Below are positions 1 through 45,553 of a stretch of DNA of 45,553 nt, one piece after another. The DNA lies in the IMG/VR virus record IMGVR_UViG_3300009686_000061, positions 1 to 45,553 of that record, one strand, 5' to 3'. The position numbers and the translations under genes are program-made. Positions within the stretch are counted from its first letter, which is position 1. The number at the start of each line of letters is the position of its first letter. This DNA comes from a virus. The notes beneath the pieces were generated by a model. That model ran no database searches. It worked only from the letters and a program-made list of their open reading frames with translations, and was not told where the DNA came from.

Positions 1-156
1 AATGTTCAGCGGCTCGGGCGTGACTTGCAAGTCGGTCGCCAGCACCCGCAGGTCATGGCTGTCGCGCGGGCGAAACAACACCTTGTGCACGCCTAACGTT
101 ATCGGCTGCGCGTAGCGGTAATGAGTGGTGTGGGTGATGTCGAAGAAGACAGACAT
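1..156 (-). CDS. Transglutaminase-like protein, N-terminal part (host gene, cut by window edge)
   Basis: The minus strand reads 52 uninterrupted codons from an ATG at 156 to the window edge. The peptide begins MSVFFDITHTTHYRYAQPIT and continues with a K-V-L-F-R-P-R segment and a V-T-P-E-P-L segment. This fits the beta-rich N-terminal region that precedes the Cys-His-Asp transglutaminase core in bacterial transglutaminase-like proteins; the catalytic residues would lie outside the window. It faces away from the integrase and is most likely the first host gene beyond the left prophage junction. Assignment rests on the N-terminal pattern only. Confidence 0.7.
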   Translation of the reverse strand, partial: MSVFFDITHTTHYRYAQPITLGVHKVLFRPRDSHDLRVLATDLQVTPEPLNI

Positions 157-418
157 TTAGAGGTTCCCCATAAGCGGCTGCACGTTGCAGTTTCAATTCG
201 CCGTGTTCAGCGCAGGCCTGTGCCCGTTGCCTGTTCAGCGCGTTGAATCAGTTCGATCTTGTAGCCATCGGATTGAAAGACATTTTCCATATAGATCAAT
301 GACTTATATCAGCATAACCCTGCTCAAATAGTCTGAAAACTTCCTCCAGCCGCCACAGATTGGCGTCTGAACCGTCGCCGGATGGATAGAATGGCCGTTC
401 GACTGAATGGAGAGCAGC
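157..418. other. Left junction region, probable site of attL
   Basis: No convincing gene lies between the host transglutaminase-like start and the integrase. A 27-codon minus-strand reading frame (207-290) is present but has no clear ribosome binding site. No tRNA gene is seen. Since the integrase begins at 419 and a host-type gene begins at 156, attL should lie here. The core cannot be defined because the right prophage end is outside the window. Confidence 0.4.
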
Positions 419-1639
419 ATGGCAAAACCAAGACAAAAAGCATCCGGCATGTGGGAGATTGCCTTACGGCACCCCTCGTTGCCGGGTGGGCGTAAATACT
501 TTACGTTTGATACGGAAGCGCAAGCCATGGCGTATGGGGAACAGTGGTCACTGCTCAAAATGGCCGGAATACAACCCCCTGCGGAGTTGCTGAAACCAGC
601 AACAAAGAAGGCGATCATTCTGGCACACCTGATCAGAACATGGGCCAACAGTGGCTTGGCAGCGCCAACTCAGCATTCTTCGCTAGGGTCTTTGATGACC
701 GAGGTGGGTGCTGTAAATCTGGAAGACGCGACCTATACCTGGCTAGCCGGATACCTCCAGCAACTGAAGGTAAAAAACAATCTGGCACCCAACTCAATCC
801 GGCATCGGATTCAGGCGCTTGGGCGATGTATTGACGAATACCTGCGGCATAACCCGACCGTGGTGTTTTCAAACCCAGTGCGACTGCTGCCAAAGGGTTA
901 CAGCACTTACACCGAAGTGGATCGCGTGCTGGTCCAAGCGGCGGGGAAATCGGCCAAGGTGGATATAGCGCGGGATAGGCGGCTTAATCCCGGCGAAGAG
1001 GAAAGAATCGTCACGGCCTTGTCGGGTGGCATCCGGGAGGACCGGGAGCGAGCGCTATTACTCAAGGGCGGAAATGCACTTCTCACCATGTTCAAAATGA
1101 TCGTGTATTCAGGGATGCGCTTGCGTGAAGCGTACCTGCTGCGCCGGGGTCAAGTGGACCTCGACCTGAAGGTGATCCAGGTACAAAGCACCAAGCAGTG
1201 GCGAGGAAAGGTGGTATTTCGGGATATACCCATGAGGCCGGAGGTGCACCGGGCACTCCTGCATTACTTGTCAACCCGAACCATGCTGCCATCCGCGCAT
1301 CTTTTCCCGTTCATTGACGAGGATGATGATTTGCCATTGAAGAAAGTGACACAGAGGCTCTCTGAGCGATTCCTAAGCGCTTTTGAGTATGCTGGTTGTC
1401 AGGAACTGCATGAGCATGACTTGCGGCATGAAGCCACCTGCCGATGGCTTGAAATGCGGGATATAACAGGAAACTGGATGTTCCGACTTGAAGAGATCAA
1501 TCGCTTCATGGGCTGGTCGCCAAACTCCGTGATGGCCCAGCGCTATGCTTCGTTCAGGGGCTCTGACTTGTCACAGCGCATGTGGGCTACGCAAGCGCCT
1601 GAAGTAAAGGCGGCGACTGGCGGCGCGACGGCTGTTTGA
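419..1639 (+). CDS. int: Phage integrase, tyrosine recombinase
   Basis: Catalyses site-specific integration and, with an excisionase, excision of the prophage. The C-terminal catalytic domain shows the family signatures: box I with arginine in SGMRLREA (about residue 234), the H-x-x-R box in HDLRHEA (His333, Arg336), an MGW motif, and the nucleophile Tyr376 in QRYASFRG. The N-terminal half looks like a core-binding SAM-like domain. Length (406 aa) is usual. I chose ATG 419 over the upstream ATG 407 because GGAG at 409-412 is well spaced for 419. The 3' end overlaps the convergent excisionase-like gene by 53 bases, a common phage arrangement. All catalytic residues checked are present. Confidence 0.93.
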   Translation: MAKPRQKASGMWEIALRHPSLPGGRKYFTFDTEAQAMAYGEQWSLLKMAGIQPPAELLKPATKKAIILAHLIRTWANSGLAAPTQHSSLGSLMTEVGAVNLEDATYTWLAGYLQQLKVKNNLAPNSIRHRIQALGRCIDEYLRHNPTVVFSNPVRLLPKGYSTYTEVDRVLVQAAGKSAKVDIARDRRLNPGEEERIVTALSGGIREDRERALLLKGGNALLTMFKMIVYSGMRLREAYLLRRGQVDLDLKVIQVQSTKQWRGKVVFRDIPMRPEVHRALLHYLSTRTMLPSAHLFPFIDEDDDLPLKKVTQRLSERFLSAFEYAGCQELHEHDLRHEATCRWLEMRDITGNWMFRLEEINRFMGWSPNSVMAQRYASFRGSDLSQRMWATQAPEVKAATGGATAV

Positions 1640-1853
1640 TGGCCGTCACATTTGGTTGACGCTTGGCGCGTCGCTCTTGTGCTTCCGACCGGGCCTTCTC
1701 CGCCAGATAGCTTAAAAGATCGGATCGCATAAAGAGCCATGATCGGCCCAGCTTAAGCCCGGGTATGTCACCAGCCCGCGCCAACTCTTCCACCTGATCG
1801 GCGGTACATCGCAGCAGATCGGCACATTCGTTTGAGTCGATTGTTTCACTCAT
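1587..1853 (-). CDS. Excisionase-like MerR/HTH_17-type DNA-binding protein
   Basis: An 88-aa protein with an N-terminal helix-turn-helix segment (SNECADLLRCTADQVEELAR, then GDIPGLKLGRSWLFMRSDLLSYL), the pattern of excisionase-family HTH_17 domains, and a basic, arginine-rich tail. It lies tail-to-tail with and overlaps the integrase, and is the last gene of the leftward operon, as expected for an excision factor. The ATG overlaps the stop of the upstream 51-aa gene (ATGA). Function as Xis is inferred from domain type and position. Confidence 0.75.
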   Translation of the reverse strand: MSETIDSNECADLLRCTADQVEELARAGDIPGLKLGRSWLFMRSDLLSYLAEKARSEAQERRAKRQPNVTAIKQPSRRQSPPLLQALA

Positions 1854-2005
1854 TCCCGCTCCCCTTCAATTGCTTGTTTAAATTCCTGCGCTTCAGCTTG
1901 AGTCAACAAACTATCAAAGGTGATCGCTTGCATTCCTTCGCCAATTTCGCTCCAGATTTCAGAATCTTCAGCGTCTAGCGCTTCGGGTGTGTCGGGCGGA
2001 GTCAT
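1850..2005 (-). CDS. Small acidic hypothetical protein (51 aa)
   Basis: A 51-codon gene beginning MTPPDTPEALDAEDSEIWSE. It is coupled at both ends by ATGA overlaps, with the 142-aa gene upstream and the excisionase-like gene downstream. The composition is strongly acidic in the first half (E/D-rich), possibly a DNA mimic or adaptor, but no family is recognised. The overlaps are the main evidence that it is a real gene. Confidence 0.6.
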   Translation of the reverse strand: MTPPDTPEALDAEDSEIWSEIGEGMQAITFDSLLTQAEAQEFKQAIEGERE

Positions 2006-2430
2006 TGTTTGGCCTTCTGAGCTTCTTCCACCAAGGTTCGTAGGCCATCAAGAGTGAACGCGATGTGGTGCGGGCTGGCATACGAGATACAAAACACTTT
2101 TGCAAGTTCATGGATGTTCGTCAACTCTGCCGCATTAATGGCTGGCTGCTGGGGCACTGCATCAATACTCGATACGCTCAGAACGGCGGAAAAATACTCG
2201 ATTGCATCCCGCACGGCTTGCGAGCACTCAGGCCCATCAAAAACATCAAGGGCCACGCGCTTGATGCGGTCCGCAATCTCTGTCAGATCAATGTCTGCAA
2301 TAGCCAACTCTGCCGCAGCATGGCGGGCGTCGCGGTGGCCAAGCTTATAGACCAGCTTTGCAGCAGTGTCGTACCCCTTAAGTTCCGCTGTTATGGGCAA
2401 ACGCATGATGGCGTCGTGTAGGCCTTTCAT
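2002..2430 (-). CDS. Hypothetical phage protein
   Basis: A 142-aa, mostly helical, soluble-looking protein with no recognised motif, signal peptide or membrane segment. It overlaps neighbours on both sides by four bases, so it is translated as part of the leftward early operon. Genes in this accessory stretch between excisionase and recombination genes are usually dispensable host-takeover or counter-defence genes; nothing in this sequence points to a specific role. Confidence 0.65.
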   Translation of the reverse strand: MKGLHDAIMRLPITAELKGYDTAAKLVYKLGHRDARHAAAELAIADIDLTEIADRIKRVALDVFDGPECSQAVRDAIEYFSAVLSVSSIDAVPQQPAINAAELTNIHELAKVFCISYASPHHIAFTLDGLRTLVEEAQKAKQ

Positions 2431-3158
2431 GGCTTTTCTCCAATTCCGTGATGTTTTTCAGTGGCTCGAACTATTGCTATGACTACATCATCAGACTTCG
2501 GCAGCGCTCCGTACATTCTGAATATCTCATCTGGCGTCATTGACGCCCGCTCAGCCTGTGGCATCAGCTTGTCAGGATGTGTTGCAATCCATAACGGATT
2601 AAGCCCGCCCGCCGATGGCTGGGGTGAAAACACGATTGCGCCATCAAATCCACATACGGGGCAGTCACATGCTTGGAATCCTCGCTCATACATGGCCTCG
2701 TAATCCACCCCTTGTTTGAGACCCTGCGGCACTGCCACTTGCTGCGCGTAAATCATCAGACGTTTTATTTCTTTGTAATCGAGTTTTAACTGAGCCTCAA
2801 ATATGTCAATCTCGTATGCATCAGCAGCCAGCATGTCGGCGGCGGCATCACCAATCGAGTCTTTTGCCATTGCACGCAGGCGTGAAATTAGGTCTGCACG
2901 CTCACCGCTTGTTGGTGGGGCGGGGCGGGTGAATAGCGCGGTGCCCACTGCCAAGTCGCACCCGTAATTGCATTGCTCTGTGAAGTCAACACCCATCACG
3001 CCATGGCATGTGACTATCGCTACCGGCTCCCCCGTCTGCGCTTCCTCGCGCTCGATGGCTCTACTCAGTTCATCCTTCACAGAACACCCTCTCGGTGTTT
3101 GAATGGTTAGGACGTTAAGCAGGTCCAGCGCCCGTTTCATCGAGTCGATCGTGTTCAT
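2427..3158 (-). CDS. Hypothetical early phage protein with CxxC pair
   Basis: A 243-aa protein. Residues about 43-80 carry GEPVAIV followed by VGTALFTRPAPP, an arrangement widespread in modular phage early proteins of the Ea22/ead kind. A C-D-C-P-V-C-G segment near residue 165 could be half of a metal-binding site. The region between is helical. It overlaps the 65-aa gene upstream and the 142-aa gene downstream. Function unknown; the family comparison is from general knowledge of such modular proteins. Confidence 0.65.
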   Translation of the reverse strand: MNTIDSMKRALDLLNVLTIQTPRGCSVKDELSRAIEREEAQTGEPVAIVTCHGVMGVDFTEQCNYGCDLAVGTALFTRPAPPTSGERADLISRLRAMAKDSIGDAAADMLAADAYEIDIFEAQLKLDYKEIKRLMIYAQQVAVPQGLKQGVDYEAMYERGFQACDCPVCGFDGAIVFSPQPSAGGLNPLWIATHPDKLMPQAERASMTPDEIFRMYGALPKSDDVVIAIVRATEKHHGIGEKP

Positions 3159-3352
3159 TTCAAATTCCTTATTTCAACGCCGATAGACCCATGGCCTCCA
3201 GCGCGTCGATCAAAATATTTCGCAGCATATTCAAGCGTCGCCTTGCGCGAAGCCTTCCCATACTCGCGCATTTGATCGGAAGTAAAAAGATCAGGATAGG
3301 TGCTTCTGGCAATTTCGGGCACTGGCAGCGGTGGAAGTTGACCCGCGCTCAT
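3155..3352 (-). CDS. Hypothetical protein (65 aa)
   Basis: A 65-aa protein with a proline-rich start (PPLPVPEI) and a helical segment containing DQMREYGKASRKATLEYAAK. Four-base overlaps with both neighbours place it in the leftward operon. No family recognised. Confidence 0.6.
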   Translation of the reverse strand: MSAGQLPPLPVPEIARSTYPDLFTSDQMREYGKASRKATLEYAAKYFDRRAGGHGSIGVEIRNLK

Positions 3353-3819
3353 GATGCAGCCATCCCGTCATCTATTCCGATACGCACTGTCCGGTAGGGT
3401 CCATCAACAACCCATCGGTTTCCCTCATGCTCGCCCTCGAATCCATAGCCCTGGCATTGCGTTTCAAGCCAATCAAGCCGCTCCGAATCCATCAGCCGGT
3501 CAGCCGCAAACTTCAGGGCGGAATCGCGCTCTTTGACCAACTCGCGCACGGGGTTGGCGCCATTCCAGTTCCCCGGCTCGCCAGTTGATCCGGTGCAGGC
3601 TTGGTAGCACTCGTTGACGGTGCTTTTGTGAGTCTCGGCCTCCATCTTCCACTGCTGAGCTTGCTGCTTCATGGCGTCGCGCTCAATACGACAAGAGTGA
3701 TATTCGTCTTTTGACCCGTTAAAAAGCGCCAAGTACTGATCGCGCTCAGCCGTCAGCGCATCAACCTGAGCCCGAAGCTCACGGATAGTTTCAGCAACTT
3801 CGATGTGTTCTGTCGTCAT
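3349..3819 (-). CDS. Coiled-coil early phage protein (ead/Ea22-like)
   Basis: A 156-aa protein. Residues about 8-65 form a predicted coiled coil (IRELRAQVDALTAERDQYLA). The C-terminal part contains DSERLDWLE, a motif found in many modular phage early proteins of unknown role, followed by a beta-rich end. Coupled by overlap to the ASCH-domain gene upstream and the 65-aa gene downstream. Function unknown. Confidence 0.65.
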   Translation of the reverse strand: MTTEHIEVAETIRELRAQVDALTAERDQYLALFNGSKDEYHSCRIERDAMKQQAQQWKMEAETHKSTVNECYQACTGSTGEPGNWNGANPVRELVKERDSALKFAADRLMDSERLDWLETQCQGYGFEGEHEGNRWVVDGPYRTVRIGIDDGMAAS

Positions 3820-4097
3820 GTCATAGCTCCCAAATTTATAGCGAACACCTCGACCGGCTCAGGTCCAAAGTGATCATGCTGGATTGTTTTTACCTCGTAG
3901 CCTTGCCACGGAAATGTCAGGCGTCGACTGGCATCATCGCGGGCCGGATAGCCCAAGGTGATGACGACAGAATCGAAGTGCTTGAACCGAATTCGCTTCG
4001 CCCAGAACGGGGTAATTAGGCGAAATTCCTGCGTCTTTGTTCCGGCCTTTATCTGATTGAAATAGACGGCTTTTACAGGAAGGGTTAGGGTTTTCAC
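3816..4097 (-). CDS. ASCH-superfamily (DUF3850-like) protein
   Basis: A 93-aa protein starting MKTLTLPVKAVYFNQIKAGT, then K-T-Q-E-F-R-L. The pattern 'beta strand - K - YF - I - G - K-T - E/R' is the start of ASCH/PUA-like folds, which bind RNA or modified nucleotides. The C-terminal strand contains the expected V-I-T-L-G-Y and G-Y-E-V blocks. It is one of two ASCH-like genes in this operon (see 5014-5658). Fold assignment is moderately secure; the substrate is unknown. Confidence 0.65.
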   Translation of the reverse strand: MKTLTLPVKAVYFNQIKAGTKTQEFRLITPFWAKRIRFKHFDSVVITLGYPARDDASRRLTFPWQGYEVKTIQHDHFGPEPVEVFAINLGAMT

Positions 4098-4273
4098 CGT
4101 GGCACCCCCGCATAAGTACCCTGGCGATTAACAGCCCGATACACAGAGCCATACCCAATGCAAAGCGCATCAGCTATTTTTTGCACGCTGATGCCAGCCT
4201 GTACGCACTTGTCCAACGTTGGGATAACGCTCTCGGGGATGGCGACTAGCCGGTGTGGTTCTTTGTTTGTCAT
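4094..4273 (-). CDS. Small helix-turn-helix protein (59 aa)
   Basis: A 59-codon gene linked by ATGA overlaps to the genes on both sides. The C-terminal half (AGISVQKIADALCIGYGSVY then RAVNRQGTYAG) is a resolvase/Hin-type helix-turn-helix. The adjacent upstream gene has the same helix pattern (MAAALGVASSTISRAINHQGAYQG), so the two are probably a diverged tandem duplication. Likely a small DNA-binding regulator; target unknown. Confidence 0.6.
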   Translation of the reverse strand: MTNKEPHRLVAIPESVIPTLDKCVQAGISVQKIADALCIGYGSVYRAVNRQGTYAGVPR

Positions 4274-4473
4274 ATTCCAGAGCCTTGGTAAGCGCCTTGG
4301 TGATTGATAGCGCGTGAGATTGTTGATGAGGCAACACCGAGTGCGGCAGCCATTACCCGCATGGTGGAACCTGCGTGCTTCATTTGAGACACGACCTGCA
4401 GCTTCTCAGCATCCAGCGATGGTGGTACATGGCGGCGACGTTTTCCGCCGTTGTTAGGTCTGTCGTACCTCAC
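4270..4473 (-). CDS. Helix-turn-helix protein, GTG start proposed
   Basis: A 67-aa basic protein with a C-terminal helix-turn-helix (residues about 37-62, TMRVMAAALGVASSTISRAI). The same frame is open to an ATG at 4512, but that start lacks a ribosome binding site. A GTG at 4473 is preceded by AGGGGC and gives the more usual short overlap with the upstream gene. Its recognition helix and the following QGAYQG resemble the next gene downstream, suggesting duplication. The start is uncertain. Confidence 0.6.
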   Translation of the reverse strand: MRYDRPNNGGKRRRHVPPSLDAEKLQVVSQMKHAGSTMRVMAAALGVASSTISRAINHQGAYQGSGI

Positions 4474-5017
4474 TTTGCCCCTTGCTTGCGTAATGTTTAA
4501 TGACCCGGCCATTCGGGTTTGGCATGTCTCGCTCGATCACATCACCCAGCGCAACAAGCCGACGCATTGATGACGACATGTTTTTAAATCCGAGTGACTT
4601 TCCGATCTGGCCAGATGATCGCCATGGGTGCGTTTTTATCCACTTGCGAATCACGATGTGCCTATTGGGTGGGTCGTCATACTTTCTGACGGATTCCCAA
4701 AACCAGACCGGTGCATTGCGTGTTGTCACTTTTCCAAGTGTTCGCTTTGTGCAGCCATCACGCTCAAGGCACACGAGAATTTCACAGATAGTGGATATTC
4801 GGCCACTCAAAGCGAGTGAAATATCGGAGGCTGTAGACACTCCGTTATCTTCAACGTACCGAGCAACGGCTGATACTGTCATGGGTAAATATTCACGCTC
4901 TGGCTGCTTCGGCTTCGTTGGCTTCTTCGCTGGCGATAACTTCACCGGCTTCAGCATGACCGGCGTGAATTGCCATGGGATGATGCCTGGTGCGAATGTG
5001 GTTTGGATTGCTCTCAT
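4454..5017 (-). CDS. Putative winged-helix phage protein
   Basis: A 187-aa protein. After a proline/lysine-rich N-terminal linker (residues 20-45), two similar helical units follow: about 50-110 (SAVARYVEDNGVSTASDISL) and about 120-175 (IRKWIKTHPWRSSGQIGKSL). Each resembles a winged helix of the 'start-inhibitory residue, split HTH' type. This suggests tandem winged-helix DNA-binding domains. It overlaps both neighbours in the operon. The domain reading is by eye; no family name is assigned. Confidence 0.6.
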   Translation of the reverse strand: MRAIQTTFAPGIIPWQFTPVMLKPVKLSPAKKPTKPKQPEREYLPMTVSAVARYVEDNGVSTASDISLALSGRISTICEILVCLERDGCTKRTLGKVTTRNAPVWFWESVRKYDDPPNRHIVIRKWIKTHPWRSSGQIGKSLGFKNMSSSMRRLVALGDVIERDMPNPNGRVIKHYASKGQSEVRQT

Positions 5018-5658
5018 GGCGTGGCCTTAAATTCAACTACCCATACCCATGGGTTTAAATCCCACGATCCGATGCCGTTTATCGACTCCCATAGTGAGTG
5101 GTAACCGCGTTTTGCTGAGCCGTCGTAGAAGGCTTTTACTTTTTTAGGGACGGGTGGCGCGTAATGGTCTGGCCCTTTCGTGATCCCCTCTGCAATCGCA
5201 TCGGCCTCACTGATTTCCTGCAGCCGCTCCACGCGCACACCGGTGATCTCCAGCATGATGCGACTAGCCCAGCGGGGCATGTGTATACTTGGCTTCACGG
5301 ATGACTTGAGGTTATCTTCTTCGTCCATGAACTCATGAATTCCGTGAGAAGCGGGGAAGGAGCAGTGGTAGTTCTCGCCAGTCGTCCAATTGGCCAGGCG
5401 CATGTCTCCATCACATTCGTCATTCAAAAACGGCTGAAAGTTTTCTCGCACCCAAAGCCGGTCGCTGGGCTGGCCGTAGGGGCAGTTGCTGTATTCGCCC
5501 TGATTGACTTCACCGGCCAGTTCATGAGGCTGCAACATACAGCGCTTACCCATGTTCCGGTCAGGCCGGGCCTTCACTACCCGCCGCGTCTGCGTCTTGC
5601 TGCCGTTAAGCAGCGCACGGACCATCGGGCCATTGAAAAGGATTGGCCGGTCAGTCAT
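5014..5658 (-). CDS. ASCH-domain protein ('morphogenetic protein' type)
   Basis: A 214-aa protein starting MTDRPILFNGPMVRALLNGS and followed by K-T-Q-T-R-R-V. This is the hallmark of a large phage/prophage family often labelled morphogenetic protein, carrying an ASCH (PUA-like) fold thought to bind nucleic acid. Later conserved parts include D-R-L-W-V-R-E-N-F and P-S-I-H-M-P-R-W-A-S-R-I, both typical of the family. I use ATG 5658, preceded by AGGGGG, rather than ATG 5790, because homologous proteins begin here and the extra 44 residues look non-coding. Confidence 0.75.
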   Translation of the reverse strand: MTDRPILFNGPMVRALLNGSKTQTRRVVKARPDRNMGKRCMLQPHELAGEVNQGEYSNCPYGQPSDRLWVRENFQPFLNDECDGDMRLANWTTGENYHCSFPASHGIHEFMDEEDNLKSSVKPSIHMPRWASRIMLEITGVRVERLQEISEADAIAEGITKGPDHYAPPVPKKVKAFYDGSAKRGYHSLWESINGIGSWDLNPWVWVVEFKATP

Positions 5659-5869
5659 GGTGTCCCCCTTCACTATCATCACTCTCAACAAACGCCACAA
5701 CAGCGCCACGGCCCAGCAGATCATTCGCTTTGATAGCGAGCTGGTTGCCGTTGACCATGCGGCCACTCTGTTTCGCGCACTCATTGACAAAGGCCATGAT
5801 GCGGGTTATCTCGTGTTGCGCGGTCGGGCCGGTGAAGGCGCGTTCTAGGCGGGCGGCGTAGGTGCTCAT
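5651..5869 (-). CDS. Hypothetical protein (72 aa)
   Basis: A 72-aa protein lying between rdgC and the ASCH gene with short overlaps on both sides (4 and 8 bases). Helical, with an acidic tail (ESDDSEGG) and no recognised motif. Operon position is the only clue to function. Confidence 0.6.
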   Translation of the reverse strand: MSTYAARLERAFTGPTAQHEITRIMAFVNECAKQSGRMVNGNQLAIKANDLLGRGAVVAFVESDDSEGGHHD

Positions 5870-6756
5870 GCTGTCACCTCACCACCCAGCGCATCCAGCA
5901 GATCCGGAATCATCTTGCTCAGCTCACCAGTGGCGATTGACACGTCAGCGTCAAAGCCGTCATCTTTTCCGGCTGATGTCTTTTCAAACACCACATCCAG
6001 AAATTCCATCTTCTTGACCTGCAGGCCTTCGGTAAGCACGAACGATACCCGGCTGTCCCAGGTCAGCGCCAGTTTGGTGGGAAGCTTTCCCTGCTCTACG
6101 TAATGCTTCACTTCATCGGTATCAAGCGGATGCTTGCCGTATTTGATCGTCGCCTTAGATTCATCGGCGGCCTTCAGTTCACACTCACGGTCCACCGTGA
6201 AGCCGGCGGGCGGTTCCTGCGAGATCAGCCATTCAGACATGGCCGCTGTGGGTGATACCTTGGTGTCAATCAGTCGCACGGACAGCCCATCAATGCACTT
6301 CACCAGCATCGTGACCACTTCATCTGCCTTGGACTGGCTGCTGGAGTCGATCACCAGCAGGCTTGCCGCCGGGTCAATCCAGACCAGCACCGCTGATTCT
6401 TTGCTGAATGCCATCGGCATCAATTCCAGTTTGATGTCGTCCTTGATCTCGCGGGTTTCTTTTTTCCCTGGTTTGCGCCCGGTGTTAGCCTCGATGTGGG
6501 CGCGGCGCTCATCGGCCCTCTTGTTGATGACGGATGCGGGCACGGCGCGGGTTTCAATCATCAGTTTGGCGATCCACTGGCCACCGACTGACTCCAGCAG
6601 CGGACCGTGTTCTTCGCCGCGTGGTGGAACCCAGCCGATTGATTTCTCTTGGCTGGCGCCGCAGGGGGTGAAGGCGGAGGCCGAGAGAGCTGTATCAGCG
6701 CCCAGGGCGTCGATTGATAAGGCAGCGATTCGGTAGAGGATAGTGTTCTTGAACAT
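5866..6756 (-). CDS. rdgC: Recombination-associated protein RdgC
   Basis: A 296-aa protein that starts MFKNTILYRIAALSIDALGA, the typical RdgC N-terminus, and has the usual family length. RdgC forms a ring-shaped dimer encircling duplex DNA and restrains RecA-mediated recombination. The internal G-W-V-P-P-R and the lysine/arginine-rich central part fit. It sits in the recombination block with RecT and YqaJ, so it probably protects or channels phage DNA ends. Preceded on its 5' side by an intrinsic terminator, so it may depend on antitermination or its own promoter. Confidence 0.88.
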   Translation of the reverse strand: MFKNTILYRIAALSIDALGADTALSASAFTPCGASQEKSIGWVPPRGEEHGPLLESVGGQWIAKLMIETRAVPASVINKRADERRAHIEANTGRKPGKKETREIKDDIKLELMPMAFSKESAVLVWIDPAASLLVIDSSSQSKADEVVTMLVKCIDGLSVRLIDTKVSPTAAMSEWLISQEPPAGFTVDRECELKAADESKATIKYGKHPLDTDEVKHYVEQGKLPTKLALTWDSRVSFVLTEGLQVKKMEFLDVVFEKTSAGKDDGFDADVSIATGELSKMIPDLLDALGGEVTA

Positions 6757-6768
6757 GGTTTTCTCGTT

Positions 6769-6792
6769 AAAAAACCCGCAATCGGCGGGCTT
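6769..6792 (-). terminator. Intrinsic terminator inside the leftward operon
   Basis: On the minus strand CCCGC (6785-6789) pairs with GCGGG (6775-6779) around a 5-nt loop and is followed by a U-run (A6 on the plus strand, 6769-6774). It lies between the 67-aa gene and rdgC, so full expression of downstream genes needs read-through. Confidence 0.7.
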
Positions 6793-6842
6793 TATTTATT
6801 GGTTGAATTGGCGTCTATCCCTTGTCGAACAAGGGCTGTTAG

Positions 6843-7046
6843 CTATGCATTTAGTAGCCATCTGATTGGTGCGCTCCACGCTGGCGGCTTGTAAATATTG
6901 CTCGCCTGCATCACTCCCGATGCGTAAGTTCCAGGTGATTCACCCGGTAGGCGCTGGCGACGGACGTAGCCTTGTGGGAACGCCTTCTTGATGCACTTAG
7001 GCATGTCAACGTAGCGCTGCTGTTTCACTGGATGCGGGTTGCTCAT
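6843..7046 (-). CDS. Hypothetical protein (67 aa)
   Basis: A 67-aa basic protein (MSNPHPVKQQRYVDMPKCIK) with no recognised domain. It overlaps the end of the exonuclease gene by four bases and is followed by an intrinsic terminator. It may assist the recombination genes it is coupled to, but that is only a positional guess. Confidence 0.6.
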   Translation of the reverse strand: MSNPHPVKQQRYVDMPKCIKKAFPQGYVRRQRLPGESPGTYASGVMQASNIYKPPAWSAPIRWLLNA

Positions 7047-8152
7047 GCGGCCACCAATTCACAAGCCGCGTTGATCCGCTTCACCAGCGCCGCACAGATC
7101 AGCAGCCATTCGCTCTCGTGATACAGCTTCGCGGCCTTTTCAGTGGCTGAATGCTCAAACCCAAGCTCAAGCAGGAATGCGGCCGTCAAGGTGAAGCCCA
7201 GGCGGTCTGCCATCTGGCCCAACTTGAGGTCGGGCGGGCTGGATGGTTCCTGGGTGGTGGCCAAAGCGGCTCGAATCGCCATGGGTGCTACTGTTTCAAT
7301 AGCTGCTTGCGCTTGTTGTACGCGGGCTGGAGCTGGATTCATCGCCTCGGCAACACTGGCAGGCATCATGATTTCAACCACGGCTGCGTGCGTCACCAGC
7401 TTGGCGGCTTCAGTGGCGGCTTGCTCTTGCGTGTTTTCTTCGGGTGCCATTTGAGAGCTTTCAGTTGGTTGATCAGATATTTGATTGAGCGCTTTGATGT
7501 TGGCTGCTGCCTTGCTTCGCAACTGGCCTTCAAACTCGCTCACTAGAATGGCAAAGGCGTCAAGGTCAGCTTTCAGCCTGGCAATTTCCTCGATGTGTTC
7601 GCTGCGCCGGATGCGGTGGATGACCAAGCCAAGACCAACGCTCTCAAGGTCTGGCGACCACATGCACAAATCAATCCACTCCCAGCCAAGAAACAAAAGC
7701 TCCCCAAGACATTGATCTATGTATTCGCTGTAATCTCCATCAACCACGGTATCAAACAGGTTATCGCTGCCGAACATCATCTTGATTTCAACACCACCAA
7801 GGCCTTCCGGATGATCACGAACTTCACCGTCTGGGCTCACGCCAAACATCCCGCAACTTGTCATTGCAAAGCCGACTTCATGGACAAGGCTTCCAGTTGT
7901 TGTTTCATATGCTAGGCGGGCAAAGGGTTCCTGTTCCTGACCCTGCTTCATGGCGTAGGTCTGGTACATCCCCTCGGCATTCCCGCCAAATCGCTCCCGG
8001 GCGACGTTTCGGGCATATAGGGTTCGCTTCGCCGTTGGCTTCCCTGCCTTCGTGAAGTCTCTGGCATCTTTGAACTTCGACCCAGTGATGCGACCCTGGC
8101 GAAGCTTCAGCCATGTTTCACTTCCTTGCGGGGCGGTGCTGTAGGTGATCAT
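7043..8152 (-). CDS. YqaJ/lambda-Exo type viral recombinase exonuclease
   Basis: Processes double-stranded ends 5' to 3' to give single strands for the annealing protein RecT next to it. The nuclease core is in residues 1-190: a G-S-x-x-W-L-x-x-R-x-G-R-I-T-G-S-K start, the glutamate in GQEQEPFA (about Glu75), Asp108 in SPDGE, and the E-x-K pair Glu122/Lys124 in GVEIKMM. All belong to the PD-(D/E)xK fold. Residues about 225-369 are an unusual alanine-rich extension with repeated low-complexity segments and a helical end. It overlaps recT by four bases. Confidence 0.85.
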   Translation of the reverse strand: MITYSTAPQGSETWLKLRQGRITGSKFKDARDFTKAGKPTAKRTLYARNVARERFGGNAEGMYQTYAMKQGQEQEPFARLAYETTTGSLVHEVGFAMTSCGMFGVSPDGEVRDHPEGLGGVEIKMMFGSDNLFDTVVDGDYSEYIDQCLGELLFLGWEWIDLCMWSPDLESVGLGLVIHRIRRSEHIEEIARLKADLDAFAILVSEFEGQLRSKAAANIKALNQISDQPTESSQMAPEENTQEQAATEAAKLVTHAAVVEIMMPASVAEAMNPAPARVQQAQAAIETVAPMAIRAALATTQEPSSPPDLKLGQMADRLGFTLTAAFLLELGFEHSATEKAAKLYHESEWLLICAALVKRINAACELVAA

Positions 8153-9249
8153 GCTGCCTCCCTGAATGTTGCTAAAACCTCTTCATACTTACCATTCAAA
8201 ACATGTTGGTCTTCAGTCGAAAGCGCATCGATGTGCAGGCCGCAGGCGTTCAGATCATCCTCATTGACAGCACCACAGATCGCGGCCATTACCTCGTCAA
8301 AGGTCTTGACTGGCTTTGGAGTCTTCGGCGTTACATCGGTTACGGTCTGTTTCTTGAGTACGTCACCCCGGCTGATTACGATGTTCTTGAATGCGTTGTA
8401 AGCGTCCATGTCTTTCGATGGCTTGATGTCCGAAACACCTTTTTTCCAAATTGAATCCAGATCAACGGCATTCGTGGCGTTAGTCGCTTGCTTGATCCAC
8501 TCGTTCAGCGCATCGCCCGGGTACTTCTTAGCCCCGTTGCCATTGATGACCTCTAAGCCTTCGCCGCCCTCGGTGTTGAGATGGTGGATGGCTTCATCAA
8601 CGCGGCCTGATCTGTCAGTCTTAGGCCAGTATTTATAAGCCTGCTTGACGACCGTCTTCTTAATCATTTCGCCTTCATCAGACTTCCACGGTCCTTTTTG
8701 CCCAGCCTTCCATGCCTCAGACCGGTCCCGAATTGAGTAGATGCTGTCAATGTCCATGGTGTGGGTCAAGTACTCTCCATCAGGGGTCTTGATCACCACA
8801 TAAGCGCCTTTGATCTTGCCGCGTGCCTCGGCGCCTGCAAATGGGTCATGCCCATGGGTAGGCGGCTTGTCGAATCCGTTAATGACAAAGTTGTCATGCT
8901 CTCGCACGATAGCGGCCTGCGCCCATAAGATAGAACCGGACGCCACCGCCAAGTCAATCAACCCCATGTAGCTGATATCAAGGCAGACCACACTTTTTCG
9001 CACGACCAGATAGGCTTGCTTTTTCGCCGGGTTCAGACTGATGCCGATAGCCGCCACGTTGGTAATGGCATTTTCGACCGACTGGCGATTGCCCATGGCC
9101 GCACGCATCATGAAATCAGAGCTTCCCAAGATTTGCAAGGCAAACCCGGCCTCTTTATCGAAGTTGATTCCTCGATCAACAGCGACCGTGGTGAAGTTGT
9201 CGCGCAAGGCATAGACAGCCTGCGACAGTAGCGCAAGTTCGTTACTCAT
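8149..9249 (-). CDS. recT: RecT-family single-strand annealing protein
   Basis: A 366-aa protein. The N-terminal 200 residues carry the RecT pattern: SVENAITNVAAIGISLNPAK followed by AYLVVRKSVVCLDISYMGLI, and later E-G-E-M-I-K-K-T-V-V-K-Q-A-Y-K-Y-W-P. The C-terminus is a variable tail ending in a helical domain. It works with the overlapping YqaJ exonuclease in homologous recombination and concatemer formation. I chose ATG 9249, which has GGAGAA upstream and overlaps the tiny gene before it (ATGA). The frame is open further upstream but is not coding-like there. Confidence 0.88.
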   Translation of the reverse strand: MSNELALLSQAVYALRDNFTTVAVDRGINFDKEAGFALQILGSSDFMMRAAMGNRQSVENAITNVAAIGISLNPAKKQAYLVVRKSVVCLDISYMGLIDLAVASGSILWAQAAIVREHDNFVINGFDKPPTHGHDPFAGAEARGKIKGAYVVIKTPDGEYLTHTMDIDSIYSIRDRSEAWKAGQKGPWKSDEGEMIKKTVVKQAYKYWPKTDRSGRVDEAIHHLNTEGGEGLEVINGNGAKKYPGDALNEWIKQATNATNAVDLDSIWKKGVSDIKPSKDMDAYNAFKNIVISRGDVLKKQTVTDVTPKTPKPVKTFDEVMAAICGAVNEDDLNACGLHIDALSTEDQHVLNGKYEEVLATFREAA

Positions 9250-9338
9250 ACTGTTCTCCAGTAAACAAGCGTTAAAAGCAGTGCTGAGTCGATGGCCAGC
9301 ATCGAGCGCACAAAAAGTCGGTAAAAGTGGCGGGTCAT
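9246..9338 (-). CDS. Tiny coupled gene upstream of recT (30 aa)
   Basis: A 30-codon reading frame (MTRHFYRLFVRSMLAIDSAL plus ten residues) starts inside the stop of the previous tiny gene and ends inside the start of recT, each by ATGA. The centre is hydrophobic (SMLAIDSALLLTLVYW) with a basic N-terminus, so a short membrane peptide is possible. Its main role may be translational coupling of recT. Confidence 0.45.
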   Translation of the reverse strand: MTRHFYRLFVRSMLAIDSALLLTLVYWRTV

Positions 9339-9436
9339 TTGAAATCCCTCGTAAGCGATTGCCACGCCCGGCTAGCAGCCCGGATACGGGTAGCACCACC
9401 ACGGCGAAAGAATGAGTACAGGCGGTAGAGGGTCAT
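9335..9436 (-). CDS. Tiny coupled gene (33 aa), arginine-rich
   Basis: A 33-codon frame beginning MTLYRLYSFFRRGGATRIRA, linked by ATGA overlaps to tiny genes on both sides. It is very basic (eight arginines, one lysine). No family recognised. Confidence 0.45.
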   Translation of the reverse strand: MTLYRLYSFFRRGGATRIRAASRAWQSLTRDFK

Positions 9437-9543
9437 GGCATCCTGCTTTCTTGAGCGGCTTCGACCTCTGCCCGGGCCGACTCGCGGTCGATAGCCCACA
9501 CAAAGTAGGTGAGCTTGACAATTTGGATGACGTAGCGGTTCAT
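9433..9543 (-). CDS. Tiny coupled gene (36 aa)
   Basis: A 36-codon frame beginning MNRYVIQIVKLTYFVWAIDR, with GGGAGT well placed before the ATG. It starts within the stop of the DUF551-like gene and ends within the start of the next tiny gene. Hydrophobic first half, charged amphipathic second half (RESARAEVEAAQESR). Confidence 0.5.
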   Translation of the reverse strand: MNRYVIQIVKLTYFVWAIDRESARAEVEAAQESRMP

Positions 9544-9911
9544 GCTGCACTCCCTGGCGCTGCGGGTAGTGGCATCCAGTGGGTAGGCTCGTCCATGCGA
9601 TGGCCGCAAACTTTCCCATCGACCATCCAGCCAACAAAGCACCATGCCCTGGCTTCCATTGCATTCATATTCGCAAGCAAGACTATTGTTCCAGTTGGCG
9701 CAGTATCAATCGGCATCCATGCAGGCGCTGCGGCCTCTTGGGGTGATGTCAGTACTGAAAACAGCGCTCTTCGGGTATCTCCAGCGGCGATATTTGCCGC
9801 TTCATATTCACTGTCCGACCCTTCGCGCTCTGCATCTTCAAGGGTGATGATTGATTTCTCGTGAGCGTCGATCAGCGCCTCAAGCGCCAATTTCGCGGTG
9901 TCTTTTTTCAT
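9540..9911 (-). CDS. DUF551-like phage protein
   Basis: A 123-aa protein whose C-terminal half shows the DUF551 pattern: W-M-P-I-D-T-A-P, then a strand V-L-L-A, then W-C-F-V-G-W-M, ending E-P-T-H-W-M-P-L-P. This is a small tryptophan-rich domain common in phage early regions, function unknown. The N-terminal half is helical. I use ATG 9911 (good GGGGGAT upstream, four-base overlap with the previous gene). Confidence 0.75.
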   Translation of the reverse strand: MKKDTAKLALEALIDAHEKSIITLEDAEREGSDSEYEAANIAAGDTRRALFSVLTSPQEAAAPAWMPIDTAPTGTIVLLANMNAMEARAWCFVGWMVDGKVCGHRMDEPTHWMPLPAAPGSAA

Positions 9912-10171
9912 TCGATCCCCCAATGCTCTGGATTGTTTTGGATTTGCGCCTTGAGTGCAGCCCGGTCGTTAGCCTCATGCCAAGCTGATGTTTTGATAAC
10001 CCCTGCTGCACGCCGGTACTCAAATGCGATACGCGCCTGCTCATTCTGGTTAGCGTCACACTGCACAAGCGTGTGCAAAGTTGGCGTGATCTTGGCGGCG
10101 CAGCGTCGGCAGAATGTTGGCGGCGCGATTGAAGCAAGGAAGGGGGCGAAGGTTGGGTGAACGGCGTTCAT
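9908..10171 (-). CDS. Hypothetical protein with CxxC (87 aa)
   Basis: An 87-aa protein with a C-R-R-C pair at residues 21-24 and a cysteine at 38, possibly metal-binding, followed by a helical region. Four-base overlaps on both sides. No family recognised. Confidence 0.6.
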   Translation of the reverse strand: MNAVHPTFAPFLASIAPPTFCRRCAAKITPTLHTLVQCDANQNEQARIAFEYRRAAGVIKTSAWHEANDRAALKAQIQNNPEHWGIE

Positions 10172-10428
10172 TTCGTCACCTTCTCACCACAGAACGGGCA
10201 GTAGCTGAAAAACATGTTCAGCGATGTTGTTTTCAGCTTGGGAACGCCGCTTTTTAGTGGAGCCATGGCAGACTGCTTTGCCGTCATATAGCCAAGTTGC
10301 TTCATGGCGTTTCCTACTATCGCAAAGCCGTAGCCTTGCAGTTTGGTGTCGTGGTCAGTGGCCGATGGGGATTGTTCTTTAAATCGCTCGGTCAGCTTTT
10401 CTTCAAGCTCTTTTTTGCAATTACACAT
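10168..10428 (-). CDS. Small zinc-ribbon-like protein
   Basis: An 86-aa protein with C-N-C near the start (MCNCKKELEEKLTERFKEQS) and C-P-F-C-G-E-K at the end, the layout of a zinc ribbon split by a helical insert. ATG 10428 is preferred because GGGAG lies seven bases upstream. It is the first gene after the structured, gene-free stretch 10455-10720. Confidence 0.65.
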   Translation of the reverse strand: MCNCKKELEEKLTERFKEQSPSATDHDTKLQGYGFAIVGNAMKQLGYMTAKQSAMAPLKSGVPKLKTTSLNMFFSYCPFCGEKVTK

Positions 10429-10454
10429 TTGCATACTCCCTGTGTTTAGGCGTG

Positions 10455-10476
10455 AAAAAGCCACATCGTGTGTGGC
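10455..10476 (-). terminator. Intrinsic terminator after the structured intercistronic RNA
   Basis: On the minus strand GCCACA and TGTGGC (10471-10476 and 10460-10465) form a 6-bp stem with loop CACGA, followed by TTTTTC. It ends the gene-free stretch and lies just before the next gene's ribosome binding site. Confidence 0.65.
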
Positions 10477-10725
10477 GTGTGGGTGGGATGCAATGGGTTG
10501 GCCAGCTGTCTGATCAGAGCAATCGCGCTCTTTGCTGGTCAATGCCGTTGCGGCCCGTAAATGGTTGATGGTGAGCGGGTATGTGATCCCGACTTATGCG
10601 ACTTACTCTGGCGCATCACAACTACTCATTCACCATCAAGTAGCCGGGCTGGTTTGCACTTTCGCATCGGCCCTATTTCGGCTCCGCTCCATGCTAGGCA
10701 ACCCGTCTACTTGATAGCCTGTGAG
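10477..10725 (-). ncRNA. Structured intercistronic RNA, third member of the prophage RNA set
   Basis: No gene fits here. Read on the minus strand, ATCAAGTAGACGGG (10715-10702) pairs with CCCGGCTACTTGAT (10648-10635), with one mismatch. TTGATGGTGA (10639-10630), overlapping the second strand, can instead pair perfectly with TCACCATCAA (10574-10565). Inside lie nested helices GGTTGC/GCAAACC and GCAT/ATGC; TGTGAT/ATCACA encloses GCG/CGC further on, and AGAGC/GCTCT follows. The block TTGATGGTGAATG after the closing stem is identical in the late-leader RNA. Boundaries are approximate; the 3' end is the terminator at 10455. The role is inferred, perhaps an attenuator or switch between operon halves. 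Confidence 0.6.
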
Positions 10726-10729
10726 AAAT

Positions 10730-10812
10730 CAGAAGTTATTGAGACAATTGGGCCTATTTTCATAGATTTCATCTTGAAGTTGATGCGACAAAGTGCAGAA
10801 GTTAGTGAGACA
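10730..10812. repeat. 17-bp direct repeats, also present inverted near 11256-11304
   Basis: CAGAAGTTATTGAGACA (10730-10746) recurs as CAGAAGTTAGTGAGACA (10796-10812), one mismatch, 66 bp apart. Nearby blocks 10776-10792 and 10720-10738 match the opposite strand of 11256-11272 (16 of 17) and 11286-11304 (17 of 19). The inverted copies flank two small genes. Confidence 0.65.
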
Positions 10813-10822
10813 GGTTGCACGT

Positions 10823-11074
10823 TCAACGAACAGGCGGTCTCTTGTGGGGAGCAGGCCTGGGCGTAACTCGTGGCATACCTTCGTCATCAACCCAGTCGTT
10901 TGACATAACAAGGATGTCGGCGCACATATGCATGATGGTCTCAGCCGCCGTTCTACGGCGCGAACTTTCATGAGAGGCAAGATCTTGTACATACGGGACT
11001 ACATCGTCTAGGATGTCTTGCGGCGTCCGGCCTTCACGAGCAATGCCAACTACGTTAAATGTCTTGGTATTCAT
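10823..11074 (-). CDS. Hypothetical protein (83 aa)
   Basis: An 83-aa protein (MNTKTFNVVGIAREGRTPQD) with a helical middle containing HESSRRRTAAETIMHMCADI and a proline/arginine-rich tail. Its ATG overlaps the stop of the 57-aa gene upstream. The repeat-rich, structured gene-free stretch follows it. No family recognised. Confidence 0.6.
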   Translation of the reverse strand: MNTKTFNVVGIAREGRTPQDILDDVVPYVQDLASHESSRRRTAAETIMHMCADILVMSNDWVDDEGMPRVTPRPAPHKRPPVR

Positions 11075-11244
11075 TCTTCATCCTTTGTTGTTTCGTCATC
11101 GTTAGCTCGCTCATTCAGCTCTTTGCAAACTTTGCTTGGCAATGGGATCAACACCAAATTGAACGATACAAAATCATCTCCAACTTCATCAGCTCCTGCG
11201 TTTTCAAGCATTCGCTTGGCTCGCTTATTTAGTACATATGCCAT
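11071..11244 (-). CDS. Hypothetical protein (57 aa)
   Basis: A 57-codon gene starting MAYVLNKRAKRMLENAGADE with AGGAAA ahead of the ATG and an ATGA overlap with the next gene. The C-terminus is very acidic (NDDETTKDEE). No family recognised. The 93 bases upstream (11245-11337) hold no gene; they contain one arm of the inverted repeats described at 10730. Confidence 0.6.
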   Translation of the reverse strand: MAYVLNKRAKRMLENAGADEVGDDFVSFNLVLIPLPSKVCKELNERANDDETTKDEE

Positions 11245-11337
11245 TCAATTTCCTATTTGTCGCAACAACTTCTAACTTTTCTCATTTACTTCTGATTGCT
11301 CACATAGCCACCGCTTACGCCCGGTGAGTCGCCGCTG

Positions 11338-11595
11338 TCACGGAATCATGGTTGATGAGTCAATGTCTTCGCCTTCCGAATCCTGCCATTCAGTCCATTC
11401 GTCATCTTCAAAAACTTCAAGGCCAGCAGCGTTGCAGTAGTCTGGCTTGATTCTGTTTTTGAACTGGAATATGTCGTAGTTCGCAAGAATAGAAAGAACC
11501 TTTTTTGCTTCTCCTGGCGTTGCCACATCCACATGGAAAGGTTTACCCGGAATCTGCGGAATGTGCCATACCCGTAGGTCGCCTGTATTTGCCAT
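11338..11595 (-). CDS. Conserved phage protein (family sometimes labelled superinfection exclusion)
   Basis: An 85-aa protein starting MANTGDLRVWHIPQIPGKPF, then H-V-D-V, then D-I-F-Q-F-K-N-R-I-K-P-D-Y-C-N-A-A-G-L-E-V-F. This is a compact family seen in many unrelated phages; annotations sometimes call it superinfection exclusion protein, without evidence known to me. The C-terminus is acidic. ATG 11595 has GGAGAG upstream; an ATG 22 codons earlier has none. Confidence 0.7.
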   Translation of the reverse strand: MANTGDLRVWHIPQIPGKPFHVDVATPGEAKKVLSILANYDIFQFKNRIKPDYCNAAGLEVFEDDEWTEWQDSEGEDIDSSTMIP

Positions 11596-11679
11596 CACTC
11601 TCTCCTTTGTTGATTCACAAAAACAAAACTCACCTGTCACGAAAGTTTTGTTTGCCGTCATGCGCAGACGGCGGGCGGG

Positions 11680-11877
11680 TTAATTAGAGCCGGAGCCGTC
11701 GCCGGAGCCGTAGCCGTCGCCGTCGCCGTAGCCGGAGCCGGAGCCGGAGCCGGAGCCGTAGCCGGAGCCGGAGCCGTCGCCGTAGCCGTAGCCGTCGCCG
11801 TCGCCGTAGCCGTCGCCGTCGCCGTCGCCGTAGCCGGAGCCGGAGCCGTCAGTGAATTTTTTACTTGCCAAAGCCAT
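11680..11877 (-). CDS. Gly-(Ser/Tyr/Asp) dipeptide-repeat protein
   Basis: A 65-aa protein. After MALASKKFT come about 28 dipeptides, each Gly paired with Ser, Tyr or Asp. Every repeat codon ends in C (GGC with TCC, TAC or GAC), so the DNA is a 6-bp degenerate tandem repeat. AAGGAG lies seven bases before ATG 11877, which overlaps the end of the upstream gene. Such a chain would be disordered or silk/antifreeze-like; function unknown. The repeats could change length by slippage. Confidence 0.65.
   Translation of the reverse strand: MALASKKFTDGSGSGYGDGDGDGYGDGDGYGYGDGSGSGYGSGSGSGSGYGDGDGYGSGDGSGSN
11687..11851. repeat. 6-bp degenerate minisatellite (GGC + TCC/TAC/GAC)
   Basis: On the minus strand, alternating GGC and one of TCC, TAC or GAC runs without interruption for about 27 units. 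Only the two bases KM of each unit vary. It encodes the dipeptide-repeat protein. Confidence 0.85.
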
Positions 11878-12235
11878 TGATAGACTCCTTAGCGACGGCT
11901 GATGTGGGGATCAGTTCGCATACGCCGGTCAGTGCAATTTCGGGATTCAGCACGTCTATCTTGCAGCCCGACTGCACGCCGGCTTGCGCCACCCCGGACA
12001 GCGCAACGCCGTCTTTTGCCTTCCAGCTCCACAAGCGCCGCGAGTCTTTCAGGATGACGTTTTCTCCATCTGCGCTCACCACCTCACCGGCGTGCACCCC
12101 TGCGCTGTAGCAGCGTGCAATCACATGCTTTCCAATAAATGGATGCGGCTTGCTTGCCGTCTGCGTAGCGCCAAACATCGTTGCAATTTTCTTCAACTGA
12201 CCGTAGGTCAACTCTTCAATATCAATCATCTTCAC
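11861..12235 (-). CDS. DUF6948-like phage protein, first gene of the leftward operon
   Basis: A 124-aa protein containing VIARCYSAGVHAGEVVSADG and K-D-S-R-R-L-W-S-W, then L-N-P-E-I-A-L-T. This matches a conserved family of small phage proteins with a presumed beta-barrel fold (DUF6948, from memory). The family's role is unknown. GGAG lies five bases before the ATG. It is the first coding gene after PL, about 500 bases from the predicted start point, behind a structured leader. Confidence 0.7.
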   Translation of the reverse strand: MKMIDIEELTYGQLKKIATMFGATQTASKPHPFIGKHVIARCYSAGVHAGEVVSADGENVILKDSRRLWSWKAKDGVALSGVAQAGVQSGCKIDVLNPEIALTGVCELIPTSAVAKESINGFGK

Positions 12236-12239
12236 TCCT

Positions 12240-12742
12240 GGTTAAAACCTAAAAACTCAGCAAGCCTTTAGGTTTTGCCCCTGTCGCCAAGGGCCAGCCG
12301 ATATAACCCTTTCGGTCCCGGCTGATAAATACACCAGCATTACGCTGCTGGTAGAGCGGTCGGCCACCTCATGATTTGCCTGTTGCGTTTCTTGTCTTGG
12401 CTGCAACGCCTCATCCAGTCTCTCGCGCCTGGCTTGCGTCCACTGCTAAGCACTTGTGATGTGCCGCTACGTGGGTTAGTTTGTGTCTGAATAGATTTAG
12501 AAAGGCGGGCTGGGCTTGATTCCAGCTTGTAATGCTTACTCGCTCACCGTGCAATCTTTCGGGCTTATGGTGTGGCCTATATGCTTGCGTCGAAGGCTTC
12601 CCTTGATGCTACAAACGGCGTCCATTACTTCGAGTCCTGCGTTTCCTTCAACGCCGCCGCCTATCTAAATCCACTCAGATTTTTAAAGACCGTAGACAGG
12701 TTGGTTCGATCACTTGCTGCCACCGCTGCGTTTTGCTGCGAT
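12240..12742 (-). ncRNA. Long structured leader RNA of the leftward (PL) operon
   Basis: About 500 bases between the predicted PL start (12742) and the first gene hold no good gene; a 29-codon frame exists without a clear ribosome site. A 22-bp stem (12678-12657 with 12508-12487; two G-U pairs, one mismatch) encloses two blocks shared with the late-leader RNA: 12660-12640 (20 of 21 bases) and 12527-12505 (23 of 23). The latter is a GCTGG/CCAGC hairpin. Further 3' are ACCAGCA/TGCTGGT, CAGCCG/CGGCTG, GCCC/GGGC and AAAACCTAAA/TTTAGGTTTT (12275-12242) hairpins; the last sits just before the first ribosome binding site. Role inferred: antitermination or translation control. Confidence 0.65.
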
Positions 12743-12748
12743 GGGTGA

Positions 12749-12776
12749 ATTGTAGCGAATAGCTACAGCATTGCAA
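12749..12776 (-). promoter_or_regulatory. PL promoter of the leftward early operon
   Basis: On the minus strand, -35 TTGCAA (12776-12771), a 16-bp spacer and -10 TACAAT (12754-12749). The same two hexamers with the same spacer form PR at 14582-14609. Predicted start near 12742. Confidence 0.75.
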
Positions 12777-12788
12777 GCGATTCGCTAC
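12752..12788. promoter_or_regulatory. Left repressor operators (two dyads)
   Basis: GTAGCGAATAGCTAC (12752-12766) lies inside PL, and AGCGATTCGCTAC (12776-12788) overlaps its -35. Centres are about 22 bp apart, two helical turns. They share the TAGC-N5-GCTA half-sites found in the right operator set near 14548-14605, so the CI- and Cro-like proteins should bind both. Confidence 0.7.
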
Positions 12789-12828
12789 AGAATCTCAATA
12801 AATAGTTAAAATAATTTTCACCAGACGT

Positions 12829-12853
12829 AAAAAAGCCCGCGTGAAAGCGGGCT
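12829..12853 (-). terminator. Intrinsic terminator of the lysogeny (repressor) operon
   Basis: On the minus strand AGCCCGC and GCGGGCT (12853-12847 and 12840-12834) form a 7-bp stem with a 6-nt loop, followed by a U-run and ACGTC. It closes the leftward unit of repressor, secreted protein and membrane protein and shields PL from it. Confidence 0.8.
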
Positions 12854-12871
12854 GGGTTGAGTGATTTATCT

Positions 12872-13261
12872 TTATCGGTGCTTTAGGAGGCTAAGCAAAT
12901 GGTCAATATTGTTTTTAACCACATCCGGGTTTTTGTACGACACCTTGCCAGACTCGCTTACACGGCGCTCATCCTGTTTTGCCTTGTCGTAAGCAGCCAG
13001 GGCCTTGCGAACACGGTCACGTCGCCAGATTCCAATGTCGTAACTGTCAAGCCTGTCGCGCTCGGCGATGCCGGGGCTTTGCATGGGACTGCCACTCTGT
13101 CGCTCTCGGAACAGGTGAACGCGAAGCGGCCCGATGATCTCGTTCAACTCCTTCCGCTTGTCGCGGCCAATGGCCTGCCAGTTTCCAATCAGAAGCCCGA
13201 GAAGGAAGGTGATAAGGGCCACAGCCGGACCACTGAAGAGGTCGATGATGATTTGACGCAT
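12872..13261 (-). CDS. Single-pass membrane protein in the lysogeny operon
   Basis: A 129-aa protein with an N-terminal membrane helix (residues about 9-26, GPAVALITFLLGLLIGNW) and a basic, helical cytoplasmic part (RDRVRKALAAYDKAKQDERR). It lies between the secreted protein gene 13462-13779 and the terminator, downstream of the repressor, so it should be made in the lysogen. That context fits a superinfection-exclusion or membrane defence role; no family recognised. The opposite strand is also open, but I judge this strand as coding for most of the length. Confidence 0.6.
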   Translation of the reverse strand: MRQIIIDLFSGPAVALITFLLGLLIGNWQAIGRDKRKELNEIIGPLRVHLFRERQSGSPMQSPGIAERDRLDSYDIGIWRRDRVRKALAAYDKAKQDERRVSESGKVSYKNPDVVKNNIDHLLSLLKHR

Positions 13262-13282
13262 AAGGCGGTTTCTCTGACTGCA

Positions 13283-13468
13283 ATGTACGCAGGCATACTT
13301 TTGTTGGGGATTTTAATTTCTGGCGGACCCGGAGCTTTGACCGAGATTTTTTACTGGAAGCCGCGTGATGTTGTCTTGGATATATGGTGCGCAGTAGAAG
13401 ACTATTTTTGGTGGCGGGAACAACGAGCCATGGAAATTAAAGCCGCACAAAAGAAGTTTGATTACTGA
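13283..13468 (+). CDS. Possible small membrane protein, antisense to the lysogeny operon
   Basis: A 61-codon plus-strand frame begins MYAGILLLGILISGGPGALT, a plausible membrane segment, followed by a charged helical tail (WWREQRAMEIKAAQKKFDY). It fills the only gap between two minus-strand genes, where the minus strand has stops, and overlaps the downstream gene's end by seven bases. No good ribosome binding site is visible; the open frame continues upstream across the opposite gene. Real but unusual, or chance. Confidence 0.4.
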   Translation: MYAGILLLGILISGGPGALTEIFYWKPRDVVLDIWCAVEDYFWWREQRAMEIKAAQKKFDY

Positions 13469-13779
13469 TTTGCAATCAAACAGCCGTTATACATTTTCGT
13501 CATGAATGAAAACCCCCTGCTATTTGTCAATTCGGGGGCTGTGTAAACATTGCGAACAACTGCCTTTGTCCAGTCTTTTGACTCTTGAGGGAGCTTCTCA
13601 GCTCCAAAACCAAGAGCGATTAATACCGCTGACTCCTGGCGCAGCCCTTGGTCACGAGATGATGCAGCGGATGCGAATGTGTAGGCGGTCCTCATGCACA
13701 ACTCATCTTGACTGATCGCTGCCGATGATCCATGCGCCCACCCAAAAGCCATCATAAATATGGAGAATAGTCTTTTCAT
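13462..13779 (-). CDS. Secreted/periplasmic accessory protein (moron), paralogue of 38300-38653
   Basis: A 105-aa protein with a signal peptide (MKRLFSIFMMAFGWAHGSSA), then a mature part with cysteine near the start, F-A-S-A-A-S-S-R-D-Q-G-L, A-V-V-R-N-V-Y, and a C-terminal M-Y-N-G-C-L. The minus-strand gene at 38300-38653 has the same order of features, so the two are probably paralogues. AAGGGACGG precedes the ATG. It follows the repressor closely and should be expressed in the lysogen; periplasmic exclusion of related phages is a reasonable guess. Confidence 0.65.
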   Translation of the reverse strand: MKRLFSIFMMAFGWAHGSSAAISQDELCMRTAYTFASAASSRDQGLRQESAVLIALGFGAEKLPQESKDWTKAVVRNVYTAPELTNSRGFSFMTKMYNGCLIANQ

Positions 13780-13827
13780 TCCGTCCCTTTTGTTAAATCC
13801 AACAACACCGGCCTTTGCGGCTCTAGT

Positions 13828-14535
13828 TTAAATTCGCTCAGACTGTTTTTGCACAATGCGCCCAATGCAAAACACATCCTCTGTGCAGACCTTGCGCGGG
13901 TATCGGCGCTGATCAGGGTTATCCGATGCCAGCCACCACTGGCCTGCATCACGAACCAGGCGCTTGATAACCAACTCGCCTTCGTAATTCATAGCGTACA
14001 CCACGCCGTCTTTGATATCAACGTCAGCTGTGTTGACCACCACGGTATCGCCATCGCATAGTCCAGGCTCCATACTGCCATTGGCAACAGATGCGGCCAG
14101 TAGCTTTTCTGGGGCGTAGCCATGTCGATCAAACCACTTCCGCTGGAAAACGATGGGGGCAGCATCTTCATCAACGTAATCAACCGCAAAGCCATGCGCA
14201 CCAGCCGATAGTTTGAAGCGCACTCTGCGAATGGCCGGGTAATCGGGATTGTTGGTCAGGTCGATTGGCACTGGGGTGCTTGCTGCTTGCGGTCGATCTT
14301 CTTTGTCGAACCAACCGCGTCCCAACTCTTCAGCAGCTTCTATTTTTTGAGCCGCATCATCCCCCAAGCTTCGCATGCTTCTACTTCCATCCTTTTTTAG
14401 GGGAAGCAGCACTCCTTTGATGATCTGGTCGAGATAAATTGGGTTCAGCCCGGCGCGTTCGGCTACTTTATCCATGCCGCGTTCAACGCAGAGTTCGGTC
14501 AATTTGCGACGTCTACGCTCAGTACTTGTTTCCAT
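13828..14535 (-). CDS. CI-like repressor with S24 (LexA-type) peptidase domain
   Basis: Maintains lysogeny by binding operators at PL and PR. The 235-aa protein has an N-terminal DNA-binding region (residues 1-70; MDKVAERAGLNPIYLDQIIK resembles a helix-turn-helix) and a C-terminal peptidase domain. Ser154 lies in ANGSMEP and Lys191 in ELVIKRL, the serine-lysine dyad of RecA-stimulated autocleavage, with a likely cleavage site Ala111-Gly112. I chose ATG 14535: TATAAC lies seven bases upstream, giving a leaderless message as in lambda PRM. An upstream ATG (14577) would lie in the operators. Confidence 0.85.
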   Translation of the reverse strand: METSTERRRRKLTELCVERGMDKVAERAGLNPIYLDQIIKGVLLPLKKDGSRSMRSLGDDAAQKIEAAEELGRGWFDKEDRPQAASTPVPIDLTNNPDYPAIRRVRFKLSAGAHGFAVDYVDEDAAPIVFQRKWFDRHGYAPEKLLAASVANGSMEPGLCDGDTVVVNTADVDIKDGVVYAMNYEGELVIKRLVRDAGQWWLASDNPDQRRYPRKVCTEDVFCIGRIVQKQSERI

Positions 14536-14562
14536 TGTTTCAGTTATAGCAAATTGCTTTAA
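14536..14562 (-). promoter_or_regulatory. PRM-like promoter of the repressor gene
   Basis: On the minus strand -10 TATAAC ends seven bases before ATG 14535, so transcription should begin at or next to the start codon. No good -35 is visible at 16-18 bp, as expected for a promoter activated by its own repressor. The operator AGCAAATTGCT (14548-14558) lies directly upstream of the -10. Confidence 0.55.
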
Positions 14563-14605
14563 AGAAATAGTAGCCATTCGCTTGCAATCACATAGCGAAT
14601 CGCTA
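14548..14605. promoter_or_regulatory. Right repressor operators (three dyads)
   Basis: Three related inverted repeats with centres about 23 bp apart: AGCAAATTGCT (14548-14558), TAGCCATTCGCT (14571-14582) and TAGCGAATCGCTA (14593-14605). The last lies between the -35 and -10 of PR; the first lies near the -10 of the repressor promoter. This three-site layout is lambda-like. Confidence 0.72.
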
Positions 14606-14609
14606 CAAT
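14582..14609 (+). promoter_or_regulatory. PR promoter of the rightward early operon
   Basis: -35 TTGCAA (14582-14587), 16-bp spacer, -10 TACAAT (14604-14609), identical in elements and spacing to PL. The predicted start is at or one base before the Cro-like ATG (14617), giving a nearly leaderless message. Confidence 0.75.
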
Positions 14610-14616
14610 CTAAGGG

Positions 14617-15015
14617 ATGCGAAAACAATTCACCCCCGAAGAACGACGAGCCTGGGCTGACAAGCTGGGTATTAATGAGCGGTATTTGTATCAATGTCTC
14701 ACCGGTAGACGTGATATGGGGCCGACTGAAGCCCGCAGGGTTGAGACTGAATCTGGCGGAGTTTTAACTCGTCAAATGCTATGCCAAAAGACTTGGGGTG
14801 GAATTTGGCCTGAACTAACTCCTTTAGACCCCGCACAAAATCCCCTTGTAGCTCCCGCCACGAATTCCATTGGTCTCGACATCACCCACAGCGATCAAGA
14901 ACGCCGAGAAAAAGAAGACCGCCGGGTAGAGCGCCAAAGACGCAAGGCCGAACGCCGTGCGCTGGCTGCCATCAAGCAACCCCGCAAGTCCCGCACTGCT
15001 CAGGGGGTGGCTTGA
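14617..15015 (+). CDS. Cro/YdaS-like transcriptional regulator
   Basis: A 132-aa protein. Residues 1-60 (WADKLGINERYLYQCLTGRR, then DMGPTEARRVETESGGVLTR and W-G-G-I-W-P-E-L) are a YdaS/Cro-like helix-turn-helix domain. The C-terminal 45 residues are a long, highly charged helix rich in arginine and glutamate, longer than in most Cro proteins. It is divergent from the repressor and directly behind PR, so it should repress PL/PR late in early infection. AAGGG abuts the ATG. Confidence 0.82.
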   Translation: MRKQFTPEERRAWADKLGINERYLYQCLTGRRDMGPTEARRVETESGGVLTRQMLCQKTWGGIWPELTPLDPAQNPLVAPATNSIGLDITHSDQERREKEDRRVERQRRKAERRALAAIKQPRKSRTAQGVA

Positions 15016-15016
15016 C

Positions 15017-15289
15017 ATGAGCATCATTACTGCTATTGATGGATGTGCCTTCACTCGAGACCCTGACACCGGGGTAATCACTTCATACGACGGACCTCGT
15101 GAGGTGTTGCAGCAAGAACAATTGCCGCAAGAACTTGCGTCTGTAGTTCTTGAACTGTCAGCGTCATTGCGTCGCGCAGCATTACTGTTGCAGAGATTTC
15201 CACTGGCAGCGTATTCGCCTCCGACTTCAGAGTCAGAACAACCTGCGATAGCCCTGGATGGTTCGCTCCACTCAGAGAAATCGACGTGA
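15017..15289 (+). CDS. Hypothetical protein, conflicts with an antisense frame
   Basis: A 90-codon frame starting MSIITAIDGCAFTRDPDTGV, one base after the Cro-like stop, with AGGGGGTGG upstream. The first half looks protein-like; the second half is serine/proline-rich with mixed codon use. It lies antisense to 15078-15311, which is also plausible. I cannot decide between them. Confidence 0.42.
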   Translation: MSIITAIDGCAFTRDPDTGVITSYDGPREVLQQEQLPQELASVVLELSASLRRAALLLQRFPLAAYSPPTSESEQPAIALDGSLHSEKST

Positions 15290-15311
15290 TCGTGGGTGCA
15301 AATGTTTTCAT
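15078..15311 (-). CDS. Hypothetical beta-rich protein antisense to 15017-15289
   Basis: A 77-codon minus-strand frame starting MKTFAPTITSISLSGANHPG, with AAAGG eight bases upstream. Alternating hydrophobic strands (LSQVVLTLKS, PVEISATVML) and a helical end make a convincing small protein. It would be the only leftward gene between PR and the late region. No family recognised. 15312-15429 contains nothing recognised. Confidence 0.45.
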   Translation of the reverse strand: MKTFAPTITSISLSGANHPGLSQVVLTLKSEANTLPVEISATVMLRDAMTLTVQELQTQVLAAIVLAATPHEVRRMK

Positions 15312-15429
15312 GGGGTTGCCTTTCGAGCGTGAGTTGTGGAACTCTGATCGTAGCTTGACTGGCAGCCCCGCCCCCTTCTATAGCGGATACCTCCAAGCAA
15401 TCCGCACCACACAAGCGAGTACATGAGCC

Positions 15430-15657
15430 ATGGCCACCCCTGACGGATACACCGAACTGCGCGTTGATATACCCAACGAACTGGCTAAACGCATAGACGC
15501 GCTGATGATGGTTGACAAGCTCAAAAGCCGTGCTGACTTTGTTGTTCCCGAGCTGACGAAGGTGACTGATGCTGCTTTTCATAGGGCAATGATCCTACTT
15601 CGCTGCGCTGGAATCAATCCGCTTGATTCCACCAACAACGGAAGGGCGGCGGAATGA
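15430..15657 (+). CDS. Ribbon-helix-helix-like protein (75 aa)
   Basis: Begins MATPDGYTELRVDIPNELAK, a short strand followed by helices with the pattern of ribbon-helix-helix DNA-binding proteins (E-L-R-V-D-I-P then two helices to about residue 50). The ATG of the next gene overlaps its stop. Probably an early regulator; target unknown. Confidence 0.6.
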   Translation: MATPDGYTELRVDIPNELAKRIDALMMVDKLKSRADFVVPELTKVTDAAFHRAMILLRCAGINPLDSTNNGRAAE

Positions 15658-15896
15658 ATACTTGTCAACTCATTGCGAATTCGCACGTTCTAAACGCCTT
15701 TCAGACCTGCACACCACGATCGACAGCAGTCCTCGTCAGCACAGCGCCAAAAAAGCGCGGCCCTAAGTTGGTGGCACTGAATGCAGCGCTGGCTAAGTCG
15801 GTCACGGCATTCCAGCCAAGTTCATACAACTATGCGCCGGTGGCTGTGCTATCCAAAACAGTGACAACGGCATCCAGCCGGTTTGCAACTGTATGA
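15654..15896 (+). CDS. Hypothetical protein (80 aa)
   Basis: An 80-aa protein rich in alanine, valine, serine and threonine with a basic KKRGPK patch near residue 35. Four-base overlaps with genes on both sides support translation. No family recognised. Confidence 0.55.
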   Translation: MNTCQLIANSHVLNAFQTCTPRSTAVLVSTAPKKRGPKLVALNAALAKSVTAFQPSSYNYAPVAVLSKTVTTASSRFATV

Positions 15897-16039
15897 GTGA
15901 ATACGAGGCGCAAATCTATTCGGTGATTTTGATTCTCCGAGCTATGTACGGCAGCGACCTCGATGAACAAGCTGAAGCGTTCACCCCCCCCCGCCAATCA
16001 AGCCACTCCATCCGGCGTGTGCTTCTCTTGAGTTTTTAG
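15893..16039 (+). CDS. Small hypothetical protein (48 aa) with poly-C tract
   Basis: A 48-codon gene starting MSEYEAQIYSVILILRAMYG, coupled by ATGA to the gene before. A run of nine cytosines (15984-15992) lies near codon 32. With one base fewer the frame would instead end P-P-A-N-Q-A-T-P-S-G-V-C-F-S, so the true C-terminus may vary or depend on slippage. Confidence 0.5.
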   Translation: MSEYEAQIYSVILILRAMYGSDLDEQAEAFTPPRQSSHSIRRVLLLSF

Positions 16040-16040
16040 C

Positions 16041-16253
16041 ATGAGAACAATTGAAGTTTGCGTTAACCCCATGCTCTGCCCGCCTGCATTCGATGCCCAC
16101 CACGACACATGGGTGGCCGATCAACTTCGCAATGCCGGGATGCCATTCGTATATCGCACGCTGGAGCAAGGCCCCGCTCGCGGATTGTTGGCAACAACGC
16201 TTCTTGAGGGTGGTAGCACTCTTTATCGTTGGACTAGCGAGGCTGCAGCATGA
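16041..16253 (+). CDS. Hypothetical protein (70 aa)
   Basis: A 70-aa protein (MRTIEVCVNPMLCPPAFDAH) with two cysteines and an alternating hydrophobic centre. Starts one base after the previous stop and overlaps the next start. No family recognised. Confidence 0.55.
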   Translation: MRTIEVCVNPMLCPPAFDAHHDTWVADQLRNAGMPFVYRTLEQGPARGLLATTLLEGGSTLYRWTSEAAA

Positions 16254-16537
16254 AACACATCCCCGCACCATTGGCCCGGTCAAGCGACCCGGTAACTAGC
16301 TTTCAAGCTGCAGACTCCGTGAAAGAGCTAATCAAGACGCATGAGAGGCAAATCACACGGGCGCTACGTCTACATGGTGCTAATGGCGTAGATGCCATAG
16401 CAGCCCATTGCGGCCTTGCAGCTCACGCAGTCGGCAAGCGCATGAAGAGTCTTTTTGATCAAGGCGTTATTCAGTTCACAGGCCGACTAGTCAAGAGTGA
16501 TTCAGGGCGGCAGCAACGGGAATGGGTGGCGGCATGA
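16250..16537 (+). CDS. Winged-helix protein next to the replication gene
   Basis: A 95-aa protein: helix, helix-turn-helix (ANGVDAIAAHCGLAAHAVGK) and a wing (GVIQFTGRLVKSDSGRQ then EW). This is the layout of small MarR-like phage proteins that often precede replication initiators. Overlaps the 70-aa gene and the DUF1376 gene by four bases each. Likely DNA-binding. Confidence 0.65.
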   Translation: MKHIPAPLARSSDPVTSFQAADSVKELIKTHERQITRALRLHGANGVDAIAAHCGLAAHAVGKRMKSLFDQGVIQFTGRLVKSDSGRQQREWVAA

Positions 16538-17379
16538 ATTACTACAACCGCCACATCGGTGACTACCTAAAAGACACGTCGCACCTCACTTTGCTCGAGC
16601 ATGGAATTTACACGCGACTGATGGATGTGTACTACGTCCGCGAGTCGGCCTTACCTCAAGATCAGATTGCCCGCCTGATTGGCGCTCGGACGACCGACGA
16701 GATTTCAGCATTGAACTGTGTGCTTTCAGAGTTTTTCGAGCTTGTCTCGGGATCATGGATTCAACATCGATGCGAAAAAGAGATCGAAGCCTACAGCGAC
16801 AAGAGCATCAAAGCAAAGCGCAGTGCGTCGGCCCGCTGGGAAGCTAAAACAGAGAACACCGAACGCAATACGGACGCATTGCCAACGCATAACGAACGCA
16901 ATACGGACGGTGTAAGACATGCGGGCGTCCCAGTAACCAGTAACCAAGAACCAATAACCAATAACCAGAAACCAAAAAGAAACATAGCGCCTTCCGTCGC
17001 ATCGCCTGACGGCGTATCCGAATCGGTGTGGTCTGATTTTTGTCAACACCGCAAATCCAAAGGTGCAAAGCTGACCCAAACCGCGATAGACGGAATTCAG
17101 GCGGAAGCCGGTAAGGCCGGGTGGGCGTTAGAGGCGGCATTGCGAGAGTGCTGCGCCCGTGGGTGGACTGGGTTCAAGGCGGACTGGGTGGCAGACAAGC
17201 CAAGGAATAACGGCCCATCCGGCGAAACCGCTTACCAGCGTTCCATGCGCGAAAAGATGGAGCAGATCGCCCCAAGCATCGCAGCCAAGAACCCGAATGT
17301 CGTTCGGGTGATTGACGTCAACCCGACCACTTATTTTGAAAACCTCGCAAAAAAGCAACTGGAGAATCACCATGCGTGA
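16534..17379 (+). CDS. DUF1376/YdaU-type phage replication protein
   Basis: A 281-aa protein starting MNYYNRHIGDYLKDTSHLTL, the DUF1376 signature (Y-Y-x-R-H-I-G-D-Y then T-x-H-L-x-x-x-E-H-G-x-Y). Residues 1-85 are a winged-helix-like domain; a flexible linker (T-S-N-Q-E-P-I-T-N-N-Q-K-P) follows; residues 150-220 form a helical domain. Such proteins occupy the position of lambda O and are thought to recognise the origin and recruit helicase. The linker codons form short DNA repeats that may be the origin. I chose ATG 16534 for its ATGA overlap. Confidence 0.78.
   Translation: MNYYNRHIGDYLKDTSHLTLLEHGIYTRLMDVYYVRESALPQDQIARLIGARTTDEISALNCVLSEFFELVSGSWIQHRCEKEIEAYSDKSIKAKRSASARWEAKTENTERNTDALPTHNERNTDGVRHAGVPVTSNQEPITNNQKPKRNIAPSVASPDGVSESVWSDFCQHRKSKGAKLTQTAIDGIQAEAGKAGWALEAALRECCARGWTGFKADWVADKPRNNGPSGETAYQRSMREKMEQIAPSIAAKNPNVVRVIDVNPTTYFENLAKKQLENHHA
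16930..16976 (+). repeat. Short tandem repeats inside the replication gene, candidate origin
   Basis: Seven to eight close copies of a 6-8-base unit related to AACCA(A/G)TA lie in a row within the linker-coding part of the replication gene. Lambda-type origins also lie inside the initiator gene, so these may be iterons. Alternatively they reflect only the repetitive N-Q-E-P / N-N-Q-K-P linker. Confidence 0.4.
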
Positions 17380-17701
17380 ACTGATCGACATCATCTTCAA
17401 AAAACTTTCTCTGCGCTATGGCCGCGACTTCACTGGCAAATGGGAGGGAATTGACCTGGATGACGTGAAAAGCGATTGGGCGCTGGAGTTGGATGGATTC
17501 GAGCGTGCGCCAAATGCGATTTTCTACGCCCTGCAAAACCTGCCCGACGATAAGGCTCCAAACGTGGCTCAGTTCCGCGCCATAGCCCGCCGGGCACCGG
17601 CGACACAAGCCCCGCAACTGGCGGCGCCAGCAGCCAATCCAGAGCTGGCACGCGCATGTTTGGCTCAAGCCCGTGCACTGATGACTCGGGCATCCGCATG
17701 A
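17372..17701 (+). CDS. Replication-associated conserved phage protein
   Basis: A 109-aa protein starting MRELIDIIFKKLSLRYGRDF, then W-x-G-I-D-L-D-D-V-K-S-D-W and Y-A-L-Q-N-L-P-x-D-K-A-P-N-V-A-Q-F-R. This family is a regular neighbour of DUF1376 genes in betaproteobacterial prophages (from general knowledge) and may act in replication. ATG 17372 has GGAG nine bases upstream and overlaps the replication gene by eight bases. Confidence 0.68.
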   Translation: MRELIDIIFKKLSLRYGRDFTGKWEGIDLDDVKSDWALELDGFERAPNAIFYALQNLPDDKAPNVAQFRAIARRAPATQAPQLAAPAANPELARACLAQARALMTRASA

Positions 17702-17808
17702 GCTACGAACAAGCCATCGTCATTCTTGAGGCCGTTAAAGCTGGTGATAAGTCTCCAACGGTAATCCAGATCACGACTGCTTTGTCATTGACTGGCGACT
17801 TGTGCTAA
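17698..17808 (+). CDS. Tiny hypothetical protein (36 aa)
   Basis: A 36-codon gene beginning MSYEQAIVILEAVKAGDKSP, coupled by ATGA to the gene before. Helical first half, then a short strand. Its end overlaps a GTG start of the next small gene. No family recognised. Confidence 0.5.
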   Translation: MSYEQAIVILEAVKAGDKSPTVIQITTALSLTGDLC

Positions 17809-17954
17809 CCCGCGAAGAACTGATTGACCACATCCTAAAAATGAAAACACTAGATCAAGATTACGCCCGCTTCGCCCTTGCGCAATACAACAAGGCCATG
17901 CCGTGGATGGACCTCAACAACGGCGTCAAGCTGGCGCTGGAGTCTTCCAAATGA
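17802..17954 (+). CDS. Small hypothetical protein (50 aa), GTG start
   Basis: A 50-codon gene starting at GTG 17802 (LTREELIDHILKMKTLDQDY), with GTG overlapping the previous stop. The segment YARFALAQYNKAMPWMDLNN resembles small conserved phage proteins. An internal ATG at 17841 is the alternative start. Ends in an ATGA overlap with the next gene. Confidence 0.55.
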   Translation: MLTREELIDHILKMKTLDQDYARFALAQYNKAMPWMDLNNGVKLALESSK

Positions 17955-18046
17955 ACGCCCTTTACCCTGTTTATTTCTCAGTCGGCATTTTGGTTGGCGC
18001 TGTGTTGGTTGGAGTGTGGGTGATTTTGATTCGGGGGTTGAAATGA
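17951..18046 (+). CDS. Tiny single-pass membrane protein (31 aa)
   Basis: A 31-codon gene (MNALYPVYFSVGILVGAVLV then GVWVILIRGLK) that is almost entirely one membrane helix with a basic C-terminus. ATGA overlaps on both sides. It resembles other tiny phage membrane peptides; a holin role is not supported, given its place among nin-type genes. Confidence 0.5.
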   Translation: MNALYPVYFSVGILVGAVLVGVWVILIRGLK

Positions 18047-18654
18047 CACGCAAATGCAAAGTTTGCAAAGCTGAATTCACGCCGCAAAAGATGGGGCAAA
18101 AGGTTTGCAGCCCTGATTGCGCAATTTCGCTTGCTGTGTCCGAGCGCGGTAAGGCTGCGAAGGTCGCCCGGGTGAAAGAGCGCCGCGAGGATAAAGCCAA
18201 GCTGATCGCGATGAAGGGCCGAGGCGACTGGCTCAAGGAGGCCAAGATTGCCATTCAGCGCTTTCGCCGTCTTGAAGAGTTGTCATTGGGTAGCAGCTGC
18301 ATGAGTTGTAGCCGGTCACAAGAAGAAGTCGCTGGAACTGATTCATGGAAGCCGGGCGGTGCTTGGGATGGCGGTCATTTTCTAAGCAAGGGCGCACGAC
18401 CTGAATTAGCGCTTGAGCCGCTGAATATCTGGCTTCAGTGCAAATCCTGCAACGCTGGGTCTGGAAAGTACGCACGTAAGGGGTACACGGTCAACCAGTC
18501 GTTCAGGATAAATCTGATAGCCCGCATCGGTGTGGAGATGGTTGATTATCTAGAGGGTCCGCATGAGCTACCAAAACACACGATTGATGACTTGAAGGCT
18601 ATTAAGGCTGCGTACACGCTGAAAACAAAACAACTTAAGGCAGAGCAAGAATGA
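18043..18654 (+). CDS. ninG: NinG-family recombination protein
   Basis: A 203-aa protein starting MTRKCKVCKAEFTPQKMGQK with C-x-x-C and C-x-x-x-C pairs (residues 5-30), then a long basic helical part, and a second set C-M-S-C, W-D-G-G-H-F-L-S-K-G-A and L-Q-C-K-S-C-N. The latter is the conserved NinG (Rap/HNH-like) core. In lambda, NinG is a Holliday-junction resolvase helping RecA-independent recombination. Its partner NinB lies two genes downstream. ATGA overlap fixes the start. Confidence 0.85.
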   Translation: MTRKCKVCKAEFTPQKMGQKVCSPDCAISLAVSERGKAAKVARVKERREDKAKLIAMKGRGDWLKEAKIAIQRFRRLEELSLGSSCMSCSRSQEEVAGTDSWKPGGAWDGGHFLSKGARPELALEPLNIWLQCKSCNAGSGKYARKGYTVNQSFRINLIARIGVEMVDYLEGPHELPKHTIDDLKAIKAAYTLKTKQLKAEQE

Positions 18655-18971
18655 ACCAAGCACCCATGAACTACTGCACAAAGCACAAATTGTCGCATTC
18701 TGAGATTGCCTGCCCAGAGTGCAGGTTTCAAGGATTGTATGAATCATTCGGGAAAGCCGATGAGGTCCAGATCGACGGTACACATTACAAAGACATGGCC
18801 ATGCAACCGTGGGATGTGATGCAGTCCGTTATGACCAAAGAGGAATTTATCGGGTTTCTCAAAGGCAACATCATCAAGTACTCAATGCGCGATGGCAAGA
18901 AGCCCGGCGCACTGGATGACGCAAAGAAAGCGAAACACTACGCGCAGAAGCTGGCAGAGGTTACGGCATGA
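18651..18971 (+). CDS. DUF3310 protein with N-terminal zinc-finger-like segment
   Basis: A 106-aa protein. The second half (HYKDMAMQPWDVMQSVMTKE, then F-L-K-G-N-I-I-K-Y-S-M-R-D-G-K-K) is the DUF3310 pattern seen in many phages, sometimes called SaV-like or nucleotide-kinase-like without proof. The first 25 residues hold C-T-K-H-K-L-S-H and C-P-E-C, a possible metal site fused to it. Overlaps both neighbours. Confidence 0.75.
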   Translation: MNQAPMNYCTKHKLSHSEIACPECRFQGLYESFGKADEVQIDGTHYKDMAMQPWDVMQSVMTKEEFIGFLKGNIIKYSMRDGKKPGALDDAKKAKHYAQKLAEVTA

Positions 18972-19213
18972 TTGATCTTAAAAACTGGACGGCATGGCTG
19001 ATTAAGTGCTTCTTTGTCGGCATGGCGATAACGTGGGCCATTGGTCAAACACCCTATGGGCGTGATGATTCAGATGAAGGAGAGTGGGGAAATCGAAGCG
19101 GGATGGCTCCGCGCACTGACAGCCTGACAGGTTGCCAGTACCTAACAACATCGGGCGGTGGATTAACGCCGCGAGTTGATGGGCATGGTCGGCATATTGG
19201 GTGCAAGGGATGA
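18968..19213 (+). CDS. DUF6440-like protein with N-terminal membrane segment
   Basis: An 81-aa protein with a hydrophobic helix (WTAWLIKCFFVGMAITWAIG) then a short domain containing TDSLTGCQYLTTSGGGLTPR and V-D-G-H-G, resembling the DUF6440 pattern. Overlaps neighbours by four bases on each side. Role unknown. Confidence 0.6.
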   Translation: MIDLKNWTAWLIKCFFVGMAITWAIGQTPYGRDDSDEGEWGNRSGMAPRTDSLTGCQYLTTSGGGLTPRVDGHGRHIGCKG

Positions 19214-19611
19214 AGCGCGTATTCGTGATGGCGCATGAGACAGCCCGCCGCAATGCCGTACAAGCTGTGCAGGATGCCCCGGAGGGCTACGCCGTGACAG
19301 TTTGCCAGCCAACACGCAACCTAGATCAGAACGCGGCACAGTGGCCCATCCTGCAAGCGTTTGCAGATCAAATTCAATGGCCAATTAATGGCCGCATGGA
19401 GTGGATGCAGCCCGACGAGTGGAAGGATGTGCTGACGGCAGCGTTCAAACGGGAGACTGTTCGCGTAGCCATGGGCCTTGACGGTGGCATGGTCATGCTC
19501 GGAAGCCGCACCTCTAAATTTAGCAAGGCTCAGTTTGGCGAATGGCTGGAGTTTTTGAATGCGACCGCTTCCGATCGTGAAGTAATTTTGGACTATCGGG
19601 AGGCTGCATGA
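19210..19611 (+). CDS. ninB: NinB-family recombination protein
   Basis: A 133-aa protein with the NinB features: V-T-V-C-Q-P-T-R-N-L-D-Q-N-A-A-Q-W, W-M-Q-P-D-E-W-K-D-V-L-T-A, and RTSKFSKAQFGEWLEFLNAT. NinB binds single-stranded DNA and acts with NinG in lambda-type recombination; both are present here. ATG 19210 gives the ATGA overlap with the previous gene; an ATG three codons earlier is less likely. Confidence 0.88.
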   Translation: MKRVFVMAHETARRNAVQAVQDAPEGYAVTVCQPTRNLDQNAAQWPILQAFADQIQWPINGRMEWMQPDEWKDVLTAAFKRETVRVAMGLDGGMVMLGSRTSKFSKAQFGEWLEFLNATASDREVILDYREAA

Positions 19612-19781
19612 CCGCAACAAACCACGCTGGCCATGCCGCCTATACCTACACCACTGCTCGCGGCTGGGTAATCGGAGAAGTACGCCTAACCCGCAGCGAA
19701 GCACTGGCAGACATGGCGCTGATGCCGCCCGGTGAATATGCAGTACGTGAGTCTGTGTGGCTAAACGGGGTGATCGTATGA
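19608..19781 (+). CDS. Small hypothetical protein (57 aa)
   Basis: A 57-codon gene starting MTATNHAGHAAYTYTTARGW. Alternating strands (WVIGEVRLTR, EYAVRESVWLNG) suggest a small beta protein. Four-base overlaps with ninB and the next gene. No family recognised. Confidence 0.55.
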   Translation: MTATNHAGHAAYTYTTARGWVIGEVRLTRSEALADMALMPPGEYAVRESVWLNGVIV

Positions 19782-20002
19782 AGCATTTCAGTAAACAGGC
19801 TGGGTTCGAGATTAAGCGGTTTGGCGCGCACATCGCCGTCGCCTCTGATCTTTGGTATCTCACTGTGTCAAACAAGCTGCCGTCAAAGACGCACCGGGTT
19901 TATCAGGTCTTTGGCGTGGCGTTCAAGTCATACGACGAGATGTTCATCCTGTCTTTCTATCTCGTGTTCTTTAAATTCACGCTTGGATGGTTTCGCAAAT
20001 GA
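19778..20002 (+). CDS. Small hypothetical protein with hydrophobic C-terminus (74 aa)
   Basis: Begins MKHFSKQAGFEIKRFGAHIA; the C-terminal part (FILSFYLVFFKFTLGWF) is strongly hydrophobic and aromatic and may insert in the membrane. ATG 19778 overlaps the previous stop. No family recognised. Confidence 0.55.
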   Translation: MKHFSKQAGFEIKRFGAHIAVASDLWYLTVSNKLPSKTHRVYQVFGVAFKSYDEMFILSFYLVFFKFTLGWFRK

Positions 20003-20232
20003 ACCTCGACCCCAGCTATTACGCCTGCTCAAACCGGCGCGATTTTGTAGCCAGCTATCCGGTCGCCGATGGCTGGTACATGGATGGCCACACACGCACC
20101 CCACGCATGGTGTCGCAGAAAACGACCGGCAAGCGTGATTGCCAGTTCACTCTATTTCAATTGACGCCAACGTCGCCAGCGAATAGGGATGACGCGCGAT
20201 GTGCTGATTGTTCACGGAGACTTAATAAATGA
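19999..20232 (+). CDS. Hypothetical protein (77 aa)
   Basis: Begins MNLDPSYYACSNRRDFVASY; ends with C-A-D-C-S-R-R-L, a cysteine pair that could bind metal. Overlaps both neighbours by four bases. No family recognised. Confidence 0.55.
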   Translation: MNLDPSYYACSNRRDFVASYPVADGWYMDGHTRTPRMVSQKTTGKRDCQFTLFQLTPTSPANRDDARCADCSRRLNK

Positions 20233-20435
20233 CCTGCCTTGGTGCACATCTCTACGGAAACCCCGAAACCATCCTCATGCGAAAACAGGAATATCAAGCC
20301 AAGAAGGAGAAATCCTGTACTGGCTGCGTTAACCGGCGCGTGATCCTGTTTGGCGAAGAGAAAGTACAAGCCTGCACGGTGATGCAAGCGGCTCGAATGC
20401 GTAAGTGTGAATTTTATAAGGCAGAAAAAGAATGA
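20229..20435 (+). CDS. Small cysteine-containing phage protein (68 aa)
   Basis: A 68-aa protein with K-S-C-T-G-C-V-N-R-R, a later cysteine (QACTVM) and R-K-C-E-F-Y, spaced as in small conserved phage proteins of unknown function. Overlaps the Q-like gene by four bases. Confidence 0.6.
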   Translation: MTCLGAHLYGNPETILMRKQEYQAKKEKSCTGCVNRRVILFGEEKVQACTVMQAARMRKCEFYKAEKE

Positions 20436-21076
20436 ACCAACCCCAGCCCGACGCCATCACGATAGATGACCGCTACATTTCCGCCACCCATGCGTCAAAC
20501 CTGCGGCTGGAAGCTGATAAGCCGGGGCCGCTTGATGTCGTTATCGCGGTCGGCTGGTGCAAACAAAAATTGTACGGCGCAATGACCCGCTTGTTTTCCG
20601 AGTACGACGGGGTTAGCCATCCGAAGCCCATGAGCGCGGTAATGGTGGGCGGTTTGGCTCAAACGCTGGATAGTTGCAAGAAGGTTATTGGGCTGGAGCG
20701 GGCGCAGATCATGGCTGATTCATGGTACGCGCAAGAGCTTGTCATGATGATGATGCGCCTAAAGTCGCTGCCAGCCATCCGGCATGAGCTTACCTATCAA
20801 GCGGGCCGCATGGGTATCGAGTCACCCCGCGAGGTGGCTGTGGCTGTGATTATGTGGATGCTTGACGACGTATGCGACACCTGCCACGGCGCTATTCGTG
20901 ACGTAGCCAAAAACGAGGCCTACATCCCAAAGCCGATTGTTTGCCCGACATGCCGGGGTAGCGGCAAAAAGAAGATGCCGTATGGCGATTCGGGCCGTGA
21001 TCTGGTGGGGTATATCCAAGAAATTATGGGCGATGCGCGAAATAGCACAAAGAAAAGATTGTCAAGATTCAAATAA
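20432..21076 (+). CDS. Q-like antiterminator candidate with zinc finger
   Basis: A 214-aa protein. Residues 20-145 are helical. Residues about 147-180 carry C-D-T-C-H-G and, 22 residues later, C-P-T-C-R-G-S-G-K, the split zinc finger of lambdoid Q-type antiterminators. It is the last gene of the rightward early operon. A promoter (21059-21087) overlaps its 3' end, and a leader with an intrinsic terminator precedes the terminase genes. This is the classic Q/PR' layout. Function is inferred from finger type and place. Confidence 0.68.
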   Translation: MNQPQPDAITIDDRYISATHASNLRLEADKPGPLDVVIAVGWCKQKLYGAMTRLFSEYDGVSHPKPMSAVMVGGLAQTLDSCKKVIGLERAQIMADSWYAQELVMMMMRLKSLPAIRHELTYQAGRMGIESPREVAVAVIMWMLDDVCDTCHGAIRDVAKNEAYIPKPIVCPTCRGSGKKKMPYGDSGRDLVGYIQEIMGDARNSTKKRLSRFK

Positions 21077-21087
21077 TATGTTATTCT
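21059..21087 (+). promoter_or_regulatory. Predicted late promoter (PR'-like)
   Basis: -35 TTGTCA (21059-21064), 17-bp spacer, -10 TATTCT (21082-21087). It overlaps the end of the Q-like gene and would start transcription near 21094, at the 5' edge of the structured leader. No other promoter of this quality was seen between early and late genes. Confidence 0.6.
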
Positions 21088-21093
21088 CCTTTT

Positions 21094-21694
21094 TAATATC
21101 AACGCTTGATTGATAGGTTATGTTGAATGTCCTTGCAATACCGCCCGTAACTGGTAGCGATGCAAGGGATGATCCATAGATGGTTAGCCGCCTTTGAAAT
21201 AGGGCGCAAACGCATGATGATTGGCAGGGAGTTTTGGAGCAGCTTGGTAATGTGGATACACAAAACCTCTGTTTCCAGACGTTACCGCACTGGCCAGTGA
21301 CAGTCATCAGTCGTTTGGTGAACGAGTCGGCTCACAAGGCTGGTTAAAACAGCATCAGACGAGCAGGGTAAAGCCTGACAAACTACCGGATTGAAAGCGT
21401 CTGGTGCCATCAAATAAGCGGCGGCGCTGAAGGAAACGAACAATCGCAACATATGAAGACGGACGGAGGATTGTTGCAATCCTAGGTGAAGTGATCCCCG
21501 AAGTCGTTTAGCTGGAATCAAGCCCAGCCCGCTTATTTGATGGTGAATGTGCAGGCTGATGCACAAAGAAAGGTAAAACTGCTTTAGGTTGGTATATTTC
21601 TTACCGGAAAAGGACCAGCATTAAAGAATGCCGGATGTTCAGTACCGGCCACCATTAAACACAACCCGCAGGTTTACGCCTAGCGGGTTTTTTT
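21094..21694 (+). ncRNA. Large structured late-leader RNA (about 600 nt), possibly a new RNA class
   Basis: No credible gene lies between the Q-like gene and terminase. The RNA folds along its whole length. CCTTGCA/TGCAAGG pairs at 21131-21137/21161-21167. GAGTTTTG/CAAAACCTC (21229-21236/21261-21269) interleaves with GGTAATG/CGTTACC (21246-21252/21280-21286), a candidate pseudoknot. CATCAGACG/CGTCTGGTG pairs at 21353-21361/21398-21406. A perfect 15-bp stem (21407-21421/21529-21543) abuts it. Inside are AACAATC/GATTGTT and a GCTGG/CCAGC hairpin. Segment 21536-21545 can instead pair with 21650-21659, next to the terminator. Blocks 21418-21438 and 21510-21532 recur in the PL leader. Role inferred: antitermination, switch or structural phage RNA. 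Confidence 0.7.
21663..21694 (+). terminator. Intrinsic terminator ending the late-leader RNA
   Basis: AACCCGC (21663-21669) pairs with GCGGGTT (21683-21689); AGG/CCT extends the stem inside; seven T's end at 21694, followed by ACG. Late genes are expressed only if this is overridden, as at lambda tR'. Confidence 0.88.
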
Positions 21695-21831
21695 ACGCCC
21701 CGACTTCAGCCACACAGACGCGGCGCAATGCCAAACCACTGAAGATCGCGGGCACCAATAAGGAATCCCATAGATGAAGGATGGGATGGCTAATCCAATG
21801 GGGGCACCCTGTATGCATTACAGGGGATGAC

Positions 21832-22362
21832 ATGGCAAGACCATCAAAGCTAACTGATAAGCAGTGGGCAGACGTTGAGCGAAGGCTGCTTGAGGGCGAA
21901 GCCGCCGTGGCCTTGGCGAAAGAATACAAGATTGATCGTGCTGCCATTTCTCGCCGGTTTTCGCAACCAATCGCAACAGTAAAAGTCGTTGCAAATCAAA
22001 TACTTGCCGCAGAATCTGCGCTTCGGTCTTTGCCTGTTTCGCAACAGATTAACGCAATTAACCTTGCAGACCAGTTGCGCTCCATATCTGGACACCTTGC
22101 AGGAGCGGCAAACTTTGGTGCGGCTACGGCGCACCGGCTATCTGGTATCGCTCACGGCAAGGTTGCTGAGATTGATGATGCCGCACCGGTAAGCGATGAG
22201 AGCCTTCTTTCGCTCAAGGGTATAGCTGTCCTCACTCGCATGGCGAATGAAGCCAGCGAGATACCGCTGGGACTACTTAAAGCCAACAAAGAAGCAGTTG
22301 TTGAAATGAACAAGCCCGAAGAAAGAAAACCGCTGACGCTGGGCAACTTCTACGGGAGATAA
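21832..22362 (+). CDS. terS: Terminase small subunit
   Basis: Recognises phage DNA for packaging. The 176-aa protein starts MARPSKLTDKQWADVERRLL, and residues 20-50 (AVALAKEYKIDRAAISRRFS) form the helix-turn-helix typical of terminase small subunits. Helical oligomerisation region follows; a short C-terminal tail (LTLGNFYGR) probably contacts the large subunit. ATG 21832 has AGGGGAT upstream. Upstream (21774-21830) is an 18-codon frame with a good ribosome site that could be a leader peptide. Confidence 0.82.
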   Translation: MARPSKLTDKQWADVERRLLEGEAAVALAKEYKIDRAAISRRFSQPIATVKVVANQILAAESALRSLPVSQQINAINLADQLRSISGHLAGAANFGAATAHRLSGIAHGKVAEIDDAAPVSDESLLSLKGIAVLTRMANEASEIPLGLLKANKEAVVEMNKPEERKPLTLGNFYGR

Positions 22363-22374
22363 ATAGGTCTACGT

Positions 22375-23745
22375 GTGAGCCTTCTAAATCCAAATCTTGA
22401 AGGCTTTTACGAGACAGACGCACGGAATTACATTCTGTACGGTGGCCGAGCATCAAGCAAGACGTATCACACGGCTGGTTTCTGTGTTTACTTGGCAACA
22501 TCACACAAGGTTAAATTCTTGTGTGTTCGCCAGTTTCAGAACCGGATTTCTGATTCCGTAAAGACCGTCATTGAGCAATGTATCGACGCTGCCGGCATTG
22601 CCGACGAGTTCAGAATCACCGACAACGAGATTGAACACTTGGGCACCGGCTCGACGTTCACCTTCTTGGGCATTCAGCGCAACCTAAAGGAAATCAAGGG
22701 CATTGCTGGCGTTGAGGTTCTTTGGATTGAAGAGGCCGAGGACTTATCTGAAGATCAGTGGAAGATATTGGAGCCAACGATTCGGGAGGAAAACTCCCGG
22801 GTTTTCATTGTGTTCAATCCACGATTCTCAAGTGACTTTGTTTATAAGCGGTTTGTAGTCAGTCCGCCGCCTAAAACTATCGTCAGAAAGATCAACTACG
22901 ACGAGAATCCTTTTCTCTCGTCAACCATGTTGGAGATCATCGAAGCGGCCAAGCTTGAAGATTTAGACAACTTCAACCACGTCTATGGTGGCGAACCGCT
23001 GGACGATGACGACAACGTAATCATTAAACGGTCGTGGATTCTGGCATCTATTGACGCGCATAAGACGCTGGACATGGGGCCGAGTGGATCCAAGCGGCTG
23101 GGCTTTGACGTTGCCGACAGTGGCGCGGACAAATGCGCCAATGTTTATGCTCATGGCTCAGTCGCATCGTGGGCCGATATGTGGTCGGGCGCGGAGGATG
23201 AACTGCTGAAAAGCTGCACCCGCGTCTATCACTCGGCCCGCGAACGCAGCGCGTCGATCACGTATGACTCGATTGGCATTGGCGCTACCGCAGGCGCTAA
23301 GTTCTCTGAACTAAATGCCGCGCTGACGGACGCCAATAAGGTCACGTATGCCAAGTTCAATGCAGGCGGCGCAGTGTTCCGGCCCGAGGCGTTCTACACG
23401 AAGCAAACAAAAAACAAGGACATGTTCAGCGGCATCAAGGCTCAGGCATGGTGGCTGCTGGCTGATCGGTTTAAGAACACTTTTAACGCTATCCGAAATG
23501 GTCAGGTGTTCAAGGCCGACGAGTTAATCAGTTTGTCGGGTGACATGCCGTACCTGACTCTGCTGATTGACGAGCTATCGACACCGAAGCGCGACTATGA
23601 CGCTAATGGACGCGTAAAAGTTGAGAGCAAGAAAGACTTGGCCAAGCGCGGTGTGAAAAGTCCTAATTTGGCCGACGCAATCGTTCTCGCTTTCGCCCCC
23701 GGCCAAGCGCCCATGAAAATTAACGAAAACTTGCTGAACCGATGA
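22375..23745 (+). CDS. terL: Terminase large subunit (PBSX type)
   Basis: The packaging motor and nuclease, 456 aa, GTG start at 22375. The ATPase half has a Walker A-like GGRASSKT (residues 23-30) and Walker B V-L-W-I-E-E-A-E-D-L (about 115-124). The FNPRFSSDFVYKRF block follows. The nuclease half has acidic residues at GFDVADSGADKC and later ADAIVLAF. Length is normal. Starts 12 bases after terS and overlaps the portal start. Confidence 0.92.
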   Translation: MSLLNPNLEGFYETDARNYILYGGRASSKTYHTAGFCVYLATSHKVKFLCVRQFQNRISDSVKTVIEQCIDAAGIADEFRITDNEIEHLGTGSTFTFLGIQRNLKEIKGIAGVEVLWIEEAEDLSEDQWKILEPTIREENSRVFIVFNPRFSSDFVYKRFVVSPPPKTIVRKINYDENPFLSSTMLEIIEAAKLEDLDNFNHVYGGEPLDDDDNVIIKRSWILASIDAHKTLDMGPSGSKRLGFDVADSGADKCANVYAHGSVASWADMWSGAEDELLKSCTRVYHSARERSASITYDSIGIGATAGAKFSELNAALTDANKVTYAKFNAGGAVFRPEAFYTKQTKNKDMFSGIKAQAWWLLADRFKNTFNAIRNGQVFKADELISLSGDMPYLTLLIDELSTPKRDYDANGRVKVESKKDLAKRGVKSPNLADAIVLAFAPGQAPMKINENLLNR

Positions 23746-25214
23746 AACGCACAACCAAACGACCAGCCGCCGCACCCGCACCCGCCGAAAAACGTGGCGT
23801 GAGCTATGCTGCTCTGAGTCTGTTTGGAGCTGATAAGCCCGCAACCGTGAGCTACGCAGTGAAGCCGCCCGTACTGATGGCTGGTGTGCTGCCTGCCGGG
23901 GCTGTAGCAATGGACTCTGCATCCGTCTATGAGTACGCCAGCCTGCACTATGCCGGGCAGGGTTTCGCGGGTTATCCGCACCTTGCCACCTTGACGCAGA
24001 TAAGCGAGTACCGTAGCCCGTCCGAGACTACAGCCAATGAAATGACACGCAAGTGGATCAAGATCGCAAGCAAGGGTGACGGCGACCTGTCAAAGAAAAT
24101 CGAGGTCATCGAAGCCGAGTTGAAGCGCCACAAGGTGCGAGAGTTGTTCCGGCTGGCTGCTGAACATGATGGCTTCTTTGGCCGTGCTCAGATTTATGTG
24201 AGCATCAAAGATACGAGTGACGAAGCGCGAACGAACCCGCTTGTCATTGACCCGCGCACGGTGAAGAAGGGTTCTTTGCTTGGCTTCAAAGCTGTAGAGG
24301 CGATCTGGACAACACCCGCTGCTTACAACAGCAATGACCCGCTGGCCCCCGACTTTTACAAGCCTACCGCCTGGTTCATCCTGGGGAAGCAAACCCATGC
24401 AAGCCGGTTGCTGACGCTTGTGAGCCGCCCGGTGCCTGACATGCTCAAGCCCGCCTTTAACTTTGGCGGCATCAGCATGTCGCAACTAATGGAGCCTTAC
24501 GTTAACGCATGGCTTCGCACGCGGCAAAGTGTGTCTGATCTGCTTCACTCGTTTTCTATCACTGGCATCAAGACCAACATGGGTGACACGCTGTCGGGCG
24601 GCACGGGTAGCGATCTGTTCGCCCGGGCGAAGTTGTTCAACCAAATGCGCGATAACCGCAATTTGATGGTTCTCGATAAAGAGACTGAGGATTTATTCCA
24701 AGTCAACGCGCCACTGTCCAGCCTTGACAAGCTCCAAGCGCAAAGCCAAGAGCACATGGCCGCGCCTAGCCACATGCCGCTGGTAAAGCTGCTGGGCATC
24801 ACGCCTACTGGCTTAGGCGCATCGACCGATGGCGAAATGGACTGCTGGTATGACTTCGTAGCATCCATGCAAGCAAATCTTTTCACCGAGCCGCTCAAGA
24901 CTGTCATTGATTTGATTCAGCTTGACCAGTTCGGTGAAATTGATGATGCCATCACCTTTGAGTTTGAGCCGCTCAAGCAAATGAACGGCACCGAGCTTGC
25001 AGCCATTCGCAAATCGGACTGTGACGCGGACATTGCCTACATCACGGCTGGCGTCGTCAGCACCGAGGAATCACGGACCCGGCTGGCAAACGACCCGGCA
25101 AGCGGTTACATGTCGCTGGTGGCCGAAGAATTACCAGAGCAGACAGACCCGGACACACCGCAAGGCCCGCTAGATGAAACTAACAGCCCCAACAGCAAAG
25201 CCGATCCAGCTTGA
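23742..25214 (+). CDS. Portal protein (DUF1073 type)
   Basis: A 490-aa protein with the DUF1073 portal pattern: A-N-E-M-T-R-K-W-I, H-D-G-F-F-G-R-A-Q-I-Y-V, then L-S-S-L-D-K-L-Q-A-Q-S-Q-E-H-M-A-A and a Q-Q-like tunnel helix (about residues 330-370). Forms the dodecameric ring for DNA entry and tail joining. The N-terminus is alanine/proline-rich; the C-terminus is acidic. It overlaps the Mu F-like gene by 41 bases. Confidence 0.85.
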   Translation: MKRTTKRPAAAPAPAEKRGVSYAALSLFGADKPATVSYAVKPPVLMAGVLPAGAVAMDSASVYEYASLHYAGQGFAGYPHLATLTQISEYRSPSETTANEMTRKWIKIASKGDGDLSKKIEVIEAELKRHKVRELFRLAAEHDGFFGRAQIYVSIKDTSDEARTNPLVIDPRTVKKGSLLGFKAVEAIWTTPAAYNSNDPLAPDFYKPTAWFILGKQTHASRLLTLVSRPVPDMLKPAFNFGGISMSQLMEPYVNAWLRTRQSVSDLLHSFSITGIKTNMGDTLSGGTGSDLFARAKLFNQMRDNRNLMVLDKETEDLFQVNAPLSSLDKLQAQSQEHMAAPSHMPLVKLLGITPTGLGASTDGEMDCWYDFVASMQANLFTEPLKTVIDLIQLDQFGEIDDAITFEFEPLKQMNGTELAAIRKSDCDADIAYITAGVVSTEESRTRLANDPASGYMSLVAEELPEQTDPDTPQGPLDETNSPNSKADPA

Positions 25215-25992
25215 CGCCATTCGGCCAAACTTGGGTGTGGAGCTTGCCTACAAAAAGAAGCTGCAAGCCCTGATCGACGAAATGAATCGATCAATCGTCT
25301 ATTGGGTGCGGGCAGCATGGCGCAAGTCTCCGCCCGTCGCAAGCATGGCGCAAGACCGTAAGCGCGGCCCGTTGAGCGATCTATCTGACACGATGGTGCG
25401 CCTTGGTAGGCATTGGCAGCGTCGCTTTGATGCACTCGCGCCCGAACTGGCCGAGGTGTTCATGTACGGCGCGACCAAGCACACCGACGCGGCCATGATG
25501 TCTTCGCTCAAGCGCGCAGGGTTCGCCGTGCAGTTCAAGCCGACACGGGCCAGCATGGAAGGGTTCGAGGCTATCTTGGCGGAAAACGTGGGGCTGATAA
25601 AAACCATTTCGTCGCAGCACTTTCAGACGATCGAGGGTGATGTGTGGCGCGCCGTGGCCGGTGGCTATGACGTCAAAGAGTTGACCGACACGCTACAGCG
25701 GAGATACGGCGTCACGCGCACGCGGGCGGCATTCATTGCGTCAGATCAGACGAATAAGGCCAAGGCGACGATTGAACAGGTGAGGCGGCTTGAGTTGGGC
25801 ATCACGCAGGCGGTGTGGGTGCATAGCGGCGCGGGTCGTGAGCCACGGGAAAGTCACGTTACGGCCGGGCGCGACAAGCTGCTATTCGATCTGGCGAAGG
25901 GGGCCTATATTGACGGCAAGTGGATATTGCCGGGCACCGAAATCAATTGCAGGTGCATATCAAGGGCAGTCGTCCCGGGATTTGAGGATTGA
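25174..25992 (+). CDS. Mu gpF-like minor head protein
   Basis: A 272-aa head morphogenesis protein. The C-terminal domain (residues about 175-265) has the F-like signature: R-R-Y-G-V-T-R-T-R-A-x-F-I-A-S-D-Q-T-N-K, then V-W-V-H-S-G-A-G-R-E-P-R-E-S-H, and P-G-T-E-I-N-C-R-C. It is probably carried in the prohead with the portal. The long overlap with portal is real: the frame before codon 1 is closed. Confidence 0.85.
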   Translation: MKLTAPTAKPIQLDAIRPNLGVELAYKKKLQALIDEMNRSIVYWVRAAWRKSPPVASMAQDRKRGPLSDLSDTMVRLGRHWQRRFDALAPELAEVFMYGATKHTDAAMMSSLKRAGFAVQFKPTRASMEGFEAILAENVGLIKTISSQHFQTIEGDVWRAVAGGYDVKELTDTLQRRYGVTRTRAAFIASDQTNKAKATIEQVRRLELGITQAVWVHSGAGREPRESHVTAGRDKLLFDLAKGAYIDGKWILPGTEINCRCISRAVVPGFED

Positions 25993-26007
25993 CCCGGCAC
26001 AACAAAT

Positions 26008-26036
26008 TCACCAAGTCGCTTAGGCGGATTTTTTTA
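26008..26036 (+). terminator. Weak terminator-like sequence after the F-like gene
   Basis: A short CGC-TTAG-GCG hairpin followed by seven T's and ACGTC. The stem is too short to be a strong terminator, but the T7-ACG-TC tail matches other late-region terminators. Confidence 0.4.
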
Positions 26037-26053
26037 CGTCTGGACACAATGAA

Positions 26054-26326
26054 ATGAGACGACTAGTTAATGCACTAGCCGACTGGGCGGATCGGATCAA
26101 ACATCGCCGCCGTTGGCCTGTCAGCCTTCAAATTGAAATGATGCGCATCCAAATGCAAGAGGATGCCCGATGGATGGCAAGCGACCCGAAAGCATCGGCC
26201 CTTTGTAGCCGCTACCTTGACATGCTTTCTGATGATTGGATGTGCAGACCTGTCGCCAATGTCGCGCAGTTTCGAGACTCTATCGGCTGCAACCCACACA
26301 AAAAGAATACATCGAATGAAACATGA
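26054..26326 (+). CDS. Hypothetical protein between head genes (90 aa)
   Basis: A 90-aa helical, basic protein (MRRLVNALADWADRIKHRRR) that overlaps the next start by 11 bases. The ribosome site is weak. No family recognised. Confidence 0.5.
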   Translation: MRRLVNALADWADRIKHRRRWPVSLQIEMMRIQMQEDARWMASDPKASALCSRYLDMLSDDWMCRPVANVAQFRDSIGCNPHKKNTSNET

Positions 26327-27503
26327 CCGCCTAGCGTTTGACCGCGCCACCGTCCGCACGATTGATTCCGATGGCCGGATGCGCGTAGAGGTGACGAACA
26401 TCAGCAAGGCCAACGTCTGCCCTTACCTTGGCAGCGAGATACCGGACGCCGAAGCACTCGGCCTTGACGCCGCCACGATTTACATGATCCTGCGCGATCC
26501 GGTGGAGTTGGCCAAGGCCGCTGATTCGTTCAACAACCTGCCATTGCTATCGAGCCACGTCCCTGTCAGCGCCGATGACCACCGGCCTGATCTGGTGGTG
26601 GGAGCCACTGGAACCGATGCCGTATTCAACCCGCCGTACCTGCAAAACAGTCTGATCATTTGGTCTGCTGCTGCTATCGCGGGCGTCACCAGCGGCCAAC
26701 AAAAAGAGTTATCCAGCGCGTACCGTTACCGCGCTGTCAAAGAGTCGGGCACATACGAGGGCGAGAAATACGACCTGCGCATGGTCGATATCGTCGGGAA
26801 CCATCTGGCCTTGGTGGAAGTGGGCCGGGCCGGGCCTGACGTTGTAGTTAGTGACGAAAACCCCTTCAAAGGAATTGAAATGACGAAAAAACAGCGCTTG
26901 ATTGCCGCTACTGCCGGGGCGCGAGTCGCGCTGTCGGGACTGATGGAAAAAGATGCCGACATGTCCCTGCTTGATAAAACGCTGGCAAAGCTGGCCCAAG
27001 ACGCCGCTGAACCCGACGGCGACGAGCCCAAGCCCGAACCAAAGAAGCCGGTGGCCGAAGACGAAAGCGACGACGAGCTCTACGAAGACGACCCGGACAA
27101 CGCTGGCAAACGCCGCAAGAAAGTGGTGGCCGCTGCCGACGCCGAAGAGGACGACAAAGCCGAAAAGACAGCCATCACCAAGGCCGCAATGGACGCTGCA
27201 ATCAATGCCGCCGTGACCGCCGCTACCAAGTCCACCATGGACCGCATGGAATCGCTGCACGTCGCCCGCGAAGAAGTCGCGCCGTTGGTGGGTAAGGTTG
27301 CACTCGATAGCGCCGAAGCCGTTTACAAGTTCGCGCTCGATCATGCCAAGGTCGATGTGGCCGGTGTTCACCCGTCCGCTTACCGTGCGCTGGTCAAGAT
27401 GATTGGCGCGCCTAAAGCTGTATCTCCGGTCTATGCGCAAGACGCCGCCGCTACCGTCAAGGTGGTTGAGCAATTCCCCAATCTGGCCCGTTTCGGCCAC
27501 TAA
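26316..27503 (+). CDS. DUF2213 prohead protease-scaffold fusion
   Basis: A 395-aa protein starting MKHDRLAFDRATVRTIDSDG. The first 180 residues carry DUF2213 features (SKANVCPYLGSEIP, V-P-V-S-A-D-D-H-R-P, S-S-A-Y-R-Y-R), considered a capsid maturation protease. The rest is highly charged, with an acidic D/E/P linker (about 225-280) and alanine-rich helices, as in scaffolds. An internal start with a good ribosome site at 26880 would make the scaffold alone. ATG 26316 is preferred over upstream starts because the earlier residues are in the frame of the previous gene's overlap. Confidence 0.78.
   Translation: MKHDRLAFDRATVRTIDSDGRMRVEVTNISKANVCPYLGSEIPDAEALGLDAATIYMILRDPVELAKAADSFNNLPLLSSHVPVSADDHRPDLVVGATGTDAVFNPPYLQNSLIIWSAAAIAGVTSGQQKELSSAYRYRAVKESGTYEGEKYDLRMVDIVGNHLALVEVGRAGPDVVVSDENPFKGIEMTKKQRLIAATAGARVALSGLMEKDADMSLLDKTLAKLAQDAAEPDGDEPKPEPKKPVAEDESDDELYEDDPDNAGKRRKKVVAAADAEEDDKAEKTAITKAAMDAAINAAVTAATKSTMDRMESLHVAREEVAPLVGKVALDSAEAVYKFALDHAKVDVAGVHPSAYRALVKMIGAPKAVSPVYAQDAAATVKVVEQFPNLARFGH
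26880..27503 (+). CDS. Nested scaffold protein (internal start)
   Basis: In-frame ATG 26880 (MTKKQRLIAATAGARVALSG) is preceded by AAAGGA at ideal spacing and lies just after the protease domain. It would give a 207-aa acidic/helical scaffold, the arrangement of lambda C/Nu3. Supported by the ribosome site and domain boundary, not by expression data. Confidence 0.5.
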   Translation: MTKKQRLIAATAGARVALSGLMEKDADMSLLDKTLAKLAQDAAEPDGDEPKPEPKKPVAEDESDDELYEDDPDNAGKRRKKVVAAADAEEDDKAEKTAITKAAMDAAINAAVTAATKSTMDRMESLHVAREEVAPLVGKVALDSAEAVYKFALDHAKVDVAGVHPSAYRALVKMIGAPKAVSPVYAQDAAATVKVVEQFPNLARFGH

Positions 27504-27518
27504 AAAGGAGCTACTTCA

Positions 27519-27995
27519 ATGAGCTTTCAAAATCGAGTCAATATTCAGCCCGCGCCTGCCGTGGCCGGTGATTTCGCCTCCGCCAATCCCCGCGCTACGG
27601 TGCTGTCTGGTGCTGGGTCTTTGGTCACCGGTGTCGGTGGCGCTATCGTGGCTTTGTTCGCGTGGGCCGTTGCCGGTGTCGTTACCAACGCTGGCAGTGG
27701 TGCTCCAACTGGCTTCATTGCCCGCGCACAACAAGCCCTGATCACCGCGTTCCTCGGTGAGTCGGGCAACACCATCCCTGATGGCCTTGGGATCACGCTG
27801 TACTCGCAAGGTGATTTCTGGGTGCAAACCCTGACTGTTGCGACCATTGGACAAAAGGTGTTTGCCTCCAATACGACCGGCGTCGTCAACACCGGTACAG
27901 CGGGCGCGACCATCGCCGGATTTACAGAGACGAAATGGTCGGTTGGTAGCGCGGGCGCGGCCAACGAACTTATCAAAATCACCACTTGGGGCTAA
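27519..27995 (+). CDS. Capsid cement/decoration protein (gp24-like)
   Basis: A 158-aa glycine/alanine/threonine-rich beta protein (MSFQNRVNIQPAPAVAGDFA) with an N-terminal P-x-P-A-V-A-G-D-F-A motif and G-F-I-A-R-A-Q-Q-A-L. Matches structural cement proteins coded immediately before DUF2184 capsid genes. AGGAG precedes the ATG. Confidence 0.72.
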   Translation: MSFQNRVNIQPAPAVAGDFASANPRATVLSGAGSLVTGVGGAIVALFAWAVAGVVTNAGSGAPTGFIARAQQALITAFLGESGNTIPDGLGITLYSQGDFWVQTLTVATIGQKVFASNTTGVVNTGTAGATIAGFTETKWSVGSAGAANELIKITTWG

Positions 27996-28000
27996 GCCAA

Positions 28001-29014
28001 ATGAATAAACAAAAATTTGCAGCGCTTGCCGCTCAAGCCGGTATTCACTTTCCCGGCGCAATGGACTTTATGCCGGAAGGCGTGAGCCATAACTTCGGCC
28101 TGGCCATGGATGCACAGCCTGGACTCGTTACCGTGTCCAACTCTGGCATCCCTGCCTACCTGTCGAACTACATTGATCCCAAGGTTGTTGAGGTGCTTGT
28201 CGCCCCAATGAAGGCGGCTGTCATTGTTGGTGAGGCCAAGAAGGGCGACTGGACCACCACTACCGCCGTGTTCCCGTCGATTGAATCTACTGGTGAAGTC
28301 TCCAGCTATGGCGACTACAACCAAAACGGCTCTGTCGGTGTCAATGCCAACTTCAACCAGCGCGAGAGCTACCACTATCAAACCATCAGCAAGTATGGCG
28401 AGAAAGAGCTTGAAATGGCTGGCTTGGCTCGTATCGATTGGGCATCGCGCCTGAACATCGCATCGGCTTTGCTTTTGAATAAATACCAAAACCAAACCTA
28501 CATGTTCGGTGTCGCCGGCCTGAAGAACTACGGCCTGCTGAATGATCCAGCCTTGCCCGCTTCCATCGCGCCTACCGCCGTTTGGACGCTGGCTGGTACC
28601 TCCGCTGAAGTGGTGTACGAGGACATTCGCCGCCTGTTTGCTCAATTGCAAACCCAAGCGAACGGCACGATCGACATGGAAGCGAAGATGGTTCTGGCAA
28701 TGTCGCCTATTTTGCAGGTAACTCTCGCCAAGACCAATAGCTACAAAGTCAACGTGAAAGACTTGCTGAAGCTGAACTTCCCCAACATGCGGATTGAAAC
28801 CGCGCCGGAATACGCCACTACAGGCGGGCAGTTGGTGCAGTTGATCGCTGAGAGCGTGGAAGGCCAAGATACGGCAACCTGCGCATTCACCGAGAAGATG
28901 CGTGCACATGCAATCGTTCGTGATACCAGCTCGTACCTTCAGAAAAAATCACAAGGTAGTTTTGGATGTGTCGTGTTTAGACCATTCTTGATTTCCTCAT
29001 TGATTGGTGCGTAA
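28001..29014 (+). CDS. Major capsid protein (DUF2184 type)
   Basis: A 337-aa protein from ATG 28001 (MNKQKFAALAAQAGIHFPGA). DUF2184 features: Y-I-D-P-K-V-V-E-V-L, K-K-G-D-W-T-T-T-T, G-D-Y-N-Q-N-G, and near the end H-A-I-V-R-D-T-S-S-Y-L-Q-K-K-S-Q-G-S-F-G. Fold expected HK97-like. The last 25 codons are AT-rich (AGA, TTG, TCA, ATT) unlike the rest of the gene, and are followed by an HNH endonuclease gene, suggesting gene conversion by the endonuclease. Confidence 0.88.
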   Translation: MNKQKFAALAAQAGIHFPGAMDFMPEGVSHNFGLAMDAQPGLVTVSNSGIPAYLSNYIDPKVVEVLVAPMKAAVIVGEAKKGDWTTTTAVFPSIESTGEVSSYGDYNQNGSVGVNANFNQRESYHYQTISKYGEKELEMAGLARIDWASRLNIASALLLNKYQNQTYMFGVAGLKNYGLLNDPALPASIAPTAVWTLAGTSAEVVYEDIRRLFAQLQTQANGTIDMEAKMVLAMSPILQVTLAKTNSYKVNVKDLLKLNFPNMRIETAPEYATTGGQLVQLIAESVEGQDTATCAFTEKMRAHAIVRDTSSYLQKKSQGSFGCVVFRPFLISSLIGA

Positions 29015-29143
29015 ACAAGGCGTATACACCGAAATAGTGGTGTAGTATGTCTGGGTGTGGCTAGGCTTAGCGGCTGAAAATCCCTTGAACAAGGACCGCC
29101 ACATCTTTTCAAGTTCAAAAATCCAATGTTCAAGGATTGTCAA

Positions 29144-29767
29144 GTGATTACAAAATACTGCTCACTATGTGGGGAAACAAAGCCATCCGCTGATTTTTCC
29201 AATCGACCAAAGAGTAAGGATGGTCTAAGAAGCAATTGCAAGCTTTGTGAGGCAAATTCTTATTCTGCATGGCGTGCTAAAAATATAGGCCACATCGCGG
29301 AGGCGAGTAAAGCTAGGAGATCCCTGATTAAGCCTCGTATATCTGAGGTAAATAAAGCATGGAGGGATGCCAATCAGGAGTTGCACGCAGCCAATGGAGT
29401 CTCGTGGAGGCTTGAGCATCCGGGTTATGCGGCGCAAAAATCTAAAGCTAGATACGCCAAGAGCCCGGGAATCGAGCGGGCTAGGAGTTTGGCTTGGGCT
29501 AGAGATAACCCCGACAAAGCGACGGCGTGCGTAAGGCGTAGAAGTGCTTGCAAAATCAATGCAACACCATCATGGTCTGACAAAGAAAAGATATTGGCGT
29601 TCTATATCGAGGCCAAAAGGATGACTAGAGACACTGGAATAAAGCACCATGTCGATCACATCGTCCCACTGAAAAACAAAAGAGTTTGCGGATTACACGT
29701 TCACCAGAACCTGCAAATACTGACCGCCACTGAGAATTTGAAAAAACACAATTCGTTCGAAATTTAG
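29144..29767 (+). CDS. HNH endonuclease (homing type) inserted after the capsid gene
   Basis: A 207-aa protein from GTG 29144, which has AAGGA eight bases upstream; an ATG at 29126 lacks one. N-terminal zinc-finger-like Y-C-S-L-C-G-E-T-K-P with C-K-L-C; C-terminal HNH core H-H-V-D-H-I-V-P-L then H-V-H-Q-N-L-Q-I-L-T and E-N-L-K-K-H. The gene is AT-richer than neighbours and uses rare codons (AGA, AGG, ATA), pointing to recent arrival as a mobile endonuclease. No intron ends were found; the capsid frame ends normally before it. 29015-29143 holds a GCGG/CCGC hairpin but no gene. Confidence 0.82.
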   Translation: MITKYCSLCGETKPSADFSNRPKSKDGLRSNCKLCEANSYSAWRAKNIGHIAEASKARRSLIKPRISEVNKAWRDANQELHAANGVSWRLEHPGYAAQKSKARYAKSPGIERARSLAWARDNPDKATACVRRRSACKINATPSWSDKEKILAFYIEAKRMTRDTGIKHHVDHIVPLKNKRVCGLHVHQNLQILTATENLKKHNSFEI

Positions 29768-29774
29768 AACGAAT

Positions 29775-29836
29775 AACCCGCACAGCCCGCCCTAAACCAG
29801 CGGGTTTTTTTACGCCCGCTCGATGCGGGCTTTTTT
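29775..29836 (+). terminator. Two tandem intrinsic terminators
   Basis: AACCCGC/GCGGGTT (29775-29781/29800-29806) with a T7 run followed by ACGCC, then GCCCGC/GCGGGC (29814-29819/29825-29830) with T6. They separate the capsid/HNH genes from the connector genes within the late operon. Confidence 0.82.
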
Positions 29837-29851
29837 ATTGGAGATTGAAAA

Positions 29852-30172
29852 ATGGCAGCAACAGTAACAGTCGGGTGCAAATTGCCCAATGGCCTTATTC
29901 TTGAAGTGGGTGACAAGCGCGTCGCCGTCAAAGGCTCAAACAGTTCACTTTTGATCGGTGGTCACGGCATCACTGAAAACGTGGATAAAGAATTCTTCGA
30001 TACATGGCTCACCCAGAATGTCGGCCTGCAATTCGTCAAAGCAGAATTGATCTTCGCTCACGAAAAAGCAACCAACACCGCCGCCCAGGCAAAAGAGCAA
30101 TCCGCTGAAAAGACAGGCCTTGAGCCATTGAGCCAAGAAGATAAGCCCGCTGGACTGACTGAGGTCAAGTAA
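29852..30172 (+). CDS. Hypothetical structural protein
   Basis: A 106-aa protein: beta-rich first half (TVTVGCKLPNGLILEVGDKR), then F-D-T-W-L-x-Q-N and a charged tail. Position after capsid and before DUF4054 suggests a head-completion or decoration protein. GGAGA precedes the ATG. Confidence 0.65.
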   Translation: MAATVTVGCKLPNGLILEVGDKRVAVKGSNSSLLIGGHGITENVDKEFFDTWLTQNVGLQFVKAELIFAHEKATNTAAQAKEQSAEKTGLEPLSQEDKPAGLTEVK

Positions 30173-30174
30173 CC

Positions 30175-30564
30175 ATGGCAATCGTGGTCTTTGATTCTGT
30201 CGCGTTCGTAGCCCGTTACCCTGAGTTCGCCGCTGTGACCGTGGGCACGCTGGGCGCGTACTTTGTCGAGGCCACGATCTACCTGGACAACACGGACGCC
30301 AGCCGCGTGATCGACATTGCACAGCGGGCTATTCTGTTGAACATGCTGACCGCTCATATCGCCACGCTTAACGGCTCTGGCGCAGGACCGCAAGGTATGG
30401 TCGGTCGGCTTAGTTCAGGGACTGAAGGCAGCGTATCGGCTTCAGCGGACTTCGTAGCGGCCACCAATGGCACACAGGCTTGGTACTACCAGACGCAATA
30501 CGGATGTAGTTTTTGGGCAGCTACCGGGCGTTATCGCACGATGCAATATGTCGGTCTAGTCTGA
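30175..30564 (+). CDS. Head-tail adaptor (DUF4054-like)
   Basis: A 129-aa protein: F-V-A-R-Y-P-E-F-A-A-V, Y-F-V-E-A-T-I-Y-L-D, then L-N-M-L-T-A-H-I-A-T-L-N and G-R-L-S-S-G-T-E-G-S-V-S. These are DUF4054 features, a head-tail adaptor. The end (WYYQTQYGCSFW) is aromatic, as usual. Stop overlaps the next start (TGATG). Confidence 0.78.
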   Translation: MAIVVFDSVAFVARYPEFAAVTVGTLGAYFVEATIYLDNTDASRVIDIAQRAILLNMLTAHIATLNGSGAGPQGMVGRLSSGTEGSVSASADFVAATNGTQAWYYQTQYGCSFWAATGRYRTMQYVGLV

Positions 30565-31007
30565 TGGCTACCGTCAAAGGCGGCTTGAAGCTGGAGACGC
30601 ACTTGGCGGGGATCGTCAAGAAGATCGGCAAGGATAAGCGGCTGCGTGTCGGCTTCATTAGCTCCGAGACTTACCCGGACGGCACGAATGTTGCACAGGT
30701 GGCCTACTGGAATGAATACGGCACGGTTAAATCACCGCCGCGCCCATTCTTTCGCAACACCATCGAGGCCAAGTCGCCAAAGTGGGGTGCTGCAATGGGT
30801 AAGAACCTGGTTGCAAGCGGGTATGACGTTGATAAAACACTGGCGCTTGTCGGTACCGGAATAAAAGACCAGATCACACAGTCCATCGTTGACTTTGCAG
30901 CACCCGGAAATGCCCCGTATACCATCGCCAAAAAAGGCTTTGATAAGCCATTGATTGACACCGGACAAATGCAACGTGCTGTCGATTTCGACATTACAGG
31001 AGAATAA
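30564..31007 (+). CDS. Neck protein, HK97 gp10-like
   Basis: A 147-aa protein starting MATVKGGLKLETHLAGIVKK, with V-A-Q-V-A-Y-W-N-E-Y-G-T, P-P-R-P-F-F-R-N-T-I and D-T-G-Q-M-Q-R-A-V. These are features of minor tail/neck proteins of the HK97 gp10 type. Start overlaps the previous stop. Confidence 0.72.
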   Translation: MATVKGGLKLETHLAGIVKKIGKDKRLRVGFISSETYPDGTNVAQVAYWNEYGTVKSPPRPFFRNTIEAKSPKWGAAMGKNLVASGYDVDKTLALVGTGIKDQITQSIVDFAAPGNAPYTIAKKGFDKPLIDTGQMQRAVDFDITGE

Positions 31008-31397
31008 ATGAATCTTCACAACATCGTTCGCAACGCCATCGCCAGCGTTAACCCCGACATCGCCGCAACCCTGTTACGAAGCGACGGCTACACGACCAAC
31101 GCAGCGGGCAAGCAGATTCAGAAGTTCCTGACGTTCACCGGCCAAATCCAAGTGCAGGGCGTGAGCGGTAAGGACTTGGAACACACGGACAACCTGAATA
31201 TTCAAGGTGTCCTGCGTACCGTCTACCTGCGCGGAAATTGGGCTGGTGTGGTGCGGGCCAATCAGACCGGCGGCGACATTATGAAGTTCCCGCAACAACC
31301 CGGCGCGGCTGTCAGTGACTGGCGCGTGGTGACGGTTAAAGAGCAATGGAATGACTGGGTTGCTGTGATTGTGTGGTTGCAGGCGACAGTAATTTAA
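31008..31397 (+). CDS. Conserved neck/tail-completion protein
   Basis: A 129-aa protein (MNLHNIVRNAIASVNPDIAA) directly adjacent to the previous stop. Beta-rich, ending W-V-A-V-I-V-W-L-Q. Its place between the gp10-like and terminator genes points to the head-tail junction. Family name not assigned. Confidence 0.65.
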   Translation: MNLHNIVRNAIASVNPDIAATLLRSDGYTTNAAGKQIQKFLTFTGQIQVQGVSGKDLEHTDNLNIQGVLRTVYLRGNWAGVVRANQTGGDIMKFPQQPGAAVSDWRVVTVKEQWNDWVAVIVWLQATVI

Positions 31398-31406
31398 AGG
31401 TTTCCA

Positions 31407-31745
31407 ATAGCTAAGTTATCAAACATTCTGCGCAGCACAGAGGGCAACGGCCTGATGTTCTGGTGTCCAGGCTGCGATGGAGCGCACCAAATTCATCATG
31501 GCGCAGGGGACGGGCCTCGCTGGAGGTGGAATGGCAGCGTCGATAAACCGACATTCACGCCATCGGTATTGGCCCGATACGACCACTGGGTTCCACCTGC
31601 AACACGGGAAAATCCTCACCCCGGCCCGCAGACGCTAGTGAGGGATGTTTGTCACTCTTTCGTGATGGATGGAAAGATTCAGTTTTTGAGTGACTGCACT
31701 CATGCTCTGGCCGGGCAGATGGTTGATATTCCAGACTTTGATTAA
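31407..31745 (+). CDS. DUF6527-like protein with apparent ATA start
   Basis: A zinc-binding-looking protein: W-C-P-G-C-D-G-A-H, W-N-G-S-V-D-K-P-T-F-T-P-S-V, C-H-S-F-V-M-D-G-K-I-Q-F-L and D-C-T-H-A-L-A-G-Q. This is the pattern of DUF6527 proteins common in phages. Family members begin close to M-A-K-L-S-N-I-L-R. Here that stretch is present, but the start codon is ATA (31407-31409), with AAAGG six bases upstream. The next ATG is 31455. Either ATA is used or the 5' end is shortened. Confidence 0.68.
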   Translation: MAKLSNILRSTEGNGLMFWCPGCDGAHQIHHGAGDGPRWRWNGSVDKPTFTPSVLARYDHWVPPATRENPHPGPQTLVRDVCHSFVMDGKIQFLSDCTHALAGQMVDIPDFD

Positions 31746-31753
31746 TCATCAGC

Positions 31754-32260
31754 ATGACCGCAACCACAACCCCGACACAAACCGACCTGTTCACCGTCCT
31801 GCGAGCCTTCATTTTGAGCCTGATTACCTGCGAGGTGATCCAAGGGCTAGGCAACGGCGTACCCATGCCGCTAGGTGGCTTTATCTGCATGACGTCGCTC
31901 AGCCAAACGAGGCTGTCCACCAACGTTAACGGCTATGTTGACCCGGTGACGACAACCGGCACACGCACGGCGCGGCAGGCCACGCAACACACGGTACAAA
32001 TCGACTGCTACGGCCCTGACTCAAGCGAGTGGGCCACGATCCTGTCAACCATGTTGCGCGACGAGTACGGCTGTCTTGCACTGGCTCCGAATGTATCGCC
32101 GCTTAGCGCCGACGACCCTAAACAATCGCCGCTGATTGACGGTGAGCAGCAATATGAGGCCCGATGGACGCTTACCGCGCTACTGCAGGTTAACCCCACG
32201 GTTTCAACGCCGCAACAGTTCTTTGATACGGCGGTAATCGCCAGCACCCAGCCGGTTTAA
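31754..32260 (+). CDS. Tail terminator / neck protein (LIC_12616-like)
   Basis: A 168-aa protein with R-T-A-R-Q-A-T-Q-H-T-V-Q-I-D-C-Y-G, then W-A-T-I-L-S-T-M-L-R-D and Y-E-A-R-W-T-L-T-A-L-L-Q-V-N-P. These features are shared by phage neck terminator proteins of the LIC_12616 type. It caps the tube before head joining. Followed by two terminators. Confidence 0.72.
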   Translation: MTATTTPTQTDLFTVLRAFILSLITCEVIQGLGNGVPMPLGGFICMTSLSQTRLSTNVNGYVDPVTTTGTRTARQATQHTVQIDCYGPDSSEWATILSTMLRDEYGCLALAPNVSPLSADDPKQSPLIDGEQQYEARWTLTALLQVNPTVSTPQQFFDTAVIASTQPV

Positions 32261-32279
32261 ACAACCCGCCACGAACCAG

Positions 32280-32338
32280 CCACCTACGGGTGGTTTTTTT
32301 ACGCCCTCACTTTCCCGCCGCCTTTGAGCGGTTTTTTT
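32280..32338 (+). terminator. Two tandem intrinsic terminators before the sheath gene
   Basis: CCACC/GGTGG (32280-32284/32289-32293) with T7-ACGCC; then CCGC/GCGG (32318-32321/32328-32331) with T7-ACGTC. Both face the late operon direction. Confidence 0.75.
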
Positions 32339-32360
32339 ACGTCTCAAAAGGTAAATTCAC

Positions 32361-33839
32361 ATGGCATCTATTCCCGCATCACAGCTTGTCTCGGTAAATC
32401 CCGGCGTAGTCGGCACCGGGGGTAGCCCGCTATCCCTCAATTCCATCTTCCTGACAAACGATGGCTCCATTCCCATTGGCACTGTCCAGCCGTTCCCAAC
32501 TCCCTTGAGCGTGGCTAACTGGTTTGGCGCTACCGCCCCTGAGTCGCTGCTGGCTAATGTGTACTTCAGCGGCTTTGACGGCTCCAACATCAAGCCGGGT
32601 AATCTGTACTTTGCACAGTACCCCGTCGCACCTATTGCGGCTTACCTGCGCGGTGCGTCCGTATCAAGCCTGACACTGACAGCACTCAAAGCGATCACTG
32701 GCATCCTGACGGTGACAGTTGACGGCGTGGTCAAGACCTCCGGCGCGATTGTGCTGACTGCCGCCACCAGCTTCAGCAATGCAGCGACCATCATCTCCGC
32801 CGCCTTCACGGGTGGCCCGGTTGTGAGTTATGACGCGATCCGGGGCGCTTTCGTTGTGACCTCTGGCACGACTGGCGCGGCATCGACCATCAGCATCGGC
32901 TCTGGCACGATTTCCGCAAGCCTGATGCTGACCACAGCTACCGGCGCGGTATTGTCGCAAGGCTCGATTGCTGCTGTGCCGTCTACATTCATGAATGCCG
33001 TTACTCAGGTCACGCAGAACTGGGCTCCGTTCATGACCGTGTGGGAGCCTTTGCTTGCTGATAAATTGTTGTTTGCGCAGTGGGTCAATGCACAGAACCA
33101 GCGTTATGCGTATGTGTGCTGGGACTCCGACGTTACGGCTACGCAGTCGGGCAATACAACCAGCTTCGGCCCGGTCGTTGCGGCTGGCAACTATACCGGC
33201 GTGATCCCGGTCTATCCAGTGGCAGACAAAGCAGCATTCATTTGCGGCATGACAGCCTCGATTGACTTCACGCAACGCAATGGCCGCATCACTTTCGCCT
33301 ACAAAGGGCAGAGCGGTTTGATGGCTGATGTGACCGACCCGACGATTGCCGCCAATCTGATCAGCAACGGATACAACTTCTACGGTGCTTACGCCACGGC
33401 GAACCAGGCGTTCACCTTCCTGCAAACCGGCTCAACACCCGGAGTCTGGAAGTGGATTGATGCCTACGTCAATCAGATTTATCTGAATGCGCAGTTTCAG
33501 CTTGCACTGATGACGCTCATGTCGTCCAGCAAGTCGATCCCATACAACACAGTCGGTTACGGCTTGATTGCCGCCGCCTGCCAAGACCCGATTAATCAGG
33601 CGCTGAACTTCGGATCTATCCGTCCGGGCGTCGCTCTTTCTGTTCAGCAAGCGGCTCAGGTGAATATGGCGGCTGGCTTGCCGATTGACGGATCGTTGAC
33701 AAATCAGGGATGGTATTTGCAGGTCTTGCCAGCCAGCGCCCAGGTGCGAGGCTTGCGCGGTAGTCCAGCTTGCACCTTCTGGTTTACTGACGGTGGCAGC
33801 GTACAGAAAATTAATCTCTCGTCCATTGACGTGATGTAA
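32361..33839 (+). CDS. Tail sheath protein (DUF3383)
   Basis: A 492-aa protein starting MASIPASQLVSVNPGVVGTG, with P-L-S-V-A-N-W-F-G, Y-F-S-G-F-D-G-S, and the C-terminal domain QRNGRITFAYKGQSGLMADV then N-G-Y-N-F-Y-G-A-Y-A-T. This is the DUF3383 contractile sheath family. The presence of a sheath makes the virus a myovirus. Confidence 0.87.
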   Translation: MASIPASQLVSVNPGVVGTGGSPLSLNSIFLTNDGSIPIGTVQPFPTPLSVANWFGATAPESLLANVYFSGFDGSNIKPGNLYFAQYPVAPIAAYLRGASVSSLTLTALKAITGILTVTVDGVVKTSGAIVLTAATSFSNAATIISAAFTGGPVVSYDAIRGAFVVTSGTTGAASTISIGSGTISASLMLTTATGAVLSQGSIAAVPSTFMNAVTQVTQNWAPFMTVWEPLLADKLLFAQWVNAQNQRYAYVCWDSDVTATQSGNTTSFGPVVAAGNYTGVIPVYPVADKAAFICGMTASIDFTQRNGRITFAYKGQSGLMADVTDPTIAANLISNGYNFYGAYATANQAFTFLQTGSTPGVWKWIDAYVNQIYLNAQFQLALMTLMSSSKSIPYNTVGYGLIAAACQDPINQALNFGSIRPGVALSVQQAAQVNMAAGLPIDGSLTNQGWYLQVLPASAQVRGLRGSPACTFWFTDGGSVQKINLSSIDVM

Positions 33840-33857
33840 CCCACCAACAAACCAATC

Positions 33858-33882
33858 AAAGCACCCATGCGGTGCTTTTTTT
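33858..33882 (+). terminator. Intrinsic terminator between sheath and tube genes
   Basis: GCACC (33861-33865), loop CATGC, GGTGC (33871-33875), T7, then ACGTC. A and T tracts flank the stem. Confidence 0.82.
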
Positions 33883-33911
33883 ACGTCTGAACACTTTCAA
33901 GGAACAAACAA

Positions 33912-34343
33912 ATGGCATCTATCACCGCTGCAAATTCCGTATTGCTGCTATCCGTAGGCGGGATTTTCCCCGTCGCTCAAGTTATCTCCGGCTTTGCCTC
34001 GGATGACGCTTTCACCTTCGACGCGGTGGACCCTGCCGAGGTGGTTCAGGGTGTTGATGGTAAGTTGTCGGCGGGCTGGCTTCCAACCCTGAAGATTCAG
34101 GGAATCAGCATCATGCCGGATTCTCCTAGCTTGAGTTTCTTTGAGACGTGGGAGGCGGCAAACAACACCGCGCGAGAAATTTTCTTTGCCAATGGCTCTG
34201 TGCAACTTCCTGGCATTGGCCGCAAGTACACCATGACGCGAGGCGTTTTGACGAGCACTCCCCCAATGCCGGGCGTCAAAAAGGTTCTGCAACCCATGAG
34301 CTACAAGATCACTTGGGAATCGGTAACCCCCGCTTTCGCATAA
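33912..34343 (+). CDS. Tail tube protein
   Basis: A 143-aa beta-rich protein (MASITAANSVLLLSVGGIFP) with F-A-S-D-D-A-F, P-A-E-V-V-Q-G-V-D-G-K-L-S-A-G-W and a C-terminal Y-K-I-T-W-E. It lies directly between sheath and tail chaperone, the normal place and size of the tube protein in myoviruses. Confidence 0.78.
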   Translation: MASITAANSVLLLSVGGIFPVAQVISGFASDDAFTFDAVDPAEVVQGVDGKLSAGWLPTLKIQGISIMPDSPSLSFFETWEAANNTAREIFFANGSVQLPGIGRKYTMTRGVLTSTPPMPGVKKVLQPMSYKITWESVTPAFA

Positions 34344-34349
34344 CAGTTT

Positions 34350-34413
34350 TTGCACGGGCCACAGGAGGCCACCTGCGTCCCAATGCCCTCTCCCGTTGGG
34401 CTGGTCCGTGCAA
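34350..34413 (+). other. Intercistronic RNA hairpin/junction
   Basis: TTGCACGGGCCA (34350-34361) pairs with TGGTCCGTGCAA (34402-34413), 11 bp with one mismatch, enclosing GGCC/GGCC and CCCAA/TTGGG hairpins. No U-run follows, so it is not a terminator. Possibly an RNA processing or stability element between tube and chaperone genes. Confidence 0.5.
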
Positions 34414-34441
34414 TCTATTCAACGGGCGTTAGGAGAATTAA

Positions 34442-34876
34442 ATGGCACGTAAAGTAGCAACGGTCACGATTGACCAACAAGGCCGCGACTTTGGCAAGAC
34501 CTTCGTTATCACCGAATTGAGCGCTCATGCCTCCGAAGAGTGGGCTGGTCGAGCATTGTTCGCCATGCTGAATGCTGGCGTCGAAATACCCGATTCAATC
34601 GCTGGTGCTGGGCTGGCTGGCATTGCCGCGCTGGGCATTGGTGCACTGACAAAGCTATCGTTTGATGCCGCCAAGCCGCTGCTTGATGAAATGATGACCT
34701 GCGTACAGGTTCGGCCTAGCTCCAACGTCACGCGGGCTCTGATCATTGACGATATTGAAGAAGTCGGGACACTTCTGACCTTGCGTAAGGAGGTCTTCAA
34801 TTTACACCTTTCTTTTTTTATTCCAGGAAATCCCTCGACTTCGGCCCCGGAATCGGGCAGCAAAACCCGCGCTTAA
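34442..34876 (+). CDS. Tail assembly chaperone, short form (gpG-like)
   Basis: A 144-aa protein (MARKVATVTIDQQGRDFGKT) in the chaperone position before the tape measure, alanine-rich and helical. A slippery T-TTT-TTT sequence at 34813-34819 near its end allows -1 frameshifting to a longer form (see next feature). Confidence 0.75.
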   Translation: MARKVATVTIDQQGRDFGKTFVITELSAHASEEWAGRALFAMLNAGVEIPDSIAGAGLAGIAALGIGALTKLSFDAAKPLLDEMMTCVQVRPSSNVTRALIIDDIEEVGTLLTLRKEVFNLHLSFFIPGNPSTSAPESGSKTRA

Positions 34877-35043
34877 TCAACTACGCCAACGTGCCGGGGT
34901 CGATAGCGCGGCTGGTGTCCCGGCGCATGGCAACGCTGCATGAGCTTGGATCGGTTTACGGCGCTCAAGACCTCTACGACATGCTGGAAATTCTCGCGGT
35001 AGATAGCTTCAACGAAAACGCAATGAGCGAACAAAGGAATTGA
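34442..35043 (+). CDS. Tail assembly chaperone, -1 frameshift product (gpGT-like)
   Basis: A -1 slip on T-TTT-TTT (34813-34819) moves reading into a frame open to TGA 35041-35043, adding about 74 residues (SRKSLDFGPGIGQQNPRLIN, then ARLVSRRMATLHELGSVYGA). This frame has no start of its own and is clearly protein-coding. The layout is that of lambda gpG/gpGT: the long form bridges tube and tape measure. The shift site is ideal in sequence; efficiency is unknown. Confidence 0.75.
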
Positions 35044-35044
35044 C

Positions 35045-36784
35045 GTGGCCCAAATAATTGATGCCTTGTATGTAAGTTTGGGTTTAGACACCAAAGGCTT
35101 CAAGGAAGGCTCCAAGCAGGCCAGCAAGTCATTCAAAGACACCGGCGCAGAGGCAGCACGCACCGCGAAGGATATGGAAGCCCGGGGCGCTCAAGCGGCT
35201 CAGTTCTTCTCAAAGCTTCGCAATGAAGCGCTGGGTCTGCTGGCCATATTCACGGCTGGCGTGGGCATCAAGAGCTTTGTTGAAAGCACGGTCAATAGCG
35301 CGTCAAACCTTGGCCGCTTGTCGGATAACTTGGGCATCAGCACTGAAAAGCTGTCTGCCTATGGCCGCGCCAGCGAAATCGCTGGCGGCTCTGCTGAGAG
35401 CATGGTTGCGCAGTTGAAGGCGTCGTCCGGCGCTGTATCAGCCTTTAAAAACGGCATGATGACCGATGGCACCGCCAAGTCGTTCATGTTCGGACTGAAT
35501 GAGAATGATCTGAAGAATGGTGAAGCGTATCTGCTTGGGCAGGCTCGCGTGATCCATAACGCCTTCAAGAAAGACCCGGCAGACGCGAAGTTCAAAGCCG
35601 ATCAGATGGGCTTGAGCGAAGAATCGTTTAACCTACTGAAAAAAGGTCCAGAGGCTGTATTGGCTTTGGTGGCCGCACAGCAAAAGCACTCGAAAATCTC
35701 CCGCGAAGATGCCGACAAGCTCGATCAACTGCGCGTCAAGTTCATTGATTTCAAGGCCACGATTGAAGGCGTTTCGCAACGTATCCTGATAACGCTTCAG
35801 CCTGTATTTGAAAAGATGCTGGTAAAGTTTGGCGAGTGGGCGACATGGCTTGAGGCGCATCAAGACGATATTAAGGCGTGGGTTGAGAAAGCGATTGACA
35901 GCGTTGTGAAATTCGCCAAAGAGCTAGATAAAGCTGCTGAATCGGTCGGCGGATGGAAGAATGTATTGATTGCATTGGTTGCGTTGCAGTTTGCACCGTT
36001 CATTGCAAGCGCTGTTTCTCTGGCCGCATCGCTTATGAGTGTTGGCACCGCGCTCGGGGTAATCGGCGTATCAGGCGCGGCTGCTCTTGCAATGTTGGCG
36101 AAACTCGGGATTGTCGGCACGCTGCTGATGCATTCCGAGGGTCTAAATAAAGACGAAGATAAGGAGCTTGAGCGCCGAAAAAATGGTGGCAGCTCTGGAC
36201 GCTCTGCAAGCGGAAGCGTAACGGATGGAACCAAGCCATCCCCCACAGCGGGCGCAACCGCTGAAATGTTCCGCAATCTTGAGGCAAAAAATAACCTTCC
36301 ATTTGGCACTCTGGATTCAATGTGGCAACAAGAGTCAGGGCGCGGCAAGAACATGCTTTCGCCGAAGGGTGCGAAGGGTCACTTCCAGTTCATGGACGCC
36401 ACCGCCAAGCAGTACGGCGTTACCGATCCCAATGACCTGGCTCAATCAGCAGACGGCGCAGCTCGCATGATGGGCGAACTGATGCGGCAAAGTGGCGAGA
36501 GCTTCCCGATGGCGCTGGCTAAATACAACTTCGGACAAGGTAACTTGGCTCGAACTGGCATGGGAAAGCTTCCGATTGAAACGCAAAACTATCTGTCTCA
36601 GGTTCAAGGCCGGATGGGCAATGGCGGGCGCGGATCACAAGGCGTTAGCACCTCCGAGACTGTTATCAATGGCGGCGTGCAGATTGTGACCCAGGCCACC
36701 GATGCTAAAGAAATGGCCCGCGATGCTGAAAAGCAGATCAAAACAATCATGTTCACGGCACAAGCCAATACCGGACTCCAATAA
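35045..36784 (+). CDS. Tape measure protein with lytic transglycosylase domain
   Basis: A 579-aa protein, GTG start at 35045 with AGGA upstream. The N-terminus (MAQIIDALYVSLGLDTKGFK) and helical region with a hydrophobic stretch (about 310-365) are typical of tape measures; it sets tail length. Residues about 410-530 are a soluble lytic transglycosylase domain: W-Q-Q-E-S-G-R-G-K-N-M-L-S-P-K-G-A-K-G-H-F-Q-F-M with the catalytic glutamate, then A-K-Y-N-F-G-Q-G-N. This should open peptidoglycan during DNA entry. Confidence 0.85.
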   Translation: MAQIIDALYVSLGLDTKGFKEGSKQASKSFKDTGAEAARTAKDMEARGAQAAQFFSKLRNEALGLLAIFTAGVGIKSFVESTVNSASNLGRLSDNLGISTEKLSAYGRASEIAGGSAESMVAQLKASSGAVSAFKNGMMTDGTAKSFMFGLNENDLKNGEAYLLGQARVIHNAFKKDPADAKFKADQMGLSEESFNLLKKGPEAVLALVAAQQKHSKISREDADKLDQLRVKFIDFKATIEGVSQRILITLQPVFEKMLVKFGEWATWLEAHQDDIKAWVEKAIDSVVKFAKELDKAAESVGGWKNVLIALVALQFAPFIASAVSLAASLMSVGTALGVIGVSGAAALAMLAKLGIVGTLLMHSEGLNKDEDKELERRKNGGSSGRSASGSVTDGTKPSPTAGATAEMFRNLEAKNNLPFGTLDSMWQQESGRGKNMLSPKGAKGHFQFMDATAKQYGVTDPNDLAQSADGAARMMGELMRQSGESFPMALAKYNFGQGNLARTGMGKLPIETQNYLSQVQGRMGNGGRGSQGVSTSETVINGGVQIVTQATDAKEMARDAEKQIKTIMFTAQANTGLQ

Positions 36785-37987
36785 ATGAGCTTGATCCCTT
36801 TCCCTGATGTGCCCAATGTGCCAGGCGTACCCGCTGTCTTTCGGAGTATCACCGTCCCCACGGTTGATCAGATCGTCAAGATGGCAATGGGTGCAGCGGC
36901 AGAGGCGATATTTGGTAAAACGGTATGGGCCATCTATGAGGATGTGCCCGCCGTGCCTGCTGTAGTTTCGACTGAAACGAAAGAGATTCAAACCCAACTT
37001 GATCAGATTAATGCCGATTGGGGTGTCGAGCTAAAGAAGTCGGACGCGCTGCAGGTGACGATTAACTCGGAATATGAGCAAATGAAAGCGGCCACCGCTG
37101 CGGGAGATACGGCGAAAGCGGCCACCATTCAGGCATCTATCAATACGAACGAATCAGCGCAATCAACCATTATTAACGCTGCGGACGCCAAGTACCGGGG
37201 GCCAAAGGAGGCGCTACAGGGCCAGATTGCAGAGTCTGACGGTGGATCGCCGGGTTCGCCAGCGGTTGCCGCCACCATCACCGAGGCTCTGATACCCGAT
37301 TCATTCCTTGACATTGATTACAAGCAAGACACGCGAGTCTCTCAATACCCGCAGGAAGAGGGCGCATTTGCAAGTTACAACAAAGTGGGCACGCCTTACG
37401 ACTGCCGCGTAAAAATGGCAATCGGAGGGGATGAAGCCAAACGCACCGCCTTTCTGGACAAGTGCGATCTGATGCTGAATACGACCGACCTGTATACGGT
37501 GGTGACACCCAATGCCACCTATTTGAATGCCTCGCTGCAAAACTACCGATACCGGCGCGAGAGCAAAAACGGCGTATCGATTCTGACGGTGGAATTGTGG
37601 TTTATCGAGGTAAGGATTACGGCCGTCGCAGAGTTCTCGCCCATCGCGGAGACTGACGCGCCCGTCGCCAGCGCAGAGGATGCCACGCCAGAGACTGACG
37701 GAAAAGCAGCCGCAGCCGACCCAGTAAGCGACGGTCAAGTGCAAGCGGTTGAGCCGACGCCAGCACAGGACGCGCCGACCAACTTTGTATCGGGTAGCTC
37801 TAACGACGAATACGACCCGACGACAGACCCCACGTTGTCACCAGCAGCAAGGGCGCAAGCACAGTCTCCCGACCCATCAAAAAACAAGCTGCAAGACCGT
37901 CTCGACAACCCTCCACCGGGCTATAACGAGCAGGAAAAGAAGGACTACAAATTGTGGATGGAAACTAGACCTTGGATCGTTAAATGA
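36785..37987 (+). CDS. Dit-like distal tail/baseplate hub protein
   Basis: A 400-aa protein. The centre (D-I-D-Y-K-Q-D-T-R-V-S-Q-Y-P-Q-E-E-G-A-F-A-S-Y-N-K-V and Y-D-C-R-V-K-M-A-I-G-G) is the Dit-like N-terminal domain pattern. Residues 55-165 before it are a helical insert with coiled-coil character; the C-terminal 110 residues are acidic, proline-rich and probably disordered. It starts immediately after the tape measure stop. Confidence 0.7.
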   Translation: MSLIPFPDVPNVPGVPAVFRSITVPTVDQIVKMAMGAAAEAIFGKTVWAIYEDVPAVPAVVSTETKEIQTQLDQINADWGVELKKSDALQVTINSEYEQMKAATAAGDTAKAATIQASINTNESAQSTIINAADAKYRGPKEALQGQIAESDGGSPGSPAVAATITEALIPDSFLDIDYKQDTRVSQYPQEEGAFASYNKVGTPYDCRVKMAIGGDEAKRTAFLDKCDLMLNTTDLYTVVTPNATYLNASLQNYRYRRESKNGVSILTVELWFIEVRITAVAEFSPIAETDAPVASAEDATPETDGKAAAADPVSDGQVQAVEPTPAQDAPTNFVSGSSNDEYDPTTDPTLSPAARAQAQSPDPSKNKLQDRLDNPPPGYNEQEKKDYKLWMETRPWIVK

Positions 37988-38298
37988 AACAAACCACCGT
38001 TAAGGTGCTGGTCATTCCAGTACGTCAAAAGCCATCGCAAACACTCAGCGTCATGCTGGGCGGTCAGAATTGCAAGATCAATCTTTACCAGAAAACGACT
38101 GGGATGTACGTCGATCTGTTTGTCAACAATGTGGCGGTGTTCACGACCAAGCTAGGCCGTGACCGCTTGAGCATGACAGGCAAGCAATACCACGGCTTTG
38201 TCGGTGACTTGTATTTCAAAGACCTGAGAGGCGCGGCTGATCCGCATTACTCAGAGCTTGGCAAGCGGTTTATCTTGGGGTACGCGGTGCCGGTTTGA
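37984..38298 (+). CDS. Baseplate plug-like protein
   Basis: A 104-aa beta-barrel-like protein (MKQTTVKVLVIPVRQKPSQT) with V-M-L-G-G-Q-N-C-K-I-N-L-Y-Q-K-T-T and D-L-Y-F-K-D-L-R-G. This matches the phage baseplate plug family (DUF6983). ATGA overlap with the gene before. Confidence 0.7.
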   Translation: MKQTTVKVLVIPVRQKPSQTLSVMLGGQNCKINLYQKTTGMYVDLFVNNVAVFTTKLGRDRLSMTGKQYHGFVGDLYFKDLRGAADPHYSELGKRFILGYAVPV

Positions 38299-38299
38299 G

Positions 38300-38653
38300 T
38301 TACTTCAGAGGCTGGAACTGTGGCTTTCCGTCGCGTAGACATAGGTTTCTCATTTGAGAGCCAAGCGCCTCGCCTCCCGCGTAAGCGAAGTCGGGATCAA
38401 AGTAAACAGTGTTGATAGCCTGCTTTACGACCTCTACCGATATCTCCCGGCGTTCGTTAGCTGCCGACTGACGGATTGACCTTAGCGCTTCGGCGGGCGG
38501 TAGACCATAGTTTCGGAAGCTGGAAGCGGATGAAAACAACCCGCCGTAATGAAGGCACCTTGTGAACTTTTCTTGGGCGCTTTCCTTTACCCCTTCGGAG
38601 CGGCTTACCAATGAGAGAAGAGCAAGAGATAAAAGAACTGTTATTTTTTTCAT
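38300..38653 (-). CDS. Secreted accessory protein (moron) on the opposite strand of the tail operon
   Basis: A 117-aa protein with a signal peptide (MKKITVLLSLALLSLVSRSE), AAGGGA before the ATG, and a mature part with R-C-L-H-Y-G-G-L-F-S-S-A-S-S-F-R-N-Y-G-L, V-V-K-Q-A-I-N-T-V-Y and M-R-N-L-C-L. The same features in the same order occur in 13462-13779, so it is a paralogue. It is the only minus-strand gene in the late region and fits exactly between two plus-strand genes, the signature of a moron expressed from its own promoter in the lysogen. Confidence 0.72.
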   Translation of the reverse strand: MKKITVLLSLALLSLVSRSEGVKESAQEKFTRCLHYGGLFSSASSFRNYGLPPAEALRSIRQSAANERREISVEVVKQAINTVYFDPDFAYAGGEALGSQMRNLCLRDGKPQFQPLK

Positions 38654-38668
38654 ATAAATCCCTTAAAA

Positions 38669-39532
38669 ATGACCTCATACGCACAACGAAAAATCGACGT
38701 GACCATCAACTTAGGCGAAGGTCAATTCGGTGACGACAAGGGTTTGGACGTGACTTTAACAGGCCACCGCGTATCGGCTCAGTTTCTCTATGCGGGGAAT
38801 CATAGTCAGGGAGAGGCTCATATCCGAATCTACGGCCTGCCGCTGGACATGATGAATAAGTTATCGGGCAGGGGGCCATTCGCAATACAACAAAGAACGG
38901 ACACCATCTTAGTTGCTGCGGGTGACGAAGTAGGCCCAATGTCAGTTGTCTACCAAGGCCAAATTATCAGAGCCTTTGCAGATTTTGAAGCGGCACCCGA
39001 AGTTGTTTTCAACATCGTTTCTTTGGCTGCTGCTGTAAATTCTGTCCGCGCCGTCAATGCCAACTCTTACGTCGGAACGATTGACGCTGCCGTAGTCATG
39101 GAAGAGTTTGCACGGGTTATGGGTCTTGGCTTTGAGGGAAATGACGTGTCGGTCATGCTGCAAAACCCGTACTACTGCGGGACGATGCTGCAACAGGTCA
39201 AAGACTGCGCCAAAGAAGCGGGGATTGAGTTCTCGATTGAGCTTGGGAAGTTAGTGATTTACAACCGCTACGGGAGCCGTTTGCTTGGCGACCCGGTAGA
39301 AATCAACGTTGAAACCGGGATGATTGGCTACCCCAGCTTTGCCTCGCAGGGTGTATCGGTTAAAACAATTTTCAATCCTGACCTTGTTTTAGCGAGGCAG
39401 GTGAACATCACCAGTTCACTGCAGGCCGCATGTGGACTTTGGACGGCCTACGCGGTGGCCCACACGATTGAAAGCGAAACACCGGGCGGTCAATGGGTTA
39501 CGACAATTAATTGCAATAAGGCGAATATATGA
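38669..39532 (+). CDS. Baseplate hub protein (gpD-like)
   Basis: A 287-aa protein (MTSYAQRKIDVTINLGEGQF) with A-H-I-R-I-Y-G-L-P and Y-Q-G-Q-I-I-R-A-F-A-D, a tail-hub fold seen in phages with Gp138-type spikes. It ends in an ATGA overlap with the spike gene. Confidence 0.72.
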   Translation: MTSYAQRKIDVTINLGEGQFGDDKGLDVTLTGHRVSAQFLYAGNHSQGEAHIRIYGLPLDMMNKLSGRGPFAIQQRTDTILVAAGDEVGPMSVVYQGQIIRAFADFEAAPEVVFNIVSLAAAVNSVRAVNANSYVGTIDAAVVMEEFARVMGLGFEGNDVSVMLQNPYYCGTMLQQVKDCAKEAGIEFSIELGKLVIYNRYGSRLLGDPVEINVETGMIGYPSFASQGVSVKTIFNPDLVLARQVNITSSLQAACGLWTAYAVAHTIESETPGGQWVTTINCNKANI

Positions 39533-40284
39533 GTGAATTTGGTCATGCAGGCACATCCACCCCGTCAAGCGATAGAAGCGAGTTCAATGCGGTTCAATTC
39601 GTGGTCGAGCAAGCCCTATCCCGCATGAACACAGCCACGCTGGTGGAGGTAGTGTCAGTCACCAACTCGGGCGGATTGTCTCCCGCTGGCTTCGTTGATG
39701 TGCAGCCACTGGTGAATCAAACGGATGGATCAAAGAATGCCACCGCCCACGGCGTTATCCGAAGCCTTCCCTACACCCGCATTCAAGGCGGCGCAAATGC
39801 CATCATCATCGACCCGCAAGTGGGCGACATTGGTATCGCAGTATTTGCAGATCACGACATTACAACGGTAGCAACCACCAAAGGGCAGGCTAACCCCGGC
39901 TCATGGCGGCGCTTCTCGATGGCGGACGGCCTGTATATTGGCGGCGTCCTCAATGGCATGCCTTCCCAATATGTGCAGTTCTCCACGGCTGGCATCAAGA
40001 TTCATTCACCTTCAGCCGTGATCCTTGACGCGCCGGATGTGCAGATCACCGCAGCAACTGTTGAGATCAACGCCAGCACCTCCACCACCGTGACGACGCC
40101 AACTTTCACAGTGAACGGCGCAACGGTCATGAATGGCACGATTTCGCAGACGGGCGGAGGTACATCAACCTTCACCGGCAACATGAGCACTACTGGCTCT
40201 GTATCGTCGCAAGGGACTGTCCTGCACACGCATACCCATAGCGGCGTGCAGCCGGGCGCAGGTAACACAGGAGCACCCGTATGA
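39529..40284 (+). CDS. Gp138-type membrane-puncturing spike
   Basis: A 251-aa protein. An OB-fold N-terminal domain (residues 25-115, V-E-V-V-S-V-T-N, G-F-V-D-V-Q-P-L-V, G-D-I-G-I-A-V-F-A-D-H-D) is followed by a repetitive beta-helix stalk (SAVILDAPDVQITAATVEIN). The apex is H-T-H-T-H-S-G-V-Q-P-G-A-G-N-T-G-A-P-V; paired histidines bind iron in such spike tips. It pierces the outer membrane on contraction. Confidence 0.85.
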   Translation: MSEFGHAGTSTPSSDRSEFNAVQFVVEQALSRMNTATLVEVVSVTNSGGLSPAGFVDVQPLVNQTDGSKNATAHGVIRSLPYTRIQGGANAIIIDPQVGDIGIAVFADHDITTVATTKGQANPGSWRRFSMADGLYIGGVLNGMPSQYVQFSTAGIKIHSPSAVILDAPDVQITAATVEINASTSTTVTTPTFTVNGATVMNGTISQTGGGTSTFTGNMSTTGSVSSQGTVLHTHTHSGVQPGAGNTGAPV

Positions 40285-40631
40285 AGTCGATTTTGCTAGA
40301 TCGCAAGGCATTGGATCTGGTCCTTGATATTGCCGGGAACATCGCAGTCTGCAAAGAGCCATACGCCATTACGCAAGACGTAGCGTGCGCCTGCCGCCTT
40401 TTCTCGGGCGAGCTCTGGTATCAGTCAAACAAGGGCGTTCCGTACTTCAGCGAGATTCTCGGCAAGTGGCCGCCCATGTCGCTTGTCCAGGCGAGGCTTA
40501 CTGAAGCGGCGTTGACCGTGCCCGGCGTCGTATCGGCGCAGGTCGTCATTAGGTCGTTGAACTCCCGGACGATCACCGGGCAAGTCCAATTCATCGACAC
40601 AGCGGGCGCAGCGCATCAAGCCAGCTTTTAA
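40281..40631 (+). CDS. Baseplate wedge protein (gp25/W-like)
   Basis: A 116-aa protein between spike and baseplate J, the place of gp25/gpW-like wedge proteins. Features include A-I-T-Q-D-V-A-C-A-C-R-L-F-S-G-E-L-W-Y and a later strand pair. Overlaps the spike gene by four bases and is followed by a terminator. Confidence 0.68.
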   Translation: MKSILLDRKALDLVLDIAGNIAVCKEPYAITQDVACACRLFSGELWYQSNKGVPYFSEILGKWPPMSLVQARLTEAALTVPGVVSAQVVIRSLNSRTITGQVQFIDTAGAAHQASF

Positions 40632-40650
40632 ACCAAAGCAACCCCATTCG

Positions 40651-40673
40651 GCACCTTTTGAGGTGCTTTTTTT
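40651..40673 (+). terminator. Intrinsic terminator within the baseplate genes
   Basis: GCACCT/AGGTGC (40651-40656/40661-40666) with a TTTG loop and T7, then ACGCC. Confidence 0.82.
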
Positions 40674-40696
40674 ACGCCCAAAATTAAGGAGAAGGA

Positions 40697-41911
40697 ATGT
40701 CAGCAACCAGCGTGCCAGCCGTTAAATTTACGCAAACCGGGCTTGTTCTTCCGCTTGAGTCGGCCATTCTTGCGGGAGTTGTCGCAGACATAAACACGGC
40801 TTTCGGTGGTGGCGTTAACCCGGCGCTCGAAACACCTCAAGGCCAGATCGCCAGCAGCACCACAGCAATCATCGGTGACGCAAACAGCACCTTTGCCAAT
40901 TTCGTCAACCAAGTGAACCCCGACTATGCAGACGGCTTCATGCAGGACGCTATCGGGCGGATTTACTTCATTAACCGCAACCCGGCGACCTACACCACGG
41001 CGCTGTGCAATTGCACCGGACTGGTGGGTACGGTGATCCCGATTGGCGCAATGGCTTCCGACAGCGCGGGCAATCGCTACCTGGCCACCGCAGCGGGAAC
41101 CATCCCAGCAGGCGGCGTTGTCTCGCTGCCGTTCTCTTGCACGGTTAGCGGCCCCAAAAGCTGCCCGGCTGGATCACTGGCGAAGATTTACAAAGCCATT
41201 CCGGGCTGGGACTCGATCACCAATCCCGCTGATGGAACGCTCGGATCATTAGTCGAAAGCCGCGCAGACTTCGCTTATCGCCGTCAGCAGTCCGTCGCCT
41301 TGAACGCGCAGGGCTCACTGGCCTCGATCTACGCCGCTGTGTTCAACGTGGCGGGCGTGCTTGATGTGTACGCAGCGGAAAACTCGACCAATGCCGCCGT
41401 GCTGGTGGGCGCTACCAATTTCAGCCTAGCACCTCACTCGCTGTATGTTGCTGCGGTGGGCGGGCTGTCAACGGACATTGCGCAAGCGATCTGGACGAAG
41501 AAAGATACCGGCTGCGATTACAACGGGAACACCAGTGTGACGGTGACGGATACCAGTGGCTACAACGCGCCATTTCCGACCTACGCGGTGAAGTACCAAG
41601 TCCCCGTATCACTGCCGATCCTGTTTGCGGTGCAGATCACAAGTAGCCCATCGCTGCCGTCGAATATCGTGGCACTGGTGCAAGCGGCCATCGTGGCGGC
41701 ATTCTCGGGCTCTGATGGCGGGCAGCGTGCGCGAATTGCCTCCACGATCTTTGCCAGCCGCTTCTATGCGCCGGTTGCGTTGATTAGTTCGTCGGTTTCG
41801 ATTGTGTCGATTCTGATTGGAAAGACCACGGCAACGCTGAATTCTGTAGCAGTCGGGATTGACCAGTCGCCTACGGTGACAGCGGCGAATATCGTTGTGA
41901 CGCTGGTGTAG
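40697..41911 (+). CDS. Baseplate J-like protein
   Basis: A 404-aa protein with family signs: an N-terminal D-I-N-T-A-F-G-G-G-V-N-P-A-L-E-T-P-Q-G-Q, Q-V-N-P-D-Y-A-D-G-F-M-Q-D-A-I-G-R-I-Y-F, and E-S-R-A-D-F-A-Y-R-R-Q-Q-S-V. It forms the baseplate periphery that triggers contraction. Length is typical. AAGGAG precedes the ATG. Confidence 0.87.
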   Translation: MSATSVPAVKFTQTGLVLPLESAILAGVVADINTAFGGGVNPALETPQGQIASSTTAIIGDANSTFANFVNQVNPDYADGFMQDAIGRIYFINRNPATYTTALCNCTGLVGTVIPIGAMASDSAGNRYLATAAGTIPAGGVVSLPFSCTVSGPKSCPAGSLAKIYKAIPGWDSITNPADGTLGSLVESRADFAYRRQQSVALNAQGSLASIYAAVFNVAGVLDVYAAENSTNAAVLVGATNFSLAPHSLYVAAVGGLSTDIAQAIWTKKDTGCDYNGNTSVTVTDTSGYNAPFPTYAVKYQVPVSLPILFAVQITSSPSLPSNIVALVQAAIVAAFSGSDGGQRARIASTIFASRFYAPVALISSSVSIVSILIGKTTATLNSVAVGIDQSPTVTAANIVVTLV

Positions 41912-41913
41912 CT

Positions 41914-42552
41914 ATGAAGAACTTTGAGCAGACCATTGTCAGTCAGTACGGCAATAGCCCGACCATCGTCGCCCTGGTCACGAACATGAACCAGTACATC
42001 GACCAGACGGCGAACTTTCAGCAGTTCTACGACTTCGTGTGGAACGTGAACACCGCGCAGGGCTTCGGTTTGGATATTTGGGGTCGCATCGTAGACGTGA
42101 AACGGGCGCTGCAAATCAATGCGCCGGTCACGAACTTCGGCTTTCAGGATGGCGTGAAAGACACCGCGCCATTCGGACAAGCTCCGTTCTATGCGGGCGT
42201 ACCGGCGACCAGCACCTACATGCTGTCAGACGATGCTTACCGGACTTTGATTCTGGCCAAGGCGCTGGCGAACATCAGCGCTACCACTTCGCAAGCCCTG
42301 AATCAGCTACTGCGCAACCTATTTCCAAATCGCGGTCGCTGCTACGTGAATGACATTGGCGGCATGGCGATGCGCTACACCTTTGAGTTCTATTTGCAGC
42401 CATACGAGGTGGCGATTGTCACCAGTAGCGGAGTCTTGCCGCATGGCGCAGGCGTCAGCGTGAGCGTTCTACAGATCGACATACCCAACACCTTCGGCTT
42501 TGCAGGCTCTGGCTTGCAACCCTTCGGACAAGGTTCTTTTTACGCCCCTTGA
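41914..42552 (+). CDS. DUF2612 baseplate/tail protein
   Basis: A 212-aa protein. N-terminus F-W-like helices, then N-T-A-Q-G-F-G-L-D-I-W-G-R-I-V, L-S-D-D-A-Y-R-T-L-I-L-A-K-A-L-A-N-I, and two F-G-Q-(A/G)-x-F-Y segments. This is the DUF2612 family found between baseplate J and tail fibres, probably the fibre-attachment protein. Confidence 0.82.
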   Translation: MKNFEQTIVSQYGNSPTIVALVTNMNQYIDQTANFQQFYDFVWNVNTAQGFGLDIWGRIVDVKRALQINAPVTNFGFQDGVKDTAPFGQAPFYAGVPATSTYMLSDDAYRTLILAKALANISATTSQALNQLLRNLFPNRGRCYVNDIGGMAMRYTFEFYLQPYEVAIVTSSGVLPHGAGVSVSVLQIDIPNTFGFAGSGLQPFGQGSFYAP

Positions 42553-42574
42553 TTTTCCCCTTACTTAGTTTATG

Positions 42575-42598
42575 GCCCGTCTAGCACGGGCTTTTTTT
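42575..42598 (+). terminator. Intrinsic terminator before the tail fibre gene
   Basis: GCCCGT/ACGGGC (42575-42580/42586-42591) with a CTAGC loop and a T7 run. Confidence 0.82.
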
Positions 42599-42620
42599 CG
42601 TCCAATGGAAAGGTAAAAAA

Positions 42621-43940
42621 ATGCCAATTACTCGGCCAGTAAATCTACAGACTCCATTTGCGAGTTCTGGAATCAAGAACACAATCCCGGTTGCATCGCA
42701 AATCGGCATCACCAATGGCGCAGCATCGTTCGCCGATGGATTCCCGCCACTGACCATGACGCCCATTGCAGCCGGTGGTGTACCGCCTTCCGGCATGGAT
42801 ATGAATGGCGTGTTGAATGCACTCTCGCAGCACACGACATTTTTAGGTGCTGGTGGTCGGTATCAATTTGATGCGGCACTGTCAACGGCTATCGGTGGCT
42901 ACCCGGTTGGGGTTGTACTGCAAGACGATACAGGTTTGAATTCATATGTCAATATTCTTGCGGCCAATACAACCAACTTCAATAGCACACCGTCGTCAAT
43001 TGGCGTTTCGTGGATTCCCTATGCGGGGCAGGCTGCAACTCAATCGGGGCGCAATACATCAGCCGTTGCAACCGGAACTTCGGACGCATTGACGGCGGCG
43101 TTTAGCCCTGTTATTTTGGCGATCACAAACGGCATGATGATTTCGGTTCGTGCCGGCCTCGCCAATGCCACGACAACACCCACATTCTCGCCCAACGGCT
43201 TGACCGCAAAAACCATCGTCAAAGGCGCAGGCTCTGCGCTTGCGGCCGGTGACATCGCAGGGGCTGGGCACTGGATAGAACTTCAATATGACCTGACTCT
43301 GGATAAGTGGGTGCTGCTTAACCCAGCAAAGGGCATCAACCTAAATGCAGGCCCTACGATTCAAGTGTTCTCGGTAAATGGAACTTATACCAAGCCATCT
43401 AGCGTAAAAAGATTGCGTATCCGTGTTATTGGCGGTGGCGGTGGCGGTGGCGGTGGCGGTGGCGGTGGATTCTCATGTGGTGGCGGGGGCGGCGGCGGGT
43501 CTTCTGAAAAAGTCATTGATGCAAGCGCCATTACAACGGTCGCTGTCGCTGTAGCGGTGGCAACTGGGGCATCTGGTTCCGGAGTCGGAACCACAGGAGG
43601 CGCCAGCAGTTTTGGTGCGTATTGCAGCGCTACCGGAGGAAGCGGAGGTGATGCAAGTTCGACTACATCCGGTGCCTCAAACGGTGGCTCTGGCGGGGTA
43701 GGTGTTGGCGGCGACATAAATGCAGCTGGAAGCCCTGGATTTTCAAATCCAAATCCAAATTGCGGCGGGTCAGGTGGAAGCTCTGCTCTTGGGGGTGGCG
43801 CAAAAGGCGTCCATAACAATGGTAATGGCGGGCCTGGTCTTGCTTATGGAGGCGGGGGCGCTGGAGGAGGAAGTTCTGGAACACCTAATCTCGGTGGAAC
43901 TGGCGCTCCTGGTGTTGTCATCGTCGAAGAATTCTATTGA
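42621..43940 (+). CDS. Tail fibre with glycine-rich tip
   Basis: A 439-aa host-recognition protein. N-terminal attachment region (MPITRPVNLQTPFASSGIKN, G-M-D-M-N-G-V-L-N-A-L-S-Q-H). Residues 230-260 lead into a beta strand R-L-R-I-R-V-I-G, and the last 165 residues are glycine-rich blocks (runs of G, G-G-S-G-G) ending G-A-P-G-V-V-I-V-E-E-F-Y. This glycine-rich adhesin tip is known from several tail fibres, where loops between glycine blocks set host range. Confidence 0.82.
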   Translation: MPITRPVNLQTPFASSGIKNTIPVASQIGITNGAASFADGFPPLTMTPIAAGGVPPSGMDMNGVLNALSQHTTFLGAGGRYQFDAALSTAIGGYPVGVVLQDDTGLNSYVNILAANTTNFNSTPSSIGVSWIPYAGQAATQSGRNTSAVATGTSDALTAAFSPVILAITNGMMISVRAGLANATTTPTFSPNGLTAKTIVKGAGSALAAGDIAGAGHWIELQYDLTLDKWVLLNPAKGINLNAGPTIQVFSVNGTYTKPSSVKRLRIRVIGGGGGGGGGGGGGFSCGGGGGGGSSEKVIDASAITTVAVAVAVATGASGSGVGTTGGASSFGAYCSATGGSGGDASSTTSGASNGGSGGVGVGGDINAAGSPGFSNPNPNCGGSGGSSALGGGAKGVHNNGNGGPGLAYGGGGAGGGSSGTPNLGGTGAPGVVIVEEFY

Positions 43941-43952
43941 TCAAAGGACCGC

Positions 43953-44762
43953 ATGTTTTCATCTCATGTTTTTATTCCGTTCGCTGTTGAAGCGTCTCCT
44001 GTTGTTTTTAACGGCAGGCTAATCGTTCTTTACACATCGAGATTCCCAGCAAAATCGCATCTTTTGACAATTTGCGATTACTTCACAGGCGTGGTGATTG
44101 CTGAAGTTCCAAATCAAGGCATGGGATTAGGATGCGCTCTAGTTGTTGGATCAACGCTGCATTTTTGGGGTACAGATCAAGCGACAAGCAAATCCATTAG
44201 ACACATGTCAACGTCAGATGCTGCAATGTCAGTTTGGTCCACACCGACTGATGCTTGGGTGACTACAGCGCCAGGGCAATATCTATTTAACACCAGTGTT
44301 TGCTTCGACTCGGTTAATAATAGATACGTCATGGCCTATGAAACAGATGAACCCGGCAAGCCGATGTTCAATGTTCGTTGGTTTGAATCAAGCAGCCCCA
44401 GCGGTCCATGGTCACCATACGGTGGTATTTTCGGGGCTGACAGATATGTTGCCTGTCCGACCCTGAAGTTTTCGACGGAAAACAATTACTGGTATATGTT
44501 CTATTTGGTCAATGAGGGCGGTCAATTTCGCACTCGCGTCGCCAAGGCGTCGGACCCATCGGCAATATGGACGGAATCTACGAGCTACATCCTGCTCCCA
44601 AAATTCCCCGGAGATTTAACCAACGTCTCGGACTTTGACTTTACCGAGTTCAACGGTGTGACATATGCGGTTTATGCTGTTGGCGACCAGACAACTGCGA
44701 TGGATGTAAAGCGTGTTTTCTGGAGTCAAACATCAAATCAGTTTCTCGCAGCCATCCCGTAA
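43953..44762 (+). CDS. Beta-propeller glycosidase-like protein (GH43-like)
   Basis: A 269-aa protein without signal peptide (MFSSHVFIPFAVEASPVVFN). Repeating motifs suggest propeller blades: V-V-F-N-G-R-L, G-Q-Y-L-F-N-T-S-V, R-Y-V-M-A-Y-E-T, R-Y-V-A-C-P-T-L-K-F followed by Y-W-Y-M-F-Y-L, and F-D-F-T-E-F-N-G-V-T-Y-A-V-Y. The C-P-T-L / Y-Y-M-x-Y blocks resemble GH43/GH32-like enzymes. It sits directly after the tail fibre, so it may process surface sugars or modify the host surface in the lysogen. The downstream gene is a membrane-anchored paralogue. Enzyme activity is inferred. Confidence 0.6.
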   Translation: MFSSHVFIPFAVEASPVVFNGRLIVLYTSRFPAKSHLLTICDYFTGVVIAEVPNQGMGLGCALVVGSTLHFWGTDQATSKSIRHMSTSDAAMSVWSTPTDAWVTTAPGQYLFNTSVCFDSVNNRYVMAYETDEPGKPMFNVRWFESSSPSGPWSPYGGIFGADRYVACPTLKFSTENNYWYMFYLVNEGGQFRTRVAKASDPSAIWTESTSYILLPKFPGDLTNVSDFDFTEFNGVTYAVYAVGDQTTAMDVKRVFWSQTSNQFLAAIP

Positions 44763-44771
44763 TACCATTGG

Positions 44772-45467
44772 ATGATGAAAATACCCTACTCCATCCTCCT
44801 GTTTCTGCTTTTGATATGGGTTGTTCTTGTGAAATCTTCAGACCCTAGTTTGGGCATTCTAGGAATATACAAGCAGGAGTCGGTTTATATGCGGGATGTG
44901 ATGGAGTCCACGCCGATAGTCTTTAATGGGACGATGTATGCCATCATTCACAAACGGTCTCCCCGGGGATCGCCGATGGTCAGTGAGGTGATTATTAAGG
45001 AGATTAGCGGAAAGCAAATTGCAACGCTGCAACTGCCAGGACTGAGCCTTATTTCAGCTTTTGTTGACGGAAATTTAGTCACAATCTTCGCCTCTGATTC
45101 TGAAAAGTCAGACCATGTTGTGATGCTGAGTTCATCCGATATAAAGCAGTGGAGTGATCCTGTTACCGTCATGCGGGCGGACCCCGGGCAGCAGATACTG
45201 AACACTTCGGTGGCGCGCGGACCCAGCAGCTTTGTAATGGCCTATGAGGTGGCAGAAAAGGATGTTGTTGGATTTACTCCGCGCTTTGCTGCGTCCGTCG
45301 ATTTGAAGAGTTGGACGCCAGTAGGGAATCCGTTCGACAAAACGCGCTATTCCGCTTGCCCGACTTTACGCTACCTAGATGGCTGGTACTACATGCTGTA
45401 TCTGACCATCATCAACGAAAAATTTGTGACGATTGTCCTGGTCAAGTTTTTTCGCACAGACAGATAG
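44772..45467 (+). pseudogene. Membrane-anchored GH43-like paralogue, truncated by an IS3 element
   Basis: Starts with a membrane anchor (MMKIPYSILLFLLLIWVVLV), then the same blocks as the previous gene: T-P-I-V-F-N-G, P-G-Q-Q-I-L-N-T-S-V, F-V-M-A-Y-E-V, R-Y-S-A-C-P-T-L-R-Y and W-Y-Y-M-L-Y-L. Similarity stops near residue 220, where the paralogue has about 55 more residues. The last codons here (after about 45425) overlap transposase sequence. The gene has therefore lost its end, including the last propeller blades. Confidence 0.68.
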
Positions 45468-45553
45468 GTTGTTTGATTGCCGATTTCTGCTCGAAAGCAT
45501 TGGGTGGCAAGTTGCCCAATTTGGAGTGCAGCCGCTGGCTGTTGTAGAAGCTG
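45442..45553 (-). mobile_element. IS3-family transposase (OrfB), C-terminal end
   Basis: Minus-strand reading ends S-F-Y-N-S-Q-R-L-H-S-K-L-G-N-L-P-P-N-A-F-E-Q-K with a TGA at 45444-45442. The Y-N-x-x-R-x-H-S-x-L-G-x-x-x-P-x-x-F-E motif is the C-terminus of IS3-family DDE transposases. The rest lies beyond the window. The element edge should lie between about 45425 and 45442; TGTGAC at 45425 is one candidate end. Confidence 0.85.

Follow-up and report, generated by a model that had tools for sequence, protein, structure and literature searches.

The window analysed here is the whole of a viral record of 45,553 nucleotides (IMGVR_UViG_3300009686_000061), in which an intergenic unit on the plus strand, at 21059-21694, lies between a Q-like gene and the late genes. 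The preliminary description had placed no gene between 21077 and 21831, and the ORF list of the window agrees, sense ORFs of at least 60 amino acids being absent from about 21076 to 21781; two antisense ORFs lie in the leader region, at 21062-21307 and 21282-21566. The promoter that was claimed to overlap the end of the upstream gene is present as a sequence (TTGTCA-17-TATTCT, 21059-21087), complete with a TG extended -10 element; however, it is a match to the consensus only (9 of 12 positions), and a promoter scan returned 4 such sites against 3.2 in shuffles, so that taken alone it stands at chance level while being a plausible extended -10 site. At the other end, a hairpin read from both the sequence and the fold (AACCCGC...GCGGGTTTTTTT followed by a U tract, 21663-21694) is a clear intrinsic terminator, as had been described, and its U tract is, by analogy, a possible Hfq site. 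The trailer following the terminator stem, TTTTTTTACGYCY, is common to several terminators of this phage and forms a repeated family, occurring at 21685-21701, 29802-29818, 32291-32307, 32329-32345, 40664-40680 and 42532-42548.

The upstream gene resembles Q in its position and its CxxCxGxG motifs only, whereas it has no PHROG or Pfam match at E 0.001, the best being a DnaJ zinc domain (E 0.011). The terL gene downstream of the leader is confirmed (Terminase_3, E 4e-38). Thus, as regards the features of a lambda-type late leader, the promoter is recognised by consensus only and the homology to Q is non-significant, with terL situated downstream. A search for tRNA genes in the window found none.

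The predicted 601-nt transcript of this unit (RNA1) folds at -201.1 kcal/mol, with a z-score of -5.1 against 20 shuffles and -3.9 against 60. When its parts are considered separately (60 shuffles), the segment 21401-21660, which contains the two modules described below (T1 and T2), has a z-score of -3.7, and the 5′ part of the transcript (21094-21400) one of -1.4, comparable to the -1.3 of coding DNA from the window. The structural signal of the intergenic unit sits in its 3′ 40%. The proposal that helices run along the whole length consequently does not hold, and the pairing density said to be far beyond that of an ordinary leader is found at 21401-21660 but not elsewhere. The segments of the pseudoknot proposed at 21229-21269 and 21246-21286 are indeed complementary (21229-21236 with 21261-21269, with one bulge, and 21246-21253 with 21279-21286, with one G-U pair), but they lie in this same 5′ part, which shows no structure beyond chance and is almost without relatives: no homologues along the whole transcript were found for it, save about 30 nt (21350-21381) that recur in contig L055. 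These comprise GCAGGGTAAAGCCTGACAA followed by CCGG..GAAAG, common to the window and L055 (4301-4332) and located near a T1 module in both, and are perhaps another small module.

The first module, T1 (21407-21543), is supported by its fold, the recurrence of its motifs and covariation. Its outer helix is the perfect 15-bp stem enclosing 107 nt that had been reported earlier, and was found at 21407-21421/21529-21543; within it lie a D-arm-like hairpin with a GAAGGA loop (21424-21438), an insert (21439-21510) and a T-arm-like hairpin with a AATCAAGC loop (21511-21528). A blastn search of the whole region against phages gave no match because the inserts and outer helices diverge, and short motif searches were hence needed. 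Motif scans of IMG/VR and bacterial genomes followed by a descriptor yielded 185 copies of T1 in 182 fetched loci, representing 162 distinct cores, all with the same order of elements: the outer helix, a CG, the 5′ hairpin (typically GCGTK-GAWGGA-MACGC), an insert of 28-176 nt, the 3′ hairpin (NCNGG-WATCAAGC-CCNGN) and, without a linker, the 3′ arm of the outer helix. The two loops may make G-G and U-C elbow contacts.

In the T1 outer helix, the seven pairs nearest the core form in 150-162 of the 162 cores, six of the seven via several pair types. Of the 24 pairs compared across 36 diverse cores, 22 vary on both strands, with a covariation score of 0.662 as against 0.171 in shuffled and at most 0.158 in slid alignments; the descriptor itself demanded some pairing (the hairpins and the inner six outer pairs), and those counts lean towards the model to that extent. 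The next two outer pairs outwards, which were not demanded, are paired in 29 and 26 of the 36. The length of the outer helix is bimodal, with 7-9 bp in solitary copies and 16-17 bp in arrays. The inserts fall into subfamilies common to unrelated phages, and that of RNA1 is also present in L175 and L059; comparison of these three versions revealed two compensatory pairs within the insert and changes of this kind in 9 of 36 pairs over the whole module. In RNA1 itself, the D-arm-like hairpin of T1 contains one C-A and one G-A mismatch.

Directly following T1 is the second module, T2 (21539-21656), likewise identified by fold, covariation and recurrence. It consists of a 7-bp acceptor (GATGGTG/CACCATT, 21539-21545/21650-21656) with an adjoining AAT linker, a D-arm-like hairpin (GTGC-AGGCTGAT-GCAC, 21549-21564), an insert (21565-21629) and a T-arm-like hairpin (GCCGG-ATGTTCAGTA-CCGGC, 21630-21649). 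The 5′ strand of the acceptor, which reaches 9 bp if counted from 21537, overlaps the T1 outer helix by 5-7 nt. The 9-bp helix previously said to abut the 15-bp stem therefore exists, but its strand overlaps that of the stem and the two compete for the same bases (21537/21539-21543), such that in RNA1 T1 probably uses 10 bp once T2 is formed. The loops GCTGA and TTCAG(T) of the two hairpins are complementary and constitute a kissing pseudoknot. Among T2 relatives, a D-loop GCTGAT faces a T-loop ATCAGC, and the loops change jointly (GGTGAT/ATCACC, GTCGA/TCGAC, TGGCA/TGCCA, GTTGAT/ATCAAC). In all, both partners vary in 17 of 22 T2 pairs, among them 4 of the 6 kissing-loop pairs, with a covariation score of 0.485 against 0.132. 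The first-pass scan for T2 was partly circular, pairing having been required. A non-circular check is provided by the D-arm matches: in 96 of 136, a 5-bp hairpin is followed immediately by an exact 7-bp partner of the acceptor, whereas swapping the acceptors among loci would lead one to expect 8.4 such cases. Compensatory changes, whose lack in homologues the preliminary description had named as grounds for refutation, are thus present in the homologues of both T1 and T2, and the view of this region as a discrete, gene-free structured RNA in the late leader is upheld.

These modules are widespread. T2 is matched at a query coverage of at least 80% in at least 121 annotated phage records, and a version of the mEp460 type is found in 844 of 5426 complete E. 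coli genomes (about one in six), with 237 places on plasmids; nine of ten E. coli places sampled have no annotated feature under the match. T2 is located between tRNA genes in ZC03, adjoins tRNAs in KP591P1, CASP1, the P1-like plasmid pSJ_98 and P1, lies between Q and tRNA-Phe in phiEt88, and also occurs in Ackermannviridae phages. Across 63 loci, its nearest upstream gene is a CI-type repressor (Peptidase_S24) in 11 and an antitermination Q in 8 (6+2, by family counts), and these repressor- and Q-adjacent settings are the same two kinds of place that hold the copies in the window. In P1, an unannotated array (L415 603-1340; NC_005856 about 69502-70240) contains several tRNA-like modules following tRNA-Asn and tRNA-Thr. 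T1 is found in unannotated gaps of named phages of Iodobacter, Acidovorax, Caulobacter, Pseudanabaena and Alcaligenes, and also between genes of operons, where solitary copies with 7-9-bp acceptors sit between a stop codon and the next ribosome-binding site. A search for a conserved partner among the neighbouring genes found none, the nearest proteins scattering into many small clusters. The modules, their covariation, their spread and their locations are established; they are mostly unannotated in hundreds of unrelated phages, and probably form an extensive family of phage sRNAs, STnc100/PasD being the sole members recognised before.

Among the arrays, those of L011, L018 and L020 show alternating CCATCA/TGATGG boxes, each able to pair with the module before or after it, and contain a further recurrent type of module (GCCTTGCCAT...ATGGGTAAAGTCAGGGT); a real tRNA-Met closes the arrays of L018 and L020. 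In Pseudanabaena phage Pan3 (L283 1990-2130), a tRNA-like sequence with a standard T-arm (GGGTTCAAATCCC) is nested in the T1 insert.

The window contains further copies on its minus strand. A self-search with RNA1 recovered 23 identical bases at 12505-12527 and a second match at 12640-12664, which are the two conserved ends of one T1 module (12494-12671) in a second noncoding RNA, RNA2 (12776-12244), belonging to the leftward operon. RNA2 comprises a putative promoter read from the sequence upstream of the module (TTGCAA-TACAAT, 12749-12776), the T1 module, whose insert is grouped with that of contig L020 in one subfamily, further structured segments, and a terminator-like hairpin with a T tract (AAACCTAAA...TTTAGGTTTT, 12244-12275). 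The outer helix of its T1 (GATTTAGATAGGCGG/CCGCCTTTCTAAATC) differs in many pairs from that of RNA1 (CCATCAAATAAGCGG/CCGCTTATTTGATGG) with the pairing kept. Contig L005 carries a relative of most of RNA2, including CAGCCGGGACCGAAAGGG.TATATCGGCTGG. A third noncoding region on the minus strand, RNA3 (10717-10455), contains a related helix, a hairpin module (10633-10717) that precedes a degenerate T2-like module with complementary TGTGAT/ATCACA loops (10565-10639), and a terminator-like hairpin (10455-10482). The D-arm mismatches of T1 in RNA1, together with the degenerate T2 of RNA3, suggest that some copies may be decaying. Elsewhere in the window, 11663-11866 is a tandem 6-bp repeat (GCCGGA/GCCGTA/GCCGTC), the minus strand of which reads as a Gly/Asp/Tyr-rich repeat.

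Both T1 and T2 display the layout of a tRNA minus its anticodon arm: a 7-bp acceptor, a 2-3-nt linker, a D-arm-like hairpin, an insert, and a 5-bp T-arm-like hairpin that abuts the acceptor. The 7-bp acceptor and 5-bp T-stem without an intervening linker are shared with tRNAs (RF00005), whereas the anticodon arm (5-bp stem, 7-nt loop) is absent and in T1 an insert of 28-176 nt stands in its place; further, the T2 loops are joined by about 5-6 Watson-Crick pairs, unlike those of tRNA. Neither ARAGORN nor Rfam calls a tRNA at the modules. A search of the window RNA with the 4227 Rfam models gave no match at the gathering score, and Rfam holds no T1 or T2 family. Chance-level matches to isrK (E 0.1) and Trp_leader on both window RNAs are due to the terminator, and integron attC sites, group I introns, known ribozymes and tmRNA were dropped, having no Rfam match and the wrong layout.

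The nearest relative appears to be STnc100/PasD (RF02076), sRNAs from prophages of enterobacteria, a homology suggested by the shared layout. STnc100 and T2 both have a 7-8-bp closing helix, an AAU linker, a 5′ hairpin, an insert and a 3′ hairpin abutting the helix, and in STnc100, as in RNA1 (21663-21694, after T2), an intrinsic terminator with a U tract lies directly 3′ of the module. In contrast, the loop and stem sequences differ, STnc100 having a short 5-nt T-loop and T1 carrying GAWGGA and WATCAAGC loops that STnc100 does not show, and neither T1 nor T2 reaches the gathering score of the RF02076 covariance model. RF02076 is matched in Klebsiella phage Magnus, and the P1 array holds an STnc100-type copy alongside T2. 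Copies of STnc100 are transcribed in EHEC, with one confirmed by Northern blot (PMC5331693), and its relative PasD is Hfq-dependent, has RIL-seq targets (PMC8550237) and has been linked to Q in lambdoid prophages (PMC13192938).

Other phage RNAs offer more partial parallels. Like the modules, T4 rnaC/rnaD (species 1 and 2) are stable noncoding RNAs of about 120-140 nt from a phage tRNA cluster, rnaC retaining a tRNA T-arm, but a scan of both revealed no T1, T2 or convincing kissing-elbow signature. The lambda pR′ leader (6S) RNA, which is 194 nt long, extends from promoter to terminator between Q and the late genes, a place that RNA1 would also take after its Q-like gene; RNA1 would be three times longer and contains tRNA-like modules. 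The HK022 put RNA, which has two hairpins and antiterminates in cis, shares with RNA1 a leader position in early/late operons, whereas the modules occur widely outside leaders.

The reading that we tentatively favour, at somewhat below even confidence, is that of a late-leader transcript which yields a processed, trans-acting, tRNA-like small RNA. Transcription from about 21094 to 21694 would be expected, since a promoter and a terminator are present: a noncoding RNA of about 600 nt would start at the promoter by the end of the Q-like gene, in the position of the lambda 6S RNA, and stop at 21694. Its working part would be 21401-21694, i.e., T1, T2 and the terminator, on the same plan as STnc100/PasD, with T1 and T2 folding as modules, a step that the covariation demonstrates. 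In each module the 7-bp acceptor and the 5-bp T-stem stack into a 12-bp minihelix, and minihelices of this type are recognised by RNase P and related enzymes; on this ground, the tRNA-processing and degradation RNases of the host are proposed to trim RNA1. RNase P also accepts pseudoknotted non-tRNA substrates (PMC12710915). The released, elbow-folded and very stable RNAs could go on to work in trans, in the simplest case by base-pairing as Hfq-bound sRNAs, with the variable insert as the specificity part and, by analogy to PasD, the terminator U tract as the Hfq contact. Transcription, processing, Hfq binding and action in trans are thus all predictions for RNA1, and the wide differences in the inserts between phages argue against a conserved seed.

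The strongest rival is that the modules are tRNA mimics acting as decoys, which occupy RNase P, modification or repair enzymes, or tRNA-attacking anti-phage nucleases and thereby shield phage or host tRNAs. The 7-bp acceptor with its abutting 5-bp T-stem, the D-arm-like hairpin, the loop-loop contact and the presence of modules inside the tRNA clusters of several phages are all consistent with this, as is the acceptance of pseudoknotted substrates by RNase P (PMC12710915). Nevertheless, the modules lack an anticodon arm, the copies read have no encoded CCA, the T-loops, at 8-11 nt, exceed the canonical 7, and the conservation of inserts in subfamilies would be needless for a pure decoy; on balance we regard it as unlikely, if deserving of serious attention. 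The same tRNA-like topology, and the solitary T1 copies between a stop codon and the next ribosome-binding site, could alternatively mark entry sites for RNase P/RNase E, at which polycistronic phage transcripts would be cut and protected. Such processing punctuation would leave the conserved insert subfamilies, the multi-module arrays and the copies with their own terminator unexplained, and we hold it to be quite improbable.

The modules of the window and of many relatives, bounded by a promoter and a terminator, stand just after the repressor or Q gene, where lambdoid antitermination takes place. This setting would suit a long cis-acting leader that renders RNA polymerase antiterminating at the leftward and late promoters in the manner of HK022 put, as the preliminary description had also entertained. 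However, T2 copies in the tRNA clusters of P1 and ZC03 and in Ackermannviridae, and T1 copies between operon genes, have no evident leader role, and no put-like family is among the Rfam matches, making this explanation improbable. The suggested membership in the GOLLD/ROOL group fares worse. These RNAs resemble the modules in being phage-encoded, multi-domain, and linked by loop-loop contacts, and their niche of phages and tRNA islands (PMC12286853) is also that of T2 relatives, such that modular arrays with kissing loops could be imagined to build large RNA objects as a structural scaffold. Yet the modules are small and recombined, single modules of 100-200 nt make up most of the copies, and neither GOLLD nor ROOL is matched by Rfam in the window RNA even at E ≤10, with no similarity in sequence or covariance model. 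GOLLD and ROOL themselves are thereby excluded, and we consider a scaffold very doubtful. Finally, the unstructured 5′ half and the chance-level promoter match would fit foldable intergenic DNA with no RNA function, but the recurrence of T1 and T2 in hundreds of phages, along with their compensatory changes, already refutes this reading for 21407-21656; for the unit as a whole it is scarcely credible.

Beyond the processed small RNA proposed for this locus, we consider it possible, though again with less than even confidence and a touch more cautiously, that a single superfamily of modular, nestable cassettes, whose tRNA-like elbow consists of an acceptor and kissing D- and T-arms, extends across many phage families. 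STnc100/PasD, the T2 of P1 and E. coli prophages, and T1 would be its branches, with interchangeable inserts replacing the anticodon domain, and its members would serve during infection as scaffolded guide RNAs or as tRNA mimics that undergo processing. Few unannotated structured RNAs of dsDNA phages seem to be as common as T1 and T2. If the layout in common with STnc100/PasD is true, scattered prophage sRNAs become one architecture, and the role of phage tRNA-island RNAs becomes directly testable in P1. The array of that phage is overlapped in antisense by plp and upl, predicted genes that may not be real.
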